Below are positions 1 through 51,998 of a stretch of DNA of 51,998 nt, piece by piece (position 1 is the stretch's first letter; each line of letters starts with the position of its first letter). The notes beneath the pieces are model-generated. The model saw only the letters and a list, made by a program, of their open reading frames with translations, had not been told where the DNA came from and made no database searches. The DNA lies in contig JAKSBV010000349.1 of assembly GCA_022360955.1 (NCBI GenBank), positions 1 through 51,998 of the forward strand, given 5' to 3'. Source of the stretch: Bacillota bacterium (lineage in GTDB: Bacteria; Bacillota; Clostridia; SK-Y3). A program made the position numbers and the translations under genes.

Positions 1-2
1 AT

Positions 3-713
3 GAGAGTACCCAGTTGACCTGGATGGACGCAAAAGTAGATGATTGGGTGGTCACGCCAAGACATGGTAAAGCGGTAGAGATTAATGCGTTATGGTATAA
101 TGCACTCAAGATTATGGGCCATATTGCGCGGCATAATCAAGAAGAGTACAGGGAATACGATGACGCTGCAAATAAAGTTCGAAAGGCTTTTGAAAGAGAG
201 TTTTGGAATGAAGAAAAACAGTGTTTGTTCGATGTTATCAATGAAAAGGGTAAGGACGATCGTGTAAGACCCAATCAAATATTTGCGGTAAGCCTGGATT
301 TTCCAGTCATAGAAGGTGAGAAAGCCCGTAAAATTGTGAGCGTGGTATGGCAGCAGCTTTATGCTGCTTATGGACTTAAAAGCTTATCGCCGCTGGAAAG
401 AGGGTATGCGGGTGTACATACGGGGGACCGGGTGCAAAGAGATGGTGCGTACCACCAAGGTACGGCATGGAGTTGGTTGATGGGTCATTTTATCAGTGCC
501 TACCGGAAGGTATCCGGTTATTCCGAACAAAGCAGACGGATAGCTGCTAAATTAATTGCACCGTTTAAGGACCACTTGCGAGACGCATGTATCGGCTCTA
601 TTTCCGAAATTTTTGATGGGGACGAACCGCATACTCCGCGGGGATGCTTTGCACAGGCATGGGGCGTAGCGGAAGTTTTAAGGGCATACGTGGAAGATGT
701 GGTCAGGCGTTAA
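3..713 (+). CDS. Glycogen debranching enzyme-type amylo-alpha-1,6-glucosidase, C-terminal part (5' truncated by window edge)
   Basis: The reading frame is already open at base 3 and continues upstream, so only about the last 236 residues are present. They read as the C-terminal alpha/alpha-barrel of the amylo-alpha-1,6-glucosidase (GDE_C) family, which removes alpha-1,6-linked glucose stubs from glycogen-like glucans in the cytoplasm. Recognisable motifs are TWMDAKVDDWVVTPRHGK followed by VEINALWYNAL, and near the end ISEIFDGDEPHTPRGC. By analogy with known debranching enzymes, the Asp in TWMDA and the Glu in ISEIFDG are the likely catalytic pair (inference). The TTG at 15 is not the start, because the homologous sequence begins before it. 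Whether the missing N-terminus carries a transferase domain cannot be told. Confidence 0.85.
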   Translation, partial: ESTQLTWMDAKVDDWVVTPRHGKAVEINALWYNALKIMGHIARHNQEEYREYDDAANKVRKAFEREFWNEEKQCLFDVINEKGKDDRVRPNQIFAVSLDFPVIEGEKARKIVSVVWQQLYAAYGLKSLSPLERGYAGVHTGDRVQRDGAYHQGTAWSWLMGHFISAYRKVSGYSEQSRRIAAKLIAPFKDHLRDACIGSISEIFDGDEPHTPRGCFAQAWGVAEVLRAYVEDVVRR

Positions 714-884
714 GAATGAAGAATGGTCAGAGTTTCGAAATGATGTTTTTCAGTTTAAGGTTCGGGTGAACTATAGAAATGGGAGTTGAAGACAGGTACT
801 GCTGCCTAATCGATTTTGGCGGGAATGGGTTTTCATTTTTATTCTTCAGGCCTAATGCCTAATTAAAACAAACGGGGTGATTAT

Positions 885-1856
885 ATGTCTTTTTCCTCAA
901 AAACTAAAAACGAACTCAGTAGGCTGATATGCAAGGAAAAATGCTGTTATTTTGCTGAACTGATAGGGATTGTTTATTTTGCCGGTATGATTAAGGACCA
1001 TACTTCAAATATTTATTTGAGAATTAATACGGAAAATGCTTCTGTTGCGAGGAGGATATTCAATCTCGTCAAATGGAGTTTTGGGGTACATACGACCGTA
1101 GGTATCAAAAGAAACAAATCTTCTAAGCATATGCACAGTTATTCCTTATATATCAAAGACAAAGAGAGTTTGGTTAAAATTTTTAAAACATTGGGACGGA
1201 AGAAAAATGACAAAGCCATTGCAGATAGAATGGATTTGAGGATAAATCATGAATGGGTTCAATCACCTTGCTGTAAGAAAGCTTTTATTAGAGGGGCCTT
1301 TTTAGGGGGCGGGTCTATTACCGACCCTGAAAAAACCTATCATTTTGAGTTTGTAACGCGATACCGTCTTTTAAGTGAAGATTTTTGTGAATTTCTCAGC
1401 GCGTTTGAGCTTCAAGCCAAGATTATCGTAAGGAAGTCCAATTATGTAATCTATTTTAAAGGCAGTGAATATATTGTTGATCTATTAAATATTATGGGTG
1501 CGCATAAATCCTTATTGCAGCTGGAGAATATTAGAGTGATGAAGGAAATGAGAAATAATGTGAATCGTATTGTCAATTGTGAAACGGCAAATCTGGAAAA
1601 AACGGTTAATGCCTCGATGAGACAGATACAAAATATTGCATTTATTCAAAATACCTTAGGGATTGAGAAGCTGCCTAAAAATTTACAGGAAATTGCCAAA
1701 TTGAGGCTGGAATTTAAAGAAGCTACCTTGAAAGAATTGGGGGAAATGTTAAGCCCGCCGGTAGGAAAATCCGGGGTGAATCATCGTTTGCGCAAACTTC
1801 AGAATATTGCAGAAGAATTGAAAGAGAAGTCACAAAACGGTATTAACATTACCTAG
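885..1856 (+). CDS. whiA: DNA-binding protein WhiA (sporulation/cell-division regulator family)
   Basis: This 323-aa protein has the normal length for WhiA, which joins a LAGLIDADG homing-endonuclease-like N-terminal fold to a C-terminal helix-turn-helix. Family signatures seen are KTKNELSR at the N-terminus, CCKKAFIRGAFLGGGSITDP at about residues 127-146 and VNHRLRKLQNIAEEL in the C-terminal DNA-binding helix. In Streptomyces WhiA activates sporulation division genes; in Bacillus it affects division and chromosome segregation, so its exact role here is inferred. The ATG at 885 follows AACGGGGTGAT with good spacing. The usual partners rapZ and yvcK are not in the window, so whiA appears detached from its common cluster. 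Confidence 0.93.
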   Translation: MSFSSKTKNELSRLICKEKCCYFAELIGIVYFAGMIKDHTSNIYLRINTENASVARRIFNLVKWSFGVHTTVGIKRNKSSKHMHSYSLYIKDKESLVKIFKTLGRKKNDKAIADRMDLRINHEWVQSPCCKKAFIRGAFLGGGSITDPEKTYHFEFVTRYRLLSEDFCEFLSAFELQAKIIVRKSNYVIYFKGSEYIVDLLNIMGAHKSLLQLENIRVMKEMRNNVNRIVNCETANLEKTVNASMRQIQNIAFIQNTLGIEKLPKNLQEIAKLRLEFKEATLKELGEMLSPPVGKSGVNHRLRKLQNIAEELKEKSQNGINIT

Positions 1857-2028
1857 ACATCATTTTCTGCAACCTAGAATTTATACACCCGATGTTATAT
1901 AGGTGCTTTTATTTTTGGCTAAAATATTTTATAATAGAGTTAAACATTTTTAGTTCATCGTGCACAGCAGAGAAGATGATTTTGGTTGGCGGCGAACTGC
2001 AGACTATAATGAGGGAAGAGGATTTACG

Positions 2029-5000
2029 ATGAAACCGTTTGTGCATCTTCATGTGCATACCCAATACAGCTTATTGGACGGGGCCTGCAAGATAAAGGAT
2101 TTAATCCGAAAAGCGAAAGAACAGGGTATGGAGAGTATTGCCATTACAGACCACGGCGTCATGTATGGTGTTATTGATTTTTACAAAGAGGCCGAGAAAA
2201 ACGGCATAAAGCCTATAATGGGGTGCGAGGTATATACTGCTGCCCGTTCTCGTCATGATAAAGTAAACTATCTGGATGGAAATCCGGGACACCTTGTTTT
2301 GCTGGCAAAGAATATGACCGGATATCAAAATCTCATGAACATTGTATCGATTGGCTTTATAGAAGGATTTTATTATAAACCGAGAGTAGATTTTGAAGTT
2401 TTGGAAAAATACCATGAAGGTCTTATCGCCCTCAGTGCTTGTCTGGCAGGGGATGTGCCCAGGACTTTATCAAAGGGGAATTATGAGGAAGCGAAAGCAT
2501 TAGCCTGCAAATATGCGGATATATTCGGAAAGGACAATTATTATCTTGAGCTGCAGGATCACGGTATTAAAGAACAGCGGGTGATTAATCAACAGCTCAT
2601 AAAGCTTTCGCAAGACACAGGAATCCGGCTGGTTGCCACCAATGATGTTCATTATGTGAATAAGGACGATGCGTGGAATCAGGACGTGCTGTTATGTATC
2701 CAGACAGGAAAAACAGTTGATGAAGAAGAGAGGATGAAATTTGAAACATCGGAATTTTATCTAAAATCAACAGAAGAGATGATGGCATTATTTCAGCATG
2801 TACCGGAAGCGGTAGAGAATGCCGCTGCAATTGCGGAGCAATGTAACGTAGCGATTGAATTCGGAGACCTGCATTTGCCGTCCTATGAAATTCCGGATAA
2901 CGGCGAGCCTTTCGGATATTTATCGGAGTTATGCTATCAGGGGCTGGAAGCCAAATATCCGGTGATAACACCGGAAATAAAGGCCAAGCTGGATTATGAA
3001 CTGGACGTTATCAGGAATATGGGATATGTCGATTATTTTTTGATTGTATGGGATTTTACAAAGTATGCCCGTGACCATGGTATTATGGTTGGACCGGGGA
3101 GAGGCTCCGCTGCCGGCAGTCTGGTTTCCTATTGTCTGGGCATTACCAATGTTGACCCTATCCGGTATAACCTGTTGTTTGAAAGATTTCTCAATCCTGA
3201 GCGAATCAGCATGCCGGATATAGACATAGATTTTTGTTATGAACGGAGACAAGAAGTCATTGACTACGTGATTGAAAAATATGGTGAAGATCGTGTGGCT
3301 CAAATTATAACTTTTGGAACAATGGCTGCAAGAGGAGCGATCAGAGACGTGGGACGAGCTCTCAATATTCCCTATGCAGAGGTGGATGCCGTTGCAAAAC
3401 AGATACCTTTGGAATTGGGGATGACCATTGATAAGGCACTTCGAGTCAATGGCGAGCTGACGAACATGTATGAAAGCGATGAGCATGTCAAAAAGCTCAT
3501 TGACACTGCCAAAGGGATGGAGGGGCTTGCACGTCATGCTTCTACCCATGCCGCAGGTGTGGTGATTTCAAAAGAACCCATATCCTGCTATGTACCTCTG
3601 CAAAAAAACGACGACAGCATCACTACCCAGTTTCCGATGGGAACCTTGGAGGAGTTAGGCCTTTTAAAGATGGATTTTCTGGGTTTGAGAACGTTAACGG
3701 TGATCAGAGATGCTGTTAAAATGATTGAACGCGCCAAAGGGATTAAAGTGAATATCAACGATATTGAGGATGCTGCTCCTGTTTTTGACATGTTAAGCGC
3801 GGGGGACACGGAAGGGATATTCCAGCTTGAAAGTTCGGGCTTTAAGAACTTTATAAAAGAACTCCAGCCCAGATCTCTTGAGGATATTATTGCCGGTATT
3901 TCCCTTTACAGACCTGGGCCGATGGACCAGATTCCGCGCTATATCAGGAACAAACAGAATCCCGGAGAAGTACAATATACCCATGCACTTCTTGAAAACA
4001 TCTTGGATGTGACCTACGGCTGTATTGTCTATCAAGAACAAGTGATGCAGATTGTTCGGGAATTAGGCGGTTATTCTTTGGCCAGAGCGGACCTTGTCAG
4101 AAGAGCCATGTCAAAAAAGAAAACCGATGTCATGGAGCAAGAAAAGAATAACTTTATTTACGGCATTGTGGACAAGGAAGGGAATGTTGTTGTCCCGGGT
4201 GCGATCAGAAATGGTGTAGCAGAAAGTGCGGCAAAAGAGATATTTAATGAAATGATGGATTTTGCCAAATATGCCTTTAATAAATCCCATGCGGCCGCAT
4301 ATGCTGTTATTGCATACCAGACAGCGTGGCTGAAATATTATTATCCGACGGAATTTATGGCTGCTTTATTAACGAGCGTACTGGACAGCAGTACAAAGGT
4401 ATCCGAATATATTCAAGAGTGCAGGCGACTTGGCATCAAACTGTTGCAGCCGGATATCAATGAAAGTTATGCCGGTTTTACGGTTGTCGGTAATTGCATA
4501 CGATTTGGTTTGGTTGCTGTCAAAAATGTCGGACGAAACATTATAAGAGATATGGTTGAAGAAAGAAAGCAAAACGGCGCTTTTAAAAGCTTTAGGGATT
4601 TTTGTGAACGAATGAGTGAAAGAGATTTAAATAAACGGCTTGTTGAAAGCTTGATTAAATGCGGGGCGTTTGATTGTTTTGGCCACCATCGTTCTCAATT
4701 AATGGCGGTATACGAGAAAATGATAGATGGCATTGGGCAAAGCAGGAGAAGAAATATAACCGGCCAGATCTCGTTGTTTGGGAATGAGGGCGGCGGTGCA
4801 GATACTGTGGCAATGGAAGATGTATTTCCCCAAATGGATGAGTATACGCCAAAAGAATTATTATCGATGGAAAAGGAAACAATGGGATTGTATCTATCCG
4901 GACATCCTCTTGATGAATATCGTTCGCAATTGGAACAGATTACAACCACGACAACGGCAAAAATTTTGGATTTGGAAGAGAATGCGGAGGGCGTAGGGAT

Positions 5001-5520
5001 AGCACAGGGCCCAGGGATGTTTAACGATAGGGATAGGGTTACTTTGGGCGGAGTGATTATCGCTAAAAAGACAAAAACAACGAAAACTAATCGTATGATG
5101 GCGTTTATTACATTGGAAGATCTATACGGTGCCATAGAGGTCATCGTTTTCCCTAAAACCTTGGAGAAATATTCAAATTGCATTCACGAAGATAATATTG
5201 TCGTTATAAACGGACGCATCAGTATAAGGGAGGAAGAGCAGCCTAAAATATTGTGTGAAGAAATAAGTCCGTTGAAAGTTGTGAATGAAAAAAAAAAGCT
5301 GTATATAAAAGTTAAAAATAAAGAGGATCATATGCTTGATGAAGTGGCTCCTAAATTACGGTTTTTTAATGGTGATACGCCTGTATATGTATACTTTGAA
5401 GACACAAATAAGCTTACGATGGCTTCACGGGATATGTGGGTAAGTTTAAATGAGCTTCTGCTTTCTGAATTAAAGCATATATTAGGGGAAGAATGTATAA
5501 AAGTAGTGAGTGGCGGATAA
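2029..5520 (+). CDS. dnaE: DNA polymerase III alpha subunit, DnaE type
   Basis: This 1163-aa DNA polymerase works in chromosome replication. Low-GC Gram-positives normally also have PolC, which is not in this window. Domains in order: an N-terminal PHP domain (HLHVHTQYSLLDG, AITDHGVMYG), the C-family polymerase core with PGRGSAAGS near residue 355 and the catalytic acidic motif PDIDIDF near 395-401, a helix-hairpin-helix/tau-binding region, and an OB fold at about 1003-1080 (GGVIIAKKTKTTK, FITLEDLYGAIEVIVFP). The ATG at 2029 is chosen over an upstream in-frame GTG at 1960, because GAGGGAAGAGG lies 7 nt before it and family members begin MKPFVHLHVHTQYS. A TATAAT at 1930-1935 may be its -10 box. 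The gene stands alone downstream of whiA. Confidence 0.96.
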   Translation: MKPFVHLHVHTQYSLLDGACKIKDLIRKAKEQGMESIAITDHGVMYGVIDFYKEAEKNGIKPIMGCEVYTAARSRHDKVNYLDGNPGHLVLLAKNMTGYQNLMNIVSIGFIEGFYYKPRVDFEVLEKYHEGLIALSACLAGDVPRTLSKGNYEEAKALACKYADIFGKDNYYLELQDHGIKEQRVINQQLIKLSQDTGIRLVATNDVHYVNKDDAWNQDVLLCIQTGKTVDEEERMKFETSEFYLKSTEEMMALFQHVPEAVENAAAIAEQCNVAIEFGDLHLPSYEIPDNGEPFGYLSELCYQGLEAKYPVITPEIKAKLDYELDVIRNMGYVDYFLIVWDFTKYARDHGIMVGPGRGSAAGSLVSYCLGITNVDPIRYNLLFERFLNPERISMPDIDIDFCYERRQEVIDYVIEKYGEDRVAQIITFGTMAARGAIRDVGRALNIPYAEVDAVAKQIPLELGMTIDKALRVNGELTNMYESDEHVKKLIDTAKGMEGLARHASTHAAGVVISKEPISCYVPLQKNDDSITTQFPMGTLEELGLLKMDFLGLRTLTVIRDAVKMIERAKGIKVNINDIEDAAPVFDMLSAGDTEGIFQLESSGFKNFIKELQPRSLEDIIAGISLYRPGPMDQIPRYIRNKQNPGEVQYTHALLENILDVTYGCIVYQEQVMQIVRELGGYSLARADLVRRAMSKKKTDVMEQEKNNFIYGIVDKEGNVVVPGAIRNGVAESAAKEIFNEMMDFAKYAFNKSHAAAYAVIAYQTAWLKYYYPTEFMAALLTSVLDSSTKVSEYIQECRRLGIKLLQPDINESYAGFTVVGNCIRFGLVAVKNVGRNIIRDMVEERKQNGAFKSFRDFCERMSERDLNKRLVESLIKCGAFDCFGHHRSQLMAVYEKMIDGIGQSRRRNITGQISLFGNEGGGADTVAMEDVFPQMDEYTPKELLSMEKETMGLYLSGHPLDEYRSQLEQITTTTTAKILDLEENAEGVGIAQGPGMFNDRDRVTLGGVIIAKKTKTTKTNRMMAFITLEDLYGAIEVIVFPKTLEKYSNCIHEDNIVVINGRISIREEEQPKILCEEISPLKVVNEKKKLYIKVKNKEDHMLDEVAPKLRFFNGDTPVYVYFEDTNKLTMASRDMWVSLNELLLSELKHILGEECIKVVSGG

Positions 5521-5561
5521 GTTTGCGGTGTGTTATCTTTAATATAATTTGAATAAATATA

Positions 5562-5588
5562 TTGATTTTTGTGCTAAAATAATATAAT
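5562..5588 (+). promoter_or_regulatory. Candidate sigma-A promoter of mtrB
   Basis: TTGATT (5562-5567) and TATAAT (5583-5588) are separated by 15 bp, slightly short of ideal, about 20 bp before the mtrB start. The surrounding sequence is AT-rich, so chance matches are possible. Confidence 0.35.
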
Positions 5589-5608
5589 ATTAGTGCGAGG
5601 TGTTTTAT

Positions 5609-5851
5609 ATGAGTGAAGAACATGAAGGTTTATCAGGTGATTTTATTGTTGTGAAGGCGGAAGAAAACGGGGTGAATATTATAGGATTAACCCGGGGCAA
5701 AGATACCAGATTTCATCATACGGAGAAACTGGACCAGGGGGAAATTTATATTGCACAGTTTACTAGAAATACTTCTGCCATGAAAGTAAGAGGCAAAGCT
5801 ACTATTTATTGCAAACATGGTATGATAAAAACAGGAGAGGCAGAAGAATAA
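5609..5851 (+). CDS. mtrB: Tryptophan RNA-binding attenuation protein (TRAP)
   Basis: This 80-aa protein closely resembles the Bacillus TRAP subunit, an 11-mer ring that binds tryptophan and then wraps RNA carrying (G/U)AG repeats to attenuate trp operon expression or block translation. The diagnostic stretch NGVNIIGLTRG, then DTRFHHTEKLD and IAQFTRNTSAMKVRG, contains both tryptophan-pocket loops. The RNA-binding KKR triad (K37, K56, R58 in Bacillus) corresponds to K40, K59 and R61 here. The ATG at 5609 is preferred over an in-frame GTG at 5600 because GCGAGGTG sits 7 nt before it. In B. subtilis the gene follows folE (mtrA); here it stands alone between dnaE and pfkA. No anti-TRAP or trp gene is in the window. 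Confidence 0.93.
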   Translation: MSEEHEGLSGDFIVVKAEENGVNIIGLTRGKDTRFHHTEKLDQGEIYIAQFTRNTSAMKVRGKATIYCKHGMIKTGEAEE

Positions 5852-5975
5852 AAAGAGATGTTTTTTATTTTTTTTGATATGGGGATTGCAGAGGGAATTT
5901 CCTTTTGCAGGTTTGAGAAGCGTGTTCAGATTGTGTAAACAGTCGTCGAAGGGAAACATAGGATTCCCTAGCCAA

Positions 5976-6004
5976 AACAATAATTGACGAGAGTCAATTT
6001 TGTT
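5976..6004 (+). other. Strong hairpin between mtrB and the DUF2007-like gene
   Basis: AACAA-t-AATTGAC and its complement GTCAATT-t-TGTT enclose a GAGA tetraloop. Only a short T stretch follows, so it may be a weak terminator, an attenuator or an mRNA-stabilising structure. Two weaker hairpins lie upstream at roughly 5887-5910 and 5950-5968. Confidence 0.45.
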
Positions 6005-6038
6005 CTGTGGACAGTTTATTGAAAAGGGGCGTGTTGGT

Positions 6039-6236
6039 ATGTGGACTGTAGTTTATATGGCCCAGAGCAAAGAAATTGTTACCAAACTACAGCAGATTTT
6101 AGAGACGGAGGGCTTATTGGTAAAGATACGACCCATAAGTAAAAATCCGGAGAATAACGATAATTATTATGAAGTTCTTGTTCCGGAGTCGGAAGTGGAA
6201 GAAGCGCATAGCATCATTATTGATACTGGGTTTTAA
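6039..6236 (+). CDS. Small DUF2007-like protein
   Basis: This 65-aa protein (start MWTVVYMAQSKEI, then LETEGLLVKIRP and YYEVLVPESEVEEAHSII) has the beta-alpha-beta pattern of DUF2007-type small proteins, sometimes called putative signal-transducing proteins. Their function is not established. The ATG at 6039 follows AAAGGGGCG by about 8 nt; the longer frame from 6000 lacks a ribosome site. It lies 64 bp before pfkA and may be co-transcribed with it, so a glycolysis-linked role is possible but unproven. Confidence 0.6.
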   Translation: MWTVVYMAQSKEIVTKLQQILETEGLLVKIRPISKNPENNDNYYEVLVPESEVEEAHSIIIDTGF

Positions 6237-6300
6237 TAAAAACCCTTTTTTAAAGAATTTATTGATTAAATGAAAAACCAAGCAGGTGGGGGGAAGCTGA

Positions 6301-7272
6301 ATGCAAGAAATAAAAACAATTGGAGTTTTAACCAGCGGAGGAGACGCTCCGGGAATGAATGCAGCAATACGTGCGGTAGTACGTACGGGGATTTATTATG
6401 GCCTTAAGGTAATGGGTATTAGGAAAGGTTATAATGGTCTCATCAGTGGAGATATTGTAGAAATGAATCTTAGATCCGTGTCCGATATGCTGCACCGTGG
6501 AGGCACTATATTGCATACTGCTCGTAGTGCGGAGTTTAAAACGGAGGCAGGCATGAAGAAGGCGGTTACAATGTCCAAAGTATTTGGGATAGATGGTATC
6601 GTAGTAATAGGAGGAGACGGTTCTTTTCGAGGAGCAAGAGATTTAAGCGAGCTCGGCATTCCCACTGTTGCACTTCCCGGAACGATCGATAATGATATTG
6701 CATGTTCCGAATACACCATCGGATTTGATACGGCGTTAAATACCGTTAAAGATGCCATTGATAAGATCAGGGATACTGCAACTTCCCATCAAAGATGCAG
6801 TGTCATTGAGGTAATGGGCAAAAATGCAGGGTATATTGCTGTAAATGTCGGCATTGCCAATGGCGCTGAGGCAATTATTATCCCTGAGAAGGAATTTAAT
6901 TTTAATAATGATGTGCTAAAACCGATTATTGAAGGAAAACATAGAGGGAAAAAGCATGATATCGTTATTTTGGCCGAAGGTGTCGGAGGAGCGGTAGAGC
7001 TTGCGCAAAGAATTCAAGACGAAACAGGGATCGAATCCAGAGCAACCATTTTGGGTCATATCCAGAGAGGCGGAAGCCCTACGGTAATGGACAGAGTTAT
7101 TGCCAGCCAAATGGGAGCTAAGGCGGTCCAATTGTTAAAGGACAATATTGGTAATAGAGTTATTGCGATGAAAGATAATAAAATTGTTAATTATGATATT
7201 GTAGAAGCCTTGGAAATGACAAAAACCGTTGATGAAGAAATATTGGAACTTGCAAAAATATTGTCATTGTGA
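6301..7272 (+). CDS. pfkA: ATP-dependent 6-phosphofructokinase
   Basis: This 323-aa enzyme has the usual length of bacterial PfkA and phosphorylates fructose 6-phosphate to the 1,6-bisphosphate, the committed step of glycolysis in the cytoplasm. Visible motifs are the ATP-binding [14 protein letters not shown] at the N-terminus, GGDGSFRGA, the catalytic TIDNDI, and substrate-binding [10 protein letters not shown] near residue 250. The GGDGS form is typical of the ATP-dependent rather than the pyrophosphate-dependent enzyme. The ATG at 6301 follows the long site AGGTGGGGGGAAGCTGA. pyk lies 327 bp downstream with its own promoter, so this is the familiar pfkA-pyk pairing of Firmicutes, split into two transcription units here. 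Confidence 0.96.
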
Positions 7273-7599
7273 TGCGTTTAAAGTTTAGGGTTCGTTGTGC
7301 TTAGATAGAATTCAGGCTGGAAATGCCGAATAGATAGATCATTGATTTTCAGAGTGGAGAGTATAAAACTTTTCGCTCTTATATTTTGGTCATTTTGTAT
7401 CGGATGCCGGGTTGTATGATGGAGAGCGGCGTACCTGATCGAGCAGAAGAATAGAATATCAGTTGTCGGAATCGTTTTTTTATACTAAAATGTGTGTACT
7501 TACCGGTGTATTATTTGAGCATTATTTGAATATTGAATATGTATTTTTTTGTGATATACTTATAAAGGATAAAGCAAAAGAGAGGGGCATGTATTGTTT
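7273..7599. other. Intergenic region pfkA-pyk
   Basis: No coding region is visible in these 327 bases. There is no convincing rho-independent terminator for pfkA, only a weak hairpin around 7354-7376. The pyk promoter lies near the right end. Confidence 0.5.
7533..7560 (+). promoter_or_regulatory. Candidate sigma-A promoter of pyk
   Basis: TTGAAT (7533-7538) and TATACT (7555-7560) are separated by 16 bp, 39 bp before the pyk start codon and its GAGAGGGGC ribosome site. Confidence 0.6.
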
Positions 7600-9354
7600 A
7601 TGAGAAGAACAAAAATTGTTTGTACCTTAGGGCCTGCAACAGACGATGTGAATATATTAGAAAATTTAATGAAAAACGGTATGAATGTTGCCAGACTGAA
7701 TTTTTCTCACGGAACCCACGAGGAACAATTAAAAAGGGTGGAGATTTTTAAGCAACTAAGGGATGAGTTGGATATTCCTATTGCATTAATGCTGGATACG
7801 CGAGGCCCTGAAATAAGGATTAAGCAGTTTAAAAATGGGGAAGAACAATTGCAAGAAGGGCAGATGTTTACGTTAACAACAAGAGAGGTTGAAGGCACAA
7901 GCGAGATAGTGTCCGTTACATATAAAGGATTGCCCGATGATATAATGCGGGGGAATACACTTTTAATAGACGACGGGTTGATAGAATTAGTGGTTGTTGA
8001 TATAGCGAATACGGATATTAAATGTGAAGTGAAAAACGGGGGAAAAGTCAGCAATCACAAAGGGGTTAATATTCCCGGCGTTTCGGTAAAGATGCCTTAC
8101 GTTAGTGAAAAGGATAAAGAAGATATTTTATTCGGGATAAAGAATGAATTCGATTTTATTGCGGCTTCTTTTGTTAGGAGCCAGTATGATGTGTTGGAAA
8201 TACGAAAGATACTGGAGAATAATAGTGCAAAAAATATTCAAATCATTGCAAAGATAGAAAATAACGAAGGTGTCTCCAATATTGATAAAATTTTAAAAGT
8301 AAGTGATGGTATTATGGTCGCACGGGGGGATATGGGTGTAGAAATTCCCTTAGAAGATCTGCCCGGCATTCAGAAAATGCTTATTAAGAGATGCTATGGG
8401 GCCGGTAAGCCTGTTATCACAGCTACCCAAATGCTGGATTCAATGATCAGAAATCCTCGTCCGACAAGAGCGGAGACCACAGATGTTGCAAATGCTATTT
8501 ATGACGGAACCAGCGCAATTATGCTCTCCGGAGAGACATCTATCGGCAAATATCCGGTTGAAAGTTTAGTCACAATGTCCAGGATCGCCCAAAAAACCGA
8601 AAGGGCCATTAACTATAAAACAAGATTTGCAACGGAGCAATTTAATTTGGAGGCGAATGTTACAAATGCGATTAGTCATGCAACTTGCACGACTGCGCAT
8701 GACTTGGGAGCGGCAGCCATTATTTCCGTTACCAAATCCGGACAGACGGCAAGAATGGTTTCGAAGTTCAGGCCCGATTGTCCCATTATAGCCCCTACAA
8801 TTTCGGAAAGGGTGTGCAGGCAATTATCCCTTTCATGGGGGATTTACCCCTTTATCCTGGAGGTTAAGGAGACAACGGATGAGCTTTTTGATCATGCAGT
8901 TGATAAATCTGTCGAATCCGGCATTGTGAGTAATGGTGACCTTGTGGTTATTACAGGGGGCATACCGGTAGGTATTAGTGGTATGACCAATATATTGAAG
9001 GTACATTTGGTGGGACGTGTTTTGGTGCAAGGAAACAGTGTCAACAATTTGTGGGTAAGTGGGAATTTGTGTGTTGCCAAAACACCGGAACAGGCATTGA
9101 GAGAGTTTAAAGAAGGAGATATATTGGTAGTGCCTTCCACATCCTATGAATTACTTCCGATTCTCAAAAAAGCCTCCGGTATTGTTACCGAAGAGGGCGG
9201 TATGGGTTCCCATGCGGCGATCGTGGGGATGACATTGGATATCCCTGTGATTACGGGAGCGATGGGAGCTACCAGCATATTAAGAAGCGGTACGGTTGTT
9301 ACTATTGACAGTTCCAGAGGTTTGGTATATAGTGGTGTAACAAAGGTGTTGTAA
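7600..9354 (+). CDS. pyk: Pyruvate kinase with C-terminal PEP-utiliser domain
   Basis: This 584-aa pyruvate kinase converts phosphoenolpyruvate and ADP to pyruvate and ATP. It is about 110 residues longer than the E. coli type because it carries the extra C-terminal swivelling domain common in Bacillus and Clostridia. Core motifs are RLNFSHGTHEE, the active-site stretch VARGDMGVEIPLEDLP, TATQMLDSMI and RAETTDVANAIYDGTSA. The extra domain holds GIVTEEGGMGSHAAIVG, resembling the phospho-histidine loop of PEP-utilising enzymes; its role in pyruvate kinase is unclear. The ATG at 7600 is preferred over the in-frame TTG at 7594 because of spacing from AGAGAGGGGC. Confidence 0.96.
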   Translation: MRRTKIVCTLGPATDDVNILENLMKNGMNVARLNFSHGTHEEQLKRVEIFKQLRDELDIPIALMLDTRGPEIRIKQFKNGEEQLQEGQMFTLTTREVEGTSEIVSVTYKGLPDDIMRGNTLLIDDGLIELVVVDIANTDIKCEVKNGGKVSNHKGVNIPGVSVKMPYVSEKDKEDILFGIKNEFDFIAASFVRSQYDVLEIRKILENNSAKNIQIIAKIENNEGVSNIDKILKVSDGIMVARGDMGVEIPLEDLPGIQKMLIKRCYGAGKPVITATQMLDSMIRNPRPTRAETTDVANAIYDGTSAIMLSGETSIGKYPVESLVTMSRIAQKTERAINYKTRFATEQFNLEANVTNAISHATCTTAHDLGAAAIISVTKSGQTARMVSKFRPDCPIIAPTISERVCRQLSLSWGIYPFILEVKETTDELFDHAVDKSVESGIVSNGDLVVITGGIPVGISGMTNILKVHLVGRVLVQGNSVNNLWVSGNLCVAKTPEQALREFKEGDILVVPSTSYELLPILKKASGIVTEEGGMGSHAAIVGMTLDIPVITGAMGATSILRSGTVVTIDSSRGLVYSGVTKVL

Positions 9355-9356
9355 TG

Positions 9357-9426
9357 AGTGGATGGCGGGTAGTGGGTGGTGGGTAGGTTTAATGTAATTG
9401 GCTCTACCCACCACCCACTATCCACT
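9357..9426. repeat. G/C-rich inverted repeat between pyk and the thioesterase gene
   Basis: A perfect 17-bp inverted repeat (9370-9386 against 9404-9420; right arm CTACCCACCACCCACTA) is extended by AGTGGAT/ATCCACT at the outer ends. It would fold into a strong hairpin right after the pyk stop codon but lacks a T-run. It may act as a 3' mRNA end or be a member of the G/C-rich spacer repeats seen at 14.2-14.6 and 25.6 kb. Confidence 0.75.
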
Positions 9427-9443
9427 ATATGGAGGGACAAGCA

Positions 9444-9869
9444 ATGGGGCTTAGTGAGACAAAAATTAAGGTGAGATATGTAGAAACGGATCAAATGGGT
9501 ATTGCACATCATTCAAATTATTACCATTGGTTTGAGGTGGGGCGGACGGAGTTCATAGGCCAGATAGGCATGACCTATGGCGAAATGGAACAAGCAGGTG
9601 TCCTGCTCCCGCTGATCGAGTCTGCGTGTACATATAAACAGGGTGCAAAGTATGAGGATGAATTGATTATCAGAACATCCATTGCGCAATTGACAGGTGC
9701 AAGGATTACTTTCGGTTATGAAGTGCTAAGGGAAAAAGACCAAAAATGTTTGGCGATGGGTAAAACCGTACATGCATTTGTAAACGGGGATTTTAGACCG
9801 ATCAACCTTAAGAAAGTCAATAAAACAATATGGGCGGGACTGGAGTCGGTATATTATTCAAGTGCTTAG
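9444..9869 (+). CDS. Acyl-CoA thioesterase, YbgC/FadM hot-dog family
   Basis: This 141-aa protein fits the 4HBT hot-dog thioesterase family, whose members hydrolyse acyl-CoA or hydroxybenzoyl-CoA thioesters. The signature is VRYVETDQMGIAHHSNYYHWFE near the N-terminus (catalytic Asp, then the HxxY stretch), with a C-terminal beta-strand region containing ITFGYEVLRE. The physiological substrate cannot be read from sequence. The ATG at 9444 is chosen over the ATG at 9429 because GGAGGGA lies between them at correct spacing. pgsA follows after about 100 bp, so a lipid-related role is plausible but only inferred. Confidence 0.85.
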   Translation: MGLSETKIKVRYVETDQMGIAHHSNYYHWFEVGRTEFIGQIGMTYGEMEQAGVLLPLIESACTYKQGAKYEDELIIRTSIAQLTGARITFGYEVLREKDQKCLAMGKTVHAFVNGDFRPINLKKVNKTIWAGLESVYYSSA

Positions 9870-9967
9870 AATATGGAATTTCCTCTTTTATTTTGTTAAA
9901 AATTAATGTATTATATAAGATGATGAATAATTGTCACGTACAAATTTTATTTATTTGAGGTGATTCA

Positions 9968-10498
9968 TTGAATATTCCAAATATATTGACAACCATTAGA
10001 TTTTTTCTTGTTCCGATTTTTATTCATGTGTTTTTTTCAGACACGGAGAATAGCTATATTATTTCTGCGGTGATATTTCTCTTCGCAGGGATTACGGATG
10101 TTTTAGACGGTTATATTGCACGAAAATATAATATGGTTACAAAGTGGGGTAAGTTATTAGACCCTTTGGCCGATAAATTTATGCAGCTTGCAGCAATTTT
10201 TTGTTTAACCTATAAAAAGCTTGTACCTTTATGGGCAATCTACATTATCTTGATCAAAGAGTTGTTGATGGTAATAGGAAGCATAGTGTTGTACAGACGT
10301 AAAGTTGTAGTGAGTGCAAGCTGGTATGGCAAAGCGTCTACAGTATTATTTTACTTGGCTATTTTAGCGATCATTGTTTTGGATTTATCCCATTTTCAAA
10401 GAAGTGTCCTAATAGGTATTGCAGTAGGGAGTACGCTTTTTGCCTTTGTAAGATATACTTTAAACTTCAAACGCATGAGGTACTGGAAAGAGACTTGA
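9968..10498 (+). CDS. pgsA: CDP-diacylglycerol--glycerol-3-phosphate 3-phosphatidyltransferase
   Basis: This 176-aa integral membrane enzyme makes phosphatidylglycerol phosphate from CDP-diacylglycerol and glycerol 3-phosphate. The CDP-alcohol phosphatidyltransferase motif DGx2ARx8Gx3Dx3D is complete (DGYIAR, then G and the spaced DPLAD). Four or five hydrophobic segments are visible, and the N-terminus NIPNILTTIRFFLVPIF is typical of PgsA. Translation starts at TTG 9968, 5-6 nt after GAGGTGATT. Length and motif separate it from cardiolipin synthase; a phosphatidylserine synthase is less likely. Confidence 0.92.
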   Translation: MNIPNILTTIRFFLVPIFIHVFFSDTENSYIISAVIFLFAGITDVLDGYIARKYNMVTKWGKLLDPLADKFMQLAAIFCLTYKKLVPLWAIYIILIKELLMVIGSIVLYRRKVVVSASWYGKASTVLFYLAILAIIVLDLSHFQRSVLIGIAVGSTLFAFVRYTLNFKRMRYWKET

Positions 10499-10545
10499 CA
10501 GTGGACAGTTGAAACCATGTTTATTTATAAACTTAAAAAACCATA

Positions 10546-10574
10546 TTGACATTTAGGGCCTAACTTATTATAAT
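10546..10574 (+). promoter_or_regulatory. Consensus promoter of tRNA-Pro
   Basis: A perfect TTGACA (10546-10551) and TATAAT (10569-10574) are spaced by 17 bp. Transcription would begin near 10581 and include about 175 nt of leader, containing a copy of dispersed repeat C, before the tRNA. Confidence 0.8.
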
Positions 10575-10593
10575 GTAGTATGTTATAATAAAC

Positions 10594-10700
10594 GCGAGAA
10601 AGAATTTGCATTGAATCGGTTAAATTTTTTGCGTTGAGTGAAGGGATATATTGCTCGACATAGTAAATGAAAATCCATGTAAAATGTTTATCGCGGAATA
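10594..10700. repeat. Dispersed repeat C, copy 1 (tRNA-Pro leader)
   Basis: This stretch aligns with 47668-47767 downstream of dnaK. In the first 49 bases I count 43 identities, including TTTTTTGCGTTGA; a second conserved block is AAAATCCATGT near the end. No protein is convincingly encoded; the small open frame over it runs into the tRNA gene. Confidence 0.7.
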
Positions 10701-10755
10701 TATAGCTAAGTGCGGTTTGGTTTTATGGATGGCAGCAATGTCCGCCGATATGTAT

Positions 10756-10833
10756 CGGGGTGTAGCTCAGTTTGGTATGAGTGCTTGGTTCGGGACCAAG
10801 AGGCCGCGGGTTCAAGTCCCGCCACTCCGACCA
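10756..10833 (+). tRNA. tRNA-Pro (anticodon CGG)
   Basis: The 78-nt cloverleaf has acceptor CGGGGTG paired with CACTCCG, anticodon stem CTTGG/CCAAG with loop TTCGGGA (anticodon CGG, codon CCG), T-arm GGGTTCAAGTCCC and an encoded CCA. It is read from the consensus promoter upstream. Confidence 0.95.
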
Positions 10834-10955
10834 GCCAGATGTTGTAGAAGTTTTATTTGCAAATGAAGGGGCAATGTGAAGGCTATTTTTTATGACGGCC
10901 CTTTATGGATAAGTTCGGTATGAATTGAAACTGATCAAAATCATATAATGTTATC

Positions 10956-11250
10956 AACGATGAAGGAGAGGAGTAGGTGCAGGCTGTCCGTTAGAGAAGA
11001 AAACCCGTCGGCTGAAAGGTTTTCCGGGATAAGGGTACCGAAGGTAGCTCCGGAGTTTCACAGGTGAGATGAGATCATAAGCTGTGACGGTGGTTCCGTT
11101 AAAGCCGAAGAGTGTTTGTGTAGTTGGCAGCGGATGGTGGGGTGTGAAGTGTTAGGCTGCAAACCATAAGAGAGTTGCTATAGCTGCACGAAAACAAAGG
11201 TGGTACCGCGGAGAATATTCCTGTCCTTTATATAAGGGCGGGTTTTTTTA
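10956..11250 (+). promoter_or_regulatory. T-box leader upstream of the valS unit
   Basis: This is a tRNA-sensing T-box leader. The conserved T-box AAAGGTGGTACCGCGG is at 11196-11211, followed by a rho-independent terminator (stem 11220-11242, T-run 11243-11249). In Stem I, GGAG (10965-10968) pairs with CTCC (11048-11051) and GGTGC with the GGTACC region. The internal loop has AGTA (10972-10975) on one side and GAAGGTAG on the other. The likely specifier is GTA (valine) at 11044-11046; GGT one base earlier fits less well with the downstream valS. TGGT in the T-box complements an ACCA tRNA end, as expected for an A73 tRNA. A TATAAT at 10944-10949 is a possible -10 box without a good -35. Confidence 0.92.
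11220..11249 (+). terminator. T-box terminator
   Basis: CCTGTCCTT pairs with AAGGGCGGG (two G-U pairs) around TATAT, followed by seven T residues. It is the off-state terminator of the valine T-box leader. Confidence 0.9.
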
Positions 11251-11309
11251 TGGGTCCTTTTGGGGAAAGATTAAAGATAAAGATATGACGGAGGGGTGGC
11301 AGGATATTA

Positions 11310-11486
11310 ATGGATGTAGTAGCCTTTGTTATAATCATCATTGGTGCTGTCATTGGGTATAAAGCGGATCTGGTTTACAAGCTGTTCAAACAAGCCGAGC
11401 CTAATGAAAAACAATTGATTATACTAAAATTGACAGGTTTGATGATTACCATCATAGGAATAGGCTTGGTGTTTTATGTGATTTAA
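11310..11486 (+). CDS. 58-aa two-TM membrane protein between T-box and valS
   Basis: I do not recognise this 58-aa protein. It starts MDVVAFVIIIIGAVIGYKAD, giving one hydrophobic segment, then a short charged loop (KLFKQAEPNEKQ) and a second hydrophobic segment (LTGLMITIIGIGLVFYVI) ending at the stop. The ATG at 11310 is preceded by GGAGGGGTGGCAGGA. The frame lies fully between the valine-type T-box and valS, so it should be transcribed under tRNA control with valS. Its two clean hydrophobic stretches argue for a real gene. It could be a small stress or transport accessory protein; no function can be assigned. Confidence 0.6.
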   Translation: MDVVAFVIIIIGAVIGYKADLVYKLFKQAEPNEKQLIILKLTGLMITIIGIGLVFYVI

Positions 11487-11555
11487 CGGCATAATGAAAT
11501 GGATAGGCTTCAAGGACGCTATCTTTAGCAGTTTTGATATTTAGGAGGGATTGAA

Positions 11556-14204
11556 ATGAGCGAAACGCACAATATTGCAAAGACATATGACCCGCAGCAG
11601 GTAGAAGACAGGCTGTACAACGAATGGTTGGATAAAGGCTATTTCAAGGCAGAGGCAGATCCGGAAAAAGAGCCCTTTACCATTGTGATTCCGCCGCCCA
11701 ATGTCACCGGACAGCTTCATATGGGGCATGCATTGGATGAAACATTACAGGATATCTTAATTCGTTGGAGGAGGATGCAGGGGTACAGTACGCTATGGCT
11801 TCCGGGTACCGACCATGCGGGGATTGCAACGCAGATTAAAGTGGAAGAAGCACTGCGCAAGGAAGAAAATCTGACCCGTTATGATCTGGGCAGAGAAAAA
11901 TTTCTGGAAAGAGTGTGGGATTGGAAGCATCGGTATGGCGATAGAATCACAAACCAGTTGAAAAAGCTTGGGTCTTCCTGTGACTGGTCCAGAGAAAGAT
12001 TTACGATGGATGAAGGTTGCTCCGAAGCCGTTAAAGAAGTATTTGTAAACTTGTATCATAAAGGACTTATTTATCAGGGAAACAGAATTATTAACTGGTG
12101 CCCGAGCTGCATTACCGCCCTTTCCGATGCAGAAGTAGAGTATGAAGAAAAAGCCGGACATTTTTGGTACATCAAGTATAATGTAAAAGATAGTGAAGAA
12201 TTTTTGACTATTGCGACGACTCGTCCGGAGACAATGTTGGGGGATACGGCCGTAGCAATACATCCGGAGGACGAACGATATAAGCATCTTATTGGAAAAA
12301 CACTGATTTTACCGTTGGTCAACAGAGAAATCCCTGTAATAGCCGATGAATACGTGGATAAAGAATTTGGGACCGGTGCGGTTAAAATCACCCCGGCCCA
12401 CGATCCGAACGACTTTGAAATAGGTTTGCGCCATAGATTGCCTCAAATTAAGGTGATGAATGACGATGCAACCATTAATGAGTATGGCGGCAAATATGAG
12501 GGGATGGAAAGATATGAGGCCAGAAGGGCCATTGTTGAAGATTTAAAAGGTGTGGGATTACTGCTCAACATAGAGGATCATAGCCATAATGTAGGCCAAT
12601 GCTACCGGTGCGGCACGACGGTTGAGCCTATTACGTCAAAACAATGGTTTGTGAAAATGAAACCATTGGCAGAAGCGGCCGTTGACGTAGTCAGGAACGA
12701 GACCATCAAATTTGTTCCGGAGAGATTCAGTAAGATTTACATGAACTGGATGGAAAATGTCCATGATTGGTGTATTTCAAGACAATTGTGGTGGGGCCAT
12801 CGTATACCGGCCTTTTATTGTGAAGCATGTGGGGAAGTCATCGTGTCGAAAGAAAAATGCACCGCATGTGACAAATGCGGCGGAACGGTGAAACAAGATG
12901 AGGATGTTTTGGACACATGGTTTAGTTCGGCATTATGGCCGTTTTCCACACTGGGCTGGCCGGAAAATACGGAAGACTTAGAATATTTTTATCCTACAAG
13001 TGTACTGGTAACAGGATATGACATTATTTTCTTCTGGGTCGCAAGGATGATTTTTTCCGGCATGGAGCATATGGACAAGGAGCCGTTTAAACATGTATTT
13101 ATTCATGGTATCGTCCGTGATTCCCAAGGGCGAAAAATGAGTAAATCTCTAGGAAACGGCATAGACCCGCTGGAGGTTATAGAACAATACGGGGCCGACG
13201 CCTTAAGATTTACCCTGGCAACGGGAAATTCCCCGGGAAATGATATGCGATTTTATTTGGAAAGAGTGGAGTCAAGCAGGAACTTTGCCAATAAGATATG
13301 GAATGCTTCAAGATTCGTATTGATGAATTTGGATATCCGTGAAAACAAACTGCCGGCGTTAAGTAAGCTGACATTGGAAGATAAATGGATTGTCAGCAGG
13401 TATAACACGCTTGTAAAGGAAGTAACGGATAATCTGGAGAAGTTCGAACTGGGTATAGCGGTGCAAAAGCTCTATGACTTTATTTGGGATGAGTTTTGCG
13501 ACTGGTATATCGAATTGGTTAAACCCCGTTTGTATGATCAAGAATCAAACAGCAGGCTGCAAGCACAATATGTATTAACCTACGTACTTTCCAATACTTT
13601 AAAGCTGCTCCATCCATTTATGCCGTTTATTACGGAAGAAATATGGCAGCACCTGCCTCATGAGGGACCAAGCATTGTGATTTCCCCGTGGCCGGAATAT
13701 TGTGAAGAGTACAGCTTTGCCGACGAAGAAAAGCAAATGGGAATCATTATGGAGACCATTAAGAATATCCGCAATATAAGGGCGGAGATAAACGTTGCTC
13801 CTTCAAGGAAAGCAAAGCTGTATATCATAACCGGGAATAGAGAAACGTTTGAACAAGGGACAGCATTTTTCGAAAAGCTTGCGGGGGCTTCGGAGGTCAT
13901 CGTAAAGAGCCAAAAGGACGACATCCCTGACGACGTGGTATCGACAATCGTGGAAGGTGCGGAAGTATTTATTCCTTTGGACGACCTTGTAGATAGAGAA
14001 AAAGAAATAGAGCGGTTAGGCAAAGAAAAACAGAATCTTGAGAAAGAGCTTCAAAGAGTAAATGGAAAATTGAATAATGCCGGTTTCATGGCAAAAGCAC
14101 CGGAGTCTGTTGTTGAGGCAGAAAAGCAAAAAGCGGTAAAATATGCAGATATGCTTGCCAAGGTGGAGGAGAGACTTGATAGTTTAGCAGGGAGCGGGGC
14201 GTGA
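11556..14204 (+). CDS. valS: Valine--tRNA ligase
   Basis: This 882-aa class I synthetase charges tRNA-Val. Motifs: [16 protein letters not shown] (HIGH region, about residues 46-61), [18 protein letters not shown] of the CP1 editing domain, CPSC and two CxxC pairs (CEAC and CDKC) of zinc-binding type, the valine-specific end of CP1 leading to [15 protein letters not shown], and [14 protein letters not shown] (KMSKS loop near 526). A C-terminal coiled coil (about 815-880, [18 protein letters not shown]) is typical of ValS and separates it from IleRS. It is preceded by a T-box leader and a small membrane protein gene. The ATG at 11556 follows TAGGAGGGA. The last codons lie in a G-rich inverted-repeat arm shared with the far end of the next spacer. 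Confidence 0.97.
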
Positions 14205-14646
14205 GGAGTGGAGAGGTTAAACACTACAACTTGCCCTACAGATTTTTGATAAAATAGCCGATATAAATAGTATATTGAAGGTAAAAAAGATAAAGAAATC
14301 AATCTGTTGCATTTGTTGTGTTGAATGGATAAAATTATATATCTCCCGCTATCGGCAGCAGTAAAAACGAAGTTTTGATACCAGTCGGATTTTGAGGTAT
14401 GAAATGACCTGCATAAGTTCCGGATGAAAGGCTTATCAGGGAAAATATATAGATTCAGAAAATATTTAAGCGGCAGCCCATAGGAGATTGTGAAAAATCC
14501 AATTTTGAACAACGAGGTATTTTTTCATGATCTCCTTACGTTTATGGCATATTGTTTGTTCTGTTAAATTATATTTCTATAAATTACAATAGTGGGAAGA
14601 GGAAGCACATAAGGTTTAATTCCCTGCTCCCCACCCCTCACGCCCC
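14196..14646. repeat. Spacer bounded by G/C-rich inverted arms (valS-folC), about 450 bp
   Basis: The left arm at 14196-14210 (GGGGCGTGAGGAGTG) overlaps the valS stop codon. It matches the reverse complement of 14632-14646 at 14 of 15 positions. Just inside, TTAAAC (14217-14222) mirrors GTTTAA (14614-14619). The interior has no gene; it holds an internal imperfect hairpin at 14483-14535 and AT-rich DNA. The layout resembles a non-coding insertion element with terminal inverted repeats, but no target-site duplication was established. Confidence 0.55.
14483..14535. repeat. Imperfect hairpin inside the valS-folC spacer
   Basis: GGAGATTGTGAAAAAT (14483-14498) nearly complements ATTTTTTCATGATCTCC (14519-14535), with two mismatches and one extra A, around a 20-nt loop. 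No T-run follows. Confidence 0.6.
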
Positions 14647-14664
14647 ACTAATCGGAGGTTTCCT

Positions 14665-16032
14665 ATGACTTATGAAGAAGCGTTGCAATACATACATGGC
14701 ACTTTAAAATTCGGATCAAAATTAGGACTGAAAAATATAACGAATTTGTTGTATTTTATGGGAAATCCCCATAAAAAATTAAAATATATTCACGTAGGCG
14801 GAACCAACGGGAAAGGTTCTGTCACATCCATGATTACTAGTATTTTAAAGCAGCAAGGGTATAAAGTAGGCATGTATACTTCGCCGTATATTGAAGAGTT
14901 TACCGAGCGTATACAGATCAATGGCCGGAATATTGAGGAAAAACAATTGGCAAGGATAACACAGTGGATTCAAGGGATTATTCAAAAGATGACTGCACAG
15001 GGCTATGCCCACCCTACAGAATTTGAGGTTGTAACAGCCATTGCCTTTCAGTATTATTGTGAACAGGCCTGTGATTTTGTTGTGCTTGAGGTAGGATTAG
15101 GCGGACGGTTTGATGCCACCAATGTAATAGATAGTCCTCTGGTGTCTGTGATCACATCAATCGGTATGGATCACATGGCTTTTTTAGGAGATACAATTGC
15201 ACAAATTGCTTTTGAAAAAAGCGGTATTATCAAACCCGATAACATCGTTGTTGTCTGCCCTGACCAGCACCCGGATGCGGTACAAGTGATTAGAAGGATT
15301 GCACAAGAAAGAAATGCCCGGATAGTGATTGGGGATAAGGATGCTATCGATATCACGTCCGATACCTTGCATGGCATAGCATTCAATTATCAAAACAATC
15401 AATATCAAATCGGTCTTGTGGGAGCCCATCAAGTGCTTAATGCCGTTACGGCTATTAGCACTGTTGAAGTACTTAAAAAATACTACGATATCCCTATTTC
15501 CCGGGAAAATATGCGGATCGGTTTGGAAACCGTTCGCTGGCCCGGCAGACTTGAAATCCTAAGTAAAGATCCTTTGTTTATTGTTGACGGAGCCCATAAC
15601 ATGCCGGCAGTAACAGTACTTAAAAAGTCCTTGATAAAATATTTGAATATCAATGAAGACAGTGTGACGCCTCGGCTTTCTGCAGCTTCTCCAAGCACCG
15701 AATGCCGGACGCCGGACAATAAGATATCTTTCGTTATCGGCATGATGGAAGACAAAGAATATGAAAAGTGTATCCGTATATTGGCGCCTATAGCAGATTG
15801 CATGATTGCTACTGCGCCCTTAAATAAGAGAGCACTGCCTGCAAGGAAACTGGGAGAAGTAATGGCGAAATATTGTGACAACGTGCTGATAGAAGAAGAT
15901 ATTGAGCAAGCAGTACGATTGGGCATGGAGCGAGTGAAAAAAGGGGCTTGTGCAGATCGTCATATTCTTTGCTGCTGCGGGTCATTGCACTTGATAGGTG
16001 CCGTGCGTAAACTCTTTCGACAAAACCTTTGA
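14665..16032 (+). CDS. folC: Bifunctional folylpolyglutamate synthase / dihydrofolate synthase
   Basis: This 455-aa Mur-ligase-type enzyme adds glutamate to dihydropteroate or folates. Motifs: the P-loop GGTNGKGSVTSM near residue 47, TSPYIEEFTERIQING, VLEVGLGGRFDATNVI, and GRLEIL...VDGAHN at the start of the C-terminal domain. Start ATG 14665 follows CGGAGGTTTCC. Between GAHNMPAVTVLKKSLIKYL and ISFVIGMMEDKEY there is an unusually long linker of some 20-25 residues (NINEDSVTPRLSAASPSTEC and onward). It is encoded by a 60%-GC stretch at 15661-15720 with a CGGACGCCGGAC repeat, unlike the AT-rich flanks. In typical FolC this connection is short, so the segment looks inserted, but the frame stays open. 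Confidence 0.94.
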   Translation: MTYEEALQYIHGTLKFGSKLGLKNITNLLYFMGNPHKKLKYIHVGGTNGKGSVTSMITSILKQQGYKVGMYTSPYIEEFTERIQINGRNIEEKQLARITQWIQGIIQKMTAQGYAHPTEFEVVTAIAFQYYCEQACDFVVLEVGLGGRFDATNVIDSPLVSVITSIGMDHMAFLGDTIAQIAFEKSGIIKPDNIVVVCPDQHPDAVQVIRRIAQERNARIVIGDKDAIDITSDTLHGIAFNYQNNQYQIGLVGAHQVLNAVTAISTVEVLKKYYDIPISRENMRIGLETVRWPGRLEILSKDPLFIVDGAHNMPAVTVLKKSLIKYLNINEDSVTPRLSAASPSTECRTPDNKISFVIGMMEDKEYEKCIRILAPIADCMIATAPLNKRALPARKLGEVMAKYCDNVLIEEDIEQAVRLGMERVKKGACADRHILCCCGSLHLIGAVRKLFRQNL

Positions 16033-16130
16033 AAGTTTGTAATAAAAGGCAGGAATATTTGCATTAATGTGGAATATAAAAAGTAAGAAGGTCTTATAAA
16101 TCATTTTGGAACTAGGAGGGTGATGAATGG

Positions 16131-16241
16131 ATGATGAATAGGCTTGAACCCTCAGTGGTTGAATATTCGGAAGATTCCTGCCGCATGGTTAGTGTGCCGG
16201 ACTATAGTATTTTACAACGAAGGGAGGAAAGACGATGCTAA
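16131..16241 (+). CDS. Possible 36-aa small ORF overlapping the TPR gene
   Basis: AGGAGGG (16114-16120) is followed after 10 nt by an ATG opening a 36-codon frame (MMNRLEPSVVEYSEDSCRM and onward). Its stop overlaps the start of the TPR gene by 7 nt, an arrangement that suits translational coupling. The second in-frame ATG at 16134 could equally be used. There is no recognisable domain or membrane segment. It may be a leader peptide, a small protein, or a chance frame that includes the next gene's ribosome site. Confidence 0.35.
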   Translation: MMNRLEPSVVEYSEDSCRMVSVPDYSILQRREERRC

Positions 16242-17332
16242 ATGTAGGCAATGAGGTAAAGTCGCTGTCATTCTTGATAGAATCCGACATATCGGCCTCG
16301 GTCAAAGCCGATATCAATCCCGATAGCTTAAAAAAGGCTGTAGCATTATACAATCAGGCGGTTAAAAGGTTAAAATCTAAAAGTGACGATATAGCTGCAA
16401 TTGAGCTCAAAAAAGCACTTGCTGTTTATCCTGACTTTCTTGAGGCAAAGATTTTACTGGCATTGAGTTATATCATAGGGCGTCAGATGGAACAAGCAGA
16501 AGATGTGTTAAAAACCATAACGGAACATGATGATATTCTTGCAAAGGCCCATAGATATTTGTACTATATTGACCAGCAGAAGGATAAGAAAACAAAAAAA
16601 GCCGGTACAAATAAGAAGACAGAGCCTCATGTTCCCTATAAGCTTAAGATGCCGTTTAACGGCCCCAATAAAAGCGTTCTTAAACTATCTATCGGTTTTT
16701 TGATTGGCGCCTTATTGGCCTACTTATTTTCCTATAGCGCTATAGCCGATCTTAGCAATGAGCGGGCAGCCCAAACAGCCTCTTGGGATAAACAGAAAAC
16801 CGACTATGAAACGACAATCGCCGAATATCGTTCAAATCTTACAACCGCCGAAAAGGATATTGAAATGCTGGAACAGGATATTGAAGATAAAACGCACAAG
16901 CTGGAATATTTGAGCGGTGTGAAGAAACTGCTTGAAATTGAAGAATTGTCGGGTCACAGAGAAAAAGAACAGGCTGCTGATATGTTGCTGGCGTTAGAAA
17001 ATATTGATTTCCAGGGAGTGGAGCAGCAAAAATATATTGGATTATACAATCGCATTGTCCCCAAATTTGCGGTAGAATTGTATAGTACCGGTTATTCTCA
17101 GTATGCAAGGCGACAATATGATCAGGCCGTCGCCCGGTTTGACAAATCTTTAAAGTATGCACCCAAAGGTGAGAAGGCCTCTGCCGCATTATATTTTATG
17201 GGTAAAAGCTATCAAGCCAAGGATGATGCGTCTAATGCCGCCAAGTATTACAACCGCTTGGTTAACGAGTTTCCCGATGATGCTTATGCGCAGTATGCAA
17301 AGCACAGGTTGCAAGAAGTAGAGGATCATTGA
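16235..17332 (+). CDS. Membrane-anchored tetratricopeptide-repeat protein
   Basis: This 365-aa protein has an N-terminal TPR-like region of about 30-110 (AVALYNQAVKRLKSK, then ELKKALAVYPDFLEAKILLALSY), a basic linker and one transmembrane segment at about 148-168 (LSIGFLIGALLAYLFSYSA). An outward coiled coil at about 178-225 and C-terminal TPRs (YDQAVARFDKSLKYAPKG, AAKYYNRLVNEFPDDAYA) follow. TPRs on both sides of a single membrane span suggest a scaffold linking cytoplasmic and extracellular partners. The exact role is unknown. ATG 16235 follows GGGAGGAAAGACG. It precedes the chemoreceptor gene by 81 bp, which has its own possible -10 TATAAT at 17383. Confidence 0.75.
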   Translation: MLNVGNEVKSLSFLIESDISASVKADINPDSLKKAVALYNQAVKRLKSKSDDIAAIELKKALAVYPDFLEAKILLALSYIIGRQMEQAEDVLKTITEHDDILAKAHRYLYYIDQQKDKKTKKAGTNKKTEPHVPYKLKMPFNGPNKSVLKLSIGFLIGALLAYLFSYSAIADLSNERAAQTASWDKQKTDYETTIAEYRSNLTTAEKDIEMLEQDIEDKTHKLEYLSGVKKLLEIEELSGHREKEQAADMLLALENIDFQGVEQQKYIGLYNRIVPKFAVELYSTGYSQYARRQYDQAVARFDKSLKYAPKGEKASAALYFMGKSYQAKDDASNAAKYYNRLVNEFPDDAYAQYAKHRLQEVEDH

Positions 17333-17413
17333 TAAAGGCTTGCGGTTTTGTTAAAACTCTTTAAATGATTTTTGATAATCAATATAATTATACTTATGAA
17401 AAGAGGGAGAAAG

Positions 17414-19546
17414 ATGAAAGAAAAAGTCACTTTTTATTTTAAAGCATTGATGGAAAAACTAAAGAAAATATCTTTTTTAAAGCATAGGTCATTTAAGAAT
17501 TTTAATTTACCCAATATAAAAGTATTCAACAATATGGGCATCAAACTAAAACTGATTACCTTCTTTATCATTTTGAGCGTCATTCCTTTAATCATTGTTG
17601 GGGTGTTTTCCTATTCCGGCGGAAAGCATACCATTCAAGAAAAGATAGGTGCCTTTTCAGAGAGGCTGGTTGAACAGGTTGCAATCAATATCGATTCAAA
17701 GACCTCCGGGCTGGAACAGATTACAATGCAGCTTATGGCGGATTCTCAATTTGCGGCTTTGCTCCATAAGAAAGAAGCCGAGAGTACGTTTGAGGAGCTG
17801 CAACGCGTGCAACAGATCGAAGCCAAGCTCAATGCGATTGCATTTTCCCATGATGACGTAGACGATGTATTTATTATTGCAGAGGATCGAATCATCGGTG
17901 CTACTGTCATTGAAATAGAGACCCAAGACTATATGGAAAGTCAGGAATTTAGGGATAGTGATGTCTATCGGAAGGTGATGGATGGAGGCGGAAGACCGGT
18001 CTGGATAACACGTGTCAATGGGTCCGATCACAGGATCTATTTAATGAGACGGTTAAATACCTTAAGCGGCAGGGATAGAGAGACGCGCATTATTGTAATG
18101 GGGATTAACAAAGCTGCTTTTAGGCATATCGGAAGAAGTGTAGATTTTGGAAAAGCTGCCACGGTATTGCTATTGGATCGGGAGCAGCAAACCGTCGTTT
18201 TTCAAAGCGTAGAGGGTGATTTGGACAAAGAGGTAGTTGCCTCGGAAGTATTTACAGAGGATAATCAAGCCGGTTTAAAAGAAGAGAAAGGCACGGTATT
18301 TCGAGATAATGCGCTGATATCTTTCAATACCTGTAAAAATGGTTGGAAGTTTGTGTTGAACGTATCTATGGACTCATTAATGAGTGAAATGGGAGATGTG
18401 AGAGACGGTACGATTGTTACGGGGTTGATATGTATTGTGATTGCGGTCGTTCTGGGTACCCTTGTTTCATTAAGTATTTCCCGCCCTGTGAACAATATGA
18501 TGCAGCTGATGAAAAAGGCCGAGCAGGGAGATTTAACGGTTGCATCCGATATAAAGGGTAAAAGTGAAATGGCTCAGCTTGGGAATAGCTTTAATCATAT
18601 GATGCAAAATATCAGAAAACTCATTGCCGATACGCTGCAAACGGGACAAGTGGTGGTAAAGGATACAAGCAGTATGAAAGAAATGTCCCACCAATCTGCA
18701 CGGGCGGCAGAACAGGTAGCCGCGGCCGTGGAAGAAATAGCGAGAGGTGCTACGGAGCAGGCCAAAGAGACGGAAAGCAGCACGAATGTGATTAATCAAT
18801 TGGTGCATAAGATTAATAATGTAGCAGAAAACATCAAAGTGGTGCAAGATGTTACCAACCATACGACAGAAGTGGGCAGCAATGCGGTTGAAACCGTTAA
18901 TACGTTGAATCAGAAAACCGATGAATCCATGAGAATGGCGGACACAATTAAACGTAATATTGACGGGCTCAGCAACAGTGCAAAAGAAGTCATAAAAATT
19001 ATTAAGGTGATTACCAGTATAAGTGAACAAACCAATCTTCTGTCGCTGAATGCGGCAATAGAAGCTGCCAGGGCCGGAGAAGCAGGAAGAGGGTTTGCGG
19101 TGGTAGCGGATGAGATTAGGAAGCTGGCGGCGCAGTCCAAAGAAGCGGCCGAAATGATTAACGGCATTATTATGAATATACAAAATGAAACAAGAACGAC
19201 CGTTGATGTAGTAAACGAAGCAAATGAAATATTTAAGGAACAAGGCATAGCAGTCAATGAGACGGACCGTGCGTTCCAGGGCGTCATAAAATCGATGGGC
19301 TCTATTGCGACACAGGTGGATACGGTCAATACGGCTATCGCCGATATCAATGAAAATAAAGATAAAGCGACACTTGCTATCAGCAGTATAGCCACTGTGG
19401 CTGAGCAAGCAGCGGCAAGCACCGAAGAAGTAATGGCGACCAGTGAAGAACAAACGTCGTCTTCAGAACAATTGGCCGATCTTGCAAAGCAATTAATGGA
19501 TATGGTCAATGAATTGAATCAATCTATGCGCAGATTTCAAATATGA
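17414..19546 (+). CDS. Methyl-accepting chemotaxis protein with extracellular Cache-type sensor
   Basis: This 710-aa chemoreceptor has TM1 at about 44-68 ([20 protein letters not shown]), an extracellular region of about 260 residues with the look of a double-Cache ligand domain, TM2 at about 331-355 ([20 protein letters not shown]), a HAMP linker, and a long cytoplasmic signalling coiled coil. The highly conserved hairpin tip is [19 protein letters not shown], then [18 protein letters not shown] (about 537-575). It would signal through CheA/CheW, which are not in this window. The ATG at 17414 is chosen because GAGGGAG lies just upstream; frames from 17372 or 17396 would overlap the promoter region (TATAAT 17383-17388). 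The ligand cannot be inferred. Confidence 0.93.
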
Positions 19547-19571
19547 TGTAGGGTCATAAAACCCATAGAAG

Positions 19572-19628
19572 TGGAGGCAGAACCGCCGGTACATCAAATA
19601 GCAGATGTATCCGGCAGTTCTGCCTCCA
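19572..19628. terminator. Bidirectional terminator between the chemoreceptor gene and ald
   Basis: A 24-bp inverted repeat (left arm from TGGAGGCAGAACCGCCGG, right arm ending CCGGCAGTTCTGCCTCCA) has a short loop and few mismatches. It lies between convergent genes, so it probably ends both transcripts. T-runs are weak. Confidence 0.85.
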
Positions 19629-19648
19629 TTTAGATTTTGGGTATTGAT

Positions 19649-20767
19649 TCAGCCCATCAACTCTTCAGGAGCGGTAAAGGGCATATTAAAACTTTTTGCT
19701 ACTGCTTCGCAGGTGATATGTCCCATATACGTGTTAAGTCCGGATATAAGCGCCCTATCTTCAGCCAGTGCTTTTTTAACCCCCTTATTGGCAATCCGGA
19801 GCAGATAAGGAAGGGTGACATCTGTCAAGGCAAAGGTTGAGGTTCGTGGAACGGCACCGGGCATGTTTGCGACCGAGTAATGGACGACACCATGCTTTTC
19901 ATAACACGGATTATCATGAGTAGTCACCCGGTCAATTGTTTGAACCGAGCCTCCCTGATCAATCGCCACATCCACAATAACCGATCCTTTTTTCATGGTT
20001 TTTACCATGTCTGTTGTTACAACTTTCGGTGCTTTAGCACCGATAATAAGTACGCCGCTGATGAGCAGATCGGCCTTTTTAACCATTTCGGCAATAGTAT
20101 AATCACTACATAACAAAGTGGAAATTCTGCCTAGAAAGATATCGTCAAGATAGGATAAGCGGTTTTTATCAATATCCAGTACGGTAACCCTCGCGCCTAA
20201 TCCGACAGCCATTTTTGCGGCGTTGATCCCTACAATGCCGCCGCCGATAATGACGACCTCCGCCGGAGGAACTCCGGGGACACCACCCAGCAGAATGCCC
20301 ATGCCGCCATTATATTTTTGCAATAAATGAGTGCCGACCTGTACGGACATTCTGCCTGCTACCTCGCTCATAGGAATAAGCAGCGGGAGAGAGCCGTTGG
20401 GAAGCTGTATGGTTTCGTAGGCTATAGCGGTTATTTTTCTTCTGAGCAGTGAGTCGGTAAGCGGCCGGTCGGCTGCCAGGTGAAGGTAGGTAAAAAGGCC
20501 CTGCCCTTCTTTTAAAAGGTCATATTCGCTTGCAAGCGGTTCTTTAACTTTTACAATCATATCCGATTCGTTAAATATATCGGTGTCTTTATTAAGGATG
20601 CGTCCGCCGACCGCAGTATAATCAGCGTCACCAATGCCGCTGCCAAGGCCGGCAGACTTTTCAATAACCACTTTGTGACCTGCGTTTACCAGTGTGTGAA
20701 CACCTGCCGGTGTGATTGCAACTCTATTTTCATTGTTTTTAATTTCTTTTGGGATACCAATGATCAT
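19649..20767 (-). CDS. ald: Alanine dehydrogenase
   Basis: This 372-aa NAD-dependent enzyme interconverts L-alanine with pyruvate and ammonia. Recognisable features: N-terminal [20 protein letters not shown], catalytic-region VKVKEP and YLHLAAD, the Rossmann stretch [22 protein letters not shown] near residue 170, and [20 protein letters not shown]. Length and motifs fit Ald rather than the PntA transhydrogenase family. The ATG at 20767 is preceded on the minus strand by AAAGGATGA. An Lrp/AsnC regulator lies immediately upstream in the same orientation, which suggests that it responds to an amino acid and controls ald. In sporulators Ald supports alanine use and normal sporulation. Confidence 0.95.
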
Positions 20768-20870
20768 TTTTCATCATCCTTTCAAAGATGTTATATAAAT
20801 TTATGATAGATAAGCCGGTGGGCGCCGTACAATCCGGTCAAAATCAAAAAGACCCGGTGTTCTTGCGCTT

Positions 20871-21323
20871 TTATTCTGTGTGAGGGGTAATGGAATAGTT
20901 ATTTTTGAAGGTGGAGAGTACTATAACGGTTTTGGTTTTACGTACCCCCCGTATGCTTTTCATTCTATTCAGCAGATGTTCAAGTGTAGATGTATTTTCA
21001 GTTATGACCTTCAAAGCATAGTCAAAATCGCCTGCAATATAATGACATTCCAGTATTTCATCTTCTTGCTGAATGCATTCCGCAAATAGATCGGTGTATT
21101 TGGGTCTTTCCAGACTGATAAACATGATAGCGGTGAGTTGTCTTTTGAGATGAACGGGATCGATGATAGCGGTATATTGCTTGATGATACCCGAAGTTTC
21201 AAGTTTTTTGAGTCTATCGCTTACGGCCGGCACCGAAAGGTTAATTTGGCTGCTTATTTCCGAAGCCGTAGTCCGGGCGTTTTTTTGAAGTATTTTTAAT
21301 ATCTTGATGTCTATATTGTCCAT
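20871..21323 (-). CDS. Lrp/AsnC-family transcriptional regulator
   Basis: This 150-aa regulator has an N-terminal winged helix-turn-helix (IDIKILKILQKNARTTASEI, then SVPAVSDRLKKLETSGII) and a C-terminal RAM ligand-binding domain (LTAIMFISLERPKY, CHYIAGDFDYALKV). The start is ATG 21323, 6-7 nt after AGAGGTG on the minus strand; the GTG at 21332 is part of that ribosome site. It is encoded just upstream of ald in the same direction, 103 bp apart, so alanine-responsive control of ald is a reasonable inference. Members bind DNA as dimers or octamers and sense amino acids. Confidence 0.92.
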   Translation of the reverse strand: MDNIDIKILKILQKNARTTASEISSQINLSVPAVSDRLKKLETSGIIKQYTAIIDPVHLKRQLTAIMFISLERPKYTDLFAECIQQEDEILECHYIAGDFDYALKVITENTSTLEHLLNRMKSIRGVRKTKTVIVLSTFKNNYSITPHTE

Positions 21324-21787
21324 ACTTTTCACCTCTTTGCAGATATTTGATTTATACTTTAATTTTACAATAATAAAGAAAAAAATTAAACAAAAAGTGT
21401 GTAATTGCGAAAAAATTAAAGTTATTATCTATCGGTGCTTAAATTATTTTTGAGCTGATGCAGGAGAGAAATAAATCGGCTGAAATTATTAACGCACCCT
21501 CAGTGCAGATGAATCCTCCTCTTTAAATACACCCGACCTCCGGCAATTATATTGACATTCATGGCAAGATAGGATAGGTTATAGATAAATGGCAAGCGGC
21601 AAGGCTCATACAATGTTGCCTGTCGTTTTTTGTTGTAAAAAAAATAGCATTCTACAAAACTAGACGTTTTTCGTGGAAGGATATTCCAGATAAATGTAGA
21701 ATATATATCCTTTGTGGACAAGCTAAAATATACAGAGAAGGAGCGTCGGCGCCGGGACTTAAAAAAACACATACAGGGGGGATATGC
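21324..21787. other. Divergent intergenic region lrp / spoIIA
   Basis: This 464-bp region separates the minus-strand lrp-ald unit from the plus-strand spoIIA operon. The left part is AT-rich and should hold the lrp promoter, but no clear consensus was found. A hairpin with GGCAA/TTGCC and a following T-run lies around 21591-21636. The sigma-H-like spoIIA promoter is at 21676-21702. Confidence 0.5.
21676..21702 (+). promoter_or_regulatory. Sigma-H-type promoter of the spoIIA operon
   Basis: GAAGGATAT (21676-21684) fits the sigma-H -35 consensus RWAGGAXXT exactly, and AGAAT (21698-21702) fits the -10 HGAAT. The spacing is 13 bp against the usual 14. The spoIIA operon of B. subtilis is transcribed by sigma-H, which supports the call. 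Confidence 0.65.
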
Positions 21788-22123
21788 TTGCAGGTAAAAT
21801 TTAAAAAGATGAATAGGCAATTGGTCGTAAAACTTGAAGGTGAATTGGATCATCATACGTCTATAGAAATCAGAGAAAAGATTGACAGGGAAATTAATAA
21901 AAGTCCGATCAAAGATTTGATATTTGACTTTGAAAAGTTGAGTTTTATGGATAGTTCCGGGATAGGTGTGATTATCGGAAGATATAAGCTTATACAGAAG
22001 CGAAACGGAAAAACAGGTTTGGTCAATGCAAATCCACAGGTCATGAGAATTATACATATTTCAGGATTGCATAAGATTATTCCTGTATTCGGTAGTGTAA
22101 ACGATGCCTTAGCACAAATGTAA
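21788..22123 (+). CDS. spoIIAA: Anti-sigma F factor antagonist SpoIIAA
   Basis: This 111-aa STAS-domain protein is the anti-anti-sigma factor. When unphosphorylated it releases sigma-F from SpoIIAB in the forespore. The phosphorylation site is the Ser within FMDSSGIGVIIGRYK at about residues 55-70. Translation appears to start at TTG 21788, 5-6 nt after AGGGGGGAT; the ATG at 21783 is out of frame. It is the first gene of spoIIAA-spoIIAB-sigF, 12 bp before spoIIAB. Confidence 0.95.
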   Translation: MQVKFKKMNRQLVVKLEGELDHHTSIEIREKIDREINKSPIKDLIFDFEKLSFMDSSGIGVIIGRYKLIQKRNGKTGLVNANPQVMRIIHISGLHKIIPVFGSVNDALAQM

Positions 22124-22135
22124 GGGGGAGATGAA

Positions 22136-22591
22136 ATGACTGTTAAAAATGAAATGAAAGTAGAGTTTTTAAGTAAATCCAGCAATGAAAGCTTTGCAAG
22201 AGTAGTTGTTGCGGCTTTTGCATCACAGCTGGACCCGACAATTGAAGAACTGACAGATATCAAAACAGCTGTTTCGGAAGCAGTCACCAATGCCATTATT
22301 CATGGGTATAACTCGGACTTAGGGTATATCAACATTCGGTGCAAGCTCATGGATACCTGTGTAGAAATTATCATTGAAGATGAAGGGGAAGGGATCGAGG
22401 ATATAGAGCTGGCTCGGCAACCGCTGTACACCTCTCAGCCTGAAATGGAACGTTCCGGGATGGGATTTACGGTAATGGAGACATTCATGGATCGTGTTGA
22501 AATTGAATCGGAAAAAGGCAGAGGTACAAGGGTGAAGATGATAAAAGTGATCCCCGGCGTTCATAAATCAAGTAAAATTGTGAAGGACTGA
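22136..22591 (+). CDS. spoIIAB: Anti-sigma F factor / serine kinase SpoIIAB
   Basis: This 151-aa GHKL-type kinase binds and inhibits sigma-F and phosphorylates SpoIIAA. Visible motifs: the N box with [12 protein letters not shown], the G1 box [17 protein letters not shown], and the G2 region [15 protein letters not shown]. The ATG at 22136 follows AAGGGGGAGATGAA. It sits between spoIIAA and sigF in the canonical operon. The sequence looks intact at all ATP-binding elements. Confidence 0.95.
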
Positions 22592-22632
22592 GAGGACATA
22601 TACATGGGCGGAACCGGACGGAGGTGAAGATA

Positions 22633-23370
22633 TTGCATGAGGGAATCGACCAAGAAACGCTAGCATTGATTAATCGTGCAAAAGAGGGAGATAAAGAGGC
22701 GCAGGGTCAATTAGTCGAACGCAACATCGGTTTGGTTTGGAGTATTGTGAAAAAATTTCAAAATAGAGGATATGAAGCGGATGATTTGTTTCAAATCGGA
22801 TGTATCGGATTAATAAAGGCGATTAAAAAGTTTGATGAAACATTCGAAGTGAAGTTTTCTACTTACGCCGTACCCATGATTATGGGAGAAATTAAAAGGT
22901 TTATTAGAGATGACGGCATGATTAAAGTAAGCCGGTCGCTCAAAGAAACGGCAAACAGAGCACGGATTGTAAAAGACATGCTAATCAAAAAATTTGGAAG
23001 AGAGCCAACGGTACATGAGATTGCGGCTCAATTAGATATTGAGGTAGAAGATTTGATACTGGCTCTGGAGGCCAATGTTACGCCGGAATCATTGTATGCC
23101 ACATTACATGAAGGTGATAATTCACCGATTTTGTTAATCGATAGAATTGACAGAGGCGTCAATGAAGAAAGCAAAGTGATCAATAGAATTGCCCTTAAGG
23201 AAGTGTTGGATACGCTTAAGCCAAGGGAAAGGCAGATTATTATCTTAAGGTATTTTAAAGAAAAGACACAAACCCAAATTGCAAATATGTTAGGCATATC
23301 TCAAGTGCAGGTATCAAGAATTGAAAAAAGAATACTCAATCAGATGAAGAAGAAAATAAGTGCCGGCTAG
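22633..23370 (+). CDS. sigF: RNA polymerase sigma factor SigF (forespore)
   Basis: This 245-aa sigma factor is the first forespore-specific sigma of sporulation. Region 2 includes GCIGLIKAIKKFDE and FSTYAVPMIMGEIKRFIRDD. Region 4 includes LKPRERQIIILRYFKEK and the helix-turn-helix TQIANMLGISQVQVSRIEKR. The family order after spoIIAB and the DDGMIKVSRSLKE stretch support SigF over SigG or SigE. I choose TTG 22633, 6 nt after GAGGTG; the GTG at 22624 lies inside that ribosome site. A weak stem (AGTGCC/GGTGCT) with eight T residues overlaps the stop codon and may end the operon. Confidence 0.95.
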   Translation: MHEGIDQETLALINRAKEGDKEAQGQLVERNIGLVWSIVKKFQNRGYEADDLFQIGCIGLIKAIKKFDETFEVKFSTYAVPMIMGEIKRFIRDDGMIKVSRSLKETANRARIVKDMLIKKFGREPTVHEIAAQLDIEVEDLILALEANVTPESLYATLHEGDNSPILLIDRIDRGVNEESKVINRIALKEVLDTLKPRERQIIILRYFKEKTQTQIANMLGISQVQVSRIEKRILNQMKKKISAG

Positions 23371-23395
23371 GTGCTTTTTTTTGCGTATTTTTTTT

Positions 23396-23423
23396 AGAAT
23401 ATAAATATTAAATATTTCTAATA
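23396..23423 (+). promoter_or_regulatory. Weak sigma-F/G-like promoter candidate before the spoVA unit
   Basis: AGAATA and TCTAATA are spaced by 15 bp and resemble the sigma-G pattern TGMATA-N15-CATWMTA at 10 of 13 positions. The region is very AT-rich, so the match could be chance, but spoVA operons are sigma-G dependent in B. subtilis. Confidence 0.25.
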
Positions 23424-23560
23424 ATATAATTATAGATAATCAGCTTTAAAATGGGTTATTTTTATTGAACCCAATGAGGATTTTATATTTTAAAATCTGA
23501 ATTTTGTGCGTTTTATCGATATGAGAGGAAGGGTCATTTATTAAGATTTGAGGTGAAAGA

Positions 23561-23719
23561 ATGAATAGAATAACACTTAAAAAAATGATTTTTGTAGTAA
23601 CGACGGTTGTTGTCATCTTACTCATCATAGCATTATGGATGCTAAGTACAAGCAATATCAATGAAAAAATTCCGACAAGAGGTATATTTGTGATGCTGAA
23701 AAATATTGGCAATCGTTAA
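23561..23719 (+). CDS. 52-aa single-pass membrane protein between sigF and spoVAC
   Basis: I do not recognise this 52-aa protein. It has a short basic start (MNRITLKK), one strong hydrophobic segment (MIFVVTTVVVILLIIALWML) and a polar tail (STSNINEKIPTRGIFVMLKN and onward). The ATG at 23561 follows GAGGTGAAAGA at good spacing, and the stop is 43 bp before spoVAC. Its place at the head of the spoVA cluster suggests a forespore membrane role, but that rests on context only. Confidence 0.6.
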   Translation: MNRITLKKMIFVVTTVVVILLIIALWMLSTSNINEKIPTRGIFVMLKNIGNR

Positions 23720-23762
23720 GGTGTTTTTCTGCAGGATCATATCGTTTAATGGAGGAGAGTCT

Positions 23763-24209
23763 ATGGAACAGAACTTTACCCAAAAAGAATATCAAAAATA
23801 TGTACAAAAAAAATCCCCTAATTCGCCGATCATAAAAAATGTGATAATGGCTTTTGTTATAGGAGGATTGATTTGTGTTGTAGGGCAGATTATAAGTAAT
23901 TATTTTAAATCCCGCGGATTAAGCACAGAAGACGTGGCAGGGGCAACAGCCATTTCAATGATATTTTTAGGTGCGCTGCTGACAGGATTGGATATTTATG
24001 ATGGGCTTGCAAAATATGCAGGAGCCGGGACGATTGTGCCTATAACAGGGTTTGCAAATGCAATTGTCTCACCGGCCATGGAGTTTAAAAGTGAAGGTTA
24101 CGTACTGGGAATGGGTGCCAAGATGTTTGTCATTGCGGGACCGGTTCTGGTATATGGTATCACAGCCTCTGTCGTGGTAGGCATTATATTTTTTCTTGTA
24201 GGAAATTAA
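23763..24209 (+). CDS. spoVAC: Stage V sporulation protein AC
   Basis: This 148-aa membrane protein belongs to the SpoVAC/SpoVAEB family. In Bacillus, SpoVAC is a mechanosensitive-type channel in the spore inner membrane that takes part in dipicolinic acid movement. Hydrophobic segments include VIMAFVIGGLICVVGQII and a C-terminal VLVYGITASVVVGIIFFLVG, with the family signature KYAGAGTIVPITGFANAIVS in between. ATG 23763 follows GGAGGAGAGTCT; the longer frame from 23706 has no ribosome site. spoVAD follows after 16 bp. Confidence 0.95.
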   Translation: MEQNFTQKEYQKYVQKKSPNSPIIKNVIMAFVIGGLICVVGQIISNYFKSRGLSTEDVAGATAISMIFLGALLTGLDIYDGLAKYAGAGTIVPITGFANAIVSPAMEFKSEGYVLGMGAKMFVIAGPVLVYGITASVVVGIIFFLVGN

Positions 24210-24225
24210 GTAAGGAGGCAAAAGC

Positions 24226-25248
24226 GTGACAGCAACGAAAAGATTAGGCAAACAGACGGTCAAACTGCAATATCCGCCTTCTATCATCGCAACTGCTGCC
24301 ATTGTAGGTAAAAAAGAAGGGGAAGGTCCGTTATGCAGTTATTTTGACCAAATATTAGATGATGTGTTATGGGGAGAAAAAACATGGGAGAAGGCGGAGA
24401 GTAAAATACTTCGTGAAACAATTATCAAAGCGGTGACAAAAGCACAAAAAACGTTGACAGATATACAGTATATCTTTGCCGGAGACCTGCTTAACCAGTG
24501 CAGCGGCTCCAATTTCGGCGTAAGAGAACTGGAGATACCGTTTTTTGGATTATACGGTGCTTGTTCTACAATGGCGGAGGGGCTTAGTCTGGCAGCAATG
24601 ACAGTTGACGGAGGTTTTGCAGATTATGTGATTGCCGCGACGTCGAGCCATTTTTGCTCTGCGGAAAAACAATTTCGTTTTCCGTTGGAATACGGAGGTC
24701 AGAGGCCCTTAACCGCTCAGTGGACAGTTACAGGTTCAGGTGCCGTTGTTTTAGCAGCGGAGGGGAGTGGACCCTATGTCACCCATATTACCACAGGTAA
24801 AATTGTTGACTTAGGCATCAAAGATGCCAATAATATGGGGGCAGCCATGGCACCGTCAGCCGCCGATACAATTTATACCCATTTTGAAGATACGGGTTTT
24901 ACACCCGATACCTATGACCTCATTATTACAGGGGATCTGGCACAGGTTGGGAAGGATATTACCGAAGAACTTTTACAAAAAAGAGGATGCGATATCAGCA
25001 AACAGTTTACGGATTGCGGACTGAAGATATTTGATAATAAAAAGCAGGATACGCACGCGGGAGGTAGTGGGTGCGGCTGCTCGGCATCGGTCTTAGCCGG
25101 ATATTTGTACAAAGAATTGACACAGGGCCATTTAAACAAAATCCTGTTTTTATCAACGGGCGCATTGATGAGTCCTACGACTTCACAGCAAGGAGAATCC
25201 ATTCCGGGGATTGCACATGCTGTTACGATTCAGAATACATTGGAGTGA
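24226..25248 (+). CDS. spoVAD: Stage V sporulation protein AD
   Basis: This 340-aa protein has a thiolase-like fold. In Bacillus it binds dipicolinic acid during its uptake into the forespore and release on germination. Motifs: AGDLLNQCSGSNFGVREL, FFGLYGACSTMAEGLSLAAM, ATSSHFCSAEKQFRFPLEYG, and GSGCGCSASVLAGYL near the C-terminus. GTG 24226 follows AAGGAGG by 8 nt. The stop TGA overlaps the start of spoVAEB (TGATG), pointing to translational coupling. Confidence 0.96.
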   Translation: MTATKRLGKQTVKLQYPPSIIATAAIVGKKEGEGPLCSYFDQILDDVLWGEKTWEKAESKILRETIIKAVTKAQKTLTDIQYIFAGDLLNQCSGSNFGVRELEIPFFGLYGACSTMAEGLSLAAMTVDGGFADYVIAATSSHFCSAEKQFRFPLEYGGQRPLTAQWTVTGSGAVVLAAEGSGPYVTHITTGKIVDLGIKDANNMGAAMAPSAADTIYTHFEDTGFTPDTYDLIITGDLAQVGKDITEELLQKRGCDISKQFTDCGLKIFDNKKQDTHAGGSGCGCSASVLAGYLYKELTQGHLNKILFLSTGALMSPTTSQQGESIPGIAHAVTIQNTLE

Positions 25249-25607
25249 TGAATTTGGAATTTCTTAAAGCTTTTATCGTTGGCGGTTTGATATGTGCAAT
25301 CGGACAAGTACTTATTGATAAAACAAAGCTAACGCCGGCGAGAATATTAGTGATATTTGTAACATCAGGTGTTATATTGACAGCAATAGGGCTATATGAA
25401 CCGATCGTAAAGTTTGGCGGCGCAGGTGCCACTATTCCTTTGACCGGGTTCGGCTATTCGCTGGCAAAAGGCGCTATGAAAGGAGTAGAAGAATCCGGGC
25501 TATTAGGGGCCTTTACCGGAGGTATCAGCGGAACAGCCGGGGGCATTGCCGGAGCAGTACTTTTTGGGTATCTGATTGCGTTGATCTTTTCCCCTAAGGC
25601 GAAATAG
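25248..25607 (+). CDS. spoVAEB: Stage V sporulation protein AE (SpoVAEB type)
   Basis: This 119-aa integral membrane protein is related to SpoVAC (FIVGGLICAIGQVLIDKTK, then KFGGAGATIPLTGFGYSLAKG) and belongs to the spore dipicolinic-acid channel set. The ATG at 25248 overlaps the spoVAD stop, so the longer in-frame extension from 25071, which lies inside spoVAD, is rejected. A roughly 95-bp G-rich spacer separates it from spoVAEA. Confidence 0.93.
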   Translation: MNLEFLKAFIVGGLICAIGQVLIDKTKLTPARILVIFVTSGVILTAIGLYEPIVKFGGAGATIPLTGFGYSLAKGAMKGVEESGLLGAFTGGISGTAGGIAGAVLFGYLIALIFSPKAK

Positions 25608-25710
25608 GGTAGTGGGGAGTTGGGAGGGGGGAGTGAGGAGGAGTGGTTAGCGGGTGATGGGGAGGGGGGAGTAGGTAGGGGGTGGGGGATGGAGGTGTTT
25701 GAGTGGAGAG
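25605..25710. repeat. G-rich low-complexity tract between spoVAEB and spoVAEA
   Basis: The plus strand is almost free of C and is built from GGGGAGT/GGGTAGT-like units, with many runs of three or more G. It could form G-quadruplex structure in the nascent mRNA. Similar G-rich words occur in the arms at 9.36-9.42 and 14.2/14.6 kb. Confidence 0.7.
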
Positions 25711-26296
25711 AAGGAAAGTGATTTTGGTTACCGACGGTGATACGGCAGCGAAAAAAGCAGTGGAGTCTGCGGCAAAAAATATTGGAGGCCGATGCATATC
25801 TTGCTCCGCAGGCAACCCAACAATCTTAACGGGGGCGGAAATCGTAGAGCATATAAAGACGGCACCCTATGACCCTGTAGTGGTAATGGTAGATGATTGC
25901 GGAGGTGACAGCGCGGGCAGAGGGGAGACAGCGATGGAAACCATTTTAAATCACCCGGATATAGAAACGTTAGGGGTTGTGGCCGTTGCTTCCAACGGAA
26001 AAGATAAGGGCCATATAAAAGTGGATTGTTCTTTTACGAAGGATGGCAAAAGGGTTGAGCACGCAGTTGACAAGTATGGAAATGATACGGTAGCTTCCGT
26101 TATAAAAGGCGATACCTTAAGCGTTTTGAAAAATATGAATGTTCCTATTATTGTCGGCATTGGAGATCCCGGAAAAATGGATGGAAAAGATGATGTCATT
26201 CTAGGTGCGCCTATTACCACTGCGGCATTAAAAGAAATTCTTAAAGTGGGTTCGTCGTCTGGGCTTGGAGGTTCGGAAGAAAAGACAAATCATTAA
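25703..26296 (+). CDS. spoVAEA: Stage V sporulation protein AE (SpoVAEA type)
   Basis: This 197-aa soluble protein matches SpoVAEA of Bacillus: MERRKVILVTDGDTAAKKAV, then GGRCISCSAGNPTILTG, APYDPVVVMVDDCGG, PDIETLGVVAVASN, VPIIVGIGDPGKMDGKDDV and GAPITTAALKEIL. Its molecular role is not established; it is encoded with the SpoVA channel proteins. The GTG at 25703 fits the Bacillus start (MKRRVIIVTDGDEYAK). The ribosome site would be the G-rich GGAGGTG just upstream. A 9-bp terminator follows. The cluster here lacks spoVAA, spoVAB and spoVAF. Confidence 0.92.
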   Translation: MERRKVILVTDGDTAAKKAVESAAKNIGGRCISCSAGNPTILTGAEIVEHIKTAPYDPVVVMVDDCGGDSAGRGETAMETILNHPDIETLGVVAVASNGKDKGHIKVDCSFTKDGKRVEHAVDKYGNDTVASVIKGDTLSVLKNMNVPIIVGIGDPGKMDGKDDVILGAPITTAALKEILKVGSSSGLGGSEEKTNH

Positions 26297-26307
26297 ATGT
26301 TGTTTGC

Positions 26308-26343
26308 AAATAACTAGTTCTGATCAGGATTAGTTATTTTTTT
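26308..26343 (+). terminator. Terminator of the spoVA cluster
   Basis: AAATAACTA pairs with TAGTTATTT around a 14-nt loop and runs into a T-rich tail. Confidence 0.75.
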
Positions 26344-26358
26344 GTTAAATAGTGACGG

Positions 26359-26386
26359 TTGATTTACAATATATGTGTGTTATAAT
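26359..26386 (+). promoter_or_regulatory. Promoter of clpE
   Basis: TTGATT (26359-26364) and a perfect TATAAT (26381-26386) are spaced by 16 bp. Transcription would start near 26393, giving a roughly 119-nt leader. Confidence 0.7.
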
Positions 26387-26427
26387 CATATTAGAGGACA
26401 ATAGGTCATTGGTGGTTCGCAACTAAG

Positions 26428-26501
26428 ATTACTTTTCGGCTGTGCTGTTTTAGCACTTCGAACGCCAAGGCCCGAGGTTCGACTAAAAGTGATTATAGGA
26501 G
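26428..26501 (+). promoter_or_regulatory. Structured 5' leader upstream of clpE
   Basis: Three helices can be drawn by eye. The outer stem is ATTACTTTT (26428-26436) with AAAAGTGAT (26485-26493). Inside it are hairpin GTGCT-gtttt-AGCAC (26442-26456) and helix TCGAAC (26458-26463) with GTTCGA (26477-26482). The outer stem closes 3 nt before the ribosome site AGGAG (26497-26501), so the fold could gate translation. I do not recognise it as a known riboswitch. No CtsR-like operator was found. Confidence 0.5.
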
Positions 26502-26511
26502 TTGAATATAT

Positions 26512-28800
26512 ATGATGTGTTCAAGATGTCATAAAAATCTGGCGGTTGTTTTTATGACGAAGATGGAAGGCAGCCAGCAGAAGAATGAGGGGTTGTGCTT
26601 AACCTGTGCAAAAGAATTGGGTATAAAACCTTTAGAACAATTTATGGGCCAGATGGGTGTTAATGAAGAGCAGTTGGATTCACTCAATAACCAAATGAGC
26701 GAATATCTGATGAATGAAGAATCAAATAGCTTTAATAATGATGAGAATAATCCTTTTGCATTTATTAATAATTTGTTCGGCAAGTCCGATAATAAACAGG
26801 AAAAAAACGATCCTGATCCTCATAAGTTTCCGCAGGAAGACAAGAGTACAAGAACGAAAACAGTTGAAAAAAAACCAAAGAAAAAGAGAAAATATTTAGA
26901 TCATTTTGGTATTCATTTAACGGAAAAAGCTAAAAATGGTGCAATTGACAGAGTGGTGGGCAGAAATAGAGAGATTGACCGTGTAGTCCAGATTTTAAAT
27001 AGAAGAACAAAGAATAATCCGGTGCTTTTAGGAGAGCCCGGTGTAGGAAAGACAGCCATTGCGGAAGGATTGGCGTTGAGAATTGCCGAAAAACAGGTGC
27101 CTGCCAAACTTTTTAATGCTGAAATTTATTTATTGGATTTTACGGCCATCGTTGCGGGTACACAGTTTAGAGGACAGTTTGAAACAAGATTGAAAGGCAT
27201 TATTGAAGAGGCAAAAAGCTTAGACAATATTATACTTGTCATCGATGAATTGCACAATATTGTAGGTGCGGGAGAAGCGGAAGGCGCAATGAATGCGGCC
27301 AATATCTTAAAACCTGCTTTGGCTAGAGGTGAGGTGCAGGTGATTGGGGCGACAACGCTGGCCGAATATAGAAAATATATAGAAAAAGATTCTGCTTTGG
27401 AAAGAAGGTTCCAGCCTGTTCTCGTTGAAGAACCTTCCATAGAAGAGTCAATAGAGATTTTGAAGGGCATTAAGGATTATTATGAAAGTTACCATAGAGT
27501 GTTGATAACGGATGAAGTCATAAAAGCGGCTGTCATTTTGTCCGAAAGATATATTACGGACAGATTTCTGCCTGATAAAGCGATTGATGTGATAGACGAA
27601 GCAGGCTCCAGGGCCAATTTAAAAAATACAGGTCTGGTAGAACTGGCCGCTTTAAAGGAAGACCTTAAAAAGATTCAGGAAGAAAAAGAAAATGCTGTCT
27701 CTGCAGATTCTATAGCAGATTACCAGAAAGCAGCCGATTTAAAGACGGCAGAATGCAAATTGACTACACAAATTGCTGAAATTGAGAGGAAAACCAAAGA
27801 AGTCTATCTGACTGTTGAAGATATTGCCTATGTAATAGAAGCGTGGACAAAAATTCCCGTACAGAGCATTACCGAACTGGAGTCTGAAAAATTGCTTCAG
27901 TTGGAAGAAAGGCTGCATAAAAGAGTGATTAGTCAGGATGAAGCGGTTTCAACCGTTGCGCGGGCTATTAGAAGGAACAGAGCGGGCTTGAAGAAGAAAA
28001 AGAGACCGGTATCCTTTGTTTTTGCAGGCCCTACCGGGGTAGGGAAGACAGAGCTGGTGAAGGCTTTGGCCGAAGAATTATTTAATAGTGAAGAAGCCCT
28101 TATCAGAATGGATATGTCGGAATATATGGAAAAACATGCCGTATCTAAAATTATCGGCGCACCTCCCGGATACGTAGGATACGATGAGGCTGGACAGTTG
28201 ACCGAAAAGGTTCGACGTAAGCCCTATTCCATTATTTTATTAGATGAAATTGAAAAAGCGCATCCGGACATTTTCAATATTCTGCTTCAAATTTTAGAAG
28301 ACGGAAGGGTGACGGACAGCCATGGCAAAGTGGTCAGCTTTGAAAATACGCTTATTGTTATGACGTCGAATGCCGGTTCCGACATTAAGTCCGGTCTATA
28401 TGGATTTTTAAATGATGAGGATGGAGCATTTAATAATAAAATCCAACATACGTTAAAAGAGATTTTTAGGCCCGAATTTTTAAATAGAATTGACGAAATT
28501 GTTTCCTTCAAGTATTTAAAGAAGGATGAATTGATCCAAATTATTGAACTGATGTTTGCAGAAATAAGGGAAGAATTGAAAGAGAAAGGGATAAATTTAG
28601 AAATATCCGAGCAGGCCAAGCTGCATATTTTAGAAAAGGGGTATGATATAAAATATGGTGCAAGGCCTTTGAGAAGAGTCATTCAAAGGTTGGTTGAAGA
28701 TAAGCTGGCGGATTTGTTCATCAAAGGGGAATGTGAAGCCGGCAGCGTTATAGATATTGATGTTGCAGATGGGGAAGTGAAGATAGGGATTTGCCGATAG
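26512..28800 (+). CDS. clpE: ATP-dependent Clp protease ATP-binding subunit, ClpE type
   Basis: This 762-aa Hsp100 unfoldase feeds substrates to ClpP and resolves aggregates. The N-terminus carries a zinc-finger pair CSRC and CLTC (about residues 3-31), typical of ClpE instead of the double Clp-N repeat of ClpC. A low-complexity basic linker leads to AAA domain 1 (Walker A GEPGVGKTA, GTQFRGQFETRLKG), a short middle coiled coil (about 380-430) and AAA domain 2 (GPTGVGKTE, MDMSEYMEKHAVSKIIGAPP). The C-terminal D2-small domain includes GARPLRRVIQRLVED. In Bacillus, clpE belongs to the CtsR regulon; neither ctsR nor mcsAB is adjacent here. ATG 26512 follows AGGAG by 10 nt; ATG 26515 is an alternative. 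Confidence 0.92.
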   Translation: MMCSRCHKNLAVVFMTKMEGSQQKNEGLCLTCAKELGIKPLEQFMGQMGVNEEQLDSLNNQMSEYLMNEESNSFNNDENNPFAFINNLFGKSDNKQEKNDPDPHKFPQEDKSTRTKTVEKKPKKKRKYLDHFGIHLTEKAKNGAIDRVVGRNREIDRVVQILNRRTKNNPVLLGEPGVGKTAIAEGLALRIAEKQVPAKLFNAEIYLLDFTAIVAGTQFRGQFETRLKGIIEEAKSLDNIILVIDELHNIVGAGEAEGAMNAANILKPALARGEVQVIGATTLAEYRKYIEKDSALERRFQPVLVEEPSIEESIEILKGIKDYYESYHRVLITDEVIKAAVILSERYITDRFLPDKAIDVIDEAGSRANLKNTGLVELAALKEDLKKIQEEKENAVSADSIADYQKAADLKTAECKLTTQIAEIERKTKEVYLTVEDIAYVIEAWTKIPVQSITELESEKLLQLEERLHKRVISQDEAVSTVARAIRRNRAGLKKKKRPVSFVFAGPTGVGKTELVKALAEELFNSEEALIRMDMSEYMEKHAVSKIIGAPPGYVGYDEAGQLTEKVRRKPYSIILLDEIEKAHPDIFNILLQILEDGRVTDSHGKVVSFENTLIVMTSNAGSDIKSGLYGFLNDEDGAFNNKIQHTLKEIFRPEFLNRIDEIVSFKYLKKDELIQIIELMFAEIREELKEKGINLEISEQAKLHILEKGYDIKYGARPLRRVIQRLVEDKLADLFIKGECEAGSVIDIDVADGEVKIGICR

Positions 28801-28993
28801 CGGACAGTCCCAAAAATCTTGAAGACGATGCCTTTAACACGGCTGTTCTTGCCGCGTAGAGAGGGTCGTCTTCGCCATGTCAAACGCCGGACCCAAAAAA
28901 GCTATCCAATGCTGGAAAATGAAGATAAAAGGAGGGAAAATGAATATAATCAAGAAAAAAGCACATAAATAATGTTAAATATCCCTTTTTGGA

Positions 28994-29022
28994 TTGACAA
29001 CATAATGCTTTTACGCTATACT
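28994..29022 (+). promoter_or_regulatory. tRNA cluster promoter P1
   Basis: TTGACA (28994-28999) and TATACT (29017-29022) are separated by exactly 17 bp. Confidence 0.75.
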
Positions 29023-29090
29023 AATCTTCGCCGGTTTGGTTGGCGCCGGTTCATAACAACCATATTGTTGTTAAAAGTTAAAAAAAGATG

Positions 29091-29119
29091 TTGACAAACG
29101 ATCTTAAAGCTGGTATAAT
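29091..29119 (+). promoter_or_regulatory. tRNA cluster promoter P2
   Basis: TTGACA (29091-29096) and TATAAT (29114-29119) have a 17-bp spacer, a perfect consensus. It lies 97 bp downstream of P1 and about 117 bp before the first tRNA. Confidence 0.85.
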
Positions 29120-29235
29120 CGATACTTGTCAGTCAGAAATTCGAGAGAATGAATGATGGGGTTTGATGTTCCTGTTGAAGGGGACGGCAAGCGGGTTGAA
29201 GCTTTAAATGAAATTGTCGGCTGTCAACTAGATAT

Positions 29236-29309
29236 GCGGGTGTAGTTCAATGGTAGAATCTCAGCCTTCCAAGCTGATCGCGTGGGTTCGATTCCCATCA
29301 CCCGCTCCA
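29236..29309 (+). tRNA. tRNA-Gly (anticodon TCC)
   Basis: Acceptor GCGGGTG pairs with CACCCGC. The anticodon loop CTTCCAA lies between TCAGC and GCTGA. The T-arm is GGGTTCGATTCCC and CCA is encoded. First gene of the five-tRNA cluster. Confidence 0.96.
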
Positions 29310-29315
29310 GGATAT

Positions 29316-29392
<77 letters not shown>

Positions 29393-29398
29393 TTATGT

Positions 29399-29476
29399 GG
29401 TGGGTATAGCTCAGTCGGTTAGAGCGCTAGATTGTGGCTCTAGAGGTCTCCGGTTCGATTCCGGATATCCACCCCA
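29399..29476 (+). tRNA. tRNA-His (anticodon GTG)
   Basis: Acceptor GTGGGTA/TATCCAC with an extra 5' G at 29399 facing C73, the hallmark of tRNA-His. Anticodon loop TTGTGGC, T-arm CCGGTTCGATTCCGG, CCA encoded. Confidence 0.96.
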
Positions 29477-29492
29477 TTTAGCCATTATATGT

Positions 29493-29568
29493 TGGGATGT
29501 AGCCAAGTCGGTAAGGCACCAGACTTTGACTCTGGCATGCGTAGGTTCGAGTCCTGCCATCCCAGCCA
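29493..29568 (+). tRNA. tRNA-Gln (anticodon TTG)
   Basis: Acceptor TGGGATG/CATCCCA, anticodon loop CTTTGAC between CCAGA and TCTGG, T-arm with GGTTCGAGTCC, CCA encoded. Confidence 0.96.
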
Positions 29569-29573
29569 TTTGT

Positions 29574-29649
29574 GGGCCATTAGCTCAGTCGGTAGAGCAC
29601 TTGACTTTTAATCAAGGTGTCGAAGGTTCGATTCCTTCATGGCTCACCA
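29574..29649 (+). tRNA. tRNA-Lys (anticodon TTT)
   Basis: Acceptor GGGCCAT/ATGGCTC, anticodon loop CTTTTAA between CTTGA and TCAAG, T-arm GAAGGTTCGATTCCTTC, CCA encoded. Last gene of the cluster. Confidence 0.96.
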
Positions 29650-29654
29650 AACAA

Positions 29655-29692
29655 ACTTCACTGTTGGAATACAGCAGTGGAGTTTTTATTTT
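29655..29692 (+). terminator. Terminator of the tRNA cluster
   Basis: A 12-bp stem ACTTCACTGTTG/CAGCAGTGGAGT (two G-U pairs) has a GAATA loop and a T-rich tail directly after tRNA-Lys. Confidence 0.92.
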
Positions 29693-29818
29693 ATACCACC
29701 TTTTCCTGATGCTGCCCTTTACTATAAGCATAAATTATGGTATAGTAATAATTGGATGAAGTTGGTGTATTTGGGGCAACCTTTTGATAGATAGATATCG
29801 CCCTTTGCAATGATATTG

Positions 29819-29905
29819 ATATTTGGACAAAAAAGGCCGGCATTATCGTGATTTGTTCAAATATATTTTAAGGTTGCAGTGCGCTGTCTTTAGTGATTAA
29901 TCTGA
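29819..29905. repeat. Dispersed repeat B, short copy
   Basis: ATATTTGGACAAA (29819-29831) and TTTGTTCAAATAT (29852-29864) form an inverted repeat, followed by AAGGTTGCAGTG. Both arms and the tail match the larger element at 51508-51700, whose arms enclose about 127 extra bases. Confidence 0.65.
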
Positions 29906-29936
29906 AGCATTAAATAATAGTAAGGGATGATGACGA

Positions 29937-30245
29937 ATGGCTTCTAGTGCAAAAAAAGGTTTAAAAAAAGGGCAAGAACTAACGTATAAAGGGAAAGCTC
30001 TCGTCCGCAAAGGCAATATGCTGTATTATGGCAACGGAAATGAGAAATACATTATTACAATGAAAATAATGGAAAGCGAAAAAATAAAAGACTTAAAAGT
30101 AGCAACAAAAGTATCGATAGAGCTGCAAAAGAATGACCCTTCTTTAAGGTCAAGAGAAAAAGTTGTAAAAAAAGCAGAACGGGAAGGCCTATATCAAGCT
30201 CTGGATATTGGAACAATTTGGTTAGAGGATGCTTTGGGATCGTAA
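29937..30245 (+). CDS. Small basic hypothetical protein
   Basis: I do not recognise this 102-aa protein. It is rich in lysine (SSAKKGLKKGQELTYKGKAL), with a beta-strand-like stretch NMLYYGNGNEKYIITMKIM and a helical C-terminus ending GTIWLEDALGS. No signal peptide or membrane segment is seen, so it is probably cytoplasmic and may bind nucleic acid (inference from charge only). ATG 29937 follows AAGGGATGATGACGA. It stands alone with its own terminator. Confidence 0.65.
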   Translation: MASSAKKGLKKGQELTYKGKALVRKGNMLYYGNGNEKYIITMKIMESEKIKDLKVATKVSIELQKNDPSLRSREKVVKKAEREGLYQALDIGTIWLEDALGS

Positions 30246-30276
30246 ACTCTGTTCATTTCTGAGCAGAGTTTTATTT
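30244..30276 (+). terminator. Terminator of the 102-aa protein gene
   Basis: AAACTCTGTTC pairs with GAGCAGAGTTT around a 6-nt loop, followed by a T-rich tail. The stem begins within the stop codon. Confidence 0.85.
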
Positions 30277-30364
30277 AGTTTGTTGAAGCGGGAACATCGG
30301 AGCAAAATCAAAAGGATTCGATTTTCTTGAGGTTTTGTCAGAATAATCATTTGCAGGTGATCAT

Positions 30365-30889
30365 ATGCTTTCAATGCGTATTGTTACGGCCGAAATCGTT
30401 ATAAAAGATATCAAAAGAAGAGATTTACCTAATATTATCAAATGGTATAACGGAGGACAAGACTATAAATATGCGACAGGGATGGATCAGCCTGTCACGC
30501 TGGAAATACTTATACAAAAATATCTGGAAGTGGTGTATTGCGGGAGTGAATTCTTTGCAGGCATTCAACTGAAACATAACAATGATATGATAGGGCTTAT
30601 CAAAGGGCGCTTGAAAAAAGGAAAGGTCAATTCTATCTGGATTAATTCTCTGATTATAGATGCCCGCTATCGAGGCGACGGATACGGCACAAAAAGCCTG
30701 AATATGATCAGTGAATATTTTAAAAGCCGTTATGATATAAAAAAGATATTTATTTCCGTTATTATGGAGAATCAATCGGGCATCCGGTTTTGGCATAAAA
30801 ACGGCTTTAAATCCATAAGAAAAACGAACATCCGTATCATGTTAAATGGAAAAGGGCATAATGTCGTTCTGATGGAAAAAGAGGTGTAA
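30365..30889 (+). CDS. GNAT-family N-acetyltransferase
   Basis: This 174-aa protein has the GNAT pattern: N-terminal beta strand with IKDIKRRDLPNIIKWYNG, central strand SIWINSLIIDARYRGDGYG where RGDGYGTKS is the acetyl-CoA pyrophosphate loop (motif A), and C-terminal motif B IRFWHKNGFKSIR. The acceptor cannot be predicted; it is closest in style to the RimJ/RimL or antibiotic/peptide acetyltransferase groups. ATG 30365 follows CAGGTGATCAT; ATG 30374 is an alternative. It lies just before comEC. Confidence 0.85.
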   Translation: MLSMRIVTAEIVIKDIKRRDLPNIIKWYNGGQDYKYATGMDQPVTLEILIQKYLEVVYCGSEFFAGIQLKHNNDMIGLIKGRLKKGKVNSIWINSLIIDARYRGDGYGTKSLNMISEYFKSRYDIKKIFISVIMENQSGIRFWHKNGFKSIRKTNIRIMLNGKGHNVVLMEKEV

Positions 30890-30924
30890 CGTGAATAGGA
30901 GGGCGTTTTGCTTTGGGGGGAACT

Positions 30925-33315
30925 ATGAAAAGATTGTTATGTTGGGGTGTGGCGGCATATATTATAGGAATTTTTTCAGCGCGCTTCTTTGCTGTTGAAT
31001 ATTTGATAAGGATTGGATTTGTGATAGGCATTGCTTTTGTTATAAAAATGGTGCTGGGTAAAGGGAAACGGTATTATTTTTTAATGCTATTGTTTGGCTG
31101 TGCATTGCTGGGCATATTACGATTTGAGATCGTCGATGATGTCTATTTGAAACCGATTGGGCCCTTTCTGGATAAACCTGTTACTTTTACCTGTAAAGTG
31201 ATCACAGCGCCGGTCAGAAAGAATGAAAAGCTGGACTATATTGTACGCATCAGTCGTATTGAGACCGATGAAACTGTGTATCCTGTCACTGCAAAGGTAA
31301 AGCTGAGCTGTGTGGTGCGCGGGCCGGCGGATATATATGAATACGGAGATATTTTGCAGGTAAAAAGCAAACTTTATGTGCCGGCCGACACGATGAATAC
31401 AGGCGGGTTTGACTATAATGATTATTTAAAAGCGCAAGGGATCTATGCCATTACTTTTGCAACCCCATATCAAATCAAAAGGCTGGAGGGACAGCAGCAA
31501 AGAAGGTCTGTCGAAGATTTTTCCTTTTATCTGAGAAAATCCGTTATCAATCGGATTGATCAATTTCTGCCGCAGCACGAAGCAGCTTTGCTGAAAGGGA
31601 TGATGGTCGGTGACCGTACGGATTTTACGGAGCAGATGAAAGAAGATTTTTCAAAAAGCGGACTTTCACATCTTGTGGCGGTTTCCGGCATGCATGTTGC
31701 CATTTTATTAATGGGCATTACCTATGTGCTGAGTATATTGAAAGTCAATAAACATGCTGCTAAAGTGATCGGGATCATAGCGGTAGTACAATTTATGTTT
31801 ATGACCGGTTGCACACCTTCCGTGGTGCGAGCAGGGATCATGGCCGTCATTTTTTTAGCGGCTTATTTGCTCAATCGAGAGAGGGACGCTTTAACGTCCT
31901 TATTTCTTTCCGCGTTGATCATGCTGGCGTATAATCCCATGGTGTTGTTTCATGTGGGCTTTCAACTCTCTTTTTGTGCGACCCTGTCCTTATTGATATT
32001 GTATCAACCCATTTATGCGCAGTTCGGTTTTTTAAACGGCAGGTTAGGCCGGCAGGGCGCCTTTTTCAGGATACCTGTTCAAGTCATTGTCGCCTCTATA
32101 ACCGCACAGCTTGGGACAATGCCTTTGGTGGCCTATCATTTTAACCGTGTGTCCGTTGTTTCGGTAGCAAGCAATCTTGTGGTGGTACCCCTTACATCTA
32201 TTGTTCTCATTGCCGGGATGCTGTTATGCCTGGCAGGCAGTGTGAGTATATTTTTAGGGAATCTTGCTGCAGGTTTCGTATATGTCTTTTTGAAATTCAT
32301 ATTAACGGTTTCGCATTTTTTGGCAGCGCTTCCTTTTGCGGCGATTACCGTACCCAGTCCTAATATTTTATTTGCAATCCTCTATTTGTTTGCCCTATTT
32401 GTGCTATATCATTTATTGCAAAAGGTGAAAAATGCATTCCGGATCAAGCTTGTGTCCTTATTGGTGACCATCACCCTGATATCTTCAATAATATTTACAT
32501 TTTGGCAGTCGGATTTCGCAGAAGTCACGTTTATAAATGTGGGACAGGGAGACTGCATCTTTGTAAAATGCAGTGAAGATAAGACAATGCTCATTGACGG
32601 AGGAGGCAGAGGGGGCGAAGATGGCTATGACGTAGGAAAATATATTGTGATGCCCTATCTATTAAAAAGAGGGATAAGGCATATTGACCTCGCGATCGTT
32701 TCCCACTATCATGCGGACCATGGCAAAGGCATCATAAGCATTTTGGAGAATATGTCGGTGGGGGCCTTGATATTACCGCCGCGAGAAGAAGAAAATGCTT
32801 TAAAGCAGGCGTTGATCGATGCTGCCAATGCCCGTCAAATTCCTGTATATTATTTGTTAAAAGGGGATGAAATCGATCTCAGCAAGAAGACCAATATACA
32901 GGTGCTGGCACCGGGTATTGAACAACTAACTGATGATGCATTTAATGAGAATGATAACTCCTTCGTCTTAAAATTTAATTATGGTCAAATGGATTTTCTT
33001 TTTACCGGGGATATTGAAAAATATGCAGAACAGTATATAATGAAAAATAGACAAGTATTGCGTGCCGATGTATTGAAGGTTCCGCACCATGGTTCCGATA
33101 CGTCTACAACAAACGAGTTTTTGGATGCGGTATCTCCCCGGTATGCAGTTGTTACGGTAGGAAGAAATACTTTCGGGCATCCCCATCCGCAAGTACTTGA
33201 GCGTTTAAAGAATAAGGATATAAAGGTTTTCAGGACAGATGTGAATGGCACCATTACCTTTATAACCGACAATAGGAAAATTAAGAAAGTAAAACTTCTT
33301 AGAGAAGGTGAATAA
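30925..33315 (+). CDS. comEC: ComEC/Rec2 DNA-uptake channel protein
   Basis: This 796-aa polytopic membrane protein is the ComEC family channel for single-stranded DNA in natural transformation. The N-terminal DUF4131-like region, a central Competence domain with many hydrophobic helices (HLVAVSGMHVAILLMGITYV), and a C-terminal metallo-beta-lactamase domain are all present. The latter shows VGQGDCIFVK, SHYHADHGKG and VPHHGSDTS, the metal-binding histidines of a possible nuclease. ATG 30925 follows TTGGGGGGAAC; the TTG at 30913 is inside the ribosome-site region. comEA and comEB are not adjacent. holA follows after a single base, so the two are likely co-transcribed. Confidence 0.95.
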   Translation: MKRLLCWGVAAYIIGIFSARFFAVEYLIRIGFVIGIAFVIKMVLGKGKRYYFLMLLFGCALLGILRFEIVDDVYLKPIGPFLDKPVTFTCKVITAPVRKNEKLDYIVRISRIETDETVYPVTAKVKLSCVVRGPADIYEYGDILQVKSKLYVPADTMNTGGFDYNDYLKAQGIYAITFATPYQIKRLEGQQQRRSVEDFSFYLRKSVINRIDQFLPQHEAALLKGMMVGDRTDFTEQMKEDFSKSGLSHLVAVSGMHVAILLMGITYVLSILKVNKHAAKVIGIIAVVQFMFMTGCTPSVVRAGIMAVIFLAAYLLNRERDALTSLFLSALIMLAYNPMVLFHVGFQLSFCATLSLLILYQPIYAQFGFLNGRLGRQGAFFRIPVQVIVASITAQLGTMPLVAYHFNRVSVVSVASNLVVVPLTSIVLIAGMLLCLAGSVSIFLGNLAAGFVYVFLKFILTVSHFLAALPFAAITVPSPNILFAILYLFALFVLYHLLQKVKNAFRIKLVSLLVTITLISSIIFTFWQSDFAEVTFINVGQGDCIFVKCSEDKTMLIDGGGRGGEDGYDVGKYIVMPYLLKRGIRHIDLAIVSHYHADHGKGIISILENMSVGALILPPREEENALKQALIDAANARQIPVYYLLKGDEIDLSKKTNIQVLAPGIEQLTDDAFNENDNSFVLKFNYGQMDFLFTGDIEKYAEQYIMKNRQVLRADVLKVPHHGSDTSTTNEFLDAVSPRYAVVTVGRNTFGHPHPQVLERLKNKDIKVFRTDVNGTITFITDNRKIKKVKLLREGE

Positions 33316-33316
33316 G

Positions 33317-34327
33317 ATGAGCTTAGAACTATTCAAAAAGCAGTTAAAAACCGGGGATTTCTCCAATGTCTACTTATTTTATGGTGAAGAGGCATTTTTA
33401 AAGGATTATTACTTAAATCAATTAAAGCATAAGCTTGTGGAGGAATCCTTTGCAGATTTCAACTTGAATGTGTTTACGGGAAAACATGTTGATATGCAGC
33501 AAATATGGGATGCCGTCGAATCGCTTCCTGTGATGGCACAATATAAAATGATTGTCAGCAAAGACAGCGGGCTTTTTAAATCTCCCAGAGCAGCGGAAAA
33601 AGAGTTTTGGGAAAATGTCCTGGCCGATATTCCGCCCCACGCATGTGTTGTATTTTATGAAACGGAAGTTGACAAGCGGAGTAAACTGTACAAACTCATT
33701 AAGAAAAATGGTTTGGCTGTAGAATGTAAATATCAAAAAACAATAGATTTGGTGAACTGGGTGGAGAGAGTTTTAACGTCTTATGATAAAAAGATGTCAA
33801 AGCAAGATATTTACTATTTATTAGAACATTGTGATACCGGCATGACCAATGTCAAAAACGAAATAGATAAGTTGGTAAGCTACTGCCGGGAGCGCAAATA
33901 TATCTCAAGAGAAGACATAGACAAGATCTGTACCAAATCGACGGAAAGCAGAGTATTTCATATGATTGATGCCTTAATGGAGAATAATACCCAGCGGGCC
34001 CTTGAATCATTAAATGACATGATGATACTCAGAGAACCGGTGGTTAAAATATTGGCACTTATGGCCAGACATTTTTCCGGTGTGTTGAAGGTAAAACTGA
34101 TGATGGATCAAGGTATGTCTACGGGCGAAATAACAAGTCATATGGGGATGGCGCCCTTTGTGGTCAAAAAATATATGAAACAAGCCGGGCATTTCTCAGC
34201 ACGATATCTTCATGATATGCTTCATGAGTGTGTGAAGATTGATACGGCTGTCAAAAGCGGCAAGGTGAGTGAAAAGGTTGTGCTGCAGACGCTTGTGGTT
34301 CAATGCGGGAGCAGAATGGGTCGTTAA
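33317..34327 (+). CDS. holA: DNA polymerase III delta subunit
   Basis: This 336-aa clamp-loader subunit opens the beta sliding clamp during replication. Features: N-terminal VYLFYGEEAFLKDYYLNQLK, the HolA-type VVFYETEVDKRSKLYKLIKK, the central ENNTQRALESLNDMM and the C-terminal ARYLHDMLHECVKIDTAVKSG. ATG 33317 is one base after the comEC stop, with AAGGTG inside the end of comEC. The comEC-holA-rpsT order is the standard Firmicutes arrangement. Confidence 0.94.
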   Translation: MSLELFKKQLKTGDFSNVYLFYGEEAFLKDYYLNQLKHKLVEESFADFNLNVFTGKHVDMQQIWDAVESLPVMAQYKMIVSKDSGLFKSPRAAEKEFWENVLADIPPHACVVFYETEVDKRSKLYKLIKKNGLAVECKYQKTIDLVNWVERVLTSYDKKMSKQDIYYLLEHCDTGMTNVKNEIDKLVSYCRERKYISREDIDKICTKSTESRVFHMIDALMENNTQRALESLNDMMILREPVVKILALMARHFSGVLKVKLMMDQGMSTGEITSHMGMAPFVVKKYMKQAGHFSARYLHDMLHECVKIDTAVKSGKVSEKVVLQTLVVQCGSRMGR

Positions 34328-34358
34328 CACGGAAGTGATAACATAAAGGGTAATTAAA

Positions 34359-34382
34359 AAACGTACTTAGACAAGTACGTTT
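34359..34382. terminator. Terminator between holA and rpsT
   Basis: AAACGTACTT/AAGTACGTTT is a perfect 10-bp stem with a 4-nt loop. On the minus strand it is followed by a six-T run, so it mainly ends rpsT; it may also end holA. Confidence 0.9.
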
Positions 34383-34386
34383 CTAA

Positions 34387-34653
34387 TTATGCGCTGATAG
34401 ACTTCAATTTTTTATTAAGCTGAGCTTTTTTTCTTGCAGCAGTGTTCTTATGTAAAACACCTTTTGCAACGGATTGGTCTATTTTTTTAACAGCCATTCT
34501 GAAAGCTGTAGTTGCTTTTTCGATATTTCCTTCATCCACCGAACTTTCGAATTTCTTAATGCTGGTCTTTAAAGAAGTCTTAACCATTTGATTTCTTAAA
34601 GTTTTGGTTTTAATTATTTTTACCCGTTTCATAGCCGATTTAATATTAGGCAA
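34387..34653 (-). CDS. rpsT: 30S ribosomal protein S20
   Basis: This 88-aa basic protein is S20, a 16S rRNA-binding protein of the small subunit. Recognisable parts are MPNIKSAMKRVKI at the start, RNQMVKTSLKTSIKKFE, then FRMAVKKIDQSVAKGVLHKN and the C-terminal AARKKAQLNKKL. The start is TTG 34653, after GGAGGTGAGATAA on the minus strand. It is transcribed opposite to its neighbours from a promoter at 34690-34718. Confidence 0.96.
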   Translation of the reverse strand: MPNIKSAMKRVKIIKTKTLRNQMVKTSLKTSIKKFESSVDEGNIEKATTAFRMAVKKIDQSVAKGVLHKNTAARKKAQLNKKLKSISA

Positions 34654-34689
34654 TTATCTCACCTCCAGTTTTCTAAATCCACAAGGGAT

Positions 34690-34718
34690 ATTCTAACATG
34701 AAAATATTAAAAATGCAA
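34690..34718 (-). promoter_or_regulatory. Promoter of rpsT
   Basis: On the minus strand TTGCAT (34718-34713) and TAGAAT (34695-34690) are separated by 17 bp, about 37 bp before the start codon. Confidence 0.65.
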
Positions 34719-35068
34719 GGATTATTTGAGTATAAAAAATCAAGCTAAAGTAAATTTTAATATTAAAGAGAATTGCATAATGTTTTTTAGCAGATTGTTT
34801 CACAGTATATTTGAAATACGAACAGCGGATATAGATAACGCACACTAGAGATAGAAATATACTCGTATGGATAAACCGGAGACCCGAGGTCAGAGGGCGG
34901 AGGCCGGAAAATGACTAAATAGGGGTGGAGCGTAAAATAGCAACGAGGCGTGGTGCAAGGTGGCAGGTATTCTCAACGCTCATCTCTCAGCCCTCAACTA
35001 TTTGTGGCTTTGGAATGTCCGTTACCGGAGTGTGATTATATTGCAGATTTTGCTGTGCGGTCTCTATA

Positions 35069-35096
35069 TGCATTGTGAGCTGTCAACCGCAAACTA
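35069..35096 (+). promoter_or_regulatory. Sigma-G/F-type promoter of gpr
   Basis: TGCATT (35069-35074) and CAAACTA (35090-35096) are separated by 15 bp. They match the sigma-G pattern TGMATA-N15-CATWMTA at 11 of 13 positions. gpr is a forespore gene in Bacillus. The predicted start near 35103 leaves only a ~14-nt leader, just enough for the AGGAG at 35104-35108. Confidence 0.55.
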
Positions 35097-35116
35097 TTTG
35101 ATCAGGAGTGATGGAT

Positions 35117-36097
35117 ATGCTTAATATTAGAACAGACTTGGCGTTGGAAGCGAGGGAACTGTATAAGCAGGATGCACGGCAAGAGGCCGAGGTTCCCGGT
35201 GTAGAAGTGGAAACGGACGGACAGGAAGAGCTGTCTGTGACAAGGGTCAGGATTACTTCGGAAGAAGGTTCGAATGCCATGGGGAAAGCGATGGGAAACT
35301 ATATCACCATAGAAGTACCCGGTTTAAAAAATAAAGATCAGGATTTGCAAGAGGATGTATGCAGGGTAGTTGCAAAAGAGCTTTTGAATGTTGTTAAGAT
35401 CGGTAAAGAGGCAACCGTGTTAGTAGTAGGTCTGGGCAATTGGAATGTTACACCGGATGCCTTGGGACCTAAAGTGATTTCCAGTTTAATGGTGACAAGG
35501 CACCTGTTGGAGTATGTACCGGAGCAAATAGACAAAGGGGTACGTCCGGTATGTGCGGTTGCACCCGGTGTATTGGGGCTTACCGGCATAGAAACGGGGG
35601 AAATCATTAAAGGGATTGTAGACAGATTAAAGCCCAGTCTGGTCATTGCTATTGATGCACTTGCTTCAAGGCGAATGGACAGGATTAGCACAACGATCCA
35701 GATTGCGGATACCGGTATTAATCCCGGTTCGGGAGTGGGAAATAAGCGGATGGGTTTAACGGTACAGACTTTAGGTGTACCGGTGATAGCCATAGGTGTC
35801 CCGATGGTTGTAGATGCCGCTACAATGGCCAATGATACCATTGATCTTATGATAGATGCAATGCTGGCACAAATGGAACAAGGGTCGGCGTTTTATGAGA
35901 CCCTTAAAAATATGGATAAAAATGAAAAATATACGTTAATCCAGCAGATATTATCACCCTATGTAGGAAATCTGATGGTAACCCCAAAGGAAATAGATAC
36001 CATTATTGAAGATGTTTCTAAAATTGTTGCGAATGGCATTAATATTGCCCTTCACGAAGGCATTAACTTGGATGATGTCAATCGATATGTTCATTGA
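35117..36097 (+). CDS. gpr: Spore (germination) protease GPR
   Basis: This aspartate-type endopeptidase (326 aa) starts degradation of small acid-soluble spore proteins on germination. Family motifs: IRTDLALEARELY, VVGLGNWNVTPDALGP, APGVLGLTGIETGEIIKGI, IAIDALASRRMDRISTTIQI, ADTGINPGSGVGNKRMGL and LMVTPKEIDTII. ATG 35117 lies 8 nt after AGGAG; a stop codon at 35099-35101 limits any longer form to a GTG at 35108. The Bacillus zymogen has about 15 residues before the conserved (I/V)RTDLA site, whereas here at most six precede it, so the propeptide is very short. It is shorter than Bacillus GPR mainly in the C-terminal half. spoIIP follows. Confidence 0.94.
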   Translation: MLNIRTDLALEARELYKQDARQEAEVPGVEVETDGQEELSVTRVRITSEEGSNAMGKAMGNYITIEVPGLKNKDQDLQEDVCRVVAKELLNVVKIGKEATVLVVGLGNWNVTPDALGPKVISSLMVTRHLLEYVPEQIDKGVRPVCAVAPGVLGLTGIETGEIIKGIVDRLKPSLVIAIDALASRRMDRISTTIQIADTGINPGSGVGNKRMGLTVQTLGVPVIAIGVPMVVDAATMANDTIDLMIDAMLAQMEQGSAFYETLKNMDKNEKYTLIQQILSPYVGNLMVTPKEIDTIIEDVSKIVANGINIALHEGINLDDVNRYVH

Positions 36098-36098
36098 C

Positions 36099-36178
36099 GG
36101 GTGGTATAAATTCTGGGTGAAGAAAATTATTCCATAAGGTCATTTCCATCATTTTCTTCACCTGCACTAAATACACCC
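36099..36178. repeat. Long inverted repeat between gpr and spoIIP
   Basis: GGTGAAGAAAAT (36116-36127) and ATTTTCTTCACC (36151-36162) are perfectly complementary. An outer pair GGGTG(g)TAT (36099-36107) and ATACACCC (36171-36178) extends it. It begins 2 nt after the gpr stop and probably forms the 3' end of the gpr mRNA, though no T-run follows. Confidence 0.7.
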
Positions 36179-36234
36179 TTCATTGACTGTGAGGTGCGAG
36201 AAGGCTCTAACAGATGGTAGCGTGCAGATTCCGG

Positions 36235-36263
36235 TTATATTTTCCCTCGCTTTTGAATACGCT
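36235..36263 (+). promoter_or_regulatory. Sigma-E-like promoter candidate of spoIIP
   Basis: TTATATT (36235-36241) and AATACGCT (36256-36263), 14 bp apart, resemble the sigma-E pattern KMATATT-N14-CATACAHT with a few mismatches. spoIIP is a mother-cell gene in Bacillus, which agrees with the reading. Confidence 0.4.
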
Positions 36264-36300
36264 TAATAGAATAAGAGAAGTACAAAAGTGAGGGATAAAT

Positions 36301-37629
36301 ATGTTGAAAGTGAAAAACATTTATATAAGAAAAACAACGAGAAAAATTTTAGTAGCGCTAATGGGACTATGTGTACTTTATGTATTCTCCAATACTTTAG
36401 TACTTACCAATCAATTGAATTTTTATTTCAACAATAGAAAGGCGCTGTTTAATGGGCTTGATTCATCCGGATTGTTGACCATGGAATTTCTGAAATCTCA
36501 TATGGATAATGCGTTGCCGATGATGAGAGTAGTTATGAAAGAAGATAATGATAATGTACTTGACTACCGTGATGTAAGATGGCTGACGCGTATATTTACG
36601 GGTTTTGATATCCGGGACCCTAAAACTATTCTCAGCCGCCAAATTTTATTGATGCGTAGTTGTGATGCCAATGTGGCGGCCGCATTGGTGAATACATCGG
36701 AAAGTGAAATTTTAATTTTACCTGAAAAGGAACCGAGTGCCCATAAGGAGAAGCAAGAGGTTGATGATGTAAAGTCCATCCGTGAGTTGATTTCTTTAGA
36801 CCCTCATACAAGAGAGGACGAAGCGGAAAATTTGGAAAGCACGGGCAAAATCACCGAAACCACGATTAATCCTACCGATCCGAAAGGTTATGTTTTTTCG
36901 GACAATATTTATGTAAAGAATGAAACAGATGTGCAGCTCAATATTTCTAAATTACTCGGTGAGAAGCTGAAAATGAATATATCGGAGCAGGGCCCGCAGG
37001 TATTGATTGTCCACACCCATACTTCCGAAGCTTACACCCCGACGCAGGACAACTACTATGTGCCCAGTGACCCCGATAGGACGGAAGATCCAAGATACAA
37101 TGTCGTGCGGGTGGGAGAAGAAATTGCTAAGAACCTTAAAAATATGGGCATTCATGTAATACACGACAAGACAATTCATGATTACCCTTCCTATAGCGGT
37201 TCTTATAGAAAGACTTTGCAAACGATTGAGGCGCAGCTCAAAAAGAATCCGTCCATAAGTTTTGTATTAGATATTCACAGAGATGCATTTTTGTTTGAAG
37301 ACAATCGAAAGCTGAAAGTATATGCTCAAGTTGATGGACAAAAAGTAGCTCAGGTGATGTTTGTTGTAGGAACCAACCAATGGGGGCTGGAGCATCCCCA
37401 ATGGCAGGAAAACCTAAAATTGGCCCTCAGATTACAACAAAAATTCAACCGGTTATATCCGAAGCTGGCGAGACCCATCAATTTAAGAAAAGAACGGTTC
37501 AATCAGCATGTTACGACGGGGTCCCTGCTGCTGGAAGTCGGCAGCAATGGTAATACGCTTGAAGAGGCTATCCGCAGCAGCAAGTATATTGCCAGAGCGT
37601 TGGCAGAAGTGATAAAAGAGCTGGAATAG
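36301..37629 (+). CDS. spoIIP: Stage II sporulation protein P (peptidoglycan amidase/endopeptidase)
   Basis: This 442-aa protein degrades septal peptidoglycan during engulfment together with SpoIID and SpoIIM. An N-terminal membrane anchor at about 16-37 (ILVALMGLCVLYVFSNTLVL) is followed by a variable region and the amidase-type catalytic domain at about 230-440. Motifs: VLIVHTHTSEAYTP, where His and Glu are likely metal ligands, SISFVLDIHRDAF, VMFVVGTNQWGLEHPQWQ and TGSLLLEVGSNGNTLEEA. The ATG at 36301 follows GTGAGGGATAAAT. The gene follows gpr as in Bacillus. Confidence 0.95.
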   Translation: MLKVKNIYIRKTTRKILVALMGLCVLYVFSNTLVLTNQLNFYFNNRKALFNGLDSSGLLTMEFLKSHMDNALPMMRVVMKEDNDNVLDYRDVRWLTRIFTGFDIRDPKTILSRQILLMRSCDANVAAALVNTSESEILILPEKEPSAHKEKQEVDDVKSIRELISLDPHTREDEAENLESTGKITETTINPTDPKGYVFSDNIYVKNETDVQLNISKLLGEKLKMNISEQGPQVLIVHTHTSEAYTPTQDNYYVPSDPDRTEDPRYNVVRVGEEIAKNLKNMGIHVIHDKTIHDYPSYSGSYRKTLQTIEAQLKKNPSISFVLDIHRDAFLFEDNRKLKVYAQVDGQKVAQVMFVVGTNQWGLEHPQWQENLKLALRLQQKFNRLYPKLARPINLRKERFNQHVTTGSLLLEVGSNGNTLEEAIRSSKYIARALAEVIKELE

Positions 37630-37726
37630 AGACATTAGGATTTAGGTTGCAGTTGAGTATCTTTATTGTATTGATTACACAATCAAGGGGAAAATAATAA
37701 TATGAGTTCCCTTTGGAGGTGTATAA

Positions 37727-38074
37727 ATGAGCAGGCTGCAATGGTACAAACGCAGAAAGCGCCATAAACGCTTGGTTTTGCTGACTATTTTTTTAAGCCT
37801 TGTAATCGTCACGGTGGGGCTGCTTACTGTTAACTCTGCAGTGAATACAATGCTAGGGGCGGAGGATGAATTAAAGCTTGTGAGTCTGATTCAAAAAGCC
37901 GATTCAATTTATCGATTGAGTATAATGAATTATACGAGTGAGATCAATCTCAGTTATATAAAAGAGGATTTGAATAATGCGGTGGCAAAAGGTAAAGCGG
38001 TGGGCAGGGAGATTGAAGAATATTTATATGAATTCAGTGATTATGCCAAAGCGGTTATGAGCCGTCTGGAGTGA
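37727..38074 (+). CDS. Small membrane protein between spoIIP and lepA
   Basis: This 115-aa protein has a very basic N-terminus (RLQWYKRRKRHKR), one hydrophobic segment (LVLLTIFLSLVIVTVGLLTV) and an outside helical tail (about 42-115). I do not recognise the family by sequence. In B. subtilis a similarly sized membrane gene, yqxA, sits in the same place between spoIIP and lepA; positional equivalence is possible but homology is not shown. The ATG at 37727 follows TTGGAGGTGTATAA. A role in sporulation is only suggested by the neighbours. Confidence 0.7.
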   Translation: MSRLQWYKRRKRHKRLVLLTIFLSLVIVTVGLLTVNSAVNTMLGAEDELKLVSLIQKADSIYRLSIMNYTSEINLSYIKEDLNNAVAKGKAVGREIEEYLYEFSDYAKAVMSRLE

Positions 38075-38255
38075 GTGCAGGGATAAATCCCCGTATTCAC
38101 TTTTTCTTTTGCCGAATACTGTCTTTTTAATAAAGGCCTATCCTCTCCTTGCGGGTATGTTGCTCAATTCAAATGAAATTTTTTTGTCAAACCAAGGAAT
38201 GACGGGGGTTATGTTTGAAATATTTATCGTAGTTTAGTTAAATTTTTTGCAGTTA

Positions 38256-38285
38256 CTGACAATAATATATTGTATATGCTATAAT
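38256..38285 (+). promoter_or_regulatory. Promoter of lepA
   Basis: CTGACA (38256-38261) and TATAAT (38280-38285) have an 18-bp spacer, about 48 bp before the start codon. Confidence 0.6.
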
Positions 38286-38332
38286 AAAAACTTAAGATGC
38301 TAATACGGAGAACTGAAGGAGGTATTATCCCC

Positions 38333-40141
38333 ATGTCTAACAAAAGACAGGATAAAATAAGAAATTTTTGCATCATTGCGCATATAGATCACGGGAAGTC
38401 GACATTGGCCGACAGATTGCTTGAGCAAACCGGTGTGCTGACCGCGAGGGAAATGGAAGAACAGGTACTTGATAATATGGATCTGGAGAGAGAAAGGGGC
38501 ATTACCATTAAAGCGCGGGCGGTCAGGATGATCTATAAAGCGCAGGATGGGGAAGAATATGTACTAAACCTGATTGATACACCGGGACATGTGGATTTTA
38601 ATTATGAAGTTTCACGAAGCTTGGCGGCTTGTGAAGCTGCGCTGCTTATCGTCGATGCAGCCCAGGGTATTGAAGCCCAGACCCTTGCCAATACTTATCT
38701 CGCATTGGAGAATGATTTGGAAATTCTTCCGATCATTAATAAAATAGATTTGCCTAGTGCCCAACCGGAACATGTAAAACAGGAGATTGAAGATGTGATC
38801 GGCATTGATGCCCATGATGTGCCGTTAATTTCCGCGAAGCAGGGGATCGGTATCGAAAGTGTATTGGAATACGTTGTGAATACAATTCCTGCGCCGGATG
38901 GAGAAGAAGATGCTCCTTTAAAGGCGTTGATCTTTGATTCCTATTATGACAGCTACAAAGGGGTGATTACCTACGTAAGAATCAAAGAAGGGCGTGTTGC
39001 GCCGGGGATGAAAATCAGAATGATGGCAACAGGGAAAGAATTTGAAGTGACGGAAGTGGGCTATTTAATGCCGAGCGGATTATATAATGCCGGTGAGCTT
39101 TTGGCCGGTGAAGTAGGATTTGTGGCGGCGAGCATCAAAAATGTCAAAGACACAAGGGTGGGCGATACCATCACAACCGTTGAAAACCCCACTGACGAAC
39201 CCTTGGCGGGTTACAAAAAGGTCAATTCTATGGTTTATTGCGGTATTTATCCCGCTGACGGTGCCCGCTATCAAGACTTGAGGGATGCCCTTGAAAAATT
39301 GCAATTAAATGATGCGGCGCTGACCTTTGAAGCGGAGACCTCCGTTGCCCTGGGATTTGGATTCCGATGCGGTTTTCTCGGATTACTGCATATGGAAATT
39401 ATCCAAGAACGTCTTGAAAGAGAATACAATCTTGATCTGGTAACGACGGCCCCTAGTGTTATCTATAAAGTCGTTAAAAGCGACGGTGAAATGTTCAATG
39501 TAGATAACCCCACCAACCTTCCCCCGGCAACGGAAATTGATTATATGGAAGAGCCGATTGTGAGGGCCTCTATCATGGTGCCGACGGAGTATGTGGGCAA
39601 TATTATGGAGTTGTGTCAGGATCGCAGAGGCATTTATAAGGACATGACCTATATTGAAGAAACACGTGTTGCTTTGAATTACGAACTCCCGTTAAATGAA
39701 ATCATTTATGATTTTTTTGACGCACTCAAATCCCGTACAAAAGGATACGCGTCTTTTGATTATGAATTGATAGGCTATCAAAAGTCCGATCTTGTCAAAT
39801 TAGACGTATTATTAAATGCTGAAATTGTAGATGCACTATCCTTTATTGTGCATAAAGAGAAAGCCTATGCCAGAGGGAGAAGGATTGCCGAAAAGCTAAA
39901 AGAATCCATACCGAGACAGCTTTTTGAAATACCCATTCAGGCCACAATAGGGAGTAAAATTATTGCAAGAGAAACGGTAAAAGCGATGCGTAAGGACGTA
40001 TTGTCCAAATGTTACGGCGGAGATATTACCCGAAAGAAAAAATTGTTGGAAAAGCAGAAGGAAGGTAAAAAGAGAATGCGGCAGGTTGGCTCCGTGGAGG
40101 TGCCCCAGGAAGCATTTATGTCGGTATTGAAATTAGATTAG
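38333..40141 (+). CDS. lepA: Elongation factor 4 (LepA), ribosomal back-translocase
   Basis: This 602-aa translational GTPase acts on ribosomes, probably during initiation or stalled elongation. G motifs: AHIDHGKST (G1), RGITIKA (G2), DTPGHVDF (G3), NKIDLP (G4) and SAKQGIG (G5). The LepA-specific C-terminus includes [19 protein letters not shown] and [18 protein letters not shown] 38333 is chosen because AAGGAGG lies 9 nt upstream; an ATG at 38297 is in frame but lacks a site. A strong terminator follows. In most Firmicutes hemW comes next; here a hydrolase gene intervenes. Confidence 0.97.
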
Positions 40142-40159
40142 ATCCCTATTAAGCAAACG

Positions 40160-40208
40160 GTTCTGTCGACGCGATTTGTTAAATCGTGTCGGTAGAACTA
40201 TTTTTTTA
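40160..40208 (+). terminator. Terminator of lepA
   Basis: An 18-bp stem (left GTTCTGTCGACGCGATTT, right AAATCGTGTCGGTAGAAC) with a GTT loop has two non-paired positions and is followed by a T-run. Confidence 0.92.
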
Positions 40209-40585
40209 GAAAAAAATAGTAAAAAATATAAAAAAATGCTTTACAACAAGTATATGTAAATGATATGATATAATAAAGTAATCTAAACATTGGATATATA
40301 TCCATACATTGGGTTATAATCAAGCACTTTACTGTGGATCTTTATTAACATGTATTATTAAGTGGCGAAAAGATACCCATATACGTAAGCCAAAAGAGTA
40401 TTGCTAAAGATAGCATATTGTATACCTTAAGATGCTTTTGAAGAAACAACAATGGTTTTGCGTTTTTGGTTCAGGTATGTATTCGATTTTAAAGCTCGGT
40501 ATCCATAAGGGGAAAGGTTTAAGGCCGAAGCCTTTGAAAATAAAAAGACTGCAGTCAAAAAAGAATGAAAGGGGACGATTATTGA
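40209..40585. other. Upstream region of the hydrolase gene
   Basis: No gene is present. A weak promoter candidate is TTTACA (40240-40245) and TATGAT (40264-40269) with an 18-bp spacer. If used, the hydrolase mRNA would carry a roughly 310-nt leader that includes repeat A copy 1. I see no recognisable c-di-GMP riboswitch. Confidence 0.4.
40372..40508. repeat. Dispersed repeat A, degenerate upstream copy
   Basis: The stretch ends with ATTCGATTTTAAAG, then GGTATCCATAA (40481-40508), which matches 42399-42426 at 26 of 28 positions. Weaker homology extends back to about 40444 (TTTTGCGTTTTT against TCTGCGTTTTTT). GATACC at 40372 mirrors GGTATC at 40498-40503. The outer arms of the downstream copy are missing. 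Confidence 0.65.
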
Positions 40586-42145
40586 ATGAAGCGAAGAAGA
40601 GTTAAATTGCAAAAATTACAGGCGATTGTATTGATTATTACAGTCTTAGCTTGTATGGGAGCAGGGATGGTCGGAGCCCAAACGACCGGAGATTATGCCG
40701 AAAGCTGTGATTCTATCGGCGCAAATGCGGCAAGAATTAGCTTTACCTCCTATTGTAATTCCTCCTATGTATATGTTCACTATATGGTTAACAACGGTCA
40801 GGATATGCACTATCTTATGAACCAGAACGAAAATACCTGGACATGGGATATAGGTGAGCTAAACAGCAACGATGTGATTGACTATTGGTTTACATACCAA
40901 AAAGACAATACACAATATGATACCGGTTGGTACAGCTATACCCATGACGGAAGTTCGCCCACACCAGACCCCGACCCCACACCGGACCCAGACCCGGACC
41001 CGGATCCCAATCCAGACCCAGACCCCAACCCTACACCGGATCCAAATAAAATATCGGGGAAGGGCTGCCCGAAAGATGGTAGTACCCTTTTAATTCTGGG
41101 ACAGGATTTACAATCGGTTTATAATTATGTAAATAGCGGTTATTTCCCAACACCGAGCGGGGTTACTTCATATCTTAACTTATATGCAATGAGAGATGCC
41201 AATCTAGGGTATGGCGGATTAGGTGAAGACCCAAACGGCAATGTTGTTTCCGATGTGGATTGGGGCGCCGGTCCTATCAATACGCGTAATGCCGCCTTCG
41301 GATATCCGGATTCAACCCTTGCGATCGGGGTCTATATGACGGAGCAGTACTATCCCGGCGGACTGACAAATATAGCAAATGGTGCATACGATGCGGAAAT
41401 CGATAGACTGGGTACATTTATCAAGTCTGTAGAGGGACCTGTTTTTGTAAGGATCGGATATGAGTTTGATGGTACTTGGAATGTGGGCTACAATAATGCC
41501 GAAAATTACAAAAAAGCTTATATAAGAGTGATCAACAGGCTTAGAGCTAAGGCCGACAACGTTGTTTCGGTATGGCAAGCATGTACTTCTCCTGTCGATG
41601 ACATACTGGAAGGGTATCATGAAAATATTGCCGACTGGTATCCAGGGGATGAATACGTAGATTGGATCGGATTCTCATGGTTTTTATCGCACCATGATCT
41701 ACAGTATTCTTTAGCCGATGAAGTATTGGCGTTTGCACGGAATCGTACCAAACCGGTACTGCTTTCCGAATCTGCACCCCAGGGCTACGACCTGAATGAT
41801 CTAACGAAGAAAGCCATCAGTGCAAGCGGTTTTTATCCGAACGATCCGTTTTACGGAAGCCCGTCAACAAATGCAAGAAATGTATCGGCCGATAAGATTT
41901 GGAACGATTGGTTCGTACCGTATTTTGAGTATATATACCAAAATGCGGATGTGATCCGCGGCGTTTCTTATATCAATGCCGATTGGGATTCACAGTCTAA
42001 ATGGGCACCTCCATATAATGAAGGATACTGGGGTGACAGTAGGGTAGAGAGCAATGCGACCATAAGACAGAAGTGGCTGAATGAACTCAATAGTGATTTT
42101 TGGAAGCATGGTTCACCGGACCTATTCAATCAATTACAGCCTTAA
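40586..42145 (+). CDS. Secreted glycoside hydrolase, GH26-like TIM barrel with N-terminal carbohydrate-binding module
   Basis: This 519-aa protein has a signal peptide (about 1-31; hydrophobic AIVLIITVLACMGAGMVG). A small beta-sandwich at about 35-118 (VYVHYMVNNGQDMHYLMNQN, then WTWDIGELNSNDVIDYWFTY) resembles CBM56-type glucan-binding modules. A Pro-Asp-rich linker at about 123-156 leads to a catalytic barrel. In the barrel, VRIGYEFDGTWN (Glu293) and PVLLSESAPQG (Glu395) look like the acid/base and nucleophile of a clan-A retaining enzyme. The closest fit by eye is GH26 (beta-mannanase/beta-1,3-xylanase group), but the substrate is uncertain. The ATG at 40586 follows AAAGGGGACGATTATTGA. It interrupts the conserved lepA-hemW order and is flanked by related repeats, suggesting acquisition by insertion. 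Confidence 0.78.
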   Translation: MKRRRVKLQKLQAIVLIITVLACMGAGMVGAQTTGDYAESCDSIGANAARISFTSYCNSSYVYVHYMVNNGQDMHYLMNQNENTWTWDIGELNSNDVIDYWFTYQKDNTQYDTGWYSYTHDGSSPTPDPDPTPDPDPDPDPNPDPDPNPTPDPNKISGKGCPKDGSTLLILGQDLQSVYNYVNSGYFPTPSGVTSYLNLYAMRDANLGYGGLGEDPNGNVVSDVDWGAGPINTRNAAFGYPDSTLAIGVYMTEQYYPGGLTNIANGAYDAEIDRLGTFIKSVEGPVFVRIGYEFDGTWNVGYNNAENYKKAYIRVINRLRAKADNVVSVWQACTSPVDDILEGYHENIADWYPGDEYVDWIGFSWFLSHHDLQYSLADEVLAFARNRTKPVLLSESAPQGYDLNDLTKKAISASGFYPNDPFYGSPSTNARNVSADKIWNDWFVPYFEYIYQNADVIRGVSYINADWDSQSKWAPPYNEGYWGDSRVESNATIRQKWLNELNSDFWKHGSPDLFNQLQP

Positions 42146-42184
42146 AACAACGTATAAAGATCATTAGTAAATATGCATACAAAA

Positions 42185-42213
42185 GAGACCGGGCGATTTT
42201 ATTGCCCGGTCTC
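42185..42213 (+). terminator. Hairpin after the hydrolase gene
   Basis: GAGACCGGGC and GCCCGGTCTC are perfectly complementary around a 9-nt AT-rich loop. The T-rich tail is weak, but the place, 40 bp after the stop codon, suits a terminator. Confidence 0.75.
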
Positions 42214-42226
42214 AGCTATTTTCCCT

Positions 42227-42530
42227 AATTTAACGCGTTGTGCCAGTTAAATAGTATTCCAAGAACTAAAGTTCCAAGGCTAAGAGCCTGTAAGCTTGCG
42301 CCGGGCCGCAGCAAAACTCGCTAAAGATACCCAACTTTAAACCTAAAAATACTATTTACATAAAAAACGATGATTCTGCGTTTTTTGTGTAAATATAAAT
42401 TCGATTTTAAAGTTGGGTATCCATAAAGCGCTCAAACAGTTGCTGCTTTCCCCCTTTGCTGCGCTAACAGGCTCTAACCCTATCCACAATGTTCTTTCCA
42501 TACTATTTAACTAGCACAACAGATTAATTT
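42227..42530. repeat. Dispersed repeat A, 304-bp nested palindrome
   Basis: The whole segment is a long imperfect palindrome centred near 42374. Paired blocks from outside in are 42237-42257 with 42500-42520 (21 bp, 1 mismatch), AGAGCCTGT with ACAGGCTCT, GCAGCAA with TTGCTGC, 42326-42341 with 42406-42421 (GATACCCAACTTTAAA, perfect 16 bp), and 42354-42369 with 42379-42394 (16 bp, 1 mismatch). It has no coding capacity and resembles a foldback or MITE-type element. No target duplication was confirmed. Confidence 0.85.
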
Positions 42531-42555
42531 ATACGCCCAGCATATATCATTTGCT

Positions 42556-42583
42556 TTGATGTATGATACAATTGTGATAGAAT
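42556..42583 (+). promoter_or_regulatory. Promoter of hemW
   Basis: TTGATG (42556-42561) and TAGAAT (42578-42583) are spaced by 16 bp, 24 bp before the hemW start. Confidence 0.55.
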
Positions 42584-42606
42584 CATTTTACGAGGAGAAT
42601 TATTTT

Positions 42607-43740
42607 ATGAAAAAACTAGGGTTATACATTCATATTCCGTTTTGCATACAAAAATGCTACTATTGTGATTTCAATTCCTATGCGGGTCTTGAGGCGTTGA
42701 GGCAAGAGTATGTCGGGTGTCTTATAAAAGAGATGCATATGTATAAAGAACGGTTGGGAAACAGGCGCATTGATACCGTTTATATAGGCGGAGGTACGCC
42801 TTCGTGCCTGCCGGAAAGCTCCATCATGGCGATCATGGACGCTTGTGCTGCCACATTTAACCTTTCCGCTCATTGTGAAATATCCGTTGAATCCAATCCC
42901 GGCACTTTGTCCGGACAGAAGCTGAGGGCGTTTAAAGCTCACGGAATCAACCGGCTAAGTATAGGCCTTCAATCATGGCATGATGCAGATCTGAAGCGTT
43001 TGGGCAGAATACACACCCAGAGGCAGTTTGTGGACAATTTTGACGCTGCTCGCCAAGCAGGGTTTGATAATATTAATATTGATTTAATGTTTGCATTACC
43101 CTCACAAAAGCCGGAACAATGGGGAAACACGTTGGATAATATTATCCTGCTGCAGCCGGAGCATATTTCCTGCTATAGTCTAAAAATTGAGGAAAGCACC
43201 CGATTTTATACGGACTATCATGCGGGCAGATTAAAGCTGCCCGATGAAGAGACAGATCGGCATATGTATCATCAAGCGTTGCAAAAGCTGGCACAACATC
43301 ATTACCGCCACTATGAAATATCCAATTTTGCCAAGACGGGCTTTGAATGCAGGCATAACTTGATATACTGGAAATGTAAAGACTATGTGGGGATAGGTGC
43401 GGGCGCCCACTCCTGCCTGGATGGAGAAAGGTATTCTAATATATGTGTTCCGGCAGAATATATCATGCAAATCCAAGACGGTTCTTTGCCTATTGCCGAA
43501 AGCACTGTTTTAGAAGTAAAAGACCGGATGGCGGAATTTATGTTTCTTGGCTTAAGGCTGTCGGAAGGCATTAGTGCGCAAACTTTTTATGATGCCTTTC
43601 AGACGGATATCCGATCCGTATTCGGCAGCCAAATTGATAAGTTCATTCGCTTAGGGTTAATGAAGCGGCAGAAAGAAAGATATCAGTTAACGGCAAAGGG
43701 CATGGATGTTTCCAATCAAATATTTATTGAGTTTATATAG
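42607..43740 (+). CDS. hemW: Radical SAM heme chaperone HemW
   Basis: This 377-aa protein is the HemW group of radical SAM enzymes, formerly annotated as oxygen-independent coproporphyrinogen oxidase. The 4Fe-4S motif is CIQKCYYCDF (CxxxCxxC), followed by YIGGGTPSCLP and SVESNPGTL. The heme-binding HNxxYW motif appears as RHNLIYW, then GIGAGAHSCLDG. HemW has this shorter N-terminus and lacks the extra residues of true HemN, which supports a heme-trafficking role. ATG 42607 lies about 8 nt after GAGGAG; the ORF's upstream ATG at 42556 is in the promoter. hrcA follows, as in Bacillus. Confidence 0.93.
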   Translation: MKKLGLYIHIPFCIQKCYYCDFNSYAGLEALRQEYVGCLIKEMHMYKERLGNRRIDTVYIGGGTPSCLPESSIMAIMDACAATFNLSAHCEISVESNPGTLSGQKLRAFKAHGINRLSIGLQSWHDADLKRLGRIHTQRQFVDNFDAARQAGFDNINIDLMFALPSQKPEQWGNTLDNIILLQPEHISCYSLKIEESTRFYTDYHAGRLKLPDEETDRHMYHQALQKLAQHHYRHYEISNFAKTGFECRHNLIYWKCKDYVGIGAGAHSCLDGERYSNICVPAEYIMQIQDGSLPIAESTVLEVKDRMAEFMFLGLRLSEGISAQTFYDAFQTDIRSVFGSQIDKFIRLGLMKRQKERYQLTAKGMDVSNQIFIEFI

Positions 43741-43864
43741 CTCATCCTTACCGGCCCGATACTCAAATATCATGACCCGGCACGTTTAAAATCAAGTGTA
43801 TCTGACGAAAAGGTTCAATGTCTTCGTATTTTTATTTATTTTTATAAGTTTTTACAAAAACCTC

Positions 43865-43893
43865 TTGACAAAAAAAACAACAAGTGATATTTT
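43865..43893 (+). promoter_or_regulatory. Promoter of the hrcA operon
   Basis: TTGACA (43865-43870) and TATTTT (43888-43893) are spaced by 17 bp, immediately upstream of the CIRCE element. Confidence 0.7.
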
Positions 43894-43904
43894 AAGAATA
43901 TATT

Positions 43905-43931
43905 TTAGCACTCATCAGATAAGAGTGCTAA
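43905..43931 (+). promoter_or_regulatory. CIRCE operator (HrcA binding site)
   Basis: A perfect TTAGCACTC-N9-GAGTGCTAA inverted repeat lies between the promoter and hrcA. HrcA dimers bind it to repress the heat-shock operon. Confidence 0.98.
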
Positions 43932-43950
43932 CAAAAGCGGGGTGACTATA

Positions 43951-45003
43951 GTGGATTTAGGGGAAAGAAAAAGAAGAATACTTCAAGCTATCATTGACGA
44001 CTATATCACGACTGCTGATCCTGTGGGATCTCGTACGATTGCCAAAAAACATGACTTTGGCCTCAGTTCCGCCACGATCCGCAACGAAATGGCCGATCTG
44101 GAGGAAATGGGGTATTTGGAACAGCCTCATACATCGGCAGGGAGAATTCCGTCCGATAGAGGGTATCGGCTGTATGTAGATCAATTGATGGATCGATATA
44201 AACTGACTGTGACTGATATTAAAGCGATACGGCATGCATTGGAGCTAAAGATGCAGGAGTTGGATAGACTCATTCAACAATATTCGAAGGTGATATCAAA
44301 ATTGACGCACTATACGACGGTTGTTCTGCCGCCTCAAATGAAGCAGAGTTCGATCAAGCAGCTGCAGTTGGTACCTGTTGATTCGCATCATATATTATTA
44401 ATTATTGTAACGAACACAGGTATTGTTAAGAATAAAGCGATTAGAATTTCTCAAAAGCTGAGTGCTGATTTCTTGATAAGTCTTTCGTCTCTATTAAATG
44501 ATAAACTGCAAGGCTTAACCATACAAGAAATTAATTTGCCCAAAATTCAAGAAATACGAAATGAAATGCATTCAAATGAAGAAATACTCATGCCGATACT
44601 TGGTTTCATTTCGGATGCTATTAGTGATATTGATAGCAGGGATATTTTTCTTGGCGGCACGACCAATATTTTGGATTTCCCGGAATATAATGATATTGAA
44701 AAGGCGAGAGAACTTCTAAGATTTTTAGAAAAAAAGAAAGGATTGTATAAACTTCTTTCCGATGCACAAATGGATAATCATATCAATATTTTGATTGGAG
44801 AAGAAAACGAGTTTTTGGAAATGAAGGATTGTAGTATTATAATGTCCAAGTATTCGATAGGCGAAAGAATTGTAGGTACGATAGGGATTATAGGGCCTAC
44901 AAGGATGGAGTATTCTAAAGTAGTCTCTTCTTTGGAATATCTTACTCGGCATATCAATCAGGCATTATTGCAATTTTTAGGTAACGACAGCGGTGATGGC
45001 TAA
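43951..45003 (+). CDS. hrcA: Heat-inducible transcription repressor HrcA
   Basis: This 350-aa repressor binds CIRCE and is folded with help from GroEL. The N-terminal winged helix contains RKRRILQAIIDDYITTADPV, then GLSSATIRNEMADLEEMGYL. Motifs SAGRIPSDRGYRLYVDQLM and C-terminal GIIGPTRMEYSKVVSSLEYL are typical of the family. The start is taken as GTG 43951 (VDLGERKRR), 5 nt after GGGGTGA; GTG 43942 overlaps that site. The gene is negatively autoregulated through the CIRCE just upstream. Confidence 0.96.
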   Translation: MDLGERKRRILQAIIDDYITTADPVGSRTIAKKHDFGLSSATIRNEMADLEEMGYLEQPHTSAGRIPSDRGYRLYVDQLMDRYKLTVTDIKAIRHALELKMQELDRLIQQYSKVISKLTHYTTVVLPPQMKQSSIKQLQLVPVDSHHILLIIVTNTGIVKNKAIRISQKLSADFLISLSSLLNDKLQGLTIQEINLPKIQEIRNEMHSNEEILMPILGFISDAISDIDSRDIFLGGTTNILDFPEYNDIEKARELLRFLEKKKGLYKLLSDAQMDNHINILIGEENEFLEMKDCSIIMSKYSIGERIVGTIGIIGPTRMEYSKVVSSLEYLTRHINQALLQFLGNDSGDG

Positions 45004-45034
45004 AAAGATGATAAATAGCAAAGGATGGGGAATA

Positions 45035-45631
45035 ATGCTTAATAAAGAGAAGCAATTTGAGAATGAAGATTTGCAAGAGCAAAAGGATATAACGGAGGAA
45101 GCGACAGGCGAAGCGTCGGAGCAAAATGACGACAAAGAAGCATCGGACGACGGCGCTTCGCAAGAAAAGGATACGGAAATCCTAAAGCAGCTGGAGGAAA
45201 AAACTAAGCAATGTGAAGAGTATTTTAACAGTTTGCACCGGACGATGGCGGAATTTGATAATTTTAGGAAAAGGACAATCAAGGAAAAAGAAAGAATTTA
45301 CAGTGATGCCATCAGTGATGCGGTGACGGAACTGCTTGTTGTAGTCGATAATTTGGAAAGAGCAGTAGAAGCGTGCAAAGAAAGCGCAGAGCCTACGCAG
45401 CTTTTAGAAGGTGTAGAACTGGTATTGAAACAGTTTAGAGATTCTTTCTGCAAGTTGGGTGTAGAAGAGATTAAAGCTGTCGGGGAAGCCTTTGACCCGG
45501 AACTTCATAATGCCGTTATGCATATACAGGATGAGTCGGTTGATGAAAATACGATTGTAGAAGAATTTCAAAAGGGTTATAAAATCAACGATAAAGTAAT
45601 ACGTCATAGTATGGTAAAAGTAGCAAATTAG
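45035..45631 (+). CDS. grpE: Nucleotide exchange factor GrpE
   Basis: This 198-aa DnaK cochaperone releases ADP from DnaK. It has an acidic N-terminal tail (EEATGEASEQNDDKEASDD), a long coiled coil (about 55-100), the GrpE signature AEFDNFRKRTIKEKERIYSD, and a C-terminal beta domain with VGEAFDPELHNAVMHIQDE and KGYKINDKVIRHSMVKVA. ATG 45035 follows AAGGATGGGG; an in-frame start at 44993-44996 inside the end of hrcA would add 13-14 residues and is less likely. The gene overlaps or abuts hrcA and is in the CIRCE-controlled operon. Confidence 0.93.
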   Translation: MLNKEKQFENEDLQEQKDITEEATGEASEQNDDKEASDDGASQEKDTEILKQLEEKTKQCEEYFNSLHRTMAEFDNFRKRTIKEKERIYSDAISDAVTELLVVVDNLERAVEACKESAEPTQLLEGVELVLKQFRDSFCKLGVEEIKAVGEAFDPELHNAVMHIQDESVDENTIVEEFQKGYKINDKVIRHSMVKVAN

Positions 45632-45708
45632 TGTAAGCAGGAGGGAATGGGAGAAGCCTCATGGAAGCGGGTGCGCCATTGCCTTATTCGCAGCAAAACA
45701 ACAAATAA

Positions 45709-45731
45709 AAAGCTTATTTTCAGGCTTTTTA
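45709..45731 (+). terminator. Hairpin between grpE and dnaK
   Basis: AAAAAGC and GCTTTTT flank a 9-nt spacer (45709-45731). It can act as a terminator or attenuator before dnaK, whose own -10-like TATAAT lies about 14 bp beyond. No CIRCE precedes dnaK. Confidence 0.65.
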
Positions 45732-45795
45732 GGATAAATATGTAGTATATAATACTATAAAATATACACAATTCTTGACAGGAGGTATTTTTAAA

Positions 45796-47655
45796 ATGGG
45801 TAAAATTATTGGTATTGATTTAGGAACAACAAATTCTTGTGTTGCAGTGATGGAGGGAGGAGAGCCGGTCGTTATTCCCAATGCGGAAGGCGCCAGAACG
45901 ACTCCGTCGGTTGTAGCTTTTACCAAATCGGCCGAAAGATTAGTAGGACAAGTGGCCAAGAGACAGGCCATCACCAATCCGGATAGAACGATTATTTCTA
46001 TTAAAAGGGATATGGGAACCGAGAGAAAGATACATATCGATGATAAGAAATATACACCGCAAGAGATTTCGGCAATGGTGCTGCAAAAATTAAAAGCCGA
46101 TGCCGAAAGTTATTTGGGTGAAACCGTAACGCAAGCAGTGATTACCGTTCCGGCATATTTTAGCGATTCTCAAAGACAGGCGACCAAAGATGCTGGAAAG
46201 ATAGCAGGTTTGGAAGTTTTAAGGATTATCAACGAGCCTACGGCAGCATCCTTGGCCTACGGATTGGATAAAGATCACGATCAAAAAATCATGGTTTATG
46301 ATCTGGGCGGAGGTACTTTTGACGTATCTGTTCTTGAAATAGGCGACGGTGTTTTTGAAGTACTTGCAACCAGCGGAAATAACCGGCTGGGCGGAGATGA
46401 TTTTGACGAAAAAATCATCGATTATTTAGCAGATGAATTTAAAAAAGAGCACGGTATAGATTTAAGAAATGATAAAATGGCTTTACAGAGATTGAAAGAA
46501 GGGGCCGAAAAAGCAAAAATAGAGCTTTCGGGCGTGGCAACTTCAAATATTAACCTGCCTTTTATTACGGCTGATGCCGGCGGACCGAAACATCTGGATA
46601 TCACCTTGACCAGAGCCAAGTTTGACGAATTGACCGCCGACCTGGTAGAAAAGACCATGCAGCCTGCAAGAACTGCATTAAATGATGCAAGCTTGACACC
46701 GGACCAGATCGACAAGATCATTCTGGTCGGAGGTTCTACAAGAATTCCTGCCGTACAGGATGCGGTTAAGAGATTGGTGAATAAAGATCCTCATAGAGGC
46801 GTTAATCCCGACGAATGTGTGGCCGTTGGTGCTGCAATTCAAGCCGGTGTATTAGGCGGAGAAGTGAAGGATTTGCTGTTGCTGGATGTAACGCCCCTTT
46901 CACTGGGTATCGAAACCCTTGGCGGCGTATTTACCAGACTGATTGAAAGAAATACGACTATTCCTGCCAAGAAGAGCCAGATATTCTCTACTGCTGCCGA
47001 CGGCCAAACCAGTGTGGATATTCACGTGCTTCAAGGCGAAAGGGAGATGGCGACAGATAATAAAACGTTGGGCAGATTCCAGCTTACCGGTATTCCGGCG
47101 GCACCAAGAGGGGTACCGCAGATCGAGGTTACTTTTGATATTGATGCCAATGGTATTGTGCATGTGTTTGCAAAAGATAAAGGTACGGGGAATGAACAGA
47201 AGATAACCATCACGGCAAGTACCAACCTGAATGATGAAGAAATAGATAAGGCCGTACAAGAAGCGGAAAAATATGCGGAAGAGGATAAGAATAAGAAAGA
47301 AAGCATTGAAGTGAGAAATAATGCCGATTCCATTGTATATCAGACTGAAAAAACCCTTAACGAGCTGGGCGATAAAGTGAGTGAAGATGAAAAGGCCCAA
47401 ATACAGGCTGAAGTGGATAAAGTCAAAGAAGCGTTGAAAGGAACAGATACGGAAAGCATTAAAAATGCTACTGAAGAATTGAATAAAAAGTTTTATGAAA
47501 TTTCCCAAAAATTATATCAGCAGCAGGGGGGAGAGGCAGGAACACAAGGTGCAGGCTTTGATCCCGGTGCCCAAGATGCCCAGCAGCAAGGCGCAAATGA
47601 CGAGAATGTCTACGACGCAGATTATAAAGTTGTAGATGATGATGAAAAGAAATAA
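45796..47655 (+). CDS. dnaK: Chaperone protein DnaK (Hsp70)
   Basis: This 619-aa Hsp70 binds exposed hydrophobic peptides in an ATP-dependent cycle with DnaJ and GrpE. Motifs: [80 protein letters not shown] and substrate-domain [13 protein letters not shown]. The C-terminal tail is Gln-rich ([17 protein letters not shown]) and ends with an acidic lid tail ([10 protein letters not shown]). ATG 45796 follows GGAGG by 10 nt; the longer frame from 45775 has no site. It lies 164 bp after grpE. Confidence 0.97.
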
Positions 47656-48090
47656 TATGCATTGAAAGCGAAAAAGAATTTACATTGAATAGGTTGAGTT
47701 TTTTGCGTTGAATGAATCAAGGTATATATTTTGCGATATTGGCCGTAAAATCCATGTGCAATGTTTGGCGCAAAAGGATAGGTTCGATTACTTGTTATGT
47801 AGAAAAGGGCTGAAGTCATGTTTGGCTTTGGCCTTTTTTACCAACACCAGTTCACGGTTCATAGTTCACAGTCATTGTCAGCATTTATCTGTGGATAGTT
47901 AAACGGTGAACATTTTTGATGTTAAAGGAGATGGATGCGGTATAGCTTTTTTAACATTGAAAAGGGCTGAGCGGATTGCCCTTTCATAATATCCATGTTG
48001 TTTTTTGAAAGATTATATATTATTTTGAAAGAGTATGTTATAATAGCTTAGTGTAATACGGTGGCATTTTATACTTGAAAGGTGGTAAAA
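47656..48090. other. Intergenic region dnaK-dnaJ
   Basis: The 435-bp spacer is unusually long for dnaK-dnaJ. It holds repeat C copy 2 (47668-47767), a possible terminator ending in TTTTTT near 47838, an inverted repeat with GTTCAC-GTT near 47851 and AAAC-GTGAAC near 47910, and a hairpin AAAGGGC/GCCCTTT at 47961-47984. A TATAAT near 48038 may be the -10 box of a separate dnaJ promoter. No coding region was seen. Confidence 0.55.
47668..47767. repeat. Dispersed repeat C, copy 2
   Basis: This sequence shares TTTTTTGCGTTGA and AAAATCCATGT with the tRNA-Pro leader at 10594-10700. Similarity is strongest over the first 49 bases. Confidence 0.7.
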
Positions 48091-49227
48091 ATGGCTGAGA
48101 AACGTGATTATTATGAAATTCTGAAAGTGGATAGAAATGCTTCAAGCGATGACATTAAAAGGGCTTATAGAAAGTTAGCTAAAAAGTACCATCCTGATGT
48201 GAATCCCGGAGATAAGACGGCAGAAGCGAGATTTAAGGAAGCCAATGAGGCCTATGAAATTTTAAGCGATCAAGACAAAAGGGCAAAATATGATCAATTC
48301 GGTCATGCAGGTGTTGACCCCAACGGATTTGGCGGTGGCGGCTTTGGAGATTTCGATTTCGGTGGTTTTGGCGATATTTTTGAAACATTTTTTGGTGGTG
48401 GAACCGGTTTTGGTGCTTCCGGCAGAAGAAACGGTCCTCAAAAAGGCAGAGATATACAGACCAGTGTAGAAGTTGCGTTTGAAGAGGCAGCTTTTGGTGT
48501 TGAAAAAGAAATTAATATCTTTAGAATGGAAAATTGTGATACATGTCATGGAACGGGTGCAAAGCCGGGTACTGAGGCTAAAACATGTACGACATGTCAT
48601 GGAACGGGGCAAGTCCAGTATAAACAGCAGACACCTTTTGGACAATTTGTCAATGTTAAAACTTGTGACAGCTGTCGTGGTGAAGGAAAGGTTATCTCTA
48701 ATCCCTGTAAGTTTTGCCATGGAAAGGGGAAGGTTCGGAAGTCAAAAACCATTAAGGTCGATATTCCGGCAGGGATAGACGACGGGCAGACAATTTCTCT
48801 GAGAGGTGAAGGCGAACCGGGCACCAAGGGCGGTATACAAGGCAACCTCTATATTACCGTGACTATTAGGCCTCATCCTTTGTTTCAACGTCAAGGCAAT
48901 GATGTTATCTGTGAGATTCCGATTACCTTTGTTGATGCATCACTGGGGGCGGAATTAGAAGTGCCTACGCTGGATGGCAAGGTAAAATATTCTATTCATG
49001 AAGGTACGCAGACAGGCACGGTGTTTAGACTGAAAAACAAAGGGATTCCTCATATACGAGGTTACGGAAGAGGGGACCAATATGTAAAAGTACTTGTGGA
49101 AGTCCCTAAAAATCTTACCCAGCAGCAAAAAGAGCTTTTAAGAGAATTTTCTCAGCTTGACGGAGACAATAACCATGAGAAACGAAAAGGGTTCTTTGAA
49201 AAAATGAAAGAGGCCTTGGGCATTTAA
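48091..49227 (+). CDS. dnaJ: Chaperone protein DnaJ (Hsp40)
   Basis: This 378-aa cochaperone stimulates DnaK ATPase. The J domain includes [20 protein letters not shown] and the catalytic HPD in [12 protein letters not shown] Gly/Phe-rich region ([18 protein letters not shown]) follows. Four zinc-finger repeats are complete: [24 protein letters not shown] and CKFCHGKG. C-terminal substrate-binding domains include [20 protein letters not shown]. The ATG at 48091 follows AAAGGTGGTAAAA. It is the last of the hrcA-grpE-dnaK-dnaJ heat-shock set. Confidence 0.97.
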
Positions 49228-49351
49228 ATTAGATTTTTAAGAGCAAGATGAATAAATGAGTGCTGAACACACAATTTCATAGGTTGGCAGGCAGTTTTTT
49301 TAGTGTGTTTACTATAGAAGATGAGAACTCAAACGACAGGAGCGGCATATT

Positions 49352-50287
49352 TTGAAATGGATTGAAATAGAAGTGGTTACTACACCCCAAGCGACCGAAG
49401 CGGTCATAGGTGTGATGTATGAGATGGACATAACAGGCGTATCCATCGCAGATCCCCGAGATCTATTGGCGAACAAAAGGAAACCGTCGGACTGGGACTA
49501 TGTAGAAGATGAATTGAAAAATGTTGATTTTAATAAAGTAGTGATTAAGGCCTATTTATCTGAAAATGAGAATTACGGTGAAAAGATATCGATGTTAAAG
49601 GAAAAGTTAGGCACTATTGCAGAATATTTTGATATCGGCAATGGTGAAATACAGCAGTCTGAGGTATACGAAAAGGATTGGGCAAATCAATGGAAGAAAT
49701 ATTATAAGCCTGTGAACATTGCCGAAGGGATTGTGATTAAGCCAACATGGGAGCCGTACCAGCCTCAGAATGAAAATGAAATTATCATAGAAATGGACCC
49801 TGGCATGGCTTTTGGAACCGGAACCCATGAGACCACAAAAATGTGTGTACAATTACTGCAAAAATATGCTAAAATAGATAATGATGTACTGGATGTGGGA
49901 TGTGGCAGCGGCATTTTGGGTATTGCAGCTTTGAAGCTGGGGGCCAAGAGCTGTTTGAGTGTAGATATTGATGCGGATGCCGTAAGGGTGACCGGTGAAA
50001 ATGGAAAAGTCAATCAAGTGATTGATCAAATGACCGTAAAAGAGGGGAATCTTTTGGATGTTGTGTCAGGACAATTTGATGTGATTACGGCCAATATTAT
50101 AGCCGATGCGATTATAGTGCTTTCGGAGATGATTAGTCCATATTTAAAAGCAAATGGCGTATTTATAGCTTCCGGTATTATACAAGCTCGATATGATGAG
50201 GTGAAAGACAAGCTGTTGTCTCAGGGTTTTAAAATAGAAGAGGAATTATTGATGGGAGAATGGGTTGCCGTTGCGGTTAAGAGGTGA
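49352..50287 (+). CDS. prmA: Ribosomal protein L11 methyltransferase
   Basis: This 311-aa SAM-dependent methyltransferase modifies ribosomal protein L11. The N-terminal recognition domain has KWIEIEVVTTPQATEAV and KDWANQWKKYYKPVNI. The core shows MAFGTGTHETTKMCVQLLQK, the SAM motif DVGCGSGILGIAALKLGA and NIIADAIIVLSEMISPYL. Translation starts at TTG 49352, about 6 nt after AGGAGCGG. Its stop overlaps the rsmE ribosome site, so the two are coupled. The dnaJ-prmA-rsmE order is standard in Firmicutes. Confidence 0.95.
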   Translation: MKWIEIEVVTTPQATEAVIGVMYEMDITGVSIADPRDLLANKRKPSDWDYVEDELKNVDFNKVVIKAYLSENENYGEKISMLKEKLGTIAEYFDIGNGEIQQSEVYEKDWANQWKKYYKPVNIAEGIVIKPTWEPYQPQNENEIIIEMDPGMAFGTGTHETTKMCVQLLQKYAKIDNDVLDVGCGSGILGIAALKLGAKSCLSVDIDADAVRVTGENGKVNQVIDQMTVKEGNLLDVVSGQFDVITANIIADAIIVLSEMISPYLKANGVFIASGIIQARYDEVKDKLLSQGFKIEEELLMGEWVAVAVKR

Positions 50288-50292
50288 GTCTG

Positions 50293-51036
50293 TTGTCTAG
50301 ATTTTTTGTTGAACCGGCAAATATAAAAGATCATTATGTTTATATAGATAATCAAGAAGATATAAATCATATCAAAAAAGTATTGAGATTAAGTCAAAAT
50401 GATACTATAATGATTTGCGACGGTCATGGAAAAGAGTACAAAGCAAGTATTGAAGAGATAAATCACAAAGAAGTCAAGGCTAAGATGCTGGAAGCTTCCG
50501 TTTCATCCGGAGAGCCTTCTATCCGTGTAACCTTGTATCAAGGTATCCCGAAGGCGGCAAAAATGGAATATATTATCCAAAAAGTGACCGAATTGGGTAT
50601 TGAAAATATTGTGCCCGTTATGATGCACAGGACGGTTGTGAAATTTGACGGTCAAAAAGGTCAACAAAAGAAAGTGAGCCGTTGGCAGAGAATCGCCTAT
50701 GAGGCTGCAAAACAGAGTAATAGAGGCAGAATTCCCAAGGTTTTTGCCCCTATTTCCTATGATGAAGCGATAGGGCAGATGTCACGGATGGATATACCGT
50801 TAATACCCTATGAGCAGGAGCAATCCAACGCTTTAAAAGATGTGCTGAAGGATAGAACGGATGCCAAAAGCATAGGGATTATGATTGGGCCGGAAGGTGG
50901 ATTTGATGACGAAGAGGTAAAAAAAGCAAAAGAACTTGGTCTGAGTCCGATTACGTTAGGTCCGAGAATACTAAGAACGGAAACGGCGGGAATGGCTGTT
51001 TTAGCAATATTGATGTATGTTATGGGAGAGGTTTGA
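50293..51036 (+). CDS. rsmE: 16S rRNA (uracil-1498-N3) methyltransferase RsmE
   Basis: This 247-aa SPOUT-family enzyme methylates U1498 of 16S rRNA. Motifs: N-terminal SRFFVEPANI, then PKAAKMEYIIQKVTELGI, RWQRIAYEAAKQSNRGR and the SAM-binding knot IGPEGGFDDEEV, LGPRILRTETAG. The start is taken as TTG 50293, 5 nt after GAGGTGA; GTG 50284 lies within that site. Family members commonly start M(S/P)RFF. It is probably co-transcribed with prmA. Confidence 0.94.
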   Translation: MSRFFVEPANIKDHYVYIDNQEDINHIKKVLRLSQNDTIMICDGHGKEYKASIEEINHKEVKAKMLEASVSSGEPSIRVTLYQGIPKAAKMEYIIQKVTELGIENIVPVMMHRTVVKFDGQKGQQKKVSRWQRIAYEAAKQSNRGRIPKVFAPISYDEAIGQMSRMDIPLIPYEQEQSNALKDVLKDRTDAKSIGIMIGPEGGFDDEEVKKAKELGLSPITLGPRILRTETAGMAVLAILMYVMGEV

Positions 51037-51094
51037 TATACTAAACTTCATATTTGCAGATACGGAATATGATATAAATAAAGGGGAGATATGA

Positions 51095-51475
51095 ATGAAC
51101 AGAAAGAAAAGGGATGAGGTAATTAATAAATTGCTTTTTGTTACAATATTTTCAATCCTTGCATCAGTTATATTGTCGCTCATTTACAGGGGATATATGC
51201 ATACTGCTTATATATTGATGATGCCTGGAGTTATGCTGGGTATTTTTATTCTTAGTGCGGCAGCAGCCGGTATAATGGGATGGCGAATCTATAAAAGCAA
51301 TCAGAAAATGTCCAGCAGGTTATTTCCTTATTTTTTGATTTCGATTATTTTTGCCGTAAGCAGTTTGCTGGTCAGGCACTATATTCTTTATGCGATATAT
51401 GCATTGTGGATATTGATTGCGATTTATCTGGTTGTTAGCTTTGTTTATTATATTTATAAACTCACAGTAAAATGA
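51095..51475 (+). CDS. Small four-TM membrane protein of unknown function
   Basis: I do not recognise this 126-aa protein. It has four hydrophobic segments: about 13-30 (LLFVTIFSILASVILSLI), 38-63, 76-96 (LFPYFLISIIFAVSSLLVRH) and 98-120 (LYAIYALWILIAIYLVVSFV), with a positively charged start (NRKKRDEV). The ATG at 51095 follows AAAGGGGAGATATGA. In B. subtilis mtaB (yqeV) comes after rsmE, so this gene occupies a variable slot. Confidence 0.7.
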   Translation: MNRKKRDEVINKLLFVTIFSILASVILSLIYRGYMHTAYILMMPGVMLGIFILSAAAAGIMGWRIYKSNQKMSSRLFPYFLISIIFAVSSLLVRHYILYAIYALWILIAIYLVVSFVYYIYKLTVK

Positions 51476-51507
51476 GTCAGGGAAATATGATGCCAAACTT
51501 TAAAATT

Positions 51508-51700
51508 AAAAATATATTTGAACAAAAGGCCTAGCATCATGGTTGTTTTGGGTACTATTCAATCCATAACCGTTCAAAAGGCGTTTCAAAAAAATAGAAT
51601 ATATTGATCATTGGATATCAGTAAAATGAATAATGTATTTTTTAAAACGCCCTTGTTCAAATATATTTTTAAGGTTTACAGTGTGTTATCGTTAATCTCT
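51508..51700. repeat. Dispersed repeat B, long copy
   Basis: The outer arms are a perfect 18-bp inverted repeat: AAAAATATATTTGAACAA (51508-51525) and its complement (51653-51670). An inner repeat of about 19 bp pairs 51578-51596 with 51636-51654. The right end continues AAGGTTTACAGTGTGTTATC, which also resembles sequence at 29870-29890 and 5517-5541. Confidence 0.75.
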
Positions 51701-51731
51701 TGACCCATTTAAAATAAAATAAAAATTCCGG

Positions 51732-51760
51732 TTGCATTTTATCTTAATTTAGTGTAATAT
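51732..51760 (+). promoter_or_regulatory. Promoter candidate of tRNA-Ala
   Basis: TTGCAT (51732-51737) and TAATAT (51755-51760) are spaced by 17 bp, about 78 bp before the tRNA. Confidence 0.45.
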
Positions 51761-51837
51761 AGATTCTAGCGGGTTGCGAGATACTGATTTATTGAGAATA
51801 GGTATAACGGTGGCCTGTTGCCAGCAACCTAATATTT

Positions 51838-51913
51838 GGGGGTATAGCTCAGTTGGGAGAGCGCTTGACTGGCAGTCAAGAGGTCAGGGGTTCAAGTCCC
51901 CTTATCTCCACCA
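51838..51913 (+). tRNA. tRNA-Ala (anticodon GGC)
   Basis: Acceptor GGGGGTA/TATCTCC contains the G3-U70 pair that defines alanine identity. The anticodon loop CTGGCAG lies between CTTGA and TCAAG, the T-arm is GGGGTTCAAGTCCCC, and CCA is encoded. Confidence 0.96.
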
Positions 51914-51925
51914 TAGTTTTTGTCG

Positions 51926-51959
51926 AAAAAAGTCGATTGCGAGTGCAGTTGGCTTTTTT
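51926..51959 (+). terminator. Terminator of tRNA-Ala
   Basis: AAAAAAGTC (51926-51934) pairs with GGCTTTTTT (51951-51959), the T-run forming part of the stem. Confidence 0.75.
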
Positions 51960-51998
51960 GCATTTAGATATTCATTTTGACAACGTATCCATATTTTA

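Follow-up and report, generated by a model that had tools for sequence, protein, structure and literature searches.

A Putative GH26 Beta-1,3-Xylanase Gene Between lepA and hemW of a Bacillota Bacterium, and the Unequally Old MITE Copies That Flank It

The lepA–hemW Locus

The stretch of DNA analysed here, referred to as the window, comprises the 51,998 nucleotides of contig JAKSBV010000349.1 (positions 1 to 51,998, forward strand) from a bacterium of the Bacillota, class Clostridia (assembly GCA_022360955.1), whose genome is a draft of 522 contigs. According to the ORF list of the window, a forward-strand reading frame of 519 amino acids (40586–42145) lies between lepA, which ends at 40141, and hemW, whose ATG is found at 42607. 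This gene, which encodes a predicted hydrolase, is flanked by two copies of a MITE designated repeat A, and the downstream copy is nested in a second MITE, designated E2. The features of the locus are the following:

38297–40141, + strand: lepA, the left neighbour (ORF; 83–86% identity to lepA of five genomes of the same family)
40159–40199, + strand: intrinsic-terminator-like hairpin 3′ of lepA (scan; 19 pairs, then a T run)
40240–40269, + strand: putative promoter for the hydrolase gene, located 5′ of MITE copy 1 (TTTACA-18-TATGAT, the second hexamer being preceded by TG; 10 of 12 positions; a consensus match only, and weak evidence)
40405–40507, strand not applicable: MITE copy 1, an old, decayed and TA-bounded repeat A (identity, stem pairs, and fold against shuffles)
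40586–42145, + strand: gene for a predicted secreted GH26 beta-1,3-xylanase of 519 amino acids (ORF, Pfam, PDB match, alignment)
42185–42213, + strand: intrinsic-terminator-like hairpin 3′ of the hydrolase gene (13-bp stem with eight G–C pairs)
42226–42531, strand not applicable: E2, the second MITE, with MITE copy 2 nested inside (arms 42226–42266 and 42491–42531)
42322–42425, strand not applicable: MITE copy 2, a young repeat A that entered E2 at a TA (96% identity, intact stem, empty site elsewhere)
42607–43740, + strand: hemW, the right neighbour, which leads hemW–hrcA–grpE–dnaK–dnaJ (ORF; adjoins lepA in relatives)

Far upstream in the window, positions 5874–5956 match the Rfam Clostridiales-2 sRNA family with a score of 59.1, just above the gathering score of 58.6. 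Over the window and the region, Rfam assigned neither of the two repeats to a known RNA family, and the hairpin obtained only miRNA-type matches at chance level.

The Hydrolase

By inspection, the N-terminus of the hydrolase is signal-peptide-like. It is followed by a CBM56 (amino acids 41–113; Pfam CBM_56, E = 3.3e-21), a Pro/Asp linker, and a GH26 catalytic domain (amino acids 162–515; Pfam Glyco_hydro_26, E = 1e-6, above the cut-off). The top PDB match is the beta-1,3-xylanase XYL4 (2ddx; E = 2.8e-56), the catalytic residues of which are Glu116 and Glu212 (PMC7563424). Residues E293 and E395 of the hydrolase align with chain positions 116 and 212 of XYL4, so that both catalytic glutamates are present. 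The domain match and these two residues classify the protein as a predicted GH26 beta-1,3-xylanase, and homology to other GH26 enzymes points to beta-1,3-xylan, a xylan of seaweeds, as the substrate. The CBM56 would probably bind a beta-1,3-linked glycan, and the GH26 domain would cleave beta-1,3-xylan by the retaining two-glutamate mechanism of its family.

The same genome contains other genes of this type. A second CBM56 and GH26 protein, which also carries a CBM6/35-type domain, is encoded at C401 (3075–5117 of the extracted locus) beside ABC sugar-transporter-like genes. C321 holds a cluster with two further GH26-like genes, adjoining a sensor/AraC-type regulator pair.

The Junction in Relatives and the Origin of the Gene

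A previous reading of the window, made from the sequence only, had proposed that the hydrolase gene was inserted into the lepA–hemW junction, and the comparison with relatives bears this out. In five out of five same-family genomes lepA and hemW are adjacent, with about 15–190 bp between the coding parts, and the hydrolase was not found in any of these genomes. The hemW locus was read in 29 relatives: lepA is upstream in 25, the locus is cut by a contig end in one, and lepA is located elsewhere in three (G016, G030, and G040). Counted over the informative relatives, lepA lies directly 5′ of hemW, with the hydrolase absent there, in 25 of 28. Compared with the genomes of its family and the majority of the class (a comparison covering five same-family genomes, the wider class, and one species of the genus), the hydrolase gene is an addition to the junction in this lineage. 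The gap between the transcription unit of lepA and the hemW–hrcA–grpE–dnaK–dnaJ operon would be a permissive intergenic site in which the CAZyme gene settled.

It is important to consider whether the draft might have been misjoined at repeats, which would make the arrangement an artefact of assembly. Many contigs do end inside these repeats, for example C439 and C423 at base 1. Nonetheless, MITE copy 1 is only 78% identical to its nearest copy and is thus distinctive enough to assemble, which makes a repeat misjoin on the side of lepA and the hydrolase gene unlikely. Since the expected gene, hemW, comes next on the far side, an error would require two compensating joins. An assembly artefact is regarded as extremely improbable.

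G060 (Vallitaleaceae bacterium PL23b_bin.23) encodes the closest protein, with 74% identity across the full 519 residues, at a different locus; in that genome lepA and hemW are adjacent with no hydrolase between them. Between G060 and this genome, hemW and hrcA each share 43% identity. For lepA the value is 74%, which is lower than in the same-family genomes (83–86%) and in members of other families, for example G030 (79%). When G060 and this locus are compared, the DNA similarity stops at the hydrolase stop codon. In a GH26 tree the hydrolase and the G060 protein are sisters (support 100/99), followed in proximity by rows from Bacteroidota and Pseudomonadota. The 74% match in a genome as distant as G060, together with the absence from five nearer genomes, suggests horizontal transfer. 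Searches for the hydrolase in plasmids gave one weak, partial match of 35%, and searches in phages gave none. The codon usage and GC content of the gene resemble those of the neighbouring genes. Codon usage is in this case uninformative as a sign of transfer; being ordinary for the locus, it would imply that the transfer was not very recent or that the donor genome was similar.

The same codon usage is in agreement with vertical inheritance, by which the family ancestor would already have carried the gene, at this place or elsewhere in the genome, and the other genera would have lost it. Several losses within the family would also account for the pattern of presence and absence, and the paralogues of the genome itself (the CBM56 and GH26 gene at C401 and the two GH26-like genes at C321) could be seen in the same light. 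These paralogues are, however, distant, and the other nearest rows of the tree belong to other phyla. Moreover, the gene is missing from all five same-family genomes and yet has its close relative at another locus of a genome whose hemW is so divergent. Vertical inheritance is accordingly judged unlikely. The hydrolase gene was most likely gained horizontally, which means that this lineage would have acquired a gene for a secreted CBM56–GH26 beta-1,3-xylanase.

Repeat A, an IS630-Type MITE

By inspection, the 28-bp stretches at 40481–40508 and 42399–42426 agree at 26 positions. The sequence-only reading took this match as part of a larger element, and correctly so: the two stretches are the right halves of TA-bounded palindromes (40405–40507 and 42322–42425) and sit in a 72-bp direct repeat (78%). 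The repeat A unit has 103–104 nt from TA to TA (a palindrome of ~102 bp), is non-coding, possesses terminal inverted repeats, and occurs in both orientations. Genome searches with either of the flanking copies returned many matches of ~104 bp with common ends. A conservative pattern, whose count is a lower bound, matched 91 times forward and 75 times in reverse over 4.64 Mb, and hence repeat A lies in at least 91 places; the reversed-pattern control gave 0/0. This occurrence is far beyond chance. No convincing copy was found in 16 relatives, G060 included, where three single pattern matches did not resemble the element on visual inspection and occurred as seldom as matches to the control. Repeat A inserts at TA and duplicates it, as deduced from a single TA in the empty E2 at C5 and a TA on both sides in the window. 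It is an IS630-type, RUP-like MITE of ~102 bp, which would have multiplied in this lineage until it reached about a hundred copies.

Stem positions of repeat A covary between copies and subfamilies (for instance, TTTACCCAAA/TTTGGGTAAA at C148), with 55 cells changed on both sides versus 18 in shuffles, a count uncontrolled for the relatedness of the copies. This covariation suggests that template switching corrects the arms or that the hairpin is under selection.

The existence of a repeat family with a possible transposase elsewhere had also been anticipated, and both have been found. Next to the repeats counted above, the candidate transposase belongs to an IS630-type element at C400 (2269–3495 of the extracted locus), which has HTH and DDE_3 ORFs and directly adjoins a MITE copy. 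The ends of this element begin TAAAGATAACCAA and TATAGATAACCAA, as in repeat A, and the outer ~11–13 bp (TAAAGATAACCAA) are common to both. Repeat A was presumably mobilised by an IS630-type transposase. The transposase frame at C400 is split by an internal stop and constitutes the only DDE_3 match in this genome, although a draft assembly can miss copies; the repeat A family may therefore now be immobile here. Several further places match only the outer ~32 bp of the C400 element and perhaps represent a further MITE family that shares these ends.

E2 and the Nested Copy

E2 is a palindrome of ~306 bp (42226–42531) with 41-nt inverted arms that are 80% complementary, and related copies are present elsewhere in the genome. 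A version without the nested MITE, of 178 bp, occurs at C5 (...AACTCGC-TA-TCGCTCAAAC...), which provides a clean empty site for copy 2 (CTCGC-TA-TCGCTC). Composite versions with a nested MITE are found at several other loci. The E2-type family shows two end types, TTGTGCCAGTTAAATAGTATT and GGTGTATAAAATCTGGCTGAAG, with 20 related ends in the genome. The terminal repeat at 42237–42257, for which a matching transposase had been envisaged, is an inner portion of the 41-bp arm of E2, and a search extending 1.5 kb from the 20 matching ends revealed no transposase. The single long ORF scanned between E2-type ends is BtrH_N, not a transposase.

Independence of the Flanking Repeats

The two copies beside the hydrolase gene are very different in their state of preservation. 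In copy 1, the most diverged of 47, 21 of 33 stem pairs remain. Copy 2 retains all 33 and has 96% identity to its nearest copy. The two are 74% identical to each other, and copy 1 is closer to the other subfamily than to that of copy 2. Compared with shuffles, the hairpin of copy 2 has a z of −9.93 and that of copy 1 a z of 0.13, that is, no fold beyond shuffles. Copy 1 was also considered as a conserved RNA structure of the 5′-UTR and ruled out, as it has no stable fold. The flanking copies are two independent insertions of unequal age.

Pairs of repeat A are, in addition, commonplace in this genome. Among 59 listed copies there are five pairs less than 2.6 kb apart (C22, C137, C148, C190, and this locus), and three of the other pairs enclose a response regulator with a histidine kinase, a sulfatase, and an RDD-family protein, respectively. 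With 95–130 randomly placed copies, 4–7 pairs within 2 kb are expected, so the MITE pairs around ordinary genes follow from the copy number. Repeat A thus lies everywhere and flanks ordinary genes elsewhere, which weakens the argument that it frames this one.

These data bear on the proposal that the gene arrived as, or was framed by, a repeat-based insertion. In its explicit form, two repeat A copies would be the ends of a composite transposon, and an IS630-type transposase would have transported repeat, gene, and repeat together into the junction. The absence of the gene from the junction in relatives and its position between two members of a single MITE family are compatible with such an event, and MITE-bounded integron cargo with target duplications has been documented in Acinetobacter (PMC3934969). 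A TA flanks the whole unit of copy 1, gene, and copy 2, and each MITE has its own TA. However, the unequal decay and the low mutual identity are unlike what a recent composite element should show at its two ends, the ends differing in subfamily as well as in age. The right outer boundary would have to be E2, inside which repeat A has a TA of its own, the corresponding empty site being found elsewhere, and the unit has no second copy in the genome. Given these differences, the nesting, and the similar pairs around ordinary genes, the claim that the repeats framed or carried the gene finds no support, and a composite transposon is considered very unlikely. It is equally hard to credit that the MITE pair has transported the xylanase gene as a single unit, or is now able to, with the upstream copy decayed since then; were this true, an IS630-type MITE family would be spreading CAZyme genes.

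With about a hundred copies in the genome and separate, unequally old insertions at the locus, the repeats probably did not bring the gene in. Two independent insertions of one MITE, unrelated to the arrival of the gene, would account for the flanks: copy 1 would be an old insertion upstream of the gene, and copy 2 a young one that entered E2, itself downstream of the gene. In this order of events the repeats would be earlier or later bystanders. As a whole, the locus is with high probability an accessory xylanase gene, acquired most likely by horizontal transfer, in the lepA–hemW gap, with flanking MITEs independent of its arrival. For genomes with ~100 MITE copies, a general caution can be drawn: the presence of repeats on either flank of a gene is no evidence that they moved it.

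Comparison with Known Systems

All the parts of the locus are of known kinds, namely a GH26 xylanase and RUP-like MITEs of the IS630 type. The hydrolase resembles XYL4 (2ddx), AlXyn26A (7xjr), and Xyl88 of Flammeovirga in the GH26 sequence match (amino acids 162–515) and in both catalytic glutamates, but its host is a Bacillota bacterium and its N-terminal module is a CBM56, whereas CBM31 or CBM6 has been reported in characterised GH26 beta-1,3-xylanases (PMC7563424). The locus would contribute a CBM56-bearing beta-1,3-xylanase from the Bacillota, the gene for which has apparently been exchanged between distant bacteria and placed next to core genes.

The RUP of Streptococcus pneumoniae has 107 bp and ends like those of IS630-Spn1 (PMC3049150). 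Repeat A is similar in size (~102 bp plus TA), in being an AT-rich palindrome, in its ~100 copies, and in its IS630-type-like ends (RUP features: PMC3049150). This likeness is by reported features, not by RUP sequences, and the host is unrelated; for repeat A, the TA target is demonstrated in this genome, and its partner transposase is here a single copy with an internal stop. The family adds a RUP-like MITE with a clean example of a nested insertion and its empty site. In the blaPER-1 integron of Acinetobacter johnsonii, the same 439-bp MITE is found at both ends with 5-bp target duplications (PMC3934969). At both loci, two members of a single MITE family enclose a gene, but the copies described here are unequal and were inserted separately.
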